Of a stretch of 46,655 nt of DNA, positions 1 through 46,655 are shown piece after piece; positions within the stretch are counted from its first letter, which is position 1; every line of letters begins with the position of its first letter. The stretch is from Anaerolineae bacterium (GTDB lineage: Bacteria > Chloroflexota > Anaerolineae > Aggregatilineales > Aggregatilineaceae). The stretch spans positions 1 to 46,655 of the forward strand of contig JAHDWP010000027.1 in NCBI GenBank assembly GCA_023382715.1, in the 5' to 3' direction. A program made the position numbers and the translations under genes. The notes under the pieces were generated by a model. It was not told where the DNA came from. It searched no databases and was given only the letters and a program-made list of their open reading frames with translations.

Positions 1-89
1 AGAGGGGGCGGCGAGGCGCGTCAGCGCCGAGCGGGGGTGAGGTCAACCCGGGCGCGGCAGGTTTTGCTCTGAGCGAAGGGCAGTATCTC

Positions 90-240
90 CTTGCCGGTTG
101 AAACTCGCCACGCGGGAACGGCCCCCCATCCCCGATCCTTCCCCCCTTGTGGGGGAAGGGAGAAAAGCGCACCCGCTGAGCTTCCCCCTCCTTGCGGGGG
201 AGGGGTTTGGGGTGGGGGAAACAACTTCTCACTCAGGGAG
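90..240. repeat. Interspersed element, family A, degraded copy A1
   Basis: This stretch has the two characteristic C-rich/G-rich hairpins of family A: CCTTCCCCCCTTGTGGGGGAAGG around 139-161 as an imperfect palindrome, then CCCCTCCTTGCGGGGGAGGGG around 185-205. It ends in ACTTCTCACTCAGG, resembling the right terminal repeat of the better copies at 15335 and 37489. The left end is too diverged to place exactly. It lies just upstream of the promoter of the dehydrogenase gene. The first ~90 bases of the window show no supportable gene. Confidence 0.6.
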
Positions 241-287
241 GGAGCAGAACAGGCATCAGTCAAAATCTCACCACGATCCTGTTTTTG

Positions 288-316
288 TTGACAGTATCAT
301 GCTGTTAGCATACTAT
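288..316 (+). promoter_or_regulatory. Sigma70-type promoter for the dehydrogenase/ABC cluster
   Basis: A perfect -35 box TTGACA (288-293) is followed after 17 bases by TACTAT (311-316, 4 of 6 matches to TATAAT). A TATAAA at 314-319 is an alternative -10. Just downstream, TATAA and TTATA form a small dyad (314-331) that could be an operator. Predicted transcription would start near 323, giving a leader of about 100 bases before the ATG at 425. The consensus match is seen; activity is inferred. Confidence 0.6.
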
Positions 317-424
317 AAATATGAACTTATAGAAGAGTTACCGATACCAGGGCAGATCGCTGCTTACCGGCACCACGGATCTCCTGAAGCGTCTTCCAGG
401 CTTCCCCACAGATAGGGGATCTTG

Positions 425-1453
425 ATGGCAAACGTTGGTATTGGCGTAGTTGGCTTGGGACGTATGGGGCAGGTCTACGCCACCCATACGGCACGGCAGA
501 TCGAAGGGGCGACCCTGGTCGCAGTGGCCGATCCGGATCGCGAGGCCCTCGCTCGTTTCGCCGCTCAGGTTCCTGGCGTGGAAGTGCTCAGCCACTACCA
601 GGACTTGTGCGCCCATCCCCAGATACAGGGCGTCATCGTTGCCAGCCCCACCAGCACTCACCGTGACGTGGTGATCGAGGCTGCCCAGGCCGGCAAGGCG
701 ATCTTCTGCGAAAAGCCGCTGGCCCTCACCCTGCGTGCCACCGATGAGATCATCGAAGCCGTGCAGCGAGCCGGTGTCCCCTTGCAGGTGGGCTTCATGC
801 GCCGCTTTGACCGGGGGTATGCGGCGGCCAGGCGCAAGATTGACGCGGGCGCGATCGGCCAGCCGGTGATGATCCGCTCGATTGGGCGCGACCCGTATCG
901 CACCAGCCTGGAGTTCGCCAATCCAGCCGTCAGCGGCGGCCTGATTGTGGACATGGCCATCCACGACTTCGATTGCCTGCGCTGGCTGATGGGTGACGAC
1001 ATCGAGCGAGTCTATACCGAAGTGGCCGCCCTGGTCTACCCAGAGCTGCTGGGCGTGGGCGACGTGGACAACGCCATGATCAATGTCCGCTTTCAGGGGG
1101 GCGGGCTGGGCAATGTTGAAGTCAGCCGCACGGCCCTCTACGGCTACGACATCCGCTGTGAAGTGGTGGGGTCTAAGGGGACGATCGAGATCGGCTACCT
1201 GCGCGAGACGCCCATCCTGGTGCTGACCCAAGAGGGCGTGACGCACGACGTGGTGCCCCATTTTCCACAGCGTTTCGGCCCGGCCTACACCGCTCAGATC
1301 GAGCATTTTGTCGAATGCCTGCGCCATGCTCGCCAGCCTGCTGTTTCCGCCGCCGACGCGCGGGCCGCGCTGCTGGCCTGCCTGGCGGCGACCCTCTCTC
1401 AGCGCGAGGAGCGGGTGGTAACCGTTGACGAGGTGAGCGAGCGCAGCCAGTAG
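425..1453 (+). CDS. iolG: Gfo/Idh/MocA family oxidoreductase, probable inositol 2-dehydrogenase
   Basis: This is a 342-residue NAD(P)-dependent dehydrogenase, the usual length for the family. The N-terminal Rossmann fold has GLGRMG at residues 10-15. The family motif EKPLAL follows at 96-101, with Lys97. Asp176 and His180 in DMAIHDFD complete the Lys-Asp-His catalytic set described for inositol dehydrogenases. The closest match by eye is myo-inositol 2-dehydrogenase, which oxidises inositol to 2-keto-inositol in the cytosol, but other polyol or sugar substrates cannot be excluded. ATG at 425 is preferred over the in-frame TTG at 422; an AGGGGAT stretch precedes it. The sugar-binding protein, permease and ATPase that follow on the same strand suggest it acts on the imported sugar or cyclitol. 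The promoter at 288-316 probably drives it. Confidence 0.85.
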   Translation: MANVGIGVVGLGRMGQVYATHTARQIEGATLVAVADPDREALARFAAQVPGVEVLSHYQDLCAHPQIQGVIVASPTSTHRDVVIEAAQAGKAIFCEKPLALTLRATDEIIEAVQRAGVPLQVGFMRRFDRGYAAARRKIDAGAIGQPVMIRSIGRDPYRTSLEFANPAVSGGLIVDMAIHDFDCLRWLMGDDIERVYTEVAALVYPELLGVGDVDNAMINVRFQGGGLGNVEVSRTALYGYDIRCEVVGSKGTIEIGYLRETPILVLTQEGVTHDVVPHFPQRFGPAYTAQIEHFVECLRHARQPAVSAADARAALLACLAATLSQREERVVTVDEVSERSQ

Positions 1454-1559
1454 TTCGCCGGCGTTGCTTGCGCCGAAAGGAGGTGCTCAGGGCCGGACCA
1501 TAACCGCTGAACTCCCCACTTTCTTCTCGTCAGCCACGAGTTTTTAGGAGGCTTCTGCC

Positions 1560-2519
1560 ATGAAACGCCTGATTAGTGTCCTGATCGTCCTGCTGGTCGT
1601 GGCCGCTCTCGCCGGCCCTGTTGCCGCCCAGGGGGAAATGCGCCCTTACCGTATCGTGGTCGTCACACATGGACAGGCCGCCGATCCATTCTGGTCGGTG
1701 GTCAAGAACGGCGTGGATCAGGCCGGTAAGGATATGCGGGTGACGGTTGAGTACCAGGCTCCCGCCTCGTTCGATATGGTCGCCATGTCGCAGTTGATTG
1801 ACGCAGTGGTGGCGTCCGACCCCGATGGCCTGGTGGTCTCGATCCCCGACCCCGACGCACTTGGCCCCTCGGTCAAGGCTGCGGTGGCCGCCGGCATTCC
1901 GGTGATCTCGATCAACTCCGGCAGTGACGTGGCCGAGGAGTTCGGCGTGCTGGCGCACGTCGGGCAAACCGAGTACGAGGCAGGCTATGGCGGCGGTCAG
2001 CGGATGGCGGCAGCCGGCGCCACCAAGGCGCTGTGCGTCAACCACGAAGTGGGCAACGTGGCGCTCGATCTGCGCTGCCAGGGCTTTGCCGATGCGCTGA
2101 CCGAAGCGGGAGCCACGGCTGAAGTGCTCGCCGTTGACCTGGCCGACTTCACCGGCAGCGCCAACCGCATCGCGGCGGCGCTGACCGCCGACGAGTCGAT
2201 CAATGCCATGCTGACCCTCGGCCCCGGCGGCGCGCTTCCCGCGCTTCAGGCGCTCACGGGTGAGCAGTTGCTGGGCACGGTGCTGCTGGCGACCTTTGAC
2301 CTGTCGCCTGAAGTGCTGGAAGCGATCCGCGATGGGAACATGCTGTTCGCCATTGACCAGCAGCAGTACATGCAGGGCTATCTGCCCATCGTGTACCTGA
2401 CGCTCTACCTGGAGAACCTGAACACTCCGGGGGCGATTCTCGTCCCGACCGGCCCTGGCTTTGTGGTTCAGGACACCGCCGCTCAGGTCATTGAGTACGC
2501 GGCGCGCGGCACGCGCTAG
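1560..2519 (+). CDS. Sugar ABC transporter substrate-binding protein (periplasmic binding protein type 1)
   Basis: This is a 319-residue exported binding protein. Residues 1-23 form a signal peptide: positive MKR start, hydrophobic core, cleavage after VAA. The mature part has the RbsB/inositol-binding fold, opening with [22 protein letters not shown], typical of binding proteins for ribose, inositol, xylose and autoinducer-2. The later [22 protein letters not shown] and the two-lobe alternation are also family features. An AGGAGG Shine-Dalgarno at 1547-1552 lies 7 bases before the ATG. It is 106 bases after the dehydrogenase and should deliver substrate to the permease at 2982. Ligand identity cannot be read from the sequence; inositol or a pentose is the best guess from context. 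Confidence 0.88.
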
Positions 2520-2981
2520 AGCCTGTTATGCACTGTCAACCCCCATCCCCCGGCCCTTTCCCCGCTGGCGGGGAGGGGCCAGGGGGTGGAGTTCCGGTGA
2601 TCGCAGGGCAGCGCGAGTTGCCCGCCGCGCCGAACGCACAGAGTTCATAACACGCGCCAGGCCCGATCCGGCAGGCGTGATGGTTTGCTGCTGGCAATAG
2701 ATGCTAAGTACAGGCTGGCAGAAGTCCGCCTGGTAGCTGCTCGCTACACCCCCCCTCCCCCACAAGGAGCGGGAAGCGCAGCGGATGCGCTTTTCTCCCT
2801 TCCCCCACGAGGGGAAAGGATCGGGGGTGGGGGGGCTGGACCAGGCCAGACTGTATGCTCATTTCCGTTCTGGTGCACTAGCGATCGTAGGGGTGCGGCG
2901 GTGGTATGCCCCTGCGGAACCCTTTTCTTCTGCTTCTGTTGGCCATGAAATCTGCCAGGAACACAACAACGGAAGGTCGCC
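2520..2981. repeat. Repeat-rich spacer inside the ABC transporter cluster
   Basis: The 462 bases between binding protein and permease hold two G/C-rich repeat units rather than a gene. One is a partial unit at about 2540-2590 (CCCCCATCCCCCGGCCC mirrored by GGCCAGGGGGTGG). The other is a family A-like copy at about 2716-2845. Its left flank (AAGTCCGCCTGGTAGCTGCT) is also found beside the copy at 10480. The remaining bases up to 2981 show no convincing ORF or RNA. A Shine-Dalgarno-like GGAAGG precedes the permease ATG at 2982. Confidence 0.65.
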
Positions 2982-4061
2982 ATGTCTATTGAGGTGACAG
3001 CCGGCCCATCCTCTTCTGACGAGCGGTTGTTGCGCGAAAGTTTTTTAAGAAAACTGCTCCGCCGGCCCGAGCTGGGGGCTGTGAGCGGGGCCGTGTTGGT
3101 CTGGGTGCTCTTCGCCGTTCTGGCTGGAGATCGCGGGTTTGTCAGCCTGCGCGCGACCGCCAACTTCCTGGAGGTGGCTTCCGAGCTGGGCATCCTGGCG
3201 GTCGCGGTGGCGCTGCTGATGATCGGCGGCGAATTCGATCTGTCCATCGGCTCGATCATCGGTGGGGCGGGCATGGCCGTGACCATCCTCAGCGTCGAAT
3301 ACCAGTGGAATCTCTGGGCCGCCATCGGCATGGCGCTGCTCTTTTCGCTGGCAGTGGGCGCCATCAACGGCCTCCTGGTCGTCCGCACCAAACTCCCGTC
3401 TTTCATCATCACCCTGGGCAGCCTGTTCATCATTCGCGGGGTCACCATCGGGCTGACGCGCCTGATCACCGGGCGCACGCAGGTGGGCGGTGTGAAGGCG
3501 GCGGCGGGCTATGACTCGGCGGCGTCGGTCTTCACCAGCGCGATCAAGATCACCGACCCGGCTTCCAAGCGCGGGCTGCCGGCGGAATTCTCGATTTCGA
3601 TCCTGTGGTGGCTGATAATCGCCGCGCTCGCCACCTACGTGCTGCTGCGCACGCGCCCCGGCAACTGGATTTTCGGCATCGGTGGTGACGCCAACGCAGC
3701 GCGCAACGTCGGCGTGCCAGTCAGCCGCATGAAGGTGATCCTGTTCATGGTCACTGCCACCTCGGCCTGGCTGGTGGGGACGATCCAGGTGCTCTCTGCG
3801 GGAAGCGCGGACACCTTGCGCGGCGAGCAGCGCGAATTCTACGCGATCATCGCTGTGGTGATTGGCGGCACGCTGCTGACCGGCGGCTACGGCTCGGCGC
3901 TGGGCGCGGTTTTTGGCGCGCTGACGGTGGGGATGGTGCAGCAGGGGATCGTCTATACAGGGATTGACTCCGACTGGTTCATGGTCTTCCTGGGAGCGAT
4001 GCTGATCGTTGCCGTTCTGGTGAACAACTATATTCGCAAACGGGCAGCGGAGGTCAAGTGA
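2982..4061 (+). CDS. Sugar ABC transporter permease (RbsC/BPD_transp_2 type)
   Basis: This is a 359-residue integral membrane protein with about ten hydrophobic segments, beginning near residue 28 and ending just before the basic C-terminus. It carries the RbsC-like signature in the first third ([16 protein letters not shown]). Later come [20 protein letters not shown] and, near the C-terminal end, [20 protein letters not shown], all typical of permeases for ribose, xylose or inositol. It forms the membrane channel, working as a homodimer in the family, with the ATPase starting one base after its stop codon. The ATG follows GGAAGGTCGCC. The long N-terminal hydrophilic stretch of about 27 residues is slightly unusual but still plausible. 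Confidence 0.88.
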
Positions 4062-4062
4062 C

Positions 4063-4923
<861 letters not shown>

Positions 4924-4981
4924 GCCGCGTCCCTCGAAATCTGATGCGCTGCCCCTGGCCGCCAGCGGGCGGTCGCCGACC

Positions 4982-5434
4982 CTACCCCGCCGGCCACGCA
5001 CTGAGCAGCGTCGCTGCCCGGTCGAGCGGGTCGGTCGCGGCCAGCGCCGCCATTCGCCCGGCGCGGGCCATGTCCAGCGATACCAATGGCCGGGGGTCGG
5101 CGCACTCGATGGCCCACAGGTCGGCGCTGTCGCGGATGGCGCGGGTTGCTTCGCTCAGCGCTGCGCTGATGGTCTCGGCGTTGGGGTGAGCCGTGCGCTG
5201 CTGAGGGCTGAGCACCAGCTCGGCGGGGACGGAGATCGTCTCTGCGCAGGAGACCGTCTCGCCGAAGATGACGCGATCCCACAGAGCCAGCGCCGCGGCC
5301 TGCGCCGCGCGGACTTCGCCCAGGTGAGCCGCGAGATCGGCGCGCACCTGGCCTGCCGTCACGCCCGCATCGCCCCACAGCGTACAGCCCGCCAATCCCA
5401 GCCCGACGGCCAGCCAGACAACCAACCGCGCCAT
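4982..5434 (-). CDS. Small predicted lipoprotein of unknown function
   Basis: This is a 150-residue protein with a lipoprotein signal. MARLVVWLAVGLGLAGC places a lipobox L-A-G-C with Cys17 as the acylation site. The ATG at 5434 is chosen because it puts the signal peptide at the N-terminus and follows GGGGAGAGC at good distance; the longer in-frame reading to 5632 lacks such support. The mature part is alanine-rich and probably helical. It has two further cysteines (in VSCAET and IECADP) that could pair outside the membrane. I do not recognise the family. It is convergent with the ATPase gene and divergent from the glycosyltransferase operon starting at 5550. Confidence 0.65.
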   Translation of the reverse strand: MARLVVWLAVGLGLAGCTLWGDAGVTAGQVRADLAAHLGEVRAAQAAALALWDRVIFGETVSCAETISVPAELVLSPQQRTAHPNAETISAALSEATRAIRDSADLWAIECADPRPLVSLDMARAGRMAALAATDPLDRAATLLSAWPAG

Positions 5435-5474
5435 GCGCTCTCCCCACGCGCGCCACACGCCCGGCGGCGCGTGT

Positions 5475-5503
5475 AGCCATTCTACGCCGGAGCACGGTAC
5501 AAT
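5475..5503 (+). promoter_or_regulatory. Possible promoter for the polysaccharide operon
   Basis: TACAAT at 5498-5503 is a good -10. TAGCCA at 5474-5479 is a weak -35 at 18-base spacing. It lies in the divergent gap between the lipoprotein start (5434) and the glycosyltransferase start (5550). Confidence 0.4.
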
Positions 5504-5549
5504 GCGAACCGCGTTGCTCGCGTCCCACGCATGAGAGAGACGTTCGCGT

Positions 5550-6824
5550 ATGACCGTTCGCCGCTGGCTGGCCGCTATCCTGCTCGTGACCGTTCTGGGG
5601 CGGGTCGCCTTCATCCTGCTCTTCGACCACACCCTTTCGCTGCAAACCTCCGGCTACGACATCTACGCCGTGAACGTGATCGAAGGGCGCGGCTACACGC
5701 GCTTCGACGACCGGGCCGGCGACTCCGACCTGCCGCCGCTCTACCCCTTCTTCCTGATCGGCGTCTACAAAACGCTGGGGCGCGACCCGATCAGCGTGGC
5801 CGTCGTGCAGATCGGGCTGGACGTGCTGACCGCGCTGCTGCTGTTCTGGATCGGGCGGCGGGTGGCCGGGGAAGCGGTCGGGCTGCTGGCGACGGCCTTC
5901 TACGGGGCGTATCCTTACCTGCTCTACCAGAACCTGACGCTTAACGACACGGGCCTGTTCATCTTCCTGCTGGCGGCGAGCATTGCAGCGGCGTACCGGG
6001 CGCGTGACACGCGCAACTGGCGTTGGGCGGCGGCGCTGGGCGTTGCCTGCGGGCTGGGCGCGCTGACCAAAACGCTGATCGTGCTCATTCTCCCGCTGCT
6101 GGCCCTGTGGTGGTGGCGCGCGCTGGGCCTGCGCCGCGCGGTGATGCTGGGCGCGGCGAGCGGGATCGCCCTGCTGCTGGTGATCGCGCCCTGGGTGGTG
6201 CGCAACACGCGCCTGCACGGCGAGCTGGTGCTGATCAGCACCAACAGCGGCAGCAACCTGCACCAGGGCAACAACGCCTGTGTGGCCGACTACCTGGCGC
6301 GCGGCTGGGATGCGCAGTGGGTCAATTGCATCGAGCTGGCCCCGCCGGAGTTGAGCGAAACGGAGGCCGATCGCTGGCACCGCGAGCAGGCGCTGACCTA
6401 CCTGCGCGAGCACCCCGGCGAGTGGCCGCGTTTGTTCTGGACGAAGTTCTGGGTGCTGTGGAGTCCGGTGATCATGCCCTACGACCTGCCGCCCGACCCG
6501 TACCTGGTGGACGACGCGGTGCTGCAATTCCACACGCCCGCTTTCGAGGCGGCGCGCGTCGTGCACGCGCTCTACTTCACGCCGCTGCTGATCCTGGGCA
6601 TCGCCGGGCTGTTCCTCGGCTGGCGCGACCGGCGCGCGATCGCTCCGCTGGCCGCCGTATTCGTGGCGATCACCGTCGCCTATCTCATCTTCCACCCTTC
6701 GACGCGCTACCGCTCGCCCGCCGATCCCTTCCTGTTCATCCTGGCCGCCTATAGCGTGACGCGGCTGTGGGCGCGGATCATGGCGGGCCGGACGCGGCGC
6801 TGGACGCTGCTGCGAGAGACCTGA
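5550..6824 (+). CDS. GT39/ArnT-like membrane glycosyltransferase
   Basis: This is a 424-residue polytopic membrane protein with roughly ten to twelve hydrophobic helices. The first is at residues 5-22 and the last near 385-405. The early extracytoplasmic loop is acidic (TRFDDRAGDSDLPPLYPFF), as in the catalytic loop of dolichyl/polyprenyl-phosphate-sugar-dependent transferases (PMT and ArnT families). A tryptophan- and proline-rich loop follows in the second half. Members of the family transfer a sugar from a polyprenyl phosphate donor to protein or lipid on the outer face of the membrane. The polyprenol-phosphate mannose synthase encoded at 20681 could supply a donor. First gene of a compact four-gene operon; the next ORF starts one base after its stop. 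Confidence 0.75.
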   Translation: MTVRRWLAAILLVTVLGRVAFILLFDHTLSLQTSGYDIYAVNVIEGRGYTRFDDRAGDSDLPPLYPFFLIGVYKTLGRDPISVAVVQIGLDVLTALLLFWIGRRVAGEAVGLLATAFYGAYPYLLYQNLTLNDTGLFIFLLAASIAAAYRARDTRNWRWAAALGVACGLGALTKTLIVLILPLLALWWWRALGLRRAVMLGAASGIALLLVIAPWVVRNTRLHGELVLISTNSGSNLHQGNNACVADYLARGWDAQWVNCIELAPPELSETEADRWHREQALTYLREHPGEWPRLFWTKFWVLWSPVIMPYDLPPDPYLVDDAVLQFHTPAFEAARVVHALYFTPLLILGIAGLFLGWRDRRAIAPLAAVFVAITVAYLIFHPSTRYRSPADPFLFILAAYSVTRLWARIMAGRTRRWTLLRET

Positions 6825-6825
6825 C

Positions 6826-7725
6826 ATGGATGACGCGAGCTACCAGGAGAAACTGGCCGGCGAGGCCGCCTTGTGGGGGCGCGTGGCCGAGGAGCAGGCG
6901 GAGCGTGTGCCCCCTGACTGGCGCTATCACCGCCATCTGCGCCATAACGCCGTCGTTCACGCGCGCGACATTGAGGCGCTGCTGGCTCACATCACTCCCG
7001 GCATGAAAGCGCTGGAGCTTGGCTGCGCGTCCGGCTGGCTGACCCTGGCGATGGCTCAGCGCGGGGCTGCGGCGCAGGGGATGGACATCAGCGAGGGGGC
7101 GATTGCCGTCGCCCGCGCTTATTACGAGTCGATCAAGGACACAGTGTCCGGCGCAGTCACCTATGCAGTGACAGACCTCAACGCGCTCGATCTGCCGCCT
7201 GCCGCCTACGACGTGATCGCCGCCAAAGGCGTGCTGCATCACCTGGTACGCCTGGAACACGTCATTGACCAGGTGTACGCGGCGCTCAAGCCGGGCGGGT
7301 TGTTCTGGGTCTCGGATACGCACGGCGACGAGTCCCTGCCGGTGACGCTGCTGGCTGGCGCGCTGACGCTGGCTCTGCCCACGCAGGTCTCCTACCGCGA
7401 GAAGGTGCGCGGCCTGCTGCGTTTCGGCCTGCGCGCGCCGCAGCGGGTCAAGGCCAGCATCCAGGCGGACGGCCTCTCGCCGTTCGAGGGCGCGGGGCGC
7501 GACCAGGACTGGGTCGCGCTGGTCCGGCAACGCTTCGCCGTCGAGCGGACGGCGCGCAAGCCCGCCATGACCGGCTACGTCACCGCGCAGTTCGCGCTGC
7601 CCGATCGGGTCGCCGTTCCCTTGCTGCGCGCGCTGGCCGTCCCCGACCGCTGGGCAGTCCGGCTGGGCCTGCTGCGCAGCACCGGCGTCGTGCTCTTCGC
7701 GCGTAAGGACGAGGGAACGCCGTGA
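6826..7725 (+). CDS. Class I SAM-dependent methyltransferase
   Basis: This is a 299-residue protein with a canonical class I methyltransferase core. Motif I is LELGCASG at residues 63-70, followed by an acidic residue at the end of beta-2 (MDISEGAI) and a post-motif region AAKGVLHHLVRLEHV typical of methyltransferases acting on small molecules or glycans. The extra C-terminal ~110 residues may bind the acceptor. Packed between glycosyltransferases, it probably methylates a sugar or lipid intermediate of the cell-surface polysaccharide; the substrate is not deducible. Its stop overlaps the GTG start of the next gene by four bases (GTGA), so the pair is translationally coupled. Confidence 0.8.
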   Translation: MDDASYQEKLAGEAALWGRVAEEQAERVPPDWRYHRHLRHNAVVHARDIEALLAHITPGMKALELGCASGWLTLAMAQRGAAAQGMDISEGAIAVARAYYESIKDTVSGAVTYAVTDLNALDLPPAAYDVIAAKGVLHHLVRLEHVIDQVYAALKPGGLFWVSDTHGDESLPVTLLAGALTLALPTQVSYREKVRGLLRFGLRAPQRVKASIQADGLSPFEGAGRDQDWVALVRQRFAVERTARKPAMTGYVTAQFALPDRVAVPLLRALAVPDRWAVRLGLLRSTGVVLFARKDEGTP

Positions 7726-8915
7726 ACCTGCTGCACGTCATCCCTTACTACGCGCCCGCCTGGGCCTACGGCGGGTCGGTGCGCGCGGCGACCGAGCTAA
7801 CTCGCGCGCTCGTGCGGGCCGGGCACCGCGTCACCGTGCTGACCACCGATACGCTCAGCCCGCACGAGCGCGCGCCCGTCCCCCGCGAGACGCTGGACGG
7901 CGTGGAGGTGGTGCGCGCCCGCAACCTGAGCAACGCGCTGCGCGGGCGGCTCAACCTCTCCACGCCGCGCGGTATGGCGGCCCTTGCCCGCTCGCTGATC
8001 GTCGAGCGCCGGATTGACCTGGTGCACTGCCACGAATTGCGCACGGTGGAGAATCTGCGGGTCGCGCCGGTGGCAGAGGCGCTGGATGTGCCGGTCGTCG
8101 TGTCGCCGCACGGCACGCTGCCCACTTCCACCGGACGCCCGGCGTTCAAGCGGGCCTGGGACCGGTTGTTGGGCGGGCGACTGCTGCCGCGCTGTGACGC
8201 CGCCATCGCCCTCACCCGCGACGAGGCAGCGGATGCGCGGGCGCTGTGGGCCGCGCGCGGGATAGACATCCCCATCCACATCGTGCCCAACGGCGTGCAC
8301 CTGGACGAGTTCGCCGTGCCCCCCGCCAGGGATACCGCCCGCGCCCGCTGGAACCTGGGCGAGGGGCCGGTGGTGCTGTTCCTGGGGCGGCTGCACGCGC
8401 GCAAGGGCGTGCAGCTGCTGCTGCCCGCCTTCGCCGGGGCGCTGAGACAGGTGCCGGACGCGCGCCTGCTGATCGTCGGGCCGGACGAGGGGATGCTGGC
8501 CGCGCTGACGGCGCAGGCCCACGCGCTCGGACTGGGCGAGCAGGCGATCTTCACCGGCCTGCTGACCGGCCCCGACCGCCTGGCGGCGCTGGCCGCCGCC
8601 GATCTCTTCGCCCTGCCCGCCGTCGGCGAGGGCTTCTCGATGGCCGCCCTGGAGGCGCTGGCCTGTGGCCTGCCCGTCCTGCTGACGCCCGGCTGCCACT
8701 TCCCCGAAGCGGCGGAGGCGGGGGCGGGCGTCGTCGTCCCGCGCGAAGTCGAGCCGCTGCGGGCGGCGCTAGCCGATTTGTTGGGCGACGCCGCGCGCCG
8801 CGCGGCGATGGGACGGGCGGCGCGCAAGCTGGTGGAGGCGCGCTACACCTGGCCGCAGATCGTCGCGCAGATGGAAGCGGCCTACGCCGCAGTGCTGGCC
8901 AGGCAGCGCCCGTGA
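7722..8915 (+). CDS. Glycosyltransferase family 4
   Basis: This is a 397-residue GT-B fold glycosyltransferase. The N-terminal acceptor domain begins NLLHVIPYYAPAWAYGGSV, and PHGTL occurs near residues 129-133. The C-terminal nucleotide-sugar domain has LGRLHARKGV (221-230) and the EX7E retaining motif at Glu303 and Glu311 in GEGFSMAALEAL. Enzymes of this family add mannose, glucose or similar residues from NDP-sugars to growing polysaccharide or lipid acceptors at the cytoplasmic face. It starts with GTG inside the stop of the methyltransferase gene and ends one base into the ATG of the flippase, so the three genes are one translational unit. Confidence 0.88.
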   Translation: MNLLHVIPYYAPAWAYGGSVRAATELTRALVRAGHRVTVLTTDTLSPHERAPVPRETLDGVEVVRARNLSNALRGRLNLSTPRGMAALARSLIVERRIDLVHCHELRTVENLRVAPVAEALDVPVVVSPHGTLPTSTGRPAFKRAWDRLLGGRLLPRCDAAIALTRDEAADARALWAARGIDIPIHIVPNGVHLDEFAVPPARDTARARWNLGEGPVVLFLGRLHARKGVQLLLPAFAGALRQVPDARLLIVGPDEGMLAALTAQAHALGLGEQAIFTGLLTGPDRLAALAAADLFALPAVGEGFSMAALEALACGLPVLLTPGCHFPEAAEAGAGVVVPREVEPLRAALADLLGDAARRAAMGRAARKLVEARYTWPQIVAQMEAAYAAVLARQRP

Positions 8916-10462
8916 TGGACGCCGAGACACCCCTCCCCGCGCCGGACGCGGCAGCCGGCGGCTTCACCGCGACCGTGGCGCAGCGCGCGGCGCGCAATGT
9001 CAGCGCCCTGGCCCTGTCCAACATCGCCTCGAAGGGCGTGCTCTTCGCCTGGCAGCTGATCCTGGCGCGCTGGCTGGGCGCGGAAGGTTACGGCATCTAC
9101 GGGACGATCGGCGCGCTGCTGGCCGTCGGCGCGGCCATCCCCGACTTCGGCATGGGGCTGATCGTCATCCGCGACGTGGCCAACCGCCCCCAGGACGCCA
9201 ACCGCTACCTGACGGCGACCCTCGCGCTCCAGCCGATCCTGGCTGTGCTCGGCTACGCCGTGCTGGCCATCGCCGCCTTCCTCTTCGGCTACGAGGGGGA
9301 ATTGCGCGCGCTGCTGGCCTTCGCCGCGCTCAGCCTGCTGGTGGATGCGCTGGGCAATATGTGCCACAACCAACTGCTGGCGATCGAGCGCATGGTCATC
9401 CCTGCGGCCATCGCCACCGGGCATGTGCTCGTCCTGGTCGTCCTGGCGGGGATCGCGCTGGCGGCGGGCGCCGGGCTGTGGGGGCTGTACGCGGCCACGC
9501 TGGTCGCCGGGCTGCTGCGCGCGGCGGTCTATTGGGCGGCGCTGTTGCGCGCCGGGGCGCGCCCGCAGCTCCCCGTTGACCGGGCGGTGGCGCGCGGACT
9601 GCTGATCGCCGGCTGGCCCATCGCCGTGACCTCGTTCCTGGCCCTGGCCTACCAGCACGCCGACAAGCTGATCACCACCGCCCTGATCGGAGCAGAGGGC
9701 ACCGGGCAGCTCACGGCGGGCTTCGTCATCGTCTTCGGCGTGATCGAGCTGCTGAGCACGACGGTGCTCGTCGCCGTTTTTCCGCTGATGTCGCGCACCT
9801 ACGCGAGTGGGCAGCGCCGCCTGTTCGAGGTCATGCTAGAGAAGCTGGCCTTCTTCAACCTGACGCTGAGCCTGCCCATCGCCATCTTCACCTCGCTGCT
9901 GGCCGTGCCGCTCTCCGCCTGGGTCTTCGGGGCGGAGTTCACGCGCACCGCCGACGTGCTGCGCATCCTGATCTGGTACACAGTCGTCACGATGATCGTC
10001 AACGTCTTCGCCAAGGCGCTGCTGGTGCAGAATCGCCAGCGGCGGCTGCTGATCATCCGGGCGAGCGGGCTGGCGCTCAACGTGCTGCTGCTGCTGATCC
10101 TGCTGCCTGCGCTGGACGTGCCCGGCGCGGCGGTCGCCACACTCATCGCCGAGTCGGTCATCCTGCTGGCCGTGCTGCGCTCGTTCACTTTTCCGGCGGA
10201 CTGGTGGGCGCGCACGCTCAGCCACCTGTGGCGCATGGCGCTGGTGGGCGCGCTGCTGGCCGGGATTGTCCTCGCCCTGCGCACGGCGCACCCCTTGCTG
10301 GCGGCGCTGGTCGGCGCGCCGGCGTATGTCGCGCTGCTGCTGCTCAGCGGGGCGTTCGCCCGCGACGACTGGGACCTGATCTACCGCCTGGCGACGGCCA
10401 TGCCCGGTGGGGCGATCGTCGGGCGCTGGTGGCGACGGGAGTTGCCGCCGCCGGGACGCTAG
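8915..10462 (+). CDS. Polysaccharide flippase (Wzx/MOP superfamily)
   Basis: This is a 515-residue membrane protein with about fourteen hydrophobic segments, the expected topology for lipid-linked oligosaccharide flippases. The N-terminal part (NVSALALSNIASKGVLFAWQ, then ARWLGAEGYGIYGTIGALL) is the classic start of the polysaccharide_synt family. The ATG at 8915 is chosen because its A is also the last base of the preceding stop codon (TGATG); the reading frame continues open upstream, but that stretch is antisense-type composition within the GT4 gene. It probably moves undecaprenyl- or similar lipid-linked glycans across the membrane after the upstream enzymes build them. A second, different flippase module sits in the fusion protein at 21577. 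Confidence 0.85.
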   Translation: MDAETPLPAPDAAAGGFTATVAQRAARNVSALALSNIASKGVLFAWQLILARWLGAEGYGIYGTIGALLAVGAAIPDFGMGLIVIRDVANRPQDANRYLTATLALQPILAVLGYAVLAIAAFLFGYEGELRALLAFAALSLLVDALGNMCHNQLLAIERMVIPAAIATGHVLVLVVLAGIALAAGAGLWGLYAATLVAGLLRAAVYWAALLRAGARPQLPVDRAVARGLLIAGWPIAVTSFLALAYQHADKLITTALIGAEGTGQLTAGFVIVFGVIELLSTTVLVAVFPLMSRTYASGQRRLFEVMLEKLAFFNLTLSLPIAIFTSLLAVPLSAWVFGAEFTRTADVLRILIWYTVVTMIVNVFAKALLVQNRQRRLLIIRASGLALNVLLLLILLPALDVPGAAVATLIAESVILLAVLRSFTFPADWWARTLSHLWRMALVGALLAGIVLALRTAHPLLAALVGAPAYVALLLLSGAFARDDWDLIYRLATAMPGGAIVGRWWRRELPPPGR

Positions 10463-10479
10463 CGCACGTTAGCGAAAGT

Positions 10480-10650
10480 CTGCCGGTAGTTGCTCGCTGT
10501 TACCCCCCACCCCAAATCCCTCTCCCACAAGGAGGGAGGGGCTTAGCGAGCGCGCCTTTCTCCCTTCTCCCCTCGTGGGGGAAGGGCCGAGGATGGGAGG
10601 CACAGGCAGGCGCGCGCCTTTTCAGACAGCCTTTAACCGGCCACCACTAC
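10480..10650. repeat. Interspersed element, family A, copy A3
   Basis: Two G/C-rich hairpins are present: CCCTCTCCCACAAGGAGGGAGGGG region at 10517-10541 and TTCTCCCCTCGTGGGGGAAGG region at 10564-10586. They are in the opposite orientation to the copy at 15335. The left flank AAAGTCTGCCGGTAGTTGCT is shared with the copy near 2716, so these two may form a subfamily with different ends. It fills most of the gap between the convergent flippase and 72-residue ORF genes. Confidence 0.6.
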
Positions 10651-10665
10651 TGCGTACTCTGGGCG

Positions 10666-10884
10666 TTATTCTGCCGGGTGTTCAGCCGTCTGGACCGGGC
10701 GGACTGTCGCGTGCAGAAAAGCGAAATCCTCGCGCGGGGGCAGTGCCTCGTGAATCTCGACGATCTCGTACAGCGCCCTGCCGATGCGCACGCGCCCCCC
10801 TACGCGGGGCCGCTCAAGCTCGTTGGCGATGGCGCCGGGGTGCTCGCCGCCGACGACCACGTAGCTGACCTTGTAGGTGATCAC
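10666..10884 (-). CDS. Conserved-looking small protein of unknown function (72 aa)
   Basis: This short ORF starts with a GTG that overlaps the stop codon of the cyclic-nucleotide-binding gene by four bases (GTGA at 10881-10884), strong evidence for coupled translation. The product is mixed beta/alpha with an early hydrophobic strand (YKVSYVVVGG) and a basic centre (RPRVGGRVRIGRALYEIVEI). There is no signal peptide, membrane helix or zinc motif. I do not recognise its family. Its position suggests it may work with, or be controlled by, the cNMP-binding partner. Confidence 0.5.
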   Translation of the reverse strand: MITYKVSYVVVGGEHPGAIANELERPRVGGRVRIGRALYEIVEIHEALPPREDFAFLHATVRPVQTAEHPAE

Positions 10885-11366
10885 AGGCCGCCTTCCTCCG
10901 GCGCGTCTGCCCCCTGGCTGCTGGCGTCCAGGTTGAGGTTGCGGTGGCGCAGCTTGAAGGACAGATCGCAGGCAATGTTGCGCATGATCACGTAGCCGAT
11001 GGCCGTATCAGTTTCGCACAGGGCGGTGAAGGCGTCGCCCTGGATGGCGCGCAGAACTGTATCGTCCTGGCAGCAGCGCACCGTCGCCGAGCGCGTGCCG
11101 CGATCCACCAGGGCCATCTCGCCGAAAATCTGCCCGCGCCCCAGGAAGACCTCGGTGCGTTCCGGGGAGTTCGGCGTTGAGCGGATGCAGATCTCGACTT
11201 GGCCCTCGCTGATGAAGTAGAGCGCATCGCCCGCTGCGCCCTGCTCGAAGATCACATCTCCGTCCTGATACACCGCTTCCTGGCTGATGTCGAGCAGCCG
11301 TTGGAGCTGGGCGTCGGTCAGCCCGTGGAATAGCTCGACAGCTTTCATCAAAGGGAGCAATGTCAT
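10881..11366 (-). CDS. Stand-alone cyclic nucleotide-binding domain protein
   Basis: This is a 161-residue protein consisting almost entirely of one cNMP-binding beta-roll. GAAGDALYFISEGQVEI is the first conserved block. The phosphate-binding cassette FGEMALVDRGTRSATV contains the Gly-Glu and Arg residues that contact the cyclic phosphate in CRP and kinase domains. The region after it is helical, with no helix-turn-helix, so it is not a CRP-type transcription factor. The ATG at 11366 is chosen because AAGGAG lies 11 bases upstream and the longer frame begins in repetitive arginine/proline sequence. It probably senses cAMP or a related nucleotide and acts through a partner, possibly the overlapping 72-residue protein. 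Confidence 0.8.
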   Translation of the reverse strand: MTLLPLMKAVELFHGLTDAQLQRLLDISQEAVYQDGDVIFEQGAAGDALYFISEGQVEICIRSTPNSPERTEVFLGRGQIFGEMALVDRGTRSATVRCCQDDTVLRAIQGDAFTALCETDTAIGYVIMRNIACDLSFKLRHRNLNLDASSQGADAPEEGGL

Positions 11367-11566
11367 CGGAGGCGGACTCCTTCTGCCGGCGGCAGGGGAA
11401 GCGGCGCTGCCAGCCAGGGTGAGCGCAGCAGCGCGTTGCCGGGTGAGCATACCCCAACACCTCCGGCACAGCAACCGCCCGCATGGGGCCGAACGCGGTC
11501 ATACTGTGCAAGAAGACGGCAAATGCCTACAATAACTTTGGCGCGTAAGCCAACCCGCGCAGATGA

Positions 11567-12025
11567 GCCGAGATCAGCGGGCCGTTCCGCTGGCACTCGT
11601 CGCAGGCGCGGCACGAAGCCTGGCTCGATACGCTGCGCACCAGCGGGCTGACGCCCGGCATGAGTCTGGAAGGCGACTGGACGCCCGCCAGCGGTTATCA
11701 GGCCATCCAGCAGTTGCTCGACAGCGGCGCGCCATTCAGCGCGGTCTTCTGCGGCAACGACCAGATGGCGCTGGGAGCCATGGCCGCCCTGCAAGAGCGC
11801 GGCCTGCGCGTCCCCGACGACATCTCCATCGTGGGCTTTGATGATATGCCCGAAGGGGCCTACTTCTGCCCTCCCCTGACCACGATCAGGGAGGATTACG
11901 ACGAGCTGGGGAAGCAGAGTGTCGAGTACTTGCTGGAGATCATTCAGAACCCGGAAGCCCCCCGCCATCAGCGGGTGCTCTATCCGACCCTGGTCGAACG
12001 GAAAAGCGTCCGGGCGCTGCGCTGA
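11567..12025 (+). pseudogene. LacI-family transcriptional regulator remnant, C-terminal half only
   Basis: The reading frame after the TGA at 11564-11566 encodes EISGPFRWHSSQARHEAWLD, the conserved I-x-GP-x-x-W-x-x-A-x-x-R block found mid-way through LacI-family effector domains. It continues with [37 protein letters not shown] and LTTIRED, all hallmark C-terminal blocks. The N-terminal helix-turn-helix, hinge and first half of the effector domain are absent, and the upstream sequence in all three frames shows no match to them. The first possible start is ATG 11660, which would give a 121-residue half-domain. I call it a decayed regulator, probably once controlling the M24/MFS genes downstream or a neighbouring sugar locus. 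Confidence 0.75.
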
Positions 12026-12057
12026 AGACTCTCCCGTCATCCTGAATGAGCGCGCTC

Positions 12058-12087
12058 GCCAGTTACGGGGCTTCCGCCCCGGCTGGC
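12058..12087 (+). terminator. Stem-loop after the LacI remnant
   Basis: GCCAG (12058-12062) pairs with CTGGC (12083-12087), and inside it CGGGGC pairs with GCCCCG around a TTCC loop. Only a weak T-rich tail (TTCATTG) follows, so it may be a weak terminator or a leader hairpin of the M24 gene starting at 12110. Confidence 0.4.
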
Positions 12088-12109
12088 TTCATTGAGAGAG
12101 GATCGTCTG

Positions 12110-13501
12110 ATGAGCACCGTTGAACTCGCCTCCCTTGTGCTGCCGGACTTCGGGCTGCCCACGACCGAGCCGTCCGTGCCCGCCTCCACCTACCAGACAC
12201 GCCTCACAGCGGCCTGGAATCGCGCCCAGGCCGCCGGCCTGGAGGCCCTGGTCGTCTATGGCGACCGCGAGCACTTCGCCAATATCGCCTATCTCACCGG
12301 CTATGACCCCCGCTTCGAAGAGGCCCTGCTGATCGTCACCAGCGATCAGCCGCCCGCGCTGCTGATCGGCAACGAGGGCTGGGGCTACGCGGAGTTGTGC
12401 CCGCCGCCGGTCAGGCGCGTGCTGTATCAGAGCTTCAGCCTGCTGGCCCAGCCGCGCGACCGCAGCCCACGCCTGGAGCAAATTCTGCGCGACGAAGGCA
12501 TCCAGCACGGGAGTCGTGTTGGCACGGTGGGCTGGAAATACTTCGACGGGCGCGAGGCGGACTCGCCCCAGACGTGCCTGGAGATTCCCTCCTACATCGC
12601 CGATGCGCTGCGCGCGATCGTGGGCGATCCGGCGCTGGTCATCAACGCCACGCCCCTGTTTATGAATCCGGCGGACGGGCTGCGCGCGATCAACGACGTG
12701 GATCAGCTCGCGGTGTTCGAGTTCCGCGCCACATTCGCTTCGCAAGCGCTGCGCAATGTGCTCTTCGGCCTCAAGCCGGGCATGACCGAGTTCGAGGCGG
12801 TGCAGTTGATGGGCCTGAACGGGATTCCCCTGTCGGCCCACGTCATGCTGTCCAGCGGCCCGCGCGCCAAATATGGCCTGCCCAGCCCCTCCATGCGCGT
12901 CATCGGGCACGGCGATCCGCTCACGATGGCGCTCGGCCTGTGGGGTGCGCTCAGCTCCCGCGCCGGGTTCGTCGTGCGCGAGGCGAGCGAGCTGCCCGCT
13001 GGCATCCAGGACTATGTGGAGAAACTGGTCGCTCCCTACTTCGGCGCGGTAGCCGCCTGGTACGAGCACGTAGGAATTGGCGTGAAGGGCGGCGAGCTGT
13101 ACGACATCATCCACCAGCGAGTGGGCGACCCCTTCTTCGGCATCTCGCTCAACCCCGGCCACCTGATCCACCTGGACGAATGGGTGCATTCGCCCGTTGA
13201 CGCCGGCTCCGACATCGCGCTGCGCTCCGGCATGGCCATCCAGGTGGACGTGATTCCGGCGACGGGCACGCCCTACTTCACCACGAACATCGAGGACGGG
13301 ATCGCGCTGGCCGACGAAGCCCTGCGCGCGGAGTTCGCGCAGAAATACCCGGAGGCGTGGGGGCGCATTCAGAAGCGGCGCGCGTTCATGAGCAGCGCCC
13401 TGGGCATCCACCTGAAGCCGGAAGTGCTGCCTTTCAGCAACATCCCGGCCTACCTGCCGCCGTACCTGCTCAGCCCGCAGATGGCCCTGCGCGTGGTATA
13501 G
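12110..13501 (+). CDS. M24-fold (creatinase/aminopeptidase P-like) protein with altered metal site
   Basis: This 463-residue protein has a creatinase N-terminal domain (residues ~25-180, with LVVYGDREHFANIAYLTGYD) and a pita-bread domain (~200-440). In active Xaa-Pro peptidases the metal is held by Asp, Asp, His, Glu, Glu. Here the block GDPLTMALGLWGA (268-280) has no Asp in the first or second ligand positions. The His block is GHLIHLDEWVHSP (350-362), keeping His351 but lacking the following Glu of HExP. Only Glu395 (IEDG) clearly matches the last ligand. That pattern suggests a non-metallo hydrolase, as in creatinase, or a binding protein. ATG 12110 has GAGAGAGGA upstream; TTG 12092 is a less likely alternative. 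It follows the LacI remnant. Confidence 0.75.
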   Translation: MSTVELASLVLPDFGLPTTEPSVPASTYQTRLTAAWNRAQAAGLEALVVYGDREHFANIAYLTGYDPRFEEALLIVTSDQPPALLIGNEGWGYAELCPPPVRRVLYQSFSLLAQPRDRSPRLEQILRDEGIQHGSRVGTVGWKYFDGREADSPQTCLEIPSYIADALRAIVGDPALVINATPLFMNPADGLRAINDVDQLAVFEFRATFASQALRNVLFGLKPGMTEFEAVQLMGLNGIPLSAHVMLSSGPRAKYGLPSPSMRVIGHGDPLTMALGLWGALSSRAGFVVREASELPAGIQDYVEKLVAPYFGAVAAWYEHVGIGVKGGELYDIIHQRVGDPFFGISLNPGHLIHLDEWVHSPVDAGSDIALRSGMAIQVDVIPATGTPYFTTNIEDGIALADEALRAEFAQKYPEAWGRIQKRRAFMSSALGIHLKPEVLPFSNIPAYLPPYLLSPQMALRVV

Positions 13502-14068
13502 AGCAGCCTTCTGGCGCAAGGGGCGCGCACCAACTCTGTCAGACGGGGCACTGCCCTGCTCGCGCCGTGTGTAGGGGAGAGTTTGCAAGCTCTCCCCTCT
13601 CAGTTTCACTCCCTGGCCGGAGAAGGGCCTGGCGCTGCCTCAGACTTCCGCAGTCCGCCCACCGAGCGCCCCTGCAGGCCCCATCCCCCCGCTCGACCCC
13701 CTGATGTGGGCCTCACCGCCCCCTCGCGCGACGCACGGGGGTGCGGTATGAGGTCACGCCGAGATTTGATGCCAGCCCCCCCACTGTCTCCAGGCGAGCA
13801 TAGCAATTTGCGGCCAGGCTGTTACCAGGTAAGCTCCTGGGGCGCAGTGAGCTGCCTACGTCTCCGGCACGGGCGTCTTCCGCAGAACCGCCCAGGGCTG
13901 CCGAACGCTCGCGTCTGGCCACCAGCCACAGACGAGCCTTGATGCCGCAGACCTTGTCCGGGCCTGGTAATGCCGATCGCCGAAAGAACCTTTTCCCGGA
14001 TCAAACGTACTAAACAATGACCGCCGTGCAGAAGTGTTTGGCCGCGCTTATTGAAACGAGCCTGACAA
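13502..14068. other. 567-base gene-free spacer
   Basis: Between the M24 and MFS genes I find no supportable coding sequence. It contains the hairpin at 13573-13598 and a degenerate copy of the GACTTCCG palindrome family near 13648. A C-rich stretch resembling the interspersed repeats lies near 13676-13700. The part from 13800 to 14060 is less repetitive and may be decayed coding DNA, but I could not match it to a family. Confidence 0.5.
13573..13598 (+). terminator. Stem-loop downstream of the M24 gene
   Basis: AGGGGAGAG (13573-13581) and CTCTCCCCT (13590-13598) form a perfect 9-base stem with an 8-base loop, 72 bases after the M24 stop codon. The tail CTCAGTTTCACT has only a short T run, so termination is plausible rather than certain. 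Confidence 0.45.
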
Positions 14069-15304
14069 ATGCGTGATGTTCCCCGCAGTTTGCTATGGGT
14101 GACGCTCGGCATGATCGTTGCCAACCTCGCCGGCGAGATGTACTACCCCATCCTCCCGCTCTACCTGGAATCGCTCGGCGCAACTGTGCAGGAAGTCGGC
14201 GTATTCTTCACGCTGCAAGTTGTCCTGGCGATCTGCTTCCGCATTCTGGGCGGCTGGATCTCCGATCATATGGGCCGCCTGCCGACCATTGCCATGGGCA
14301 GCCTCTTTGGGATGGGAGCCATCACCGGCTACACGCTCGCGCCCACCTGGGAATGGGCGGCGACCGGCGCATTGATGGGCGCAGTGGGCAGTTCCCTGGT
14401 GGGGCCGAGCTTTCAGGCGTTCATCGCCGAACAGGCTCCCGAAGGCCGGATGAGCAGCACCTTCGGCCTGATCAATGGCCTGTTCCTGATCTGCGCGATC
14501 ATCGGGCCACCGGTCGGTGGATACATGGCCGACCACGTTGGCTTCAAGGCGATGATGTGGGTTGCCACAGCTATTTTTTACCTGGCAACCGCCATGCGCG
14601 TCTGGATGGCCCGGGGATCGCGCTTCGAAGTCAAGGACTTGCAGCCGGGCCAGTTGGCGCGCGATATGCGGATCACGCTGGGGCTGCTGTTTGGCGGGGG
14701 CGTGCTGACGTGGTTGTTCCTGATTGATGGCCTGTCCGATGCGGGGTATCAGGTGGCGTTCCCGTTCCTGCCCAAATACATTACCGAGCTGCGCGACATG
14801 CCTAAGACGACCTACGGCATTCTGATGGCGTTGTCATCGCTGGTCAGCGCGCTGGCCATGTGGCCGTGTGGCCGCCTGGCAGACCGCATTGGCGAACGGC
14901 TCAGCATCGCGCTGGGCATGTTGCTCTCCAGCGTGATCATGCTGTTGCTGGTCGCAATTCGGGTTCCCGCCGCGGTCTTCATCGGTTTCGGCGCATTTGG
15001 TCTGGCCCAGGCGTTCGTCGGCCCGGCGTTCTCCGGGCTGCTCAGCAAGGCGGTGCCTAAGGGATCGCTCGGGATAACCTGGGGCGTGTTCTGGACGGCG
15101 CTCGGCGCGCTCGCGATCCCGGCCCCAATCCTCGGCGGTTTCCTGTACGACCATGTCGCGCCGGAGTCCGTCTTTGTGGTGTCGGCGGCGTGCACGCTGC
15201 TGGCAGTGCCGCTCGTGCTGCGCAAGCTACGCCTCTCGGCGGCCAGGCCCGCTGTCGTCCCAGTGGAACAAACCGGTCACGAAGCCGCGAACCTGCTGCG
15301 CTGA
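14069..15304 (+). CDS. Major facilitator superfamily transporter
   Basis: This is a 411-residue membrane protein with twelve predicted helices in two six-helix halves. The MFS motif A appears twice: GGWISDHMGRLPT between helices 2 and 3, and GRLADRIGERLSIALG at the equivalent site of the second half. That argues for a complete transporter. The N-terminus (MRDVPRSLLWVTLGMIVANL) leads straight into helix 1. Family members are proton-coupled exporters or sugar/drug transporters; the sequence does not fix the substrate. It lies alone between repeat-rich spacers, 567 bases after the M24 gene, and is convergent with pyrF. Confidence 0.85.
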   Translation: MRDVPRSLLWVTLGMIVANLAGEMYYPILPLYLESLGATVQEVGVFFTLQVVLAICFRILGGWISDHMGRLPTIAMGSLFGMGAITGYTLAPTWEWAATGALMGAVGSSLVGPSFQAFIAEQAPEGRMSSTFGLINGLFLICAIIGPPVGGYMADHVGFKAMMWVATAIFYLATAMRVWMARGSRFEVKDLQPGQLARDMRITLGLLFGGGVLTWLFLIDGLSDAGYQVAFPFLPKYITELRDMPKTTYGILMALSSLVSALAMWPCGRLADRIGERLSIALGMLLSSVIMLLLVAIRVPAAVFIGFGAFGLAQAFVGPAFSGLLSKAVPKGSLGITWGVFWTALGALAIPAPILGGFLYDHVAPESVFVVSAACTLLAVPLVLRKLRLSAARPAVVPVEQTGHEAANLLR

Positions 15305-15334
15305 GCACGTTGGAGCAGAGGAAAAAAGCGCATC

Positions 15335-15488
15335 AGAGGCCGTTCGAGAAGCCGTGCGCCTGCCTTTGCCCCCCATCTCCGGCCCTTCCCCCCCGAGGGG
15401 GGAAGGGAGAAGAGCGCCGGCCCCGAACCCCTCCCTCCTTGTGGGGAAGGGGTTTGGGGTGGGAGAAACAGTTTCGCAAATGGTCTCT
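15335..15488 (+). repeat. MITE-like interspersed element, family A, full-length copy A4
   Basis: This 154-base element is bounded by imperfect terminal inverted repeats: left AGAGGCCGTTCGAGAAG (15335-15351), right end reading on the minus strand AGAGACCATTTGCGAAA (15488-15472), 12 of 17 identical. Inside are two C/G hairpins (CTTCCCCCCCGAGGGGGGAAG and the CCCTCCCTCCTTGTGGGGAAGGGG region). No ORF is present. The same ends and interior occur at 37489-37647 in the opposite orientation and at 25887-26043. A further G/C-rich partial unit follows at about 15495-15530, and the rest of the gap to 15653 holds no gene. Confidence 0.75.
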
Positions 15489-15653
15489 TAGGCCCCCCCT
15501 TCTTTGCGAGGGAGAGGTTGAGGATGGGGGACAACGAGCATCCGCCGGCCTGTGCTGAGCCTGGGCGGTGTTGTGCCGCGAGCGGCCATGCTTCCGCTCG
15601 GCCCCTGAAGGCGCGCACCAGGGAAGATCTTTCTGCGCGGATGATCCGTCCGG

Positions 15654-16484
15654 TCAGTACTCCTGGTGATCCGCGCGCTCCGCGCGAATGCGCTCGACCC
15701 ATTCCGCCGCCGCCGTGCGTGCTGCTGCCGCGTAGTCGCCGTCCGCGCTCGCGTAGATGATCGCCCGCGCCACGCCGATCAGCGGCCCGGTGCCGCCGCG
15801 CGTCATGCCATGCTGCACGGCAGTGCCCAGGTCGCCTTCCTGCACGCCAATGCCTGGGATCAGGAACGGGATGGAAGGCGCCCAACTGCGCAGCAGCGCC
15901 AGGTCGCGGGGCTGCGTTGCGCTGACGATCATGCCGAGCTGATCCGCATAATCGCGCGCCAGCGTATTGATCTGCGCCGTGACGAAGCGATAGAGCGGCG
16001 CGCGCTCGCTGGGCCAGAGCTGGAAATCGTTGCCAGTGATGTTCGACGAGCGCACCAGCACGAAGATCATCTTGCCGGGGCGGCCCAGCAGTGGGGTGAC
16101 CGCGTCCATGCCCACATAAGGGCTGATGGTGACCGCATCCACGCCGAGCACGTCGAAGGCCGCGCGCGCGTAATGTTCCGCTGTGTAGCGGATGTCGCCG
16201 AACTTGGCATCGAGGATGATCGGCGTGTTATCCGGGATGTGCGCGATCGTCTCTTCCAGCGCGCGCATGCCCTCCGAGCCGAAGGAGAGGTAGAACATCA
16301 GGTTGGGCTTGAAAGCGCAGGCGTAGTCCAGCGTGGCGTCTATGATCGCACACCCGAAATCGCGCAGACTGACGCCCGCTGGTATCAGCGATGGCGAGGG
16401 GTCCAGCCCCACGCACAACCATGTATCGCGCTCAGCCTGAATTCTGCGCAGCCGCTCCACCCAGCTTTGAGTCATCGGTTGCAT
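15654..16484 (-). CDS. pyrF: Orotidine 5'-phosphate decarboxylase (subfamily 2)
   Basis: This 276-residue enzyme converts orotidine monophosphate to UMP, the last step of de novo pyrimidine synthesis. It shows LCVGLDPSPSLIP near the N-terminus, FKPNLMFYLSFGSEGM with the substrate Lys59, and the catalytic block ILDAKFGDI at 90-98 with the Asp-Lys-x-x-Asp arrangement. The phosphate-binding end is FLIPGIGVQEGD. The length of ~275 fits the longer subfamily 2 rather than the ~230-residue form. ATG 16484 is preceded by GCGGGG; ATG 16475, three codons in, is equally possible. No other pyrimidine gene is nearby. It is co-directional with the epimerase gene at 16673, but a hairpin repeat at 16601-16632 lies between them. 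Confidence 0.93.
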   Translation of the reverse strand: MQPMTQSWVERLRRIQAERDTWLCVGLDPSPSLIPAGVSLRDFGCAIIDATLDYACAFKPNLMFYLSFGSEGMRALEETIAHIPDNTPIILDAKFGDIRYTAEHYARAAFDVLGVDAVTISPYVGMDAVTPLLGRPGKMIFVLVRSSNITGNDFQLWPSERAPLYRFVTAQINTLARDYADQLGMIVSATQPRDLALLRSWAPSIPFLIPGIGVQEGDLGTAVQHGMTRGGTGPLIGVARAIIYASADGDYAAAARTAAAEWVERIRAERADHQEY

Positions 16485-16600
16485 AGCCCCGCTACATCGC
16501 GTCAAGGTGGAACAAGTATACCGCAACCGCGCGCATCGCGGGGTCGGCACGTTGATGCGCTGGCGCTTAGCCGCCCCGCCTGCGCCGCCCCCCACAAACA

Positions 16601-16632
16601 GACTTCCGAAGTCCGCACGGGCTTCGGAAGTC
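16601..16632. repeat. GACTTCCGAAG palindrome, family C copy
   Basis: GACTTCCGAAG (16601-16611) is inverted as CTTCGGAAGTC (16622-16632), an 11-base perfect stem with a 10-base loop. The same core recurs at 42011-42044 and in degraded form near 13648 and 20431. Placed between the epimerase stop (16673) and the pyrF start (16484), it could also act as a terminator or mRNA-stabilising hairpin on the minus strand. Confidence 0.65.
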
Positions 16633-16672
16633 CCCCCTGTCCAGCGTATGCGGTTCTTGCGCCGAAATCACG

Positions 16673-17662
16673 CTAGGCTCCCAGCCTGGCGCGGACTTCG
16701 CCTTCGATCCACGCATACGTCTCGGCCAGCCCCGCTTCGAGCGAAATCTCCGGCGACCAGCCGAGCACCTCGCGCAGCCGCGTGTTGTCCGAATTGCGCC
16801 CGCGCACACCCTGCGGGCCGGGCACGTGCTTCTTGACGATGGACACGCCGGCGATCTCCGCGATGATGTCGGCCAGTTGGTTGATCGTCACCATGCGATC
16901 CTGGCCCAGGTTGAGCGGCTCGTGATAGTCCGAGCGCATCAGCTTGTAGATGCCGGTCAGGCAGTCATCAATGTAGCAGAAGGAGCGCGTCTGCTCGCCG
17001 TCGCCCCAGATCTCGACGGTGGGATCGCCGCTCAGCTTGGCTGTGGCGATCTTGCGACACATGGCGGCGGGAGCTTTTTCGCGCCCGCCTTCCCACGTCC
17101 CCAGCGGCCCGAAAATGTTGTGGAAGCGCACGACGCGCGTCTCCAGCCCGAAGTCTTCGCGGTAGTGGCGGCACAGGTGCTCGCCGATCAGCTTCTCCCA
17201 GCCATAAGCGTCCTGCGGCTGCGCGGGATAGACATCCTCTTCCTTGAGCGGCGTCACGTGGGCGTCCTGCTGCAAGTATTCGGGGTAGACACACGCCGAT
17301 GACGTGTAGAAGTAGCGCACTACGTCGTTGATCCGCGCCGCCTCAATAGTGTGCAGATTGATCAGGGCGTTGTTGCGCAGAATCTGGGCGTGGTTGGACG
17401 AGATGAAGCCCATGCCGCCCATGTCCGCCGCCAGCGCGTAGACCTCTTTCACACCGCGCGTCGCCTGCAGGCAGGCGTCCCAGCGCCGCAGGTCGAGCAC
17501 TTCGAACTCGTCGGCGTCGGTCGGCGCGAACTCTGGATGCTTGAGGTCTACGCCGCGCACCCAGTAGCCGCGCGCCTTGAGAAACGTGACCAGGTGATGG
17601 CCGATGAAGCCGCCCGCTCCGGTCACCAGGACTTTGATCGGTGATTCATGTGCTGCTGTCAT
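16673..17662 (-). CDS. NAD-dependent epimerase resembling GDP-mannose 3,5-epimerase
   Basis: This 329-residue short-chain dehydrogenase/reductase has TGAGGFIG at 14-21 for NAD binding. SSACVYPE (121-128) places a cysteine at 124, and Tyr153/Lys157 form the YxxxK pair. The Cys in SSACxYPE, the blocks AARIND, PQDAYGWEKL, GTWEGGREKAPAAMCRK, WGDGEQTRSFCYIDD and VRGRNSDN are those of plant GDP-mannose 3,5-epimerase, which makes GDP-L-galactose and GDP-L-gulose. Start ATG 17662 is favoured because AGGA sits five bases upstream; ATG 17674 is an alternative. In a bacterium the product may be a precursor for surface glycans, consistent with mannose-phosphate and polysaccharide genes nearby. Function is inferred from motif similarity. 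Confidence 0.85.
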   Translation of the reverse strand: MTAAHESPIKVLVTGAGGFIGHHLVTFLKARGYWVRGVDLKHPEFAPTDADEFEVLDLRRWDACLQATRGVKEVYALAADMGGMGFISSNHAQILRNNALINLHTIEAARINDVVRYFYTSSACVYPEYLQQDAHVTPLKEEDVYPAQPQDAYGWEKLIGEHLCRHYREDFGLETRVVRFHNIFGPLGTWEGGREKAPAAMCRKIATAKLSGDPTVEIWGDGEQTRSFCYIDDCLTGIYKLMRSDYHEPLNLGQDRMVTINQLADIIAEIAGVSIVKKHVPGPQGVRGRNSDNTRLREVLGWSPEISLEAGLAETYAWIEGEVRARLGA

Positions 17663-17966
17663 GCTGTTCCTCATCGCTCTGTGCTCTTGTCTGCGATCCT
17701 GCCGGCACCGAAGCGCGGCAGGGCATGACCCCAGTGTACTCCTAGTTCGCGGTGGGGCAAAAAGCGGAGAAGGCGCGGGGAGCATGGCAGCCACTTCCCA
17801 CCCCCGGCCCCCTCGCCCGTGTCGCGCGCGGCGCAGGCGGGCAAGCTCACCTCCTGGCCAGGCCGAACGACAGGCGTTTTAGTGTCCGTCGCCACTGGCG
17901 GGACGGGCAGCAGGCTTGTTACTGTTGGCGCAAGTGCGGAGTTCACGAACGTTCAGGAAGCGAGCT
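17663..17966. promoter_or_regulatory. Divergent intergenic region with possible epimerase promoter
   Basis: This 304-base gap separates the leftward epimerase and rightward oxidoreductase genes. On the minus strand TTGCCC (17760-17755) and TACACT (17738-17733) at 16-base spacing give a moderate promoter for the epimerase. No clear promoter was found for the oxidoreductase. An AGGAAG ribosome-binding site (17955-17960) precedes its ATG. No gene is seen in the gap. Confidence 0.4.
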
Positions 17967-19088
17967 ATGCGCGAGTTCATTGATGGGGCAGAGGCGATCG
18001 CGCGCGGAGCGCTCGACGCCGGCTGTACATTCTTCGCCGGGTACCCGATCACCCCGGCCACGCCCATCCTGCTGCACATGATCCGCGAGCTGCCCAAAGT
18101 GGGCGGCGTGGCCATCCAGGCCGAGGACGAGATCGCCGCGCTGGGCTTTTGCCTGGGCGCGACTATGACCGGCGCGCGCGCCATGACCGCGACCAGCGGG
18201 CCGGGCATCTCCCTCTACAGCGAGCACATCGGCCTGGCGATCATGGGCGAAGTGCCCCTGGTCATCGTCAACGTGCAGCGCATGGGGCCTTCGACCGGCG
18301 GGGCGACGACCACCGCCCAGGGCGACATCCAGTTCATGCGCTGGGGGACATCGGGCGGCTACCCGGTCATCGTCCTGGCCCCCACCGATGTGCGCGACTG
18401 CTACCGCCTGACCGGGCACGCCTTCGGCCTGGCCGAGCGTTTCCGCGTCCCCGTCTTCCTGGCGACGGACAAGGACACGGTGGCCACGCGGGCCACGGTA
18501 GACCTGGCGGCCTATGAGCGCTTCCCTGTGCGCGAGCGCCCGCTGGCTGACCCCGCCGCGCCGTTCGTGCCCTACCGCGTGGCGCACCTCGATGACGTGC
18601 CGCCGCTGGCCCATGTCGGCGGGCCGCACCTGGTGCGCTTCACCTCGTCGTCGCACGATGAGCGCGGCTACCTGACCAAGAATCCGCCCGACGTAGACCG
18701 GCTCAACCGCCACCTGGCGGCCAAGATCGAGGCGCATCTCGACGAGATCGCCCTGGTCGAGAGCGACTTGCAGGACGGCGCGGAGACGCTGCTGATCAGC
18801 TACGGCATCACTGCACGCCCTGCTCAGGAAGCGGTGCGGATGGCGCGGGCGGCGGGGCGGCGCGTCTCGTCGCTGGTCGTGCGCTCGCTGTGGCCCGTGC
18901 CAGAGACGGCCATTCGCGCGGCGCTGGCGGGCGTCCGGCGGGCGCTCGTGGTGGAGCTGAACCTGGGCCAGTACCGGCGCGAGATCGAGCGGCTGGCGCG
19001 CGGCGAGCAGGAGGTGAGCGGCGTGCACCGCGTGGACGGCACCCTGATCGGCGCGCGGGAGATTCTGAGCGAAGGAGGGCTGGCCTGA
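17967..19088 (+). CDS. korA: 2-oxoacid:ferredoxin oxidoreductase, alpha subunit
   Basis: This 373-residue subunit has the pyruvate/2-oxoglutarate ferredoxin oxidoreductase alpha fold. DGAEAIARGALDAGCTFFAGYPITPATPI opens domain I. Then come EDEIAALGFCLGA (the Glu that activates thiamine pyrophosphate), TATSGPGISLYSEHIGLA, and domain II with SLVVRSLWPVPE near the C-terminus. The gamma domain often fused to the N-terminus of KorA is absent here. AGGAAG lies six bases before the ATG. The enzyme oxidatively decarboxylates 2-oxoglutarate or another 2-oxoacid with CoA, reducing ferredoxin. The gene overlaps the beta gene by one base (TGATG). The symbol is tentative; other 2-oxoacids are possible. 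Confidence 0.85.
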   Translation: MREFIDGAEAIARGALDAGCTFFAGYPITPATPILLHMIRELPKVGGVAIQAEDEIAALGFCLGATMTGARAMTATSGPGISLYSEHIGLAIMGEVPLVIVNVQRMGPSTGGATTTAQGDIQFMRWGTSGGYPVIVLAPTDVRDCYRLTGHAFGLAERFRVPVFLATDKDTVATRATVDLAAYERFPVRERPLADPAAPFVPYRVAHLDDVPPLAHVGGPHLVRFTSSSHDERGYLTKNPPDVDRLNRHLAAKIEAHLDEIALVESDLQDGAETLLISYGITARPAQEAVRMARAAGRRVSSLVVRSLWPVPETAIRAALAGVRRALVVELNLGQYRREIERLARGEQEVSGVHRVDGTLIGAREILSEGGLA

Positions 19089-20410
19089 TGGCTGAGGCGC
19101 TCACCACTTACCTGAACGAGGACCTGCTGCCGCTGCCCTTCTGCCCCGGCTGTGGGCACAGCGCCATCGTCAAGCACCTGGACGCAGCCCTGGTCAAGCT
19201 TCAGCTTGACCCGCGCCAGGTGGTGCTGGTCACCGATATCGGCTGCCAGGGGCTGACCGACCGCTACTTCGACACCAATGCCTTTCACGGGCTGCACGGG
19301 CGCTCGGTGACCTACGCTACCGGCATCAAGCTGGTCAACCCTGACTTGAAGGTGATCGTGCTCATCGGCGACGGCGGGACGGGCATCGGCGGGCATCACC
19401 TGCTCAACGCGGCGCGGCGCAACCTGGGCATCACTGTGCTCGTCTTCAACAACCTCAACTTCGGCATGACCGGCGGCGAGCACTCGGTCACCACGCCGCC
19501 CGGCGCGCGCACGGCGACCACCCGCTACGGCCACCTGGAGCGCCCGCTCGACCTGTGCGCGACGGTCGGCGTCAATGGGGCGGGCTTCGCCGCGCGGGCG
19601 ACTTCCTTCGACAAGAATCTGCCCGACCTGATCGCCGCCGCCATCCAGCACGAGGGCTTCGCGCTGATTGACATCTGGGAGCTGTGCACGGCCTACTTCG
19701 TGGAGGAGAATCGCTTCAACCGCACGCTGCTGGAGCGCGCGATGGACGAGCTGGGCTTCTCCACCGGCATCCTGTATCAGCACGACGGGCCTGAATACAG
19801 CCAGGCGACTCGCGCCGCGCTGAGCGATCAGCGTGGCAAGCCCACCCTGCCGCCCCAGCCGTTGGAGCCACACTACACGAGCGCAGTCGAGACGGCGATG
19901 CACTGCGCCATCGCCGGCGCGGCGGGTGCGAAGGTCGGCAGCGCGGCGGGCATCTTCTGCCAGGGGGCGATCCTGGCGGGGCTGTGGGCCACCCAGCGCA
20001 GCGATTATCCGGTCACGGTCAAGACGGGGCACTCCGTCGCCGATGTGGTGCTCAGCCGCGACGACGCCTTCCACGTCGGCACGACGCCGCCCGACCTGAT
20101 GATCGTCCTGTTCGCGGAGGGGCTGCACAAAGAGCGCGGGCGCATCGCCCGGCTGAAGCCGGAGGCGACGCTGTTCATAGACGCGGCGCTGCTCCCGGTG
20201 CAGACGGCGGCGCGCGTCGTCCCGCTCGACTTTTCTGGCACGCGCCAGAAGAAAGAAGCGTGGGCGATGATGGCCGTTGCCGCCATGCTGCAACACACCG
20301 GCCTGTATCCGCTCGACGCGCTGCGCGAGGCGGCGGCGCTGCGCCCGGCCTTCGCCGCGCAGAACCTGGCGGCGATTGCCGAGGGCGTGGCGCTGCTGGC
20401 GCGAGAATAG
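19088..20410 (+). CDS. korB: 2-oxoacid:ferredoxin oxidoreductase, beta-gamma fusion subunit
   Basis: This protein has 440 residues, much longer than the usual ~280-residue beta subunit. Residues 1-~235 are the thiamine pyrophosphate-binding beta part, with CPGCGH (Cys19, Cys22), GDGGTG at 94-99 and NNLNFGMTGG for TPP/magnesium. Residues ~262-440 look like the gamma domain of the same enzymes: IAGAAG with a second Gly-rich turn, then LAGLWATQ, HSVADVVLS, PDLMIVLFAEGL, LKPEATLFID and a C-terminal LDALREA...F...NLAAIAEG helix pair. Thus alpha plus this protein would supply alpha, beta and gamma in two chains. No ferredoxin-like delta subunit is encoded nearby. ATG 19088 overlaps the alpha stop. 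Confidence 0.82.
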   Translation: MAEALTTYLNEDLLPLPFCPGCGHSAIVKHLDAALVKLQLDPRQVVLVTDIGCQGLTDRYFDTNAFHGLHGRSVTYATGIKLVNPDLKVIVLIGDGGTGIGGHHLLNAARRNLGITVLVFNNLNFGMTGGEHSVTTPPGARTATTRYGHLERPLDLCATVGVNGAGFAARATSFDKNLPDLIAAAIQHEGFALIDIWELCTAYFVEENRFNRTLLERAMDELGFSTGILYQHDGPEYSQATRAALSDQRGKPTLPPQPLEPHYTSAVETAMHCAIAGAAGAKVGSAAGIFCQGAILAGLWATQRSDYPVTVKTGHSVADVVLSRDDAFHVGTTPPDLMIVLFAEGLHKERGRIARLKPEATLFIDAALLPVQTAARVVPLDFSGTRQKKEAWAMMAVAAMLQHTGLYPLDALREAAALRPAFAAQNLAAIAEGVALLARE

Positions 20411-20556
20411 CGCGGGTGGGGCTGGCCCTAGCAGGACTTCGGAAGGCCGCGCGCGCCCATCTCCCGCGTCCTCGCGTGCCGGGGCGAGCCTGCCCCGTCT
20501 ACCCCTCGTCCAGCGCGTCCCGGCCAGCCTTTGCGCGCACGCGCGCACTCTGCCCG

Positions 20557-20585
20557 CCGACAAACACGCTATTTCGCGGTATGAT
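20557..20585 (+). promoter_or_regulatory. Probable promoter for the mannosyl-phosphate synthase gene
   Basis: CCGACA (20557-20562, 4 of 6 to TTGACA), 17 bases, then TATGAT (20580-20585, 5 of 6 to TATAAT). The predicted start is near 20592, about 90 bases before the ATG at 20681. Confidence 0.5.
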
Positions 20586-20680
20586 TGGGGCGGGCGGGAA
20601 CATCATCCCACCACGGTGACGCGGCGAGAGTCAGCGCGCCGGCGAGCGGCGCCGGACGCTGTGCAGGCGGAGAGCAACGC

Positions 20681-21442
20681 ATGAAGCTGATAGTCGTGCT
20701 GCCCACATATAACGAGGCAGAGAACCTGGAGACGATGGTCGAGCGGCTGCTGGCGCTGGAACTGCCGGCGGAGCTGGCCGTGCTGGTCGTGGACGACAAT
20801 TCGCCGGACGGCACCGGCCCGATCGCCGACAAACTGGCCGCGCAGCATCCGGGCCGGGTGGACGTGCTTCACCGGCGCAACAAGCGCGGCCTGGGCACGG
20901 CCTATATTGACGGTTTCCGCGTCGCTTTCGAGAAAGGCGCGGACTACATCCTGCAGATGGACTGCGACTTCTCGCACGACCCCCAATACATCCCGGCCAT
21001 GGTCGCCGAAGCGCTGGCCAGCGATTGCGATGTCGTCGTCGGCTCGCGCTACATGAAGGGCGGCAGCGTGGACGAGACGTGGAGCATCGGGCGCAAGTTG
21101 CTCAGTTGGTGGGCCAACAGCGTCTATGTGAACCTGATCCTGCGCACCGGCACCAAAGACGCGACCGGCGGTTTTCGCCTGTGGCGCGCCGATACGCTCA
21201 AAGGCATAGACCTGGAGCGCATCCGCTCCAGCGGCTATGTCTTCCAGGTAGAGACGATCTATGTGACCGAGAAGTTGGGCTATCGCACCAGCGAGGTGCC
21301 GATCTACTTCGCCGACCGCAAGCGCGGCCAGTCCAAGATGAGCTTCAAGATACAGAGCGAAGCGGCGCTGCGCGTGTGGCAGGTCTGGTGGCGGCACCGT
21401 CATCTGCGCCCGGCGGATCGGCTGCCTGTGCCGGGCCAGTAG
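20681..21442 (+). CDS. Polyprenol-phosphate mannosyltransferase (DPM1-like GT2)
   Basis: This 253-residue soluble GT2 enzyme matches dolichol/polyprenol-phosphate mannose synthases. It starts VVLPTYNEAENLE, has VDDNSPDGTG at 38-47 for GDP-sugar binding, the metal site DCDFSHD at 94-100, and GSRYMKGG plus DATGGFRLW in the acceptor half. It lacks the C-terminal membrane helices of the GtrB type, like human/actinobacterial DPM1 forms. It would transfer mannose from GDP-mannose to a polyprenyl phosphate, making the donor for GT39-type membrane transferases such as that at 5550. ATG 20681 follows GGCGGAGAG. It is 134 bases before the giant fusion gene. Confidence 0.9.
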   Translation: MKLIVVLPTYNEAENLETMVERLLALELPAELAVLVVDDNSPDGTGPIADKLAAQHPGRVDVLHRRNKRGLGTAYIDGFRVAFEKGADYILQMDCDFSHDPQYIPAMVAEALASDCDVVVGSRYMKGGSVDETWSIGRKLLSWWANSVYVNLILRTGTKDATGGFRLWRADTLKGIDLERIRSSGYVFQVETIYVTEKLGYRTSEVPIYFADRKRGQSKMSFKIQSEAALRVWQVWWRHRHLRPADRLPVPGQ

Positions 21443-21474
21443 AGTGCCCGACCAGGCAAGCGAGCGCGTGACAG

Positions 21475-21573
21475 ATGCCTGAGATTAACGCTGTGATCGA
21501 GCGCGACCTGCCCGATCTCAAGGCGAAGACCAGCGTAATTCTTCAGATGCTTCAAGAGCAGTCTGAGAGCTGA
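21475..21573 (+). CDS. Possible 32-residue leader ORF
   Basis: An ATG at 21475 opens a 32-codon frame ending in TGA at 21571-21573. This is the same frame as the GTG start of the 1440-residue gene at 21577, with one sense codon (AGT) between. The peptide (MPEINAVIERDLPDLKAKTS...) is helical and amphipathic, with no signal. It could be a coupled leader peptide, or a remnant of a longer N-terminus cut by a stop codon. No family was recognised. Confidence 0.3.
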   Translation: MPEINAVIERDLPDLKAKTSVILQMLQEQSES

Positions 21574-21576
21574 AGT

Positions 21577-24500
21577 GTGGCGATCTTGAAGAAAGTATTC
21601 CCCGACGCGCTGATCGTGGCAGGGCTGTTGCTTCTGCCACTCTTGTTTTTCGCGCCGGTCACGGTCGGCGGGCGCACGCTGCTGCCCGCCGATAACCTGT
21701 ACCAGTTCGAGCCGTGGCGCAGCGCCCGCGACGCGCTCGGCGTGCCAGAAATTCCGCACAACGCCCTGCTCTCCGACCTGGTGCTGCAGAATTATCAGTG
21801 GAAGACGTTCCTGCGGCGCAGCCTGGACGCAGGCACGATCCCCCTCTGGCAGCCCAACCAGTTCGCCGGGACGCCCTTCCTGGCGGCGGGGCAGCATGGC
21901 GCGCTCTACCCGTTCAGCGCCCTGTACTACATCCTGCCGCTGCCGCGCGCCTATGGCTGGTTCACCGTCAGCCAGCTCTGGCTGGCCGGCGCGCTGATGT
22001 ACCTCTTCGCGCGCGGGCTGGGCCAGGGCCGGGCGGCGGGGGCAGTGGCGGGCGTCGCGTACCAGTTCAGCGCCTTCTTCATCGTCAGCGCCGTCTTCCC
22101 GATGATGATCGCTGGCGCGGCCTGGCTGCCGTTGCTGCTGCTCATGATCGAGTTCATCATCGAGCGGCGGCCCCTGCGCGGCGACCGCCCGGCAACCGTC
22201 CCCTGGCTCGCGCTCGGCGCGCTGGCGCTGATGATGAACATTTTCGCCGGGCACGTGGAGATCACCTACTACACACTGATCGTCATGGCCTACTGGGCAG
22301 CGGCGCGCCTGCTGTGGGCGTGGTGGCGCGATCGCGCGGCCTGGCGACGGCTGGCTCGCCCAGCGGGATCGCTGCTGCTGATGGTCGCGCTGGGCGTGGG
22401 GCTGGGCGCGGCGCAATTCCTGCCGCTCTACGAGCTGGGGACACACAACTTCCGCGAGGCGGCGGCCAGCTTCAACGAGGTGCGCGGCTACGCCTTTCCC
22501 GCGCGGCACGTCGCTAAGTTCCTGCTGCCGGACGCCTTCGGCAATCCCGCCCAGCACAGCTATCGCGATGTGTTCAGCGGGGATGTGATCCAGCAGGATT
22601 GGCAGCGCCCGTGCGCGGAGTGTCCCGGCGGGTTCGCCCGCGTGACCGATACCGATTTCGGCGTGAAGAATTACGTCGAGGGCGGGGCCTATGTGGGCGT
22701 CCTGACGCTCGTCCTGGCGACGGTGGGGCTGCTGGCGCGGCGCGGTGCGGCGAGTCTGTCCGCCCACGCCTCACCCCCTAAATCCCCCTCTCCAGCCGAG
22801 CTAGAGAGGGGGGCTTCGCCGCCCACCGCCGAAGCCTTCCCCTCCCTGGCTGTGCCGGGGGGATCGGGGGGAGGAGTTACGCCCCAACCGAGACCGGCGG
22901 CCCCGCACCGCGCCATCCTGGGCCTGCTGGCCCTGGTCTCGCTGACCTTCGCCTTCGGGCTGCCCACCTACGCCGCGCTGTACTATGCGTTTCCCAACCT
23001 CAACCAACTGCACACGCCCTTCCGCTGGGTGTGGCCGTTCACTTTCTGCGCGGCGGCGCTGGCCGGGTTCGGCCTGGACGCGCTGCGCCGGGCGGCGGCA
23101 GAGCGCGCCCGCTGGGTGACCTGGCTCGGCGGCGGGCTGATCGCTCTGGGCGCGGCGCTTCTGGGCGGGCTGCTGCTCTCGCGCGCCGCTTACGACAGCT
23201 TCGCGCCGCTGGTAGAGCGCGTCTTCACCGGGCTGAGCGGGGCGGATCAGGTCTTCCCGGACGCGCGCGCCTTCTACAGTTACCAGTTCTGGAATGGGCT
23301 GGCGCTGGGGCTGCTCGTCCTGGCGGCGGGGATCGTTGTGACGCTCAGCCGGAGCGGGATGCGCCTGCCCCGACGACTGGGCGGCGCCCCCCTGTGGACG
23401 GCGCTGGCAACGGGCGTCGTCGCCCTCGACCTGGCGATCGCCGGCTGGGGCTTCACCCCGTCCGCCGACCCCGCCTGGCTGGACTACACGCCGGACGCGG
23501 TGCGCTGGCTGCAAGAGCGCCAGGCGGAAGGCGTGCCCTTCCGCTACACGACGATCAACTTCGGCGCGCAACCGCTGCACGCCAACAGCACGTGGCGCTA
23601 CGACCTGCACGACGTGCGTGGCTACGACAGCATGATCCCCCGCCAGTACGCGGAATACATGGGGCTGATCGCGGCGCAGGGCGGGCTGCTGCACAACCGC
23701 ATTGACCCGATCGCCGGGGACAACCAGCAGGCGCTCGCCTCGCCGCTGCTGGACCTGCTCAACGTGCGCTACATCGTCACCGATCAGATCGTGGCGGACG
23801 CCGAGGCGCTCGGCCTGCGCGAGGTATATGCCGACGAGGCAGTGCGCATCTACGAGAACGTGGACGCCCTGCCGCGCGCCTACACGCTGCCTTATTACGA
23901 TCTGACTCAGCCGCTTTGTGGGGCGCAGCCGGACGACTTCGCGACTATTGTGAGCAGCCCCGACTTCAGCGCCAACCCGCGCCGCGTGGTCATCGAGGGC
24001 TTCCCCGACGCAGCAAGCTGTGAGCTGGTCTACGAATGGCCGGGGCCGCAGCACGAGGCCGACCCGGTCTACGCGCAGATCACGCACTACGGCGCGATTG
24101 AGGTCATCGTCCAGCCGGAAGTCACCGAGGAGTCCTGGCTGGTGCTGGCTGACAGTTTCTACCCCGGCTGGAAGGCGTTCGTGCGCCCGGCGGGCAGCGG
24201 CGAAGACCCGGAGCAGGAGACGCCGCTTCACCTGGTCAACGGCAACTTTCGCGGCGTGCGCCTGGGGCCGGGCGCGTGGACGGTGCGCTTCCGCTACAGC
24301 CCGGCGACGTTCCAGGTGGGCGCGTTCCTGTCGTTCCTCAGCGGGATGCTGCTCATTTTCATGCTGATGCTGTGGCTGTGGCGGCGGCTCTATCGCCCCG
24401 ACGCCGAGGCCGACAGCGCGCGGCGCATCGCCAAGAACAGCCTGGCCCCGATCGTGCTCAACCTCTTCAACCGGGGCATTGACTTCGCCTTCGCCTTCAT

Positions 24501-25899
24501 CATGCTGCGCATCCTCGGCCCGGCGGACGCGGGCGTCTACTACTACGCCGTCGTCATCTTCGGCTGGTTCGACATCCTGGCCAACTTCGGGCTGAACACG
24601 CTGCTGACGCGCGAAGTGGCCCGCGACCGGGGCGCAGCGGGCCGCTACCTGCTCAACAGCACGGCGCTGCGCCTGGCGCTGTCGGCGCTGGGCGTGCCGC
24701 TGCTGATCGGCTTTCTGGCGCTGCGCCAGGCGACGGTCAGCCCGGCGCTGGAAGGGCAGGCGATCGTCGCCATCCTGCTGCTCTACGTCGGGCTGTTGCC
24801 GGGCAGCATCAGCACGGGGCTGACCGCGCTCTTCTACGCCTTTGAGAAGGCCGAGCACCCGGCGGCGATCACCACTGTCAGCACGCTCGTCAAGGTGACG
24901 CTCGGCCTGGGCACGCTGCTGCTCGGCTGGGGCGTGGTTGGGCTGGCCGGCGGCGCGGTGCTGACCAACGTGGTGACGCTGGCCGCGCTGGGCTGGCTGG
25001 CCCGCCCGCTGGCGCGCGGCGTCTTCGCCGAGCGGCTCGACGGGGCGCTGATGCGCGGCATGATCGGCGCGAGCTGGCCGCTGATGATCAACCACCTGCT
25101 AGCGACGGTCTTCTTCAAGATTGACATCGTGCTGATGGAGGCGATCAACGGCAACACCATCGTCGGCCAGTACTCGACCGCCTACAAATGGCTCGACGCG
25201 CTGAACATCATCCCGGCTTTCCTGACGATGGCCCTGCTGCCGGTGATGGCCCGCCAGGCCCACGAGGATCGCGCCGCGCTGCGCCGCAATTACACGCTGG
25301 CCGTCAAGCTGCTGGTGATCGTCGCCCTGCCGGTGGCGGTGATGACCACCTTCATCGCCGCGCCGCTGATCCGCGTGCTGGGCGGGGCGGAGTACCTGCC
25401 CGCCGGCGGCATTGCTTTGCAGATCATGATCTGGAGCATCCCCATCGGCTGGATCAACAGCGTGACCAACTACGTCATCGTCGCCCTGGACCGCCAGCGC
25501 ACGCTGACCCTCGCCTTCGCCGCTGGGGTGATCTTCAATGTGGCGGCCAACCTGGTCTTCCTGCCCGCCTACAGCTACCGCGCGGCGGCGGTGATCCACA
25601 TCCTGTCCGAGGCGACGCTGTTCGCCGCCTTCTACTGGATCATCCGCCAGGAGATCGGGGGGATGGGCTGGCGGCGCGCGCTGATCCGTCCGGCGCTGGC
25701 TGCGCTGGGCCTGCTGGGGATAACGCTCGCCCTGTGGCAGGTCGTGCCGCTGGCCGGGCTGCTGCTCTCGCCGCTGGTTTATGGGGCGATGCTGCTGGCG
25801 CTGCGCCCCTTTGGGCCGGAGGAGCTGGCGCGCGTCGCACCGCTGCTGCCGGGGCGGCTGCGCCGTTGGGCGCTGCGCTTTGACGCAAAGGGCGTTTGA
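21577..25899 (+). CDS. Fusion of YfhO-type membrane protein and polysaccharide flippase (1440 aa)
   Basis: Residues 1-~940 look like a bacterial YfhO-type membrane protein. A first helix is at 8-25, followed by PADNLYQFEPWRSARDALG, many helices to ~630, then a soluble domain with YDSMIPRQYAEYMG, LLNVRYIVTD and ESWLVLADSFYPGWKA; a helix lies near 910-930. Residues ~945-1440 form a complete flippase-like module starting RIAKNSLAPIVLNLFNRGID, then RILGPADAGVYYYAVVIFG, with about fourteen helices. Both halves are usually separate genes. Residues ~398-438 are encoded by interspersed repeat family B, and the last codons and stop lie in a family A element (25887). GTG 21577 is the likely start. It probably transfers sugars from lipid donors and flips lipid-linked glycans. 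Confidence 0.8.
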   Translation: MAILKKVFPDALIVAGLLLLPLLFFAPVTVGGRTLLPADNLYQFEPWRSARDALGVPEIPHNALLSDLVLQNYQWKTFLRRSLDAGTIPLWQPNQFAGTPFLAAGQHGALYPFSALYYILPLPRAYGWFTVSQLWLAGALMYLFARGLGQGRAAGAVAGVAYQFSAFFIVSAVFPMMIAGAAWLPLLLLMIEFIIERRPLRGDRPATVPWLALGALALMMNIFAGHVEITYYTLIVMAYWAAARLLWAWWRDRAAWRRLARPAGSLLLMVALGVGLGAAQFLPLYELGTHNFREAAASFNEVRGYAFPARHVAKFLLPDAFGNPAQHSYRDVFSGDVIQQDWQRPCAECPGGFARVTDTDFGVKNYVEGGAYVGVLTLVLATVGLLARRGAASLSAHASPPKSPSPAELERGASPPTAEAFPSLAVPGGSGGGVTPQPRPAAPHRAILGLLALVSLTFAFGLPTYAALYYAFPNLNQLHTPFRWVWPFTFCAAALAGFGLDALRRAAAERARWVTWLGGGLIALGAALLGGLLLSRAAYDSFAPLVERVFTGLSGADQVFPDARAFYSYQFWNGLALGLLVLAAGIVVTLSRSGMRLPRRLGGAPLWTALATGVVALDLAIAGWGFTPSADPAWLDYTPDAVRWLQERQAEGVPFRYTTINFGAQPLHANSTWRYDLHDVRGYDSMIPRQYAEYMGLIAAQGGLLHNRIDPIAGDNQQALASPLLDLLNVRYIVTDQIVADAEALGLREVYADEAVRIYENVDALPRAYTLPYYDLTQPLCGAQPDDFATIVSSPDFSANPRRVVIEGFPDAASCELVYEWPGPQHEADPVYAQITHYGAIEVIVQPEVTEESWLVLADSFYPGWKAFVRPAGSGEDPEQETPLHLVNGNFRGVRLGPGAWTVRFRYSPATFQVGAFLSFLSGMLLIFMLMLWLWRRLYRPDAEADSARRIAKNSLAPIVLNLFNRGIDFAFAFIMLRILGPADAGVYYYAVVIFGWFDILANFGLNTLLTREVARDRGAAGRYLLNSTALRLALSALGVPLLIGFLALRQATVSPALEGQAIVAILLLYVGLLPGSISTGLTALFYAFEKAEHPAAITTVSTLVKVTLGLGTLLLGWGVVGLAGGAVLTNVVTLAALGWLARPLARGVFAERLDGALMRGMIGASWPLMINHLLATVFFKIDIVLMEAINGNTIVGQYSTAYKWLDALNIIPAFLTMALLPVMARQAHEDRAALRRNYTLAVKLLVIVALPVAVMTTFIAAPLIRVLGGAEYLPAGGIALQIMIWSIPIGWINSVTNYVIVALDRQRTLTLAFAAGVIFNVAANLVFLPAYSYRAAAVIHILSEATLFAAFYWIIRQEIGGMGWRRALIRPALAALGLLGITLALWQVVPLAGLLLSPLVYGAMLLALRPFGPEELARVAPLLPGRLRRWALRFDAKGV
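22769..22890 (+). repeat. Interspersed element, family B, inside a coding sequence
   Basis: 122 bases starting CCTCACCCCCTAAATCCCCC and ending GCCCCAACCG. They align end to end, with the same length, with the intergenic copy at 35515-35636. The shared core TCTCCAGCCGAGCTAGAGAG is identical. Here the element is read in frame as a proline/serine/glycine-rich stretch (SPPKSPSPAELERG...) between two membrane helices of the 1440-residue fusion protein. Confidence 0.85.
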
Positions 25900-26043
25900 G
25901 GAGTCGTGCGCCTGCTCTTGCCCCCATCCCCGGCCCTTCCCCCACGAGGGGGGAAGGGAGAACAGCAGCGGGCCTGCTCCTTTTCTCCCCCTGGAGGGAG
26001 AAGGGGCCGGGGGATGAGGGGGGACTGCTACAAACGGCCTGTG
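25887..26043 (+). repeat. MITE-like interspersed element, family A, full-length copy A5
   Basis: This 157-base element has left end AAAGGGCGTTTGAGGAG (25887-25903). Its right end reads ACAGGCCGTTTGTAG on the minus strand from 26043. The interior is the C-rich/G-rich hairpin CTTCCCCCACGAGGGGGGAAG plus a second arm CTCCCCCTGGAGGGAG. The element overlaps the last codons and stop codon (25897-25899) of the 1440-residue gene. Confidence 0.72.
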
Positions 26044-26061
26044 AGCGTTCGCGTCGCGCAC

Positions 26062-26086
26062 AAAAAAGCCCGGCTCCGCGCCGGGC
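26062..26086 (-). terminator. Rho-independent terminator for the 115-residue gene
   Basis: Read on the minus strand, GCCCGGC-GCGGA-GCCGGGC is a perfect 7-base GC stem with a 5-base loop, followed directly by six T residues (AAAAAA at 26062-26067 on the plus strand). It lies 90 bases downstream of the gene ending at 26177. This is the clearest intrinsic terminator in the window. Confidence 0.85.
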
Positions 26087-26176
26087 AGTCTTCATGCTCC
26101 CCCAATACCCTTCAACACGACCAGAGCGCAGACGCGATCTGACCACCCCCAAAGCAGTCTCTGCTACGCGCTGTCG

Positions 26177-26524
26177 TCAGGTGATCGGCGCGTGCTCGCC
26201 GGTCGCGCTGATCGACTCGCGCTTGAGCAACACCACGCGCAACTCGCGGTCGGCCATCAGGCGGCGCACGATCGGGTTGCTCTGCACCGGAAGCACCTGC
26301 TCCTGGCCGTCCTTCGTCAGCTCAAAATGGAAGACATCAACCCGTCGCGCCCCGGCGTGCCAGTGCTCTTCCAGGCCCACGACGAGGCTAAGCTGCCAGC
26401 CATCGGCCAGGTAGCCCAGCAGCACATCGGCGGGCGCATAGGTCTGCGACGATGACGACCAATGACGGCGCGTATCGAAAGACCGCAATTCCATCTCTAC
26501 AAAGAATGGCGCGGCTCCCGGCAT
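26177..26524 (-). CDS. Hypothetical protein (115 aa)
   Basis: This 115-residue protein has no recognised domain. It is likely real: an AGGAGG Shine-Dalgarno lies eight bases before its ATG and a strong terminator follows. It begins MPGAAPFFVEMELRSFDTRRHW and has a hydrophobic strand-rich middle (ADVLLGYLADGWQLSLVVGL). The C-terminal half is charged (NPIVRRLMADRELRVVLLKRES). No signal peptide or membrane helix is evident and there are no cysteines. It is divergent from asnS, with AT-rich promoter-like DNA between them. I infer a small cytosolic protein, possibly beta-rich, of unknown role. Confidence 0.65.
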   Translation of the reverse strand: MPGAAPFFVEMELRSFDTRRHWSSSSQTYAPADVLLGYLADGWQLSLVVGLEEHWHAGARRVDVFHFELTKDGQEQVLPVQSNPIVRRLMADRELRVVLLKRESISATGEHAPIT

Positions 26525-26853
26525 CTAAGTAACCTCCTTTGGGGATGTGTTCCCCGGCTCAAATGAATCGTGAGCGCCTACGCAATGCTGTGCAGGGAGT
26601 AGCGTGCTGGTGCGGCGATGTGTGGAAGCGCTCTCGTCCCCCAATACCCTATCCATATTTTAACGAAAAGCCATGCAAAAATAAAGGTATTTAATGCACA
26701 AATGCATTTGCGGCGGGCGGCACAGCCTTTCGCCCGCCGCGCGCCGTTTGACCCCGCCCCGCCCCGGCGCTAGAATACGGTCGGTCAGCGGGGCGCGGTT
26801 CGGTCTGCTGCGCTCTTTAATGGGATTATAGCATACAAACGAGGACGGGATTC
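26525..26853. other. Divergent spacer with AT-rich patch and hairpin
   Basis: The gap holds an AT-rich patch (about 26655-26705, including the palindrome AAATGCATTT). A stem-loop follows: GCGGCGGGCG (26710-26719) pairs with CGCCCGCCGC (26731-26740), a perfect 10-base stem. The asnS promoter is at 26748-26776. The leftward gene presumably also starts from the AT-rich patch, but no clear -35/-10 pair could be fixed. No gene is seen. Confidence 0.5.
26748..26776 (+). promoter_or_regulatory. Promoter of asnS
   Basis: TTGACC (26748-26753, 5 of 6) and TAGAAT (26771-26776, 5 of 6) at the ideal 17-base spacing. The predicted start is near 26783, leaving a leader of about 70 bases before the GTG at 26854. 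No T-box-like leader is apparent. Confidence 0.65.
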
Positions 26854-28191
26854 GTGGCAACGCTCATCCAGGTTGGCGACATTGCCCAGTACGACGGCCA
26901 GGAAGTGACTCTGCGCGGCTGGCTGTACAACCGCACCGATAAGGGCCGCCTGCAATTCCTGCTCGTGCGCGATGGCACGGGTATTGTCCAGTGCGTGGCT
27001 TTCAAGAAAGACCTGGACGCCGAGATGTTCGCCCTCGCGGCTGAGCTGACCCAGGAGTCGTCCCTCGAGATTACCGGCGTCGTCCGCGCCGACGAGCGCG
27101 CGCCGGGCTACCCCGGCAAGTTTGAGGTGGGCATCACCCGCCTGGCGCTGCTCCAGATGGCCGACGAATACCCGATCCAGCCCAAAGAGCACGGCGTCGA
27201 GTTCCTGATGGACAACCGCCATCTGTGGGTGCGCTCGCTGCGCCAGTGGGCGATCCTGCGCGTGCGGGCGACGATCATCGGCGCAATCCGCACCTGGCTG
27301 GACGATCATGGCTATATCCTGGTGGATACGCCCATCCTGACGCCCGCCGCCGGCGAAAACACCACGACCCTCTTCGCCATTGACTACTACGGCACGCCCG
27401 CCTACCTGGCCCAGACCGGCCAGCTTTACAACGAGGCCAACATCGCCTCCTTCGGCAAGGTCTACTGCTTCGGCCCCACCTTTCGCGCCGAAAAGTCCAA
27501 GACGCGCCGCCATCTGATGGAGTTCTGGATGGTCGAGCCAGAGATGGCCTTCTTCTCGCTGGAAGACCTGATGGCCATGGAAGAGGAGTTCGTCAGCGCC
27601 ATCGTGGGCGCGGTGCTCAGCAAGCACCGCATGGAACTGGACATCCTGGAGCGCGACATCAGCCGCCTGGAGGCGATCACTCCGCCCTTCCCGCGCATCA
27701 GCTACGACGAAGCGGTGGAGCGGCTGCAGGCCCTGGCCGCAACCATTGACGACCCGGAGCGCAAGGCGGAGCTGGCCATCACCTGGGGCGACGACTTCGG
27801 CGCGCCGCACGAAACAGCCATCGCCGAGATGTTCGACCGGCCCGTGTTCGTCTACCACTACCCGACGGCGGCCAAAGCCTTCTACATGCAGCCGGTGGAG
27901 GGGCGGCCCGAAGTCTGCCGCAGCGTAGACCTGCTGGCCCCCGAAGGCTACGGCGAGATCACCGGCGGCAGCGAGCGCATCTATGACGCAGAGCTGCTCA
28001 AGGCGCGCATTGACGAGATCGGCATCTCGCCCGAGAACTATGCCTGGTACCTCGATCTGCGCCGCTATGGCAGCGTGCCACACGCCGGCTTCGGCCTGGG
28101 TGTCGAGCGCACGGTCGCCTGGATATGCGGGCTGCCCCACATCCGCGAGACGATCCCCTATGCGCGGATGCTCAACCGGCTGTACCCGTGA
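26854..28191 (+). CDS. asnS: Asparaginyl-tRNA synthetase
   Basis: This 445-residue class IIb aminoacyl-tRNA synthetase charges tRNA-Asn with asparagine in the cytosol. An OB-fold anticodon-binding domain occupies ~1-110 ([32 protein letters not shown]). The catalytic core contains motif 2 as [20 protein letters not shown], followed by MVEPEMAF, and motif 3 near the end as [16 protein letters not shown]. The Lys-Ser-Lys-Thr-Arg-Arg-His form of motif 2 points to AsnRS rather than AspRS. GTG 26854 has GAGGACGGG upstream. Its stop overlaps the GTG of the GNAT gene by four bases, coupling the two. Confidence 0.93.
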
Positions 28192-28922
28192 GCGCGCCAG
28201 CGGAGCGGGCTGTGTCTATTCATGCGCAGCGCACGCAGGTGCGCCGTCTGCTCGATGATTCCAGCCCGGCAGACGCCCCCACCGCTTACTACGCGCTGTT
28301 CCACGACCCGGCGCGCTGCGCCCTGTTCACCCAGGCGGATGATAAAGGGCGGGCGACCGGCTTTGTGGCCGTGTGCCAGACCGGAATAGACTTGTTCCGC
28401 CCGCTGATCACGTTGCAGTGCCCGAACGCCGAGTGCGCGGCGGCGCTGCTGGGCCAGGCGCTGAAGGCGGGCCGCCCGTACATCCTGTTCGCGCGGGTCA
28501 ACCAGCTTCCGCTGGTCAGCGACGTACTGCGCCTGGACAATCACCGCATCCTGCACATCCTGCGCCTGGACCCGCGCCGCTTCCAGCCGGTGATCAACGT
28601 GCTGGCCCGCACCGAAATGGCCCACGATGGCACGCCGCGCTGCGTGATCGAGTCCGGCGGGGCGCAGGCCGTGGCCGGGGTCAACTGGCAGAGTCCTGCC
28701 TTCGCCGAGGTGTTCGTGCATACCGATCCGGCGCTGCGCGAGCGGGGGCTGGGCACCAGCGTGGCGGCGGGCGTGACACAGGCGGTCTTGCAAAGCGGGC
28801 GTATCCCGCTCTACCTGGTCGAGGATGGCAACAGCCCGTCGCGGCGCATCGCCGACTCGCTGGGCTACGTGGACACCGGCGTGCGCCAGGTCTACGCGGA
28901 CGTGGTGTATGGGGCCACCTGA
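28188..28922 (+). CDS. GNAT-type N-acetyltransferase
   Basis: This 244-residue protein has a GNAT fold in its C-terminal half. [20 protein letters not shown] gives beta-strands 2-4. [19 protein letters not shown] is the acetyl-CoA pyrophosphate loop (R-x-x-G-L-G-T). [17 protein letters not shown] is the end block. The N-terminal half (residues 1-~130) is a less conserved second GNAT-like or accessory domain ([18 protein letters not shown]). The GTG start overlaps the asnS stop (GTGA), so it is co-translated with AsnRS. The acceptor is not deducible. A hairpin at 28935-28964 follows. Confidence 0.75.
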
Positions 28923-28934
28923 CCGAGGGAACGC

Positions 28935-28964
28935 GGGGGATTCGCACAGGCGGACGAATCCTCC
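28935..28964 (+). terminator. Stem-loop between GNAT and nitrilase genes
   Basis: GGGGGATTCG and CGAATCCTCC form a ten-base stem with one G-T pair and a ten-base loop, 13 bases after the GNAT stop and just before the AAGGAG ribosome-binding site of the next gene. There is no T-run; it could be an attenuator or a structured leader. Confidence 0.35.
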
Positions 28965-28982
28965 TGAAGGAGCCTGCAGAGC

Positions 28983-29981
28983 ATGACCACAGCGAACGAA
29001 ACAGGCCGCGGACAGCGCGCAACTCAGCGCGTTCTGCGCGTTGCCGCAGTACAAATGGAAAGCAAAGCGGGCGACAAGGCGGCCAACTTCGCCACGATGG
29101 AAGCGTTCGTGGAGGAGGCAGCACAACAGGGAGTCAGGCTGATCGTGTTCCCAGAGTGCTGCATCACGGGCTACTGGTTCATCCGTCATCTCTCACAACA
29201 GGAGTTGGCGGGGCTTGCCGAGCCGATCTTCAGCGGGGCAAGTTCGCAACGCCTCAGCGGGCTTGCCCAGAAATACGGCGTGAGCATCGGCGCCGGCCTG
29301 ATCGAGGCCGGAGAGGACGGGGCCTTCTACAACAGTTACGTCGTGGCGATGCCGGATGGTGAAGCGCGCCGCCATCGCAAGCTGCAAGCGTTCGAGCATC
29401 CGCTGATCCAGAGCGGCTCGGAATACACTGTTTTCGATCTGCCGGATGGGTTCCGCGCGGGCGTGCTGATCTGCTATGACAACAACATCAATGAGAACGG
29501 GCGAATGACCGCCCTGATGGGGGCAGAGCTTCTGCTCGCACCTCACCAGACGGGGGGATGCCGCACGAAGGATCCCCATCTGATGGGCGTGATTGATCGC
29601 CGTCTGTGGGACAACCGGCACATTGATCCGCAGGCCATCGAAAAAGAGTTCGCCGGCGACAAAGGGCGCGGCTGGCTGATGCGCTGGCTGCCGAGCCGGG
29701 CGCATGATAACGGCGTATTCCTCATCTTCGCCAACGGGGTCGGCGTGGATGACGATGAGATACGGACGGGGAACGCCATGATTCTGGACCCCTACGGGCG
29801 CATCCTCGCCGAGAGCACCAGGGCTGACGATGCGCTGGTGGTGGCGGACCTCGATGGGACGTTGCTGGAACACGCTACGGGCCGCTTGTGGATGGCAGCG
29901 CGCCGACCTGAGCTTTATGACCTGTTGACCCAGCGCACGGGCCTCGAGCGCGATACACACGAGTTGAAGTTCGAAGAATGA
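28983..29981 (+). CDS. Carbon-nitrogen hydrolase (nitrilase superfamily)
   Basis: This 332-residue hydrolase has all three catalytic residues of the nitrilase fold. Glu58 is in VFPECCITGYWF, Lys133 in RRHRKLQAFEH, and the nucleophile Cys164 in VLICYDNNINENGR. The family cleaves non-peptide C-N bonds (amides, N-carbamoyl amino acids, nitriles). The long insert after the Cys block (PHQTGGCRTKDPHLMGV...) and the ending FANGVGVDDDEIRTGNAMILDPYGRIL are like aliphatic-amidase/N-carbamoylputrescine amidase-type branches. The substrate remains open. An AAGGAG Shine-Dalgarno at 28967 lies ten bases before the ATG. The first 16 residues are polar and may be disordered. Confidence 0.87.
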   Translation: MTTANETGRGQRATQRVLRVAAVQMESKAGDKAANFATMEAFVEEAAQQGVRLIVFPECCITGYWFIRHLSQQELAGLAEPIFSGASSQRLSGLAQKYGVSIGAGLIEAGEDGAFYNSYVVAMPDGEARRHRKLQAFEHPLIQSGSEYTVFDLPDGFRAGVLICYDNNINENGRMTALMGAELLLAPHQTGGCRTKDPHLMGVIDRRLWDNRHIDPQAIEKEFAGDKGRGWLMRWLPSRAHDNGVFLIFANGVGVDDDEIRTGNAMILDPYGRILAESTRADDALVVADLDGTLLEHATGRLWMAARRPELYDLLTQRTGLERDTHELKFEE

Positions 29982-30088
29982 GGCACGAATTCGCGGTGGC
30001 TGACTGCATCATGCCCACCAGAGAGATACTGCGCACCTCGAGGCTATTCGCCAGCAAGCCTGGCCGCAGCTATCGCTGCTGACTCCTC

Positions 30089-31462
30089 ATGATTGACTTC
30101 ACCCTCACTTTCCCGGCTGGCTTCCTGTGGGGCGCGACGACTGCGGCTCACCAGGTCGAGGGCGGCAGCGCCCCCAATACCTGGACCGCCTGGGAACAGA
30201 GGCCGGGCCGCATTCACCAGGATGGGCGGGCGAGCCTGGCCTGCGACTGGTGGGGCGGGCGCTACGCGGAAGACTTCGACCGCGCCGCCGCCCTGCAGCA
30301 CAACGCGCACCGCTTCTCGGTCGAGTGGAGCCGCATCGAGCCGGAGCGCGGCAGGTTCGACGGGGCGGCCATCGCCCACTACGCGGACATGATCGCCGCG
30401 CTGCGCGCCCGGCACATGGAGCCGCTGCTCACGCTGCACCACTTCACCGACCCGCTGTGGGTCGCGGAACAGGGCGGCTGGCTCAACCCGGACACAGCGC
30501 ACCGCTTCGCCCGCTTCGCGCAGATTCTCGCCGAAGACCTGGGCGGCGGCGTGACCATGTGGTGCACGATTAACGCGCCGCTGGAGTATGCCATGCAGGG
30601 CTACTGGCTGGGGCGTTTTCCGCCGGGCGAGCGGAGCCTGAGCCGCGCGCTGGACGTCGCCGAAGGACTTCTGCGCGGGCACGCCGCTGCCTACGCCGCC
30701 ATAAAAGCAGTCCGGCCCGGCGCGCAGATCGGGCTGGCCGCGCGCCAGGTCAGCCTGCTGGCCCGCCGCCCATCCTGGCTGCACGGCCCGGCCCGCAACC
30801 GGCTCCGCCACCTGTTCAACCGCGCCCTTGTCGAGGCCCTGCTGACCGGCGAACTGCGCTTTCTGCGCCGGACGGTCGCCGTCCCCGAAGCGCGCGACAC
30901 GCTCGACTGGATCGGCCTGAATGCCGGCTCTCGCTTCGTGGCCGGCTTCGATCTCCTCAGGCCGCGCCAGGCGTTCACCGGGCACCGCTCGCCCCGGCAT
31001 GGACTGCTGGAGCCGGAGGGAGGCGGCGAAATCTGGCCGGAAGGGTTGTTCGAGCAGATTCGCTGGCTGGCCGAGCGCGCGGGCAAGCCGCTCTACATCA
31101 CCGAGCACGGCGCCCCCGACGCCGACGACGCGCTGCGCTCGCTCGTCCTCGTGCGCGGATTGCGCAGCGTGTGGCGGGCGCTCAACCACAACTATCCGGT
31201 CAAAGGCTACTTCTATCGCACGCTGGTGGACGGCTTCGAGTGGGCGAGCGGGTACGATCCGCGCTCGCGCTGGGGGCTGTTCGCCTGCGACCCACAGACG
31301 CAAGTCCGCACGCCGCGCCGCAGTGCCGCGCTGTACGGCGAGATCTGCGCAGCCAACGCCCTGACAATGGACATGGTGCGCCGCTATCTGCCGGGCGAGG
31401 CCGACGCGCTGTTCCCCGGCGTGCCCGTGCAGCGCACGGTGACGCTGCGTCCGCGGTTGTGA
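30089..31462 (+). CDS. GH1-family glycoside hydrolase with altered acid/base residue
   Basis: This 457-residue protein shows the GH1 beta-glucosidase fold from end to end: FPAGFLWGATTAAHQVEGG at the N-terminus, HRFSVEWSRIEPERG (73-87), LLTLHHFTDPLW, and the nucleophile block YITEHGAPD with Glu339. The acid/base motif, normally T-x-N-E-P, reads TINAP (160-164), with Ala163 replacing the catalytic glutamate. Plant myrosinases have Gln there and still work on activated substrates. This protein may therefore act on good leaving groups, need an exogenous base, or be a binding protein. No signal peptide, so cytosolic. The start ATG 30089 has a weak ribosome site. Confidence 0.85.
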   Translation: MIDFTLTFPAGFLWGATTAAHQVEGGSAPNTWTAWEQRPGRIHQDGRASLACDWWGGRYAEDFDRAAALQHNAHRFSVEWSRIEPERGRFDGAAIAHYADMIAALRARHMEPLLTLHHFTDPLWVAEQGGWLNPDTAHRFARFAQILAEDLGGGVTMWCTINAPLEYAMQGYWLGRFPPGERSLSRALDVAEGLLRGHAAAYAAIKAVRPGAQIGLAARQVSLLARRPSWLHGPARNRLRHLFNRALVEALLTGELRFLRRTVAVPEARDTLDWIGLNAGSRFVAGFDLLRPRQAFTGHRSPRHGLLEPEGGGEIWPEGLFEQIRWLAERAGKPLYITEHGAPDADDALRSLVLVRGLRSVWRALNHNYPVKGYFYRTLVDGFEWASGYDPRSRWGLFACDPQTQVRTPRRSAALYGEICAANALTMDMVRRYLPGEADALFPGVPVQRTVTLRPRL

Positions 31463-31520
31463 GGGCGCGTCTGGGCGCGCCTGCCTGTCTGGTTATGCGA
31501 GTTTGTGGAGGCAACCCACC

Positions 31521-32525
31521 ATGCGCTTCAAGAGCTTTTCCGCCTTCTTCGCCCTGACGCTTGCTCTGGCGATCCTGCTGCCAGCCCATGCCCAGGGAAG
31601 CACCCGGCCGCTGATCATCGCCCATCGCGGCGCGTCCGGCTACCTGCCGGAGCACACGCTCGAAGCGAAGGCCATGGCCTACGCGCTGGGCGCGGACTAT
31701 GTGGAGCAGGATGTGGTGCTGACCCAGGATGATGTGCCCATCGTCGTCCACGACATCATCCTCGACACGGTGACCAACATCGCCGAAATATTCCCCGGCA
31801 GGGCGCGGGGGGATGGTCATTTCTACGCCATAGACTTCACGCTGGCCGAGATCAAGCAGCTCACGGTTCACGAGCGGATTGATTTGCAGACGGGCAAGAC
31901 CGCCTTCCCCAACCGCTTCCCCCTGGAGACCGTCGTCGGCTTCGAGATACCCACCCTGGAGGAAGAGATCGCCCTGATCCAGGGCCTCAACCGCAGCACG
32001 GGGCACGATGTGGGCCTCTACCCGGAGCTGAAAGAGCCGGCGTTCCACCAGGCAGAGGGCAAGGACATCGGGACGATCGTGCTGGCGCTGCTCGAAGAGT
32101 ACGGCTACACCCGGCGCGCCGACAGGGTGTTTGTGCAGTGCTTCGACCCCGCCTACACGCGCTACCTGCGCGAAGAACTGGGCACCGATCTCAAGCTCGT
32201 CCAGTTGATCAGCGGCAGCCAGGCGAACCTGGCCAGTCCTCAAGGGCTGGACGCCATCGCCGAGTATGCGGACGGCATCGGGCCGAGCATGAGCCTCGTG
32301 CTCAGCTTCGACGCCCAGGGCCAGGCGCAGATCACCTCGCTGGTGGCCGAGGCCCACGCGCGCGGCCTGGTCGTCCACCCCTACACCGGGCGCGCCGACT
32401 CCCTGCCCAAGAATGCTCAGAGCTTCGACCAGTTGTTGGAAGCGACCTTCATCGTCGCGGGCGCGGATGGGATTTTCACCGATCACACCGATCGGGCCAT
32501 CGCCTTCGTCAATGCCCTGCAGTGA
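31521..32525 (+). CDS. glpQ: Secreted glycerophosphodiester phosphodiesterase (GlpQ-like)
   Basis: This 334-residue exported enzyme has a signal peptide at residues 1-25 (cleavage after AHA). The GDPD TIM barrel opens with IIAHRGASGYLPEHT, where His35, Arg36 and Glu45 are catalytic or metal-binding. YVEQDVVLTQDDVPIVVHD follows, with Glu62, Asp64 and His77. GLYPELKEP and VFVQCFDP give later barrel strands. The extra stretch between strands 2 and 3 is typical of periplasmic GlpQ rather than UgpQ. It releases sn-glycerol-3-phosphate from glycerophosphodiesters outside the membrane. GGAGG lies nine bases before the ATG. Confidence 0.9.
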   Translation: MRFKSFSAFFALTLALAILLPAHAQGSTRPLIIAHRGASGYLPEHTLEAKAMAYALGADYVEQDVVLTQDDVPIVVHDIILDTVTNIAEIFPGRARGDGHFYAIDFTLAEIKQLTVHERIDLQTGKTAFPNRFPLETVVGFEIPTLEEEIALIQGLNRSTGHDVGLYPELKEPAFHQAEGKDIGTIVLALLEEYGYTRRADRVFVQCFDPAYTRYLREELGTDLKLVQLISGSQANLASPQGLDAIAEYADGIGPSMSLVLSFDAQGQAQITSLVAEAHARGLVVHPYTGRADSLPKNAQSFDQLLEATFIVAGADGIFTDHTDRAIAFVNALQ

Positions 32526-32633
32526 GCCTGCCTTCAGAGCGCTGACGCACAGATCGCGCAGGCGTGGCGACGGGCATGGCCGCTGTCGTGGGGGGTCGTT
32601 CTCGCCTGGGTTAAGCGGATTCTGCCCCCGCCG

Positions 32634-32664
32634 TTGCCGCCAACCGCCGGTCTTGTACTATAAT
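32634..32664 (+). promoter_or_regulatory. Promoter giving a near-leaderless mRNA
   Basis: A perfect -10 TATAAT (32659-32664) and a weak -35 TTGCCG (32634-32639) at 19-base spacing. The expected start, about 7 bases downstream, falls at or one base before the ATG at 32672, and there is no ribosome-binding site in between. The transcript is predicted to be leaderless. Confidence 0.6.
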
Positions 32665-32671
32665 AGTCTCC

Positions 32672-34033
32672 ATGCGACGCCCATTACTGATCTACGTCCT
32701 GCTGGTCGCCTGCGCCCTGAGCGCCACGCTGCCCGCCGCCGCCCAAAGCCGCACCGCCCTGCCGCCGCCGCACCTGGGCTATGGCGTCCACATCGGCCCG
32801 CATACCAGCGCCAACCCCGCCCTGGTGGATCAACTGCGCATGGAGTGGGTGAAAGTCTACGAGGTGGGGCAGGTCGCCGCCTTCAGCAACAAGCGCGTCC
32901 TGTTCCGCATGGACCTGCCCTGGCCGTCCAACTGGGAAGCGTTCCGCCTCAGCGTGCGCCAGCGCGCGGCAGAGCTGGCCGCGCTGGGCGTGGACGCCAT
33001 CGAAGTGCACAACGAGCCGAACCTGGCCCTGGAATGGCCGCATGGCCCCAACGCCTGGGAATACACGCAGATGCTGCGCGTGGCCTACACGCAGATCAAG
33101 GCCGTCGCGCCGCAGATCATCGTCGTGTCGGGCGGGCTGGCCCCCACCCTCACCACCGGCGACCGGGGCGCGATCAGCGACATTGACTACGCCGCCGAAA
33201 TGCTCGACAACGGCGCGGCGCAGTGGTTCGACGCCTTCGGCTATCACCCCTACGGCTACAACCAGCCGCCGGAAGCTGAGCCAGCCTACAACACGCTCAC
33301 CTTCCGCCGCGTCGAGCTGATCCGCGCGCTGTTCGAGGAGCGCGGCATCTACGACAAGCAGATCTGGATGACCGAGTTCGGCTGGCTGCGCGACCCGGCT
33401 GAGGACGGCGTGACCTGCTCCGACAGCGATCCGCACTTCGCCGGATTCGCCTGGCTGCGCGTCTCCGGCCAGACGCAGGCCGACTACACCGTGCGTGCCT
33501 TCGACTGGGCCGACCGTTACTGGCCCTGGGCCGGGCCGATGTTCCTGTGGAACCTCAACTGGGCGCTCTATCCACCGGACGTCACCCCGCTGTGCAGCCA
33601 CATGCGCTGGTTCGGCCTGCTGCGCGCCGATGGATCGCCGCTGCCCGTCTTTCAGCGCGTGGCGTCCATGCCTCGCCGCTCCAGCGACTACCTGCCCCGC
33701 CTGACCATCTACGCGCGCGACATGACCGTCGAGACGAGCCTGTACTGTCCCGGCTCCGTGCTGGTGGGCGAGTTCGAGGTGATCAACAGCGGCTATCCCG
33801 GCTCGTTCAGCGCACAGGTGGAAGGGGCCAGCTCGTTGGATGGCCCGGTGCTGGAAATCTACCCGCCGCGCGTGACCAATGGCGACCAGGTGCAGGTGTA
33901 TGCCGATACAACCGGCCTGTCCCCCGGCCTGCACACAATTTACGTCAACGTCACGGCGGTCATCGGCGAGCAGATGGTCGCCGAGAGCATCCAGGGCTAC
34001 ATCGTCGTCACCGAGGCAGCGGGCGGCTGCTGA
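32672..34033 (+). CDS. Secreted clan GH-A glycoside hydrolase with C-terminal beta domain
   Basis: This 453-residue exported protein starts with a signal peptide (residues 1-25, ending AAAQ). The body is a (beta/alpha)8 barrel of the GH-A clan. IEVHNEPNL has the acid/base Glu115 and QIWMTEFGW has the nucleophile Glu235, 120 residues apart as in GH39/GH5-like families. FDAFGYHPYGYNQPP forms a conserved aromatic pocket. Residues ~345-453 form a beta-sandwich domain (TIYARDMTVETSLYCPGS to the end), with cysteines near both ends. It probably trims extracellular plant or microbial glycans; the exact family and substrate are uncertain. Transcription appears leaderless from the promoter at 32634-32664. 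Confidence 0.78.
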   Translation: MRRPLLIYVLLVACALSATLPAAAQSRTALPPPHLGYGVHIGPHTSANPALVDQLRMEWVKVYEVGQVAAFSNKRVLFRMDLPWPSNWEAFRLSVRQRAAELAALGVDAIEVHNEPNLALEWPHGPNAWEYTQMLRVAYTQIKAVAPQIIVVSGGLAPTLTTGDRGAISDIDYAAEMLDNGAAQWFDAFGYHPYGYNQPPEAEPAYNTLTFRRVELIRALFEERGIYDKQIWMTEFGWLRDPAEDGVTCSDSDPHFAGFAWLRVSGQTQADYTVRAFDWADRYWPWAGPMFLWNLNWALYPPDVTPLCSHMRWFGLLRADGSPLPVFQRVASMPRRSSDYLPRLTIYARDMTVETSLYCPGSVLVGEFEVINSGYPGSFSAQVEGASSLDGPVLEIYPPRVTNGDQVQVYADTTGLSPGLHTIYVNVTAVIGEQMVAESIQGYIVVTEAAGGC

Positions 34034-34039
34034 GGCCGC

Positions 34040-34110
34040 CTCTTCCCCTCAATCCCCCTCTTTTTACGGGGGAAGGGTTGGGGATGGGGGGGGACAGCGA
34101 TCACCTGCCG
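34040..34110. repeat. Short family A-related repeat unit
   Basis: CTTCCCCTCAATCCCCCTCT followed by TTTTACGGGGGAAGGGTTGGGGATGGGGGGGG forms one C/G-rich hairpin arm of the interspersed repeats. It occupies most of the 98 bases between the convergent hydrolase and LysM/M23 genes and may serve as a bidirectional terminator. Confidence 0.5.
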
Positions 34111-34131
34111 GCGGGCTTCCGCCAGCCTGTG

Positions 34132-35358
34132 CTAGAAGCTCTGGTAATTCCAGGGGCTGACCGGCGCGCCGCCGGAGCCGCGAATCTCGAAGTGCAGGTG
34201 TGGCCCGCTCGACCGCCCGCTGCTGCCGGTGACGGCGATGTTCTGCCCCGCCGTGACGATCTGCCCGCAGCCCACGAACGCCCCGTTGAGATGGCCGTAG
34301 ACGCTCAGCGTGCCGCCGTGCGCGATCACGACCGTGTAGCCATAGCCCCACGTGCTCCACCCGCTGAAGATGACCGTGCCCCCGCCAGCCGCGTAGACGG
34401 GCGTGCCGGGCGGCACGGCCAGGTCAATCCCGCCGTGATTCCACGAGAAGTCCTGCGTGATCTTGTAGCGCGCCCAGATCGGCGCGCCGACCGGCGAAGA
34501 GCCGCCCGACACAACCTGCCTGCCGCACGAGCCAGGATCGCCCACCGCGAAGGAAGCTATGTCGGTGCCGGCGTTCACGCCCGTGCCCACCGGGTTGCTG
34601 CCATCGGTCGTCGTGGTGGTCATGACGATGCCGGGGTCCCAGTAGATCGGCTCAGTGGAGCCGGTGCCACCGGGCACCACCACCCACAGGCTCTCTGGCA
34701 GGATCGTCTGCGGCACGGCGCCGAACAGCGTGTTGTATTCGGAGTCAATGATGTCGTAGGGATCCACCGCGTATTCGGCGGCGATGTCGGCGATGGACTG
34801 CGGCTGCTGCACGCGATGATACACGCCATCCACCGGCAGGATGTTCAGCTCCAGCCCGATGCGCATGGCGTTGACGTAGAAGCGGTCGTTCGACCAGATG
34901 ATCGTGTTCTCAGTCAGCCCGAAACGCCCGGCGATATTGCGCAGGTTGTCGTTCCTCTGCACCGTGTAGGTGATCACGGCGCTGCGCGACCGCTGAGGGA
35001 TGATCGTCAGCGGGTTGGTCTCGCGGGCGATGGTGCTCCCGGCCAGCACGCCCCCCGCTGGCACATCGAGCGCGGCGACCACATCCTGCGGATCGGCAGT
35101 GGGGCGCGCCCAGTCCACAGGCGGCAGCGTTGGCGTCGGCGGCAGGGTGGGGATCGGTGTGGGATAGTCTACTGCGGCGATACCCAGCAGAGGCGGCTCC
35201 GCCTGATCAGGCGGCGCGGGCGCGGCATCGCGCGAGTCGTGCGGCCAGAAGATCACCGCTCCGGCCAGCGCTATCAGGATGAGCGCCCCGCTCAGCATCG
35301 CGCCGCTCAGGATACGGCCTCCGCGAGCGGAGATGGGGTTACGCGGCGTGCTCGCCAT
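34132..35358 (-). CDS. LysM and M23-family peptidoglycan endopeptidase
   Basis: This 408-residue envelope protein has an N-terminal transmembrane anchor (residues ~18-38) followed by a proline/threonine-rich linker (PTPIPTLPPTPTLPP). Two LysM-like repeats lie at ~128-175 (YTVQRNDNLRNIAGRFGLTE) and ~180-230. The M23 zinc peptidase domain spans ~305-400: NHGGIDLA supplies the first His and Asp, SVYGHL a second His, and GPHLHFEIR the H-x-H pair. All ligands are intact, so it should cleave peptidoglycan cross-links, as lysostaphin-type enzymes do. GAGGAG lies nine bases before ATG 35358. It is monocistronic, with repeats on both sides. Confidence 0.9.
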   Translation of the reverse strand: MASTPRNPISARGGRILSGAMLSGALILIALAGAVIFWPHDSRDAAPAPPDQAEPPLLGIAAVDYPTPIPTLPPTPTLPPVDWARPTADPQDVVAALDVPAGGVLAGSTIARETNPLTIIPQRSRSAVITYTVQRNDNLRNIAGRFGLTENTIIWSNDRFYVNAMRIGLELNILPVDGVYHRVQQPQSIADIAAEYAVDPYDIIDSEYNTLFGAVPQTILPESLWVVVPGGTGSTEPIYWDPGIVMTTTTTDGSNPVGTGVNAGTDIASFAVGDPGSCGRQVVSGGSSPVGAPIWARYKITQDFSWNHGGIDLAVPPGTPVYAAGGGTVIFSGWSTWGYGYTVVIAHGGTLSVYGHLNGAFVGCGQIVTAGQNIAVTGSSGRSSGPHLHFEIRGSGGAPVSPWNYQSF

Positions 35359-35514
35359 CTGCCGACACTCCTCGTCCCCCCAGCAGTCGTTCCACAGCTA
35401 CCAGTACACCCATGACGGGCGGGATCGTACCGTATCGGGCAGTGTTTGGCAATCCGGGCGGCCCTTCGGGTGCGTGCAAAGGTTGACAGCGACTCGCCGG
35501 GGAGGGGGCAGTGA

Positions 35515-35636
35515 CCTCACCCCCTAAATCCCCCTCTCCAGCCGAGCTAGAGAGGGGGACTTTGACCGGCGGACGCGGCACTTCCCCCTCCCTGGCTCCG
35601 CCGGGTGGGGGTCAGGAGGAGCCTACCGCCCAACCG
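35515..35636 (+). repeat. Interspersed element, family B, intergenic copy
   Basis: A 122-base element with the same start (CCTCACCCCCTAAATCCCCC), core (TCTCCAGCCGAGCTAGAGAG) and end (CCGCCCAACCG) as the copy inside the fusion gene at 22769-22890. It lies between the LysM/M23 gene start and the antiporter gene end. Confidence 0.85.
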
Positions 35637-35689
35637 TGCGCCCAGAAGCCCTAAGTTGGGACGCATGGGGCATCTGTGCACCCCCATGA

Positions 35690-35770
35690 AGAGGGAGGGG
35701 TTTAGGGTCTGCACTCTTCTCACCTCCCCCGGTGGGGGAAGGGCCGGGGATGGGGGGCGTCGGGACAGGT
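35690..35770. repeat. Partial family A-type unit
   Basis: GAGGGAGGGGTTTAGGGT, then CCTCCCCCGGTGGGGGAAGG and GGGGATGGGGGG repeat the interior of family A without recognisable ends. Together with the family B copy it fills the 483-base spacer 35359-35841, in which no gene is seen. Confidence 0.55.
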
Positions 35771-35841
35771 CTTGCAGTCTGAGCAGCAAAGTGAACAGAT
35801 ACTCTGCGAGGCCGACCCTGCTCCAGGGATCAGATACGCTA

Positions 35842-37314
35842 TTACCCGGAAGGGCCGCTCACCAGCGCCCGGAGCCTGTCCAGGTCAGCAGGCTCGGCCA
35901 GCACAAGCAGGTTGTCTCTTTCTTCGAGCATGGTGGCCCCGCGCGGCACAACGAACTCGGCGTTGCGCCGGATCAGCACGATCAGAGCGGTCTCCGGCAG
36001 GTCTTCCAGGTCAACAATGCGCTTGTGCGCGGCCTTCGCCCCTGGCTGGATCGTCAATTCCAGCAGGTCGCTTTGAATCGGCTCGGTGGGCACGAAGGCG
36101 ATCGGGTACTTCGGCCTGGTGTCAATCGGCGCGTCCACACGCAGGAGCCGGGCCACGTAGGGCAGCGTCGTCCCCTGGACCAGGGCCGAGGTGAGCACGA
36201 TAAAGAACACCAGGTTGAAGATGGTGTTCGACCGTTCGACGCCCGCCAGCAGCGGGAAGGTCGCCAGCATAATCGGGGCCGCGCCGCGCAGCCCCACCCA
36301 CGAGACGAATAGCTTCTCGCGCAGGTTCAGGTGCCTTTCCCAGACCAGCGTCGCGAAGACAGCCAGCGGTCGCGCGATCAGGATCAGCGCGGCGGAGATC
36401 AGCAGCGCCTGGGGAGCGATAGGCATCACCTGCGAAGGGAAGACGAGCAGGCCGAGGGTGAGAAACATGACGATCTGCATCAGCCAGGCCAGCCCGCTGT
36501 GGAACTCAGTGAGGCTGCGCCTGTGAATGAAGCTGCGGTTGCCCGCCACCAACCCGGCCAGATACGCGGCCAGAAAGCCGTTGCCCCCCAGGGTGGTGGT
36601 CGCGCCATAGGTCAGCAGCACCAGACCCATGCTGGCCACCGAATACAACCCGTCGTATTCCAGCCGAATCCGGTTGAGCACAAAGGTGATGGCGCGCCCC
36701 ATGCCGATCCCGAAAACCAGGCCCAGCGCCATCTGTTGAAAGAACATCAGCACCAGGTCCGGCACCGAAGAAGCAGGGTCCTGCACCAGGCGGATCATGC
36801 CCAGGGTGAGGAAGACGGCCATCGGATCATTGCTGCCCGACTCAAATTCCAGCAGCGGGCGCAGAGAGCCGCGCAGGCCGAGGCTCTTGCTGCGCAGCAC
36901 GGCGAATACCGCTGCTGCATCGGTGGAGGACACAATAGCCCCCAGCAGCAGGGCTTCTTTCAGCGAAAAATCGAGCACCAACAGGGTGAACCCGGCCACC
37001 AGCAGGGCGCTGACGAGCACGCCCGCCGTCGCCAGCACCATCCCCATGATCATGACCGGGCGAATCTCGTCCAGGTCGGTCTCCAGGCCGCCGGAAAAGA
37101 GGATGAACGCCAGCGATGTCACGCCCAGGAACTGGGCCAGCCAGGGATCGTCGAAGTAGATACCGCCGGGGCCTTCAGAGCCAATGAGCATTCCAATGGC
37201 CAGGAACAGCAGCAGTGCCGGGACACCCAGTCGAGCAGAAATCTTACTGGCAAGGATACTCACCAACAACACAAACGCTATAGATACCAGGATATACTCG
37301 GCTGCAAGCTCCAT
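35842..37314 (-). CDS. Potassium/proton antiporter (NhaP2/CvrA-like)
   Basis: This 490-residue membrane protein has about twelve to thirteen helices of the CPA1/NhaP2 antiporter fold. AFILFSGGLETDLDEI is near helix 3. The ion-binding block is AIVSSTDAAAVFAVLRSKSLG, and FESGSNDPMAVFLTLG (helix 6) carries the Asn-Asp pair of electroneutral exchangers. Residues ~400-490 form a TrkA-C (RCK_C) regulatory domain (LLELTIQPGAKAAHKRIVDL, VVPRGATMLEERDNLLVLAE), as in potassium/proton antiporters of the CvrA type. It should export K+ or Na+ in exchange for protons. The ATG at 37314 follows a moderately purine-rich leader. The gene is monocistronic between repeats. Confidence 0.88.
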   Translation of the reverse strand: MELAAEYILVSIAFVLLVSILASKISARLGVPALLLFLAIGMLIGSEGPGGIYFDDPWLAQFLGVTSLAFILFSGGLETDLDEIRPVMIMGMVLATAGVLVSALLVAGFTLLVLDFSLKEALLLGAIVSSTDAAAVFAVLRSKSLGLRGSLRPLLEFESGSNDPMAVFLTLGMIRLVQDPASSVPDLVLMFFQQMALGLVFGIGMGRAITFVLNRIRLEYDGLYSVASMGLVLLTYGATTTLGGNGFLAAYLAGLVAGNRSFIHRRSLTEFHSGLAWLMQIVMFLTLGLLVFPSQVMPIAPQALLISAALILIARPLAVFATLVWERHLNLREKLFVSWVGLRGAAPIMLATFPLLAGVERSNTIFNLVFFIVLTSALVQGTTLPYVARLLRVDAPIDTRPKYPIAFVPTEPIQSDLLELTIQPGAKAAHKRIVDLEDLPETALIVLIRRNAEFVVPRGATMLEERDNLLVLAEPADLDRLRALVSGPSG

Positions 37315-37488
37315 GCGCGCCCCTCTGGTTCGCCGTGTGCGGTCCGAAACAGGTATAGAATAACCAAAGATGGCTCACATAGAAAAAATCAGTTGCGGCT
37401 TCGCCTGAGTTGTGGCACAACCATCGCAGTCAGCGGCCAGCGGCCAGCTATCAGCAAAAGTCAACGCTGCCAGAGTCCGCTGATCCTG

Positions 37489-37647
37489 AGAGACCATTTG
37501 AGAAGCTGTTCCCCCCCACCACCCCAAACCCCTCCCCCACAAGGAGGGAGGGGCTTAGCGAGCGCGCTTTTCTCCCTTCCCCTCTCGTGGGGGAAGGGCC
37601 GGGGATGGGGGGACAAAGGCAGATGCGCGACTTCTCGAACGGCCCCT
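37489..37647 (-). repeat. MITE-like interspersed element, family A, full-length copy A6
   Basis: This 159-base element begins with AGAGACCATTTGAGAAG (37489-37505). Its other end reads AGGGGCCGTTCGAGAAG on the minus strand from 37647; the two ends match at 13 of 17 positions. It is the inverted counterpart of copy A4 (15335-15488), sharing both ends and both internal hairpins. It lies between the antiporter start and the FGGY kinase; the right end stops 46 bases before the chosen kinase start. The remaining gap (37315-37488) has no gene. Confidence 0.78.
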
Positions 37648-37693
37648 GATGGCTGTCCCCACCCACCGGCGGTCACCTGGAGATGCGCACGCC

Positions 37694-39241
37694 ATGCCCG
37701 ACGATCTCATCCTCGCCATTGACAACGGGACGCAGAGCGTGCGCGCGCTGCTCTTCGACTTACGCGGGCGCCTGGTCGCCAAGGCGCGTGTGCCCATCGA
37801 GCCGTACTTCTCGACGCACCCCGGCTGGGCCGAGCAGTACGCTGAATACTTCTGGGACAAGCTCGCCGAAGCCTGCCGCCAGCTCTGGACGCTGGTGGAC
37901 GCGCCCAAAGAGGCGGTGCGCGGCGTGGCCCTGACAACTCAGCGCGGCACCGTGATCAACCTGGATCGCGCCGGCAAGCCGCTGCGCCCGGCCATCGTCT
38001 GGCCAGACCAGCGCCGCGCCGAGGGGATCCCCCCGGTCGGCGGGCTGTGGGGGCTGATCTTCCGCGCGGCGCGGCTGCGCCAGACGGTCGCTTACCTGCA
38101 AGCCGAAGCCGAAGCCAACTGGATCGCCACCCAGCAGCGCGCCATCTGGGCGCAGACGCACAAATACGCCCTGCTCTCCGGCTATCTCACCTACCGCCTG
38201 ACCGGTCGCCTGGCCGATTCGGTCGGCTGCCAGGTGGGGTACCTGCCCTTCGATTACAAGCGCCAGACGTGGGCGCGCGCCTGGGACTGGAAATGGCGCG
38301 CGCTGGACGTCCGGCCAGAGCACCTGCCGGAACTGGTGCCGCCAGCCGCGCAGATCGGCGTGATCACGCCCGAAGCCGCCGCAGCGACCGGCATCCCCGC
38401 CGGGCTGCCCCTCATCGCTGCTGCCGCCGACAAAGCCTGCGAGGTCATCGGCTCCGGCTGCCTGGAGCCGCACATCGGCTGCCTGAGCTATGGCACGACG
38501 GCGACGATCAACACGACGCACCGCCGCTACATTGAGATCATCCCGCTCATCCCGCCCTATCCGTCCGCCGTGCCCGGCGCATACAGCGTGGAGCTGCAAA
38601 TCTATCGCGGCTTCTGGATGGTGAGCTGGTTCAAGCAGGAGTTCGGTCACCGCGAGATGATCCTGGCCGAACAGAACGGCGTCGAGCCGGAGTCGCTGCT
38701 CGATGAGCTGCTGGCCCAGGTGCCGCCGGGGGCGCAGGGGCTGGTCTTGCAGCCGTACTGGTCGCCGGGCGTGCGCGTGCCAGGGCCGGAAGCGCGCGGC
38801 GCGGTGATCGGCTTCAGCGATGTTCATACGCGCGCCCACCTCTACCGGGCCATCCTCGAAGGGCTGGCCTACGCCCTGCGCGAGGGCAAGGAGCGCACCG
38901 AAAAGCGCAGCGGCGTGCCGATCACCGAGCTGCGCGTCTCCGGCGGCGGCTCGCAGAGCGACGCGGCCATGCAGCTCACCGCCGATGTCTTCGGGCTGCC
39001 CGCCGCTCGCCCGCACACCTACGAGACTTCCGGGCTGGGCGCGGCGATTGTGGCGGCGGTGGGGCTGGGGCTGCACCCCGATTTCAGCACCGCGATCGCG
39101 GCCATGACGCGCGTCGAGCGCATCTTCACGCCAGACCCGGCCACGCACACCACCTACAACGCGCTCTACGCCGAGGTCTACAAGCGGCTGTATGGGCGGC
39201 TGCGCCCGCTCTACGAAACGCTGCGCCGCCTGTCGCCGTGA
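37694..39241 (+). CDS. FGGY-family carbohydrate kinase
   Basis: This 515-residue sugar kinase has both actin-like halves of the FGGY family. [19 protein letters not shown] (8-26) is the phosphate-1 loop and [11 protein letters not shown] binds sugar; the second domain has [15 protein letters not shown]. The ADP-binding block near the C-terminal part is [20 protein letters not shown], followed by [20 protein letters not shown]. Family members phosphorylate glycerol, xylulose, ribulose, fuculose or gluconate; the active residues do not single one out here. ATG 37694 puts the conserved start at residue 1; an upstream ATG at 37649 lies just beyond repeat A6 and is less likely. A GGAG at 37678 is somewhat distant. 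Confidence 0.88.
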
Positions 39242-39269
39242 GCGCAGGATCGCCCTGTCAAGATTGGGG

Positions 39270-39298
39270 TTTACAAAATAAGGCAGGCATCGCACAAT
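39270..39298 (+). promoter_or_regulatory. Probable promoter of the XRE-ImmA/PIN pair
   Basis: TTTACA (39270-39275, 5 of 6), 17 bases, then CACAAT (39293-39298, 4 of 6). An AT-rich ATATAAATAT follows (39298-39306) that could be an autoregulatory operator for the encoded HTH protein. ATG is at 39339 with AAGG upstream. Confidence 0.45.
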
Positions 39299-39338
39299 AT
39301 AAATATCACACGATGATCGCATTACAAGAAGGCACCCC

Positions 39339-40385
39339 ATGATTCCCATTGGCGAACGACTGAAGCTGGCGCGCCTCAAGGCCCACCTGAGCCAGCGCGA
39401 GTTGGCCGAGCGCGTCGGTCTGTCGGCCATGTCCATCTCGAAATACGAGAACAATGTCATAGTGCCCGGCGCGGAGACTCTCTTCAAGCTGGCGCAGGCG
39501 CTGGACGTGCGCGTGGAGTTTCTGCTGCGCCAGGTCCCTCACCTGCACATCGAGCCGGTCTATCGCCGGCACAAGCGGATGGGGCCTAGGGCACAGGAGG
39601 CGGTCAGAGCGCAAATTCAGGACTGGTTGGAGCGCTACCTGCTGGTTGAATCGCTCTGGCCAGAGGAAGTGCATGTTCAGATGCCGCAGGGTTTTCCGCA
39701 CCCAGTCAGGATGCTCGACGATGCTGAGCGGGCTGCGGCAGCCCTGCGCGAAGCCTGGCAGATGGGCAGCGATCCGATCGTCAACCTGACCGAGCTGCTG
39801 GAAGAAAGAGGGGTTAATGTCGGCCTGGTCGAAGGCGCTGACGATTTTGACGCCTGCACGTTCCTGTACGATGACTATACTCCGGTCATTGCGGTCAACC
39901 AGAACCGGTCAGCCGACCGGCAGCGCTTCGATCTGGCCCACGAGCTGGGGCACCTCATGATGCGAGTGGCCGAGGATCTCGACGAAGAGAAGGCTGCCCA
40001 CCGCTTCGCAGCGGCGTTTCTGGTGCCCGCCGAAGCAGCCATTATGGAATTGGGCCACCGCCGCAGCCACCTCGACTTGTACGAGCTGCTGGAGCTTAAA
40101 GGGAAATACGGCATGAGCGTGGCCGCCTGGGTGTACCGGGCGCAGGACCTGGGCATCCTGTCCGACAGTGCCGCCCGCCAGTTGTGGCGGCAGCTCAGCG
40201 CGCGCGGCTGGCGGAAACAAGAGCCGCGCGCGCTCCCTGCGGAGACCCCTGGCCGCATGTACCGCCTGGTACGACGTCTGGTCGCCGAGGGCATCATTTC
40301 CGAGGCGCGCGCGGCAGAGCTGATGGGGCAGCGCATCGCTCTGTTCCCCACTCCGCCCGAGGAAGCCCGTGCGCTGCATCATTGA
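39339..40385 (+). CDS. XRE-family HTH protein fused to ImmA/IrrE-type zinc peptidase
   Basis: This 348-residue protein joins an N-terminal helix-turn-helix (residues ~5-60, LKLARLKAHLSQRELAERVG and SMSISKYENN) to a COG2856 metallopeptidase. The latter has HELGH at 201-205 and the third zinc ligand Glu217 in EKAAHRFAAAF. Family members cleave phage or mobile-element repressors (ImmA) or regulators (IrrE), and many serve as antitoxins. The next gene, a PIN ribonuclease, overlaps it by 17 bases, the arrangement of an antitoxin-toxin pair. All catalytic residues are present. The protein likely represses its own promoter (39270-39298) and restrains the PIN partner; the trigger is unknown. Confidence 0.88.
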   Translation: MIPIGERLKLARLKAHLSQRELAERVGLSAMSISKYENNVIVPGAETLFKLAQALDVRVEFLLRQVPHLHIEPVYRRHKRMGPRAQEAVRAQIQDWLERYLLVESLWPEEVHVQMPQGFPHPVRMLDDAERAAAALREAWQMGSDPIVNLTELLEERGVNVGLVEGADDFDACTFLYDDYTPVIAVNQNRSADRQRFDLAHELGHLMMRVAEDLDEEKAAHRFAAAFLVPAEAAIMELGHRRSHLDLYELLELKGKYGMSVAAWVYRAQDLGILSDSAARQLWRQLSARGWRKQEPRALPAETPGRMYRLVRRLVAEGIISEARAAELMGQRIALFPTPPEEARALHH

Positions 40386-40854
40386 TGCCAACATCCTCAT
40401 TGATCTCAGCCGGGGCGACTTGCTGGCCCGGCTCTTCGCTCTGCCGTGTCAGTTCGCCGCGCCCGATGGCGTGCTGGACGAACTGGTAGAGCCTGATCGG
40501 GAACGATTGCGGCAGATGGGGCTGCAGCGTGCCGGCCTGACAACCGAGCAGCTTCTGGAGGCGGCACTTCTCAGCGCGGAGCACCGGCGGTTGTCGCTGG
40601 GCGACTGCACGGCGCTGATCGCCGCACGCGATGCCCAGACCATGCTCTTGACCGGGGATGCCGGGTTGCGCACCCTGGCCCAGGAACACGGCGTAGTGGT
40701 ACATGGTGTGCTGTGGGTGCTGGACGAGCTGGAAGCCACCGGTCTCTTGGATGATTTCACCCTGGCTGCCAGCCTACGCCGGATGCTGGCCGGGGGCGCG
40801 CGCCTGCCCTCTGACGAGTGCGACCTGCGGCTGCAACGATGGGAACATCCCTGA
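40369..40854 (+). CDS. PIN-domain ribonuclease, probable toxin
   Basis: This 161-residue PIN domain has the four acidic residues of the active site: Asp6 (IIDANIL), Glu38 (VLDELVE), Asp79 (SLGDCTAL) and Asp97 (LLTGDAGL). It is of the DUF3368-like type. These cut RNA in a magnesium-dependent way. It starts at a GTG within the last 17 bases of the XRE-ImmA gene, with AGGAAG upstream, so expression is coupled to the presumed antitoxin. The C-terminal extension (residues ~125-161, ending DLRLQRWEHP) is longer than minimal PIN toxins. Together the two genes look like a type II toxin-antitoxin-like module. Confidence 0.87.
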   Translation: MRCIIDANILIDLSRGDLLARLFALPCQFAAPDGVLDELVEPDRERLRQMGLQRAGLTTEQLLEAALLSAEHRRLSLGDCTALIAARDAQTMLLTGDAGLRTLAQEHGVVVHGVLWVLDELEATGLLDDFTLAASLRRMLAGGARLPSDECDLRLQRWEHP

Positions 40855-40986
40855 CTCAGGGCACCGGTTGGCGCGCACGCTCCCACCCGCTTATACGCGC
40901 TTCTAACGGTTGCTTTGCCCCGGCTGTGGTACAACTGTGCCGAGCACGCGCCTGGTCTGGCTCGTACACGAAAAGAGGCACAGCAT

Positions 40987-41940
40987 ATGAATTACCGCCG
41001 TTTAGGGAAGTCTGGTCTTAAAGTCAGCGCGCTGAGTCTGGGCGGCTGGACGACTTTTGGCGACAGCGTGGCCGATCATCGCCTCGCCCGCGACATCCTC
41101 GTGAAGGCCTACGACAACGGCATCAACTTCTTCGACATCGCCAATGTCTACGCCAGGGGTGAGGCCGAGAAGCTGATGGGGTCGGTCCTCAGGCTGTTCC
41201 CGCGTCATACACTGGTCATCAGTAGCAAGGCCTTCTGGCCGATGAGCGACGACGTGAACGACCGCGGCCTGTCGCGCAAGCACCTGTTCGAGAGCGTCCA
41301 CGCCTCGCTGCGGCGCATCGGCACTGATTACCTCGACCTGTTCTTCTGCCATCGCTGGGACGCCGAGACTCCGCTGGAGGAAACCGTCCGGGCGCTGGAC
41401 GCCCTGGTGCACCAGGGCAAGATTCTCTACTGGGGCACCAGCGAATGGACCGGCGCACAGATTCAGGCGGCGCTGGACCTCTGCGAGCGCTACAACCTGG
41501 TCAAGCCGCAGGTCGAGCAGCCGCTCTACAACCTGATCGCGCGGCGCAAGGTGGAAGAAGACGTGCTGCCCGTCACCGAGAAGAACGGGCTGGGGCTGGT
41601 GGTGTGGAGTCCGCTGGCCAGCGGGCTGCTGACCGGCAAGTACGACGACGCCCTGCCCGGTGACAGCCGCCTGGCGCGCCTGGAGGTGCTGCGCGACCAG
41701 TGGTACAAGGCCGAGTCCGTCGCCGCGATCCGCGAGCTGAAAGCGGTCGCCGATGATCTGGGCGTGACGCGCGCCCAGCTTGCCCTGGCCTGGACGCTGC
41801 GCCAGCCGGGAGTCAGCAGCGCGATCACCGGGGCGACCAGGCCCGCCCAGCTTGACGAGACGCTGAAGGCGATTGACATCACACTGGACAGCGACACCCT
41901 GGCGCGCATGGACGCGATCATGGCCCCGGTCGCTCAGTAG
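40987..41940 (+). CDS. Aldo/keto reductase
   Basis: This 317-residue NADPH-dependent oxidoreductase is of the AKR type related to potassium channel beta subunits and general stress protein 69. The catalytic tetrad is visible: Asp50 and Tyr55 in FFDIANVYARGEAEKLMG, Lys81 in VISSKAF, and His122 in FFCHRWD. The cofactor-binding end is GVTRAQLALAWTLRQPGVSS followed by AITGATRPAQL. It reduces small carbonyl compounds; the substrate cannot be assigned. AGAGG lies about ten bases before ATG 40987. The gene ends near two palindromic repeats and has no operon partner. Confidence 0.9.
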   Translation: MNYRRLGKSGLKVSALSLGGWTTFGDSVADHRLARDILVKAYDNGINFFDIANVYARGEAEKLMGSVLRLFPRHTLVISSKAFWPMSDDVNDRGLSRKHLFESVHASLRRIGTDYLDLFFCHRWDAETPLEETVRALDALVHQGKILYWGTSEWTGAQIQAALDLCERYNLVKPQVEQPLYNLIARRKVEEDVLPVTEKNGLGLVVWSPLASGLLTGKYDDALPGDSRLARLEVLRDQWYKAESVAAIRELKAVADDLGVTRAQLALAWTLRQPGVSSAITGATRPAQLDETLKAIDITLDSDTLARMDAIMAPVAQ

Positions 41941-41961
41941 GACCGGTCGGCAGAGAAGACC

Positions 41962-41989
41962 GTAGGGGCGTATGGCGATACGCCCCTAC
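41962..41989. repeat. GTAGGGGCG palindrome
   Basis: GTAGGGGCGTAT-GGCG-ATACGCCCCTAC is a perfect 12-base stem with a 4-base loop, 21 bases after the aldo/keto reductase stop. Similar GTAGGGGCG...CGCCCCTAC repeats are common dispersed palindromes in several bacterial genomes. It may also terminate transcription. Confidence 0.8.
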
Positions 41990-42010
41990 ACGGGCAGGCG
42001 CTCGAAGATC

Positions 42011-42044
42011 AGACTTCCGAAGTCTCCGAAGACTTCGGAAGTCT
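42011..42044. repeat. GACTTCCGAAG palindrome, family C copy
   Basis: AGACTTCCGAAGTC (42011-42024), 6 bases, then GACTTCGGAAGTCT (42031-42044): a perfect 14-base stem. The core is the same as at 16601-16632. Confidence 0.8.
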
Positions 42045-42060
42045 AGTGCGGCACAATGCC

Positions 42061-42161
42061 CCTCCCCCTGGCCCCGCTCGGCGAGCCAAGTCCCCCTCTC
42101 TAGCTCGGCTGGAGAGTCCCCCTCTCTAGCTCGGCTGAAGAGGGGGATTTAGGGGGTGAGG
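42061..42161 (-). repeat. Interspersed element, family B, rearranged copy
   Basis: On the minus strand it starts CCTCACCCCCTAAATCCCCC and continues TCTTCAGCCGAGCTAGAGAG, matching copies at 22769 and 35515. A 26-base unit containing AGTCCCCCTCTCTAGCTCGG is tandemly duplicated here, and the distal half of the element is lost or diverged. Together with the two palindromes it fills the 41941-42196 spacer. Confidence 0.75.
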
Positions 42162-42196
42162 TGCGTAGGGGCGCACAGCATAGCAGCACCGTTCCA

Positions 42197-43150
42197 TCAC
42201 GCGCCGGGCCGGGCCAGCCAGGCGTCCAGTTCGGCGCGGGTGGGCGCAGCGGTCGCGCCGCCGACCTGCGTCACCGACAGCCCCCCGCAGATGTTGGCGT
42301 AGCGCGCGCACCGTTCCAGCGGCGCGCCCTCGACCACGTAGCCCAGCAGGAACCCGGCGTTGAAGCAATCGCCAGCCCCGGTCGTGTCCACCGCCGGCCC
42401 GGCGTTGACCGCCGGCACGTGCGTGATCGCACCCTTCGTGCCGATCCACGCGCCATTGGCCCCATCCTTGACCACCACGACCTCCGTCCACTCCATCAGC
42501 CGCTGCAATGCGCTCTCGACGGCGCTCGTCTCGCTGACCAGCAGGGCTTCGCGCGCGTTGGGGATGAAGACGTCCACCAGGCCGAGCAGCCGCTGCCAGG
42601 TGCACGCCTGAGCCAGGTTGGGCACGTCCTGGCAGTCCATCGAGACGGTCGCGCCGTGCGCCCGCGCCTCGGCGACCAGCGGCGCGACGCGCTCCAGCCG
42701 GAACATCGCCCCCAGGTGCAGGTGGCGGAAGTCGCAGCGGCGCATGGCGGCCAGCCAGTGCGCGTCGAGGTCAACCGGCGGGGGGTCGGCATAGCTGACG
42801 AAGGCCCGCTCGCCCTGGAAGGGGATGGACGTCGTGATCCGCCGGTAGGGGCGGTCCATATCCTGGGCCAGGGCCAGGTCAATGTCTTCGCCGACGGCCA
42901 GACGGCGCACGTGCTGGCTGTAGTCGTCATTGCCCCAGCAGGCCGCCCAGCCCACGCGCACCCCCAGGCGGCGCAGCGAGGTCGCCGTGATGAACATCGC
43001 CCCGCCGGTGGCGATGATCCCTGTGCCGTAAATCTCGCGCCCCAGCATGGGGAACTCCGGCAGGCCGGTATAGATCAGGTCGTAGAAATAGTCGCCGGGC
43101 AGGAAGACATCGTACTCCACGTAGAACTCTCCAACGAGTGAGGCGCTCAC
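42197..43150 (-). CDS. PfkB-family carbohydrate kinase
   Basis: This 317-residue ribokinase-like sugar or nucleoside kinase has the PfkB C-terminal signature DTTGAGDCFNAGFLLGY, with GAGD at 258-261 holding the catalytic Asp261. The glycine pair TGGAMFITATSLRRLG near residues 48-63 is the N-terminal signature. VVVKDGANGAWI is the strand before the anion hole. It would phosphorylate a sugar imported by the transporter encoded just upstream on the same strand (SBP, two permeases). The GTG start at 43150 is chosen as the beginning of the conserved frame; a better ribosome site was not seen. Confidence 0.85.
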   Translation of the reverse strand: MSASLVGEFYVEYDVFLPGDYFYDLIYTGLPEFPMLGREIYGTGIIATGGAMFITATSLRRLGVRVGWAACWGNDDYSQHVRRLAVGEDIDLALAQDMDRPYRRITTSIPFQGERAFVSYADPPPVDLDAHWLAAMRRCDFRHLHLGAMFRLERVAPLVAEARAHGATVSMDCQDVPNLAQACTWQRLLGLVDVFIPNAREALLVSETSAVESALQRLMEWTEVVVVKDGANGAWIGTKGAITHVPAVNAGPAVDTTGAGDCFNAGFLLGYVVEGAPLERCARYANICGGLSVTQVGGATAAPTRAELDAWLARPGA

Positions 43151-43173
43151 GGACAGCGCCGCGAAGCAAGATC

Positions 43174-43270
43174 ACCGCAGAGGCGCGGCGAGCGCAGAGA
43201 AGACCTGAGAACCTCGCTTCCCTTCTTCTCTGCTCAGTCTTTCCTCTGCGCTCTCTGCGTCTTTGCGGTT
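43174..43270. repeat. Long imperfect palindrome (CGCAGAG family D)
   Basis: Left arm ACCGCAGAG...GAGCGCAGAGAAG and right arm CCTCTGCGCTCTCTGCGTCT followed by TTGCGGTT form an imperfect inverted repeat of about 97 bases. It fills the gap between the permease and PfkB genes. Such GCAGAG-rich palindromes are dispersed repeats; in an mRNA they could protect or separate the upstream permease transcript from the kinase. Confidence 0.7.
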
Positions 43271-43289
43271 CGCCTGTTCCCGCACTTCC

Positions 43290-44156
43290 TTAACGCTTGA
43301 CGCCGCCCATGGCGATTCCGGCGATGAAGTAGCGCTGCAACGCCGTGAACAGGACCAGCATGGGCACCGTTGCCAGGAAAGACCCCATCATCAGCAGATT
43401 ATACGGCGTGCGCCGCTCGCCTTGCAGCAGGGCGATGCCGATGGTTACCACGCGCGTATCCGGCGAATTGGAGACGACCAGCGGGTACAGGAAGTCGTTC
43501 CACGCCGCCTGCACGGTGATCACGGCGAAGGCGGCCAGCGCCGGCGCCGACAGCGGCAGTGTGACATACCACAGCACGCGCAGCGGATTCGCCCCGTCAA
43601 TGATGGCCGCTTCCTCGATCTCCACCGGAATCTGCAAGAACGCCTGGCGCAGCAGGAACAGGGCGAAGGCGCTGAACGTCCCCGGCACGATGAGCGCCCT
43701 GAAGGTGTTCAGCCAGCCCAGCTTGCGGATGAGCATGAACTCCGGGATCAGGATCGCCTGGAAGGGCACCATCAGCAGGGCCAGGCACAGGGCGAAGATC
43801 AGCCCGCGCCCCGGGAACTTGAAGCGGGCGAAGCCATACGCCGCCAGCGAGCAGGTGACGAGCTGGCCCAGCGTGCGCCCGATGGTCACGATGGCCGAGT
43901 TCAGCAGGTAGCGGTTGAAGTGTGGCGACGTGTCATAGAGCAGACCCAGGTTCTCGCCGCAGACGGGATTCTCCGGCAGGAAGGTCACCGGCACCTTGTT
44001 CAGCTCGACCGGCGGCTTGCAGGCGGTGGAAGCCATCCACAGGAAGGGCAGTATCATGATCAGCGCCCCGGCCAGCAGGATCGCGTAGACGAGGAGCACG
44101 ATCGGGACGGGCAGATCGTGCGCGGTTGCCGCGCGCCGCCGCAGAGTCAGCCTCAT
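43290..44156 (-). CDS. Sugar ABC transporter permease, MalG-like
   Basis: This 288-residue membrane protein has six helices. The cytoplasmic EAA loop IEEAAIIDGANPLRVLWYV is followed by TLPLSAP, which docks on the ATPase. The first helix is at ~18-40, preceded by a basic start (MRLTLRRRAA). It is the MalG-type partner of the MalF-type permease encoded just upstream; the two overlap by four bases (ATGA at 44153-44156). The family imports di- and oligosaccharides or glycerol-phosphates. The matching ATPase is not in the window and is probably a shared MsmK/MalK-like protein encoded elsewhere. Confidence 0.92.
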   Translation of the reverse strand: MRLTLRRRAATAHDLPVPIVLLVYAILLAGALIMILPFLWMASTACKPPVELNKVPVTFLPENPVCGENLGLLYDTSPHFNRYLLNSAIVTIGRTLGQLVTCSLAAYGFARFKFPGRGLIFALCLALLMVPFQAILIPEFMLIRKLGWLNTFRALIVPGTFSAFALFLLRQAFLQIPVEIEEAAIIDGANPLRVLWYVTLPLSAPALAAFAVITVQAAWNDFLYPLVVSNSPDTRVVTIGIALLQGERRTPYNLLMMGSFLATVPMLVLFTALQRYFIAGIAMGGVKR

Positions 44157-45115
44157 CAGCCCTCCTCCGATTCGTAGTACACCCAGTAGCGCTGGACGGT
44201 CAGCTGGAACGCGGTCACGGCCAGGATGAGCGCGAACAGCACCAGGGCGATGGCCGAGGCGTAGCCGAACTCGGAATGGGTGAAGGCTCGCCGGTAGAGG
44301 TAGTAGGTGAGGGTGGTGGCGCTGCCGCCCACCCCGCCGGGCACGGTGCGCAGCGTCATGATGTACACCTGGTCGAAAATCTGGAAGGCGTTGATGATCG
44401 CCAGCACCATCACCAGGAACGTCGTCGGCGAGAGCATGGGCAGCGTCACATGACGAAAGCGCTCCCAGCGCCCGGCCCCGTCAATCACCGCCGCCTCGTA
44501 GAGCACGCCGGGGATGGATTGCAGGCCCGCCAGGAAGATGATCATGTCGAAGCCCAGCCGCTGCCAGATGGCGACGGCGGCGATGGGGATCAGCACCAGC
44601 CCCGGCTCGACCAGCCACTTGGTCTCGCCCAGGCCCACCGGTTCCAGCAGGCGGCTGACGATGCCGTAGCGCGGCTGAAGGATGCTCGTCCACACCACCG
44701 ACGCCGCCACCGTCGAGGTGACGACGGGCAGGAAGTAAGCCGTGCGCAGCAGGTTGCGCCCGCGCAGGGGCAGGTTGAGCAGCACGGCCACGCCCAGCGC
44801 CAGCAGCACTTCCAGCGGCACGGTCAGGCCGATCAGCTTGAGCGTGTTGGTCAGCGCCTGGGCGAACTTATCATCGCTGATCAGGCGCTCGAAGTTGTCC
44901 AGCCCGACGAAGTGCGGCGGCTTGATTGCGTTCCATTCCTGCACGGAAGTCGAGAAGGCCATCAGCACGGGGATGCCGAAGAAGAAGAACAGGCCGAGCG
45001 TGTTGGGAGCGATCAGGGCCAGCCCCCACAGCGCTTTGCGCCGGCTGAGGGGGGTCGGGCCTAGCCAGGAGAGCGCCCGCGCAGCCAGCGCGGGCAGACG
45101 GGACTCAGGGTTCAT
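44156..45115 (-). CDS. Sugar ABC transporter permease, MalF-like
   Basis: This 319-residue permease begins with a long basic N-terminal tail, then helix 1 (ALIAPNTLGLFFFFGIPVLM). It contains FSTSVQEWNAIKPPHFVGLD, typical of MalF/UgpA-type proteins, and the EAA loop YEAAVIDGAGRWERFRHVTL followed by PMLSPTTF. It has six transmembrane segments. It pairs with the permease at 43290 in a heterodimer. A strong hairpin (45126-45160) lies between the binding protein gene and this gene, so the two permeases may be expressed less than the binding protein, as is common. Confidence 0.92.
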   Translation of the reverse strand: MNPESRLPALAARALSWLGPTPLSRRKALWGLALIAPNTLGLFFFFGIPVLMAFSTSVQEWNAIKPPHFVGLDNFERLISDDKFAQALTNTLKLIGLTVPLEVLLALGVAVLLNLPLRGRNLLRTAYFLPVVTSTVAASVVWTSILQPRYGIVSRLLEPVGLGETKWLVEPGLVLIPIAAVAIWQRLGFDMIIFLAGLQSIPGVLYEAAVIDGAGRWERFRHVTLPMLSPTTFLVMVLAIINAFQIFDQVYIMTLRTVPGGVGGSATTLTYYLYRRAFTHSEFGYASAIALVLFALILAVTAFQLTVQRYWVYYESEEG

Positions 45116-45125
45116 GTCAGCAAAG

Positions 45126-45160
45126 CTGCCGGGGAGCAGGTTGCTCCCGCTCCCCGGCAG
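45126..45160 (-). promoter_or_regulatory. Intercistronic hairpin between binding protein and permeases
   Basis: CTGCCGGGGAGC (45126-45137) pairs perfectly with GCTCCCCGGCAG (45149-45160), a 12-base GC-rich stem with an 11-base loop, directly downstream of the binding protein stop and 11 bases before the permease start. The tail CTTTG has only three T residues, so it is more likely an mRNA-stabilising hairpin or partial attenuator than a full terminator. Confidence 0.7.
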
Positions 45161-45180
45161 TCACGGTACGGCGGGCGCTG

Positions 45181-46479
45181 CTAGGGCAGCTCGGCATTGA
45201 TCACGACGCACGTCTCGGCGACGGCATCCTCCACGCTCATGCCCAGGTCGAAGATCTTCACGACCAGCTCGGTGTTCATCACGTCCCAGATCTCGTCGAA
45301 GACGGTGACGCCCTGCGAATCAACGGTCGCGTCCACGAACGCCTGGATGTTAACATCGGTCTGGCCGAAGGAGTCGATCCACATCTGCTGGATGGCCGGC
45401 GACGGGTTGGCCGGGGCCACCGCGCCGCCCTCGGCGAAGAACACCTGGCCCTCGTCACTGGCCAGGTAGAGGATCAGGTTGGCGGCCAGGTCGGGGTTGG
45501 CCGTGCGCGCCGAGGCGACATAGCCCACCGCGTGCACGATCGAGCGGCTGCGCCCCGTCTCCGGGTTCTTCGGCAGTTGCACGATGTCCCAGTTGAAGGT
45601 CAGCTCTGCCAGCGCCGTCGGCAGCTTCCACGAGCCGCCGGCGACCATGGCCAGCTTGCCCGACGCGAAGAGGTTGAAGGCGTCGTCAGGCGAAGCGCCG
45701 CCCGCCTCGGAGACGGTGGGCATGTAGCCAGCGTCGAGCAGGCCCTTGAGGAAATTGAGCGCTTCCAGGCTGCCGGGGTTGTCCAGCGTGCAGTCGGTGC
45801 GCGCCGCATCCACGACGGGGGTCTCGCCCGTCGCGGCGATCCAGTTCGGGTAGCCAGCCTGGTACTCGGCGTAGACCGCCGCACCCCAGACACCGGCCTC
45901 CGGGTCGGTCAGCGCAGCGGCGTACTCGGCGAAGTCGTCCCACGTCCAGTCGGCGGCCGGGTAGGCCAGACTGGCGGCGTCGAACAGGTCCTTGTTGTAG
46001 AAGATGGCGATGGTATCCCAGTTGACCGGCGCGGCGTACAGGTCACCGGCCTCGCCCCAGCGATAGGGGCCAACCAGGCCGCTGCCCCAGATAGACGTGT
46101 CCACGCCGAACTCGTCCCAATAGGGCTGCAGGTCGAGCACCACGTCGTTGTCGGCGTAGAAGAAGAAGAACGGCTGCGACATATTGAACACGTCGGGCAG
46201 CTCACCACCGGCGGCGTTGGTCTTCAGCAGGTCCCAATACTGGCCCCAGGGCTGCACCTGCAAATCCACCTCAGCGCCAGGACAATACTCCGCCTTCCAC
46301 GCCTCAATCGAATCGCCGATGATGGCCGCCCAGGCCTCGTCCCAAACCCACATGGTCAGCTTGCCCGGCTCCTCGCAGGGCAGCGGCTTGATGACCGGTT
46401 CGTCCTGGGCCTGCGCGGGCAGAGCCAACACCAACGACAGCAGCACTACAAGCAAGAGCGCAACTTTCCGTGTGTTCAT
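45181..46479 (-). CDS. Sugar ABC transporter substrate-binding protein (extracellular family 1)
   Basis: This 432-residue exported binding protein has a signal peptide at 1-24 (MNTRKVALLL..., cleavage at AQA). The mature part matches the MalE/UgpB-type cluster: TMWVWDEAWAAIIGDSIEAW, VDLQVQPWGQYWDLLKTNAA, YAAPVNWDTIAIFYNKDLFD and GKLAMVAGGSWKLP. Two lobes are present and there are two cysteines early and late. It captures an oligosaccharide or sugar derivative for the permeases at 44156 and 43290. AAGGAGAAG lies six bases before the ATG. Promoter elements and a palindrome precede it (46525-46590), and an insertion element end lies further upstream. Confidence 0.92.
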   Translation of the reverse strand: MNTRKVALLLVVLLSLVLALPAQAQDEPVIKPLPCEEPGKLTMWVWDEAWAAIIGDSIEAWKAEYCPGAEVDLQVQPWGQYWDLLKTNAAGGELPDVFNMSQPFFFFYADNDVVLDLQPYWDEFGVDTSIWGSGLVGPYRWGEAGDLYAAPVNWDTIAIFYNKDLFDAASLAYPAADWTWDDFAEYAAALTDPEAGVWGAAVYAEYQAGYPNWIAATGETPVVDAARTDCTLDNPGSLEALNFLKGLLDAGYMPTVSEAGGASPDDAFNLFASGKLAMVAGGSWKLPTALAELTFNWDIVQLPKNPETGRSRSIVHAVGYVASARTANPDLAANLILYLASDEGQVFFAEGGAVAPANPSPAIQQMWIDSFGQTDVNIQAFVDATVDSQGVTVFDEIWDVMNTELVVKIFDLGMSVEDAVAETCVVINAELP

Positions 46480-46524
46480 CGCACTTCTCCTTGACCTCTA
46501 AAACATGACGAGATTAGCCTGTTC

Positions 46525-46547
46525 TGTGCGCGACGGAAGCGCGCACA
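46525..46547. promoter_or_regulatory. Palindromic operator-like site upstream of the transporter
   Basis: TGTGCGCG (46525-46532), 7 bases, CGCGCACA (46540-46547): a perfect 8-base dyad between the -10 box and the start codon of the binding protein gene. Its place suggests a repressor operator (for example LacI/GntR type) or a leader hairpin. The regulator is not in the window, apart from the inactive LacI remnant at 11567. Confidence 0.5.
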
Positions 46548-46561
46548 TTCATCATGACTCC

Positions 46562-46590
46562 ATTATAGGCCATCTTAGCGGTTTGCACAG
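46562..46590 (-). promoter_or_regulatory. Promoter of the MalEFG-type transporter operon
   Basis: On the minus strand a perfect -10 TATAAT (46567-46562) with a poor -35 (CTGTGC at 46590-46585, 17 bases away). Expected start near 46555, leaving a leader of about 75 bases that contains the dyad at 46525-46547. Confidence 0.55.
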
Positions 46591-46601
46591 GGGGCGCGCA
46601 A

Positions 46602-46655
46602 TGTAGTGGACCCATAAAGCTGGACACAATTATCGCATGGTTAAGGGGGATGTGT
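46602..46655 (+). mobile_element. Probable end of an IS3-family (IS150-group) insertion sequence
   Basis: From 46602 the sequence reads TGTAGTGGACCCATAAAGCT, then GGACAC. This is the TGTAxTGxxCCC...AAAxxTxGACAC pattern I associate with termini of IS3-family elements of the IS150 group. The element would extend to the right beyond the window; no transposase is visible yet. It inserted about a dozen bases upstream of the -35 region of the transporter promoter. Confidence 0.5.

Follow-up and report, generated by a model that had tools for sequence, protein, structure and literature searches.

How does a dispersed repeat come to lie inside the reading frame of a membrane enzyme, and is it useful there or only tolerated? 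The question is posed by a 46,655-nucleotide window (the whole stretch of DNA analyzed; contig C27 of the 3.88-Mb draft genome G000 of an Anaerolineae bacterium), in which a sequence-only reading had described a 122-base repeat, family B, as exapted into a membrane protein. The 1440-codon frame that carries it (Table 1) proved intact as claimed, with zero internal stops. Its product matches Pfam YfhO (PF09586) at residues 61–315, scoring 55.3 bits against a cut-off of 28.5, and the flippase domain Polysacc_synt at residues 952–1226. The repeat is presumably translated, contributing about 41 Pro/Ser/Gly-rich residues. The best explanation overall, to which we assign a probability of roughly 85%, is that family B inserted in frame and was tolerated in a loop, the same filter acting across the order.

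Table 1. Coordinates in the window of the host gene, its four variable loops and the family B copies.
Feature	Position	Strand	Details
Host gene	21577..25899	+	GTG start, 1440 aa; YfhO-like GT-C half fused to flippase half
Loop 1	22306..22374	+	Residues 244-266; no repeat noted in this gene; repeats in some orthologues
Loop 2	22735..22917	+	Residues 387-447; positively charged, length-variable; repeat words or hairpins in 25/74 orthologues
Loop 3	23074..23142	+	Residues 500-522; no repeat noted in this gene; repeats in some orthologues
Loop 4	23314..23394	+	Residues 580-606; no repeat noted in this gene; repeats in some orthologues
Family B copy, in frame	22769..22890	+	Codons 398-438 (398.3-438.7); Pro/Ser/Gly-rich peptide starting SPPKSPSPAELERG
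Perfect inverted repeat in conserved 48-base core of in-frame copy	22784..22812	+	29 bases
Intergenic family B copy	35515..35636	+	Same length as in-frame copy
Two adjoining partial family B copies	42080..42161	-	42115-42161 and 42080-42116

The in-frame copy had been said to match the intergenic copy at the same length and end to end. The length agrees; the end-to-end match holds only loosely for the last 74 bases, of which 42 are identical, compared to 47 of the first 48. Gapped identity is 80%, and the ungapped match of 89/122 bases compares with at most 60/122 in 30 shuffles searched over the window; with the genome-wide matches, this is more than chance. The second copy is intergenic as described, as far as seen: the preceding frame stops at 35415, a Na/H-exchanger gene (35842–37314, minus strand) begins past the copy, and a frame overlapping it (35605–36309) had no Pfam hit. 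Searching the own genome returned 48 match rows (E ≤ 1e-3), or at least 42 places after overlapping and adjoining rows were merged; the count is a minimum, because scoring covered 40 of 107 candidates. Family B is thus a dispersed repeat, short and multi-copy, and most match rows span only its first ~50 bases. Inspection of its ends for terminal inverted repeats revealed an internal perfect hairpin and a divergent 3′ part. The best reading is a short, non-autonomous, MITE-like palindromic repeat that would have been mobile and inserted by transposition. Among relatives, matches numbered 59 in G015, 31 in G016, 2 in G014 and 0 in G017 (lower bounds where more than 40 candidates arose). In G015, the richest genome, two or more copies often lie within a few hundred bases, on many contigs.

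No target-site duplication was seen at the insert, the DNA of the orthologous loops being too divergent to reveal one, and no mobilizing enzyme for family B was found. The genome has two matches to Y1_Tnp; neither family B nor a GTAG palindrome was seen by eye in the 800 bases around the stronger. Other identities considered for family B were rejected. It is not a GTAG REP, as the in-frame copy is without the GTAG tag, nor a known structured RNA, with zero Rfam matches in the window at gathering scores. Selection of the repeats for readability was likewise rejected, as 63 of 168 frames were open over 28 family B copies, below the 77.8 (s.d. 5.2) obtained after shuffling. Of the 28 copies, 19 are open in the frame that the host gene uses.

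The repeat is missing from close orthologues. Thirteen from the same family, aligned over the loop to look for a gap, all lack the insert at residues ~392–438, including three of the same genus (G014, G016 and G017; 83–90% identical pieces); the alignments of G004, G011, G013 and G015 did not extend over the loop, and these four fall outside the 13. With an open frame running through the repeat and a gap in orthologues, the copy is an in-frame intragenic repeat, and we call the insertion in G000 independent on the basis of its own genus mates lacking it, not of a tree. Four of the 13 (G001, G006, G008 and G016) carry other palindromes in the loop, those of G001 and G006 being of a related CCTCACCCC type. 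The refuting condition named in the sequence-only reading, the same Pro/Ser-rich loop in homologues from organisms without family B, must be applied with care: several homologues do have Pro-rich loops, but other palindromic repeats are seen in the DNA there. Misjoined or collapsed contigs at a dispersed repeat could in principle mimic an insertion, as the window genome and most relatives are many-contig drafts and assemblies fail at repeats. Such an artefact is extremely unlikely here, however, given that the sequences flanking the insert align to a single contiguous orthologous gene in relatives, the frame is unbroken, and the pattern described below recurs in two dozen assemblies, one of them of only five contigs.

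An AlphaFold model of residues 1–640, built from 59 sequences (mean pLDDT 86.7), places the insert between two confident helices, one ending at 386 and the next starting at 444, with pLDDT below 50 at 391–399 and 417–434. The insert is accordingly modeled as lengthening a disordered loop between two membrane helices. Foldseek returned only two matches at E ≤ 0.001, both to ArnT (E about 5e-4, TM 0.39–0.50, rmsd 9.6–13.3). The 5f15 structure (E 5.6e-4, probability 1.00, TM 0.43/0.50, rmsd 9.6) shows a moderate likeness that places the model in the GT-C fold, and chains of AftA, Pmt and oligosaccharyltransferase came next. These matches agree with the available text of PMC5836110, which describes YfhO as a predicted GT-C-type glycosyltransferase. 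The host thus matches the YfhO-type family and is moderately ArnT-like in its model, and differs from that family in its fusion to a flippase-like half and its repeat-filled loops. Taken with the 13 insert-free orthologues, the disorder in the model upholds the view that a dispersed repeat became coding sequence in an insertion-tolerant loop.

The same loop has been filled repeatedly. Loop 2 was read in 74 orthologues across the order. Fourteen came from the family of the window genome, and the other 60 were drawn from the higher-ranking entries of the match list; a loop was scored positive on fixed repeat words or a perfect stem of at least 8. By this measure 25 orthologues in 15 of 44 genera were positive, or 23 orthologues in 13 genera when G022 and G026, possible chance matches, were removed. 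None of 148 flanking segments of matching length, taken up- and downstream within these genes, was positive (Fisher P 5e-14 versus loop 2). The words did not pick up the loop of G035, whose peptide is nevertheless similar to those of its genus mates. CCTAACCCC/CCTCACCCC-type hairpins occupy loop 2 in G001 and members of several other genera, GTAGGGGC or GTAGGGACG words occur in G008, G038, G077, G108, G133 and G135, other repeat words in G144 and G150, two repeat kinds in G006, and GTAG-type palindromes in some orthologues. The insertions in different genera would be independent, with genera serving as a rough proxy for events.

Multi-copy status in the own genome was established for several, not all, of these loop repeats. 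The repeat in the loop of G115 (counts include the loop itself and are lower bounds, with at most 40 candidates scored per genome) matched 29 times in G115, 22 in G116, 33 in G126, 34 in G074, 50 in G140 and 25 in G087; it was sparse in G018 (5), G093 (3), G049 (3) and G038 (1) and gave 0 matches in G001, G024, G030, G035 and G040. Comparing loops with samples of their own genomes (3.7–20 kb; for G000, the 46.7-kb window) gave matches in 4 of 21 rows (G077, G133, G150 and G000), that of G150 being 16 bases. The flank control also matched in seven rows, probably because the samples contained the gene itself, and was left unused.

Recurrence at one place could mean that a sequence-specific mobilizer targets these loops. 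The return to one loop in many genera would fit, as would the REPs that two Xanthomonas carry in recB at nearly the same position, according to the accessible part of PMC3733652. We consider targeting highly improbable, since unrelated repeat families enter the same loop, four different loops are affected, and by eye the loops have no evident common sequence. The spread over genera could equally speak for true exaptation, in which a longer Pro-rich cytoplasmic loop would be useful, for instance by binding a partner glycosyltransferase or coupling the fused halves. Against this, no conserved motif or length was seen: loop 2 ranges from 8 to 71 aa in the cut-outs, and many orthologues have short loops.

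Three further loops behave in the same way. In 78 orthologous genes (81 loci minus L238, L259 and L264, which had no anchor), perfect inverted repeats with a stem of at least 9 were compared with synonymous-codon shuffles. Observed versus shuffled counts were 6 versus 2.6 in loop 1, 12 versus 1.2 in loop 2, 10 versus 2.8 in loop 3 and 5 versus 2.2 in loop 4, the excess in loops 1 and 4 taken alone being only twofold, and in the 56,331 aa outside the four loops hairpins were at background (17 versus 17.2). CCTCACCCC-type words occur 68 times in the four loops (3.2 expected) and once elsewhere (2.8 expected), GTAG-type words 20 times (2.7 expected) and 6 times elsewhere (6.1 expected), and 24 of 78 genomes have at least one word in any of the loops against 5.4 expected. 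Words and loop limits were chosen after inspection, which somewhat flatters the effect; the hairpin test is independent of the words. The 78-gene and 74-loop sets share many genomes, so the two tests are not independent of each other. In G115 and G140 repeat-derived peptides apparently occupy all four loops, and G074 combines CCCCCTCCCC-type hairpins in loops 1 and 2 with GTAG-type palindromes in loops 3 and 4. In two relatives, L253 and L257, the inverted repeat in loop 3 is of another sort, with many AGATTGGAGATT units, which suggests that the effect extends to other repeat kinds.

Loops 1–4 are net positive (mean 3.9–4.6 K/R versus 0.5–2.6 D/E) and have the widest upward length ranges, with maximal lengths of 56–87 aa. 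Segments such as 472–480 and 553–562 have 0–0.5 K/R and 11–17 aa, and the long conserved segment 290–374 has 6.0 K/R and 7.8 D/E. A fifth net positive segment (197–206; 3.3 K/R, 5–29 aa) had zero hairpins. Under the positive-inside rule, positively charged loops lie on the cytoplasmic side. Judged from charge and fold, the four repeat-bearing loops are probably cytoplasmic.

The enrichment of perfect inverted repeats exactly at inter-helix loops might also indicate that the RNA or DNA hairpin is the functional element, slowing ribosomes between membrane helices or acting as a regulatory structure, with the peptide as a by-product. Evidence on this reading and on exaptation came from genus g19, in which five species have similar inserts that look shared and were assumed homologous, that of G049 less clearly. 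Across these five species, pN/pS was 0.64 in the loop cut-out, which includes a few non-insert residues, compared to 0.15 and 0.06 in the 80 codons before and after, and no perfect stem of 8 or more was found in any of the five loops. Relaxed constraint together with the missing stems agrees better with a tolerated spacer that drifts than with a conserved RNA hairpin or peptide. A functional hairpin is therefore very unlikely: in g19 the frame was kept without a perfect stem, fresh palindromes would explain the enrichment, and soluble proteins also carry insertions. The value below 1 leaves room for some constraint, which would suit exaptation; constraint is nonetheless several-fold weaker than in the flanks, the same repeats are present in unrelated proteins, and we judge exaptation unlikely overall. 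The word "exapted" in the sequence-only reading, which implies benefit, is accordingly not sustained, and tolerated insertion, with the insert close to neutral, accounts better for the data.

The search for further family B copies inside coding sequences placed 3 of the 42 own-genome places in domain-bearing genes: the host gene, a DUF2298 membrane protein (L273) and a YfhO paralogue (L279), the last with its copy in an apparently corresponding loop. By eye, the other 39 lie between genes, ahead of start codons or in frames judged spurious. The DUF2298 membrane protein of G016 has a family B copy in the same frame, and the loop in G014 looks by eye like a decayed copy. Of 30 DUF2298 loci, 6 had no anchor and 24 were read; clear repeats were seen by eye in the loops of four (G016, G000, G006 and G008). 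That of G008 is a string of several repeats, and this loop matched 88 times in G008, 12 to 74 times in eight other genomes and 0 times in G135 (lower bounds that include the loop itself, with at most 40 candidates scored per genome). In the own genome, the B-type element of the DUF2298 loop spans CCTCACCCC to GGGGTGAGG by eye. The same loop (L309/L273, G000:C45 about 14100–14380) appears by eye to hold a truncated family B copy followed by two more palindromic repeats in one open frame.

The effect is not confined to membrane proteins. For the G115 loop repeat, 15 further places were examined in addition to three inside the YfhO gene, out of the 29 matches, and at five of the 15 the repeat is part of a protein whose Pfam domains surround or adjoin it: PMT_2, a TIR-NB-ARC-TPR protein, PriA, an E2 acyltransferase and Wzy_C (O-antigen ligase). 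The repeat-derived stretch of PriA belongs to a long part that does not align as a whole, bounded by two segments that do align to solved PriA (87–185 and 494–660), which locates it only approximately in the structure. Soluble proteins are thus affected too.

Under tolerated insertion, the course of events would be as follows. Repeats would insert widely in the genome, and one family B copy would have entered, in frame, the loop between two membrane helices of the GT-C glycosyltransferase. It would persist because the loop does little structural work, whereas insertions elsewhere in the protein would be purged by selection. In-frame copies in flexible loops or linkers would persist and then drift, and several unrelated repeat families would accumulate, at times stacked on one another, both in these four loops and in the loops or linkers of other proteins.

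In-frame palindromic inserts in genes are established from other systems. Rickettsia palindromic elements (RPEs; ~100–150 bp) are described, in the available parts of PMC2229807 and PMC10969869, as lying between genes and in frame within many unrelated protein genes, one repeat-bearing product having been shown to keep activity. Family B resembles RPEs in being a short palindromic repeat found both between and, in frame, within genes; it belongs to another phylum, and the likeness is one of description. The same parts of these papers hold no report of unrelated families filling the same orthologue loops across genera. GTAG and CGTC REPs also occur inside genes; the authors point to flexible regions, and they record GTAG repeats from Chloroflexi (PMC3733652, accessible text). 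Some loops here likewise contain GTAG-type palindromes. Family B differs from them in not being GTAG-tagged, and in the present case one loop is filled across the genera counted above and repeats are confined to four loops of the protein, compared to two Xanthomonas in the recB case of that text. ERIC, Correia/NEMIS and YPAL are small non-autonomous repeats that have formed in-frame fusions to host ORFs (PMC2229807, available part). Our inserts are likewise small and in frame, and differ in that neither a target-site duplication nor a parent transposase was found and the products are Pro/Ser/Gly-rich loop spacers. A 2025 REP survey tabulates Chloroflexota genomes, and the word "intragenic" is absent from its accessible text (PMC12306157). 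Among the papers listed by searches of the open literature, none described orthologues from several genera whose corresponding loops are filled with repeats.

What is new is scale and parallelism: across many genera of a single order, the same loops contain repeats that are unrelated to one another. In-frame repeats in genes have so far been known mostly as scattered cases; here one protein amounts to a natural insertion experiment, with about two dozen species, several unrelated repeat kinds and the same loops, and with an internal control in the rest of the protein at background. The loop repeats map the insertion tolerance of a membrane enzyme and offer a way to follow the ageing of repeat-derived peptides and to ask whether function is ever gained. 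More tentatively, and at somewhat less than even odds, the cytoplasmic loops that polytopic membrane enzymes have in Anaerolineae-type Chloroflexota may be general landing pads, with length and sequence evolving mainly by repeated capture of unrelated palindromic repeats, in which case dispersed selfish DNA would be one of the main sources from which this class gains intrinsically disordered protein sequence.

Several observations concern the surroundings of the host gene. A second dispersed palindromic repeat family occurs in the window in both orientations (121–231, 2738–2835, 10503–10632, 15331–15478, 25921–25974 and 37515–37651); several copies lie just 3′ of ORF ends, and that at 37515 lies between two Pfam-supported genes. 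A GT2 glycosyltransferase gene (Pfam Glycos_transf_2) stands directly 5′ of the YfhO–flippase fusion, both within 20585–25899, and the pair looks like a three-component sugar-transfer system (GT2, flippase and GT-C) with two parts fused. Across the order, long frames (1300–1500 aa) recur. The protein also appears in L212 and L247, records titled Pleurocapsa minor and Bacteroidetes bacterium that fall among Chloroflexota relatives; probably the titles are wrong or the bins mixed.
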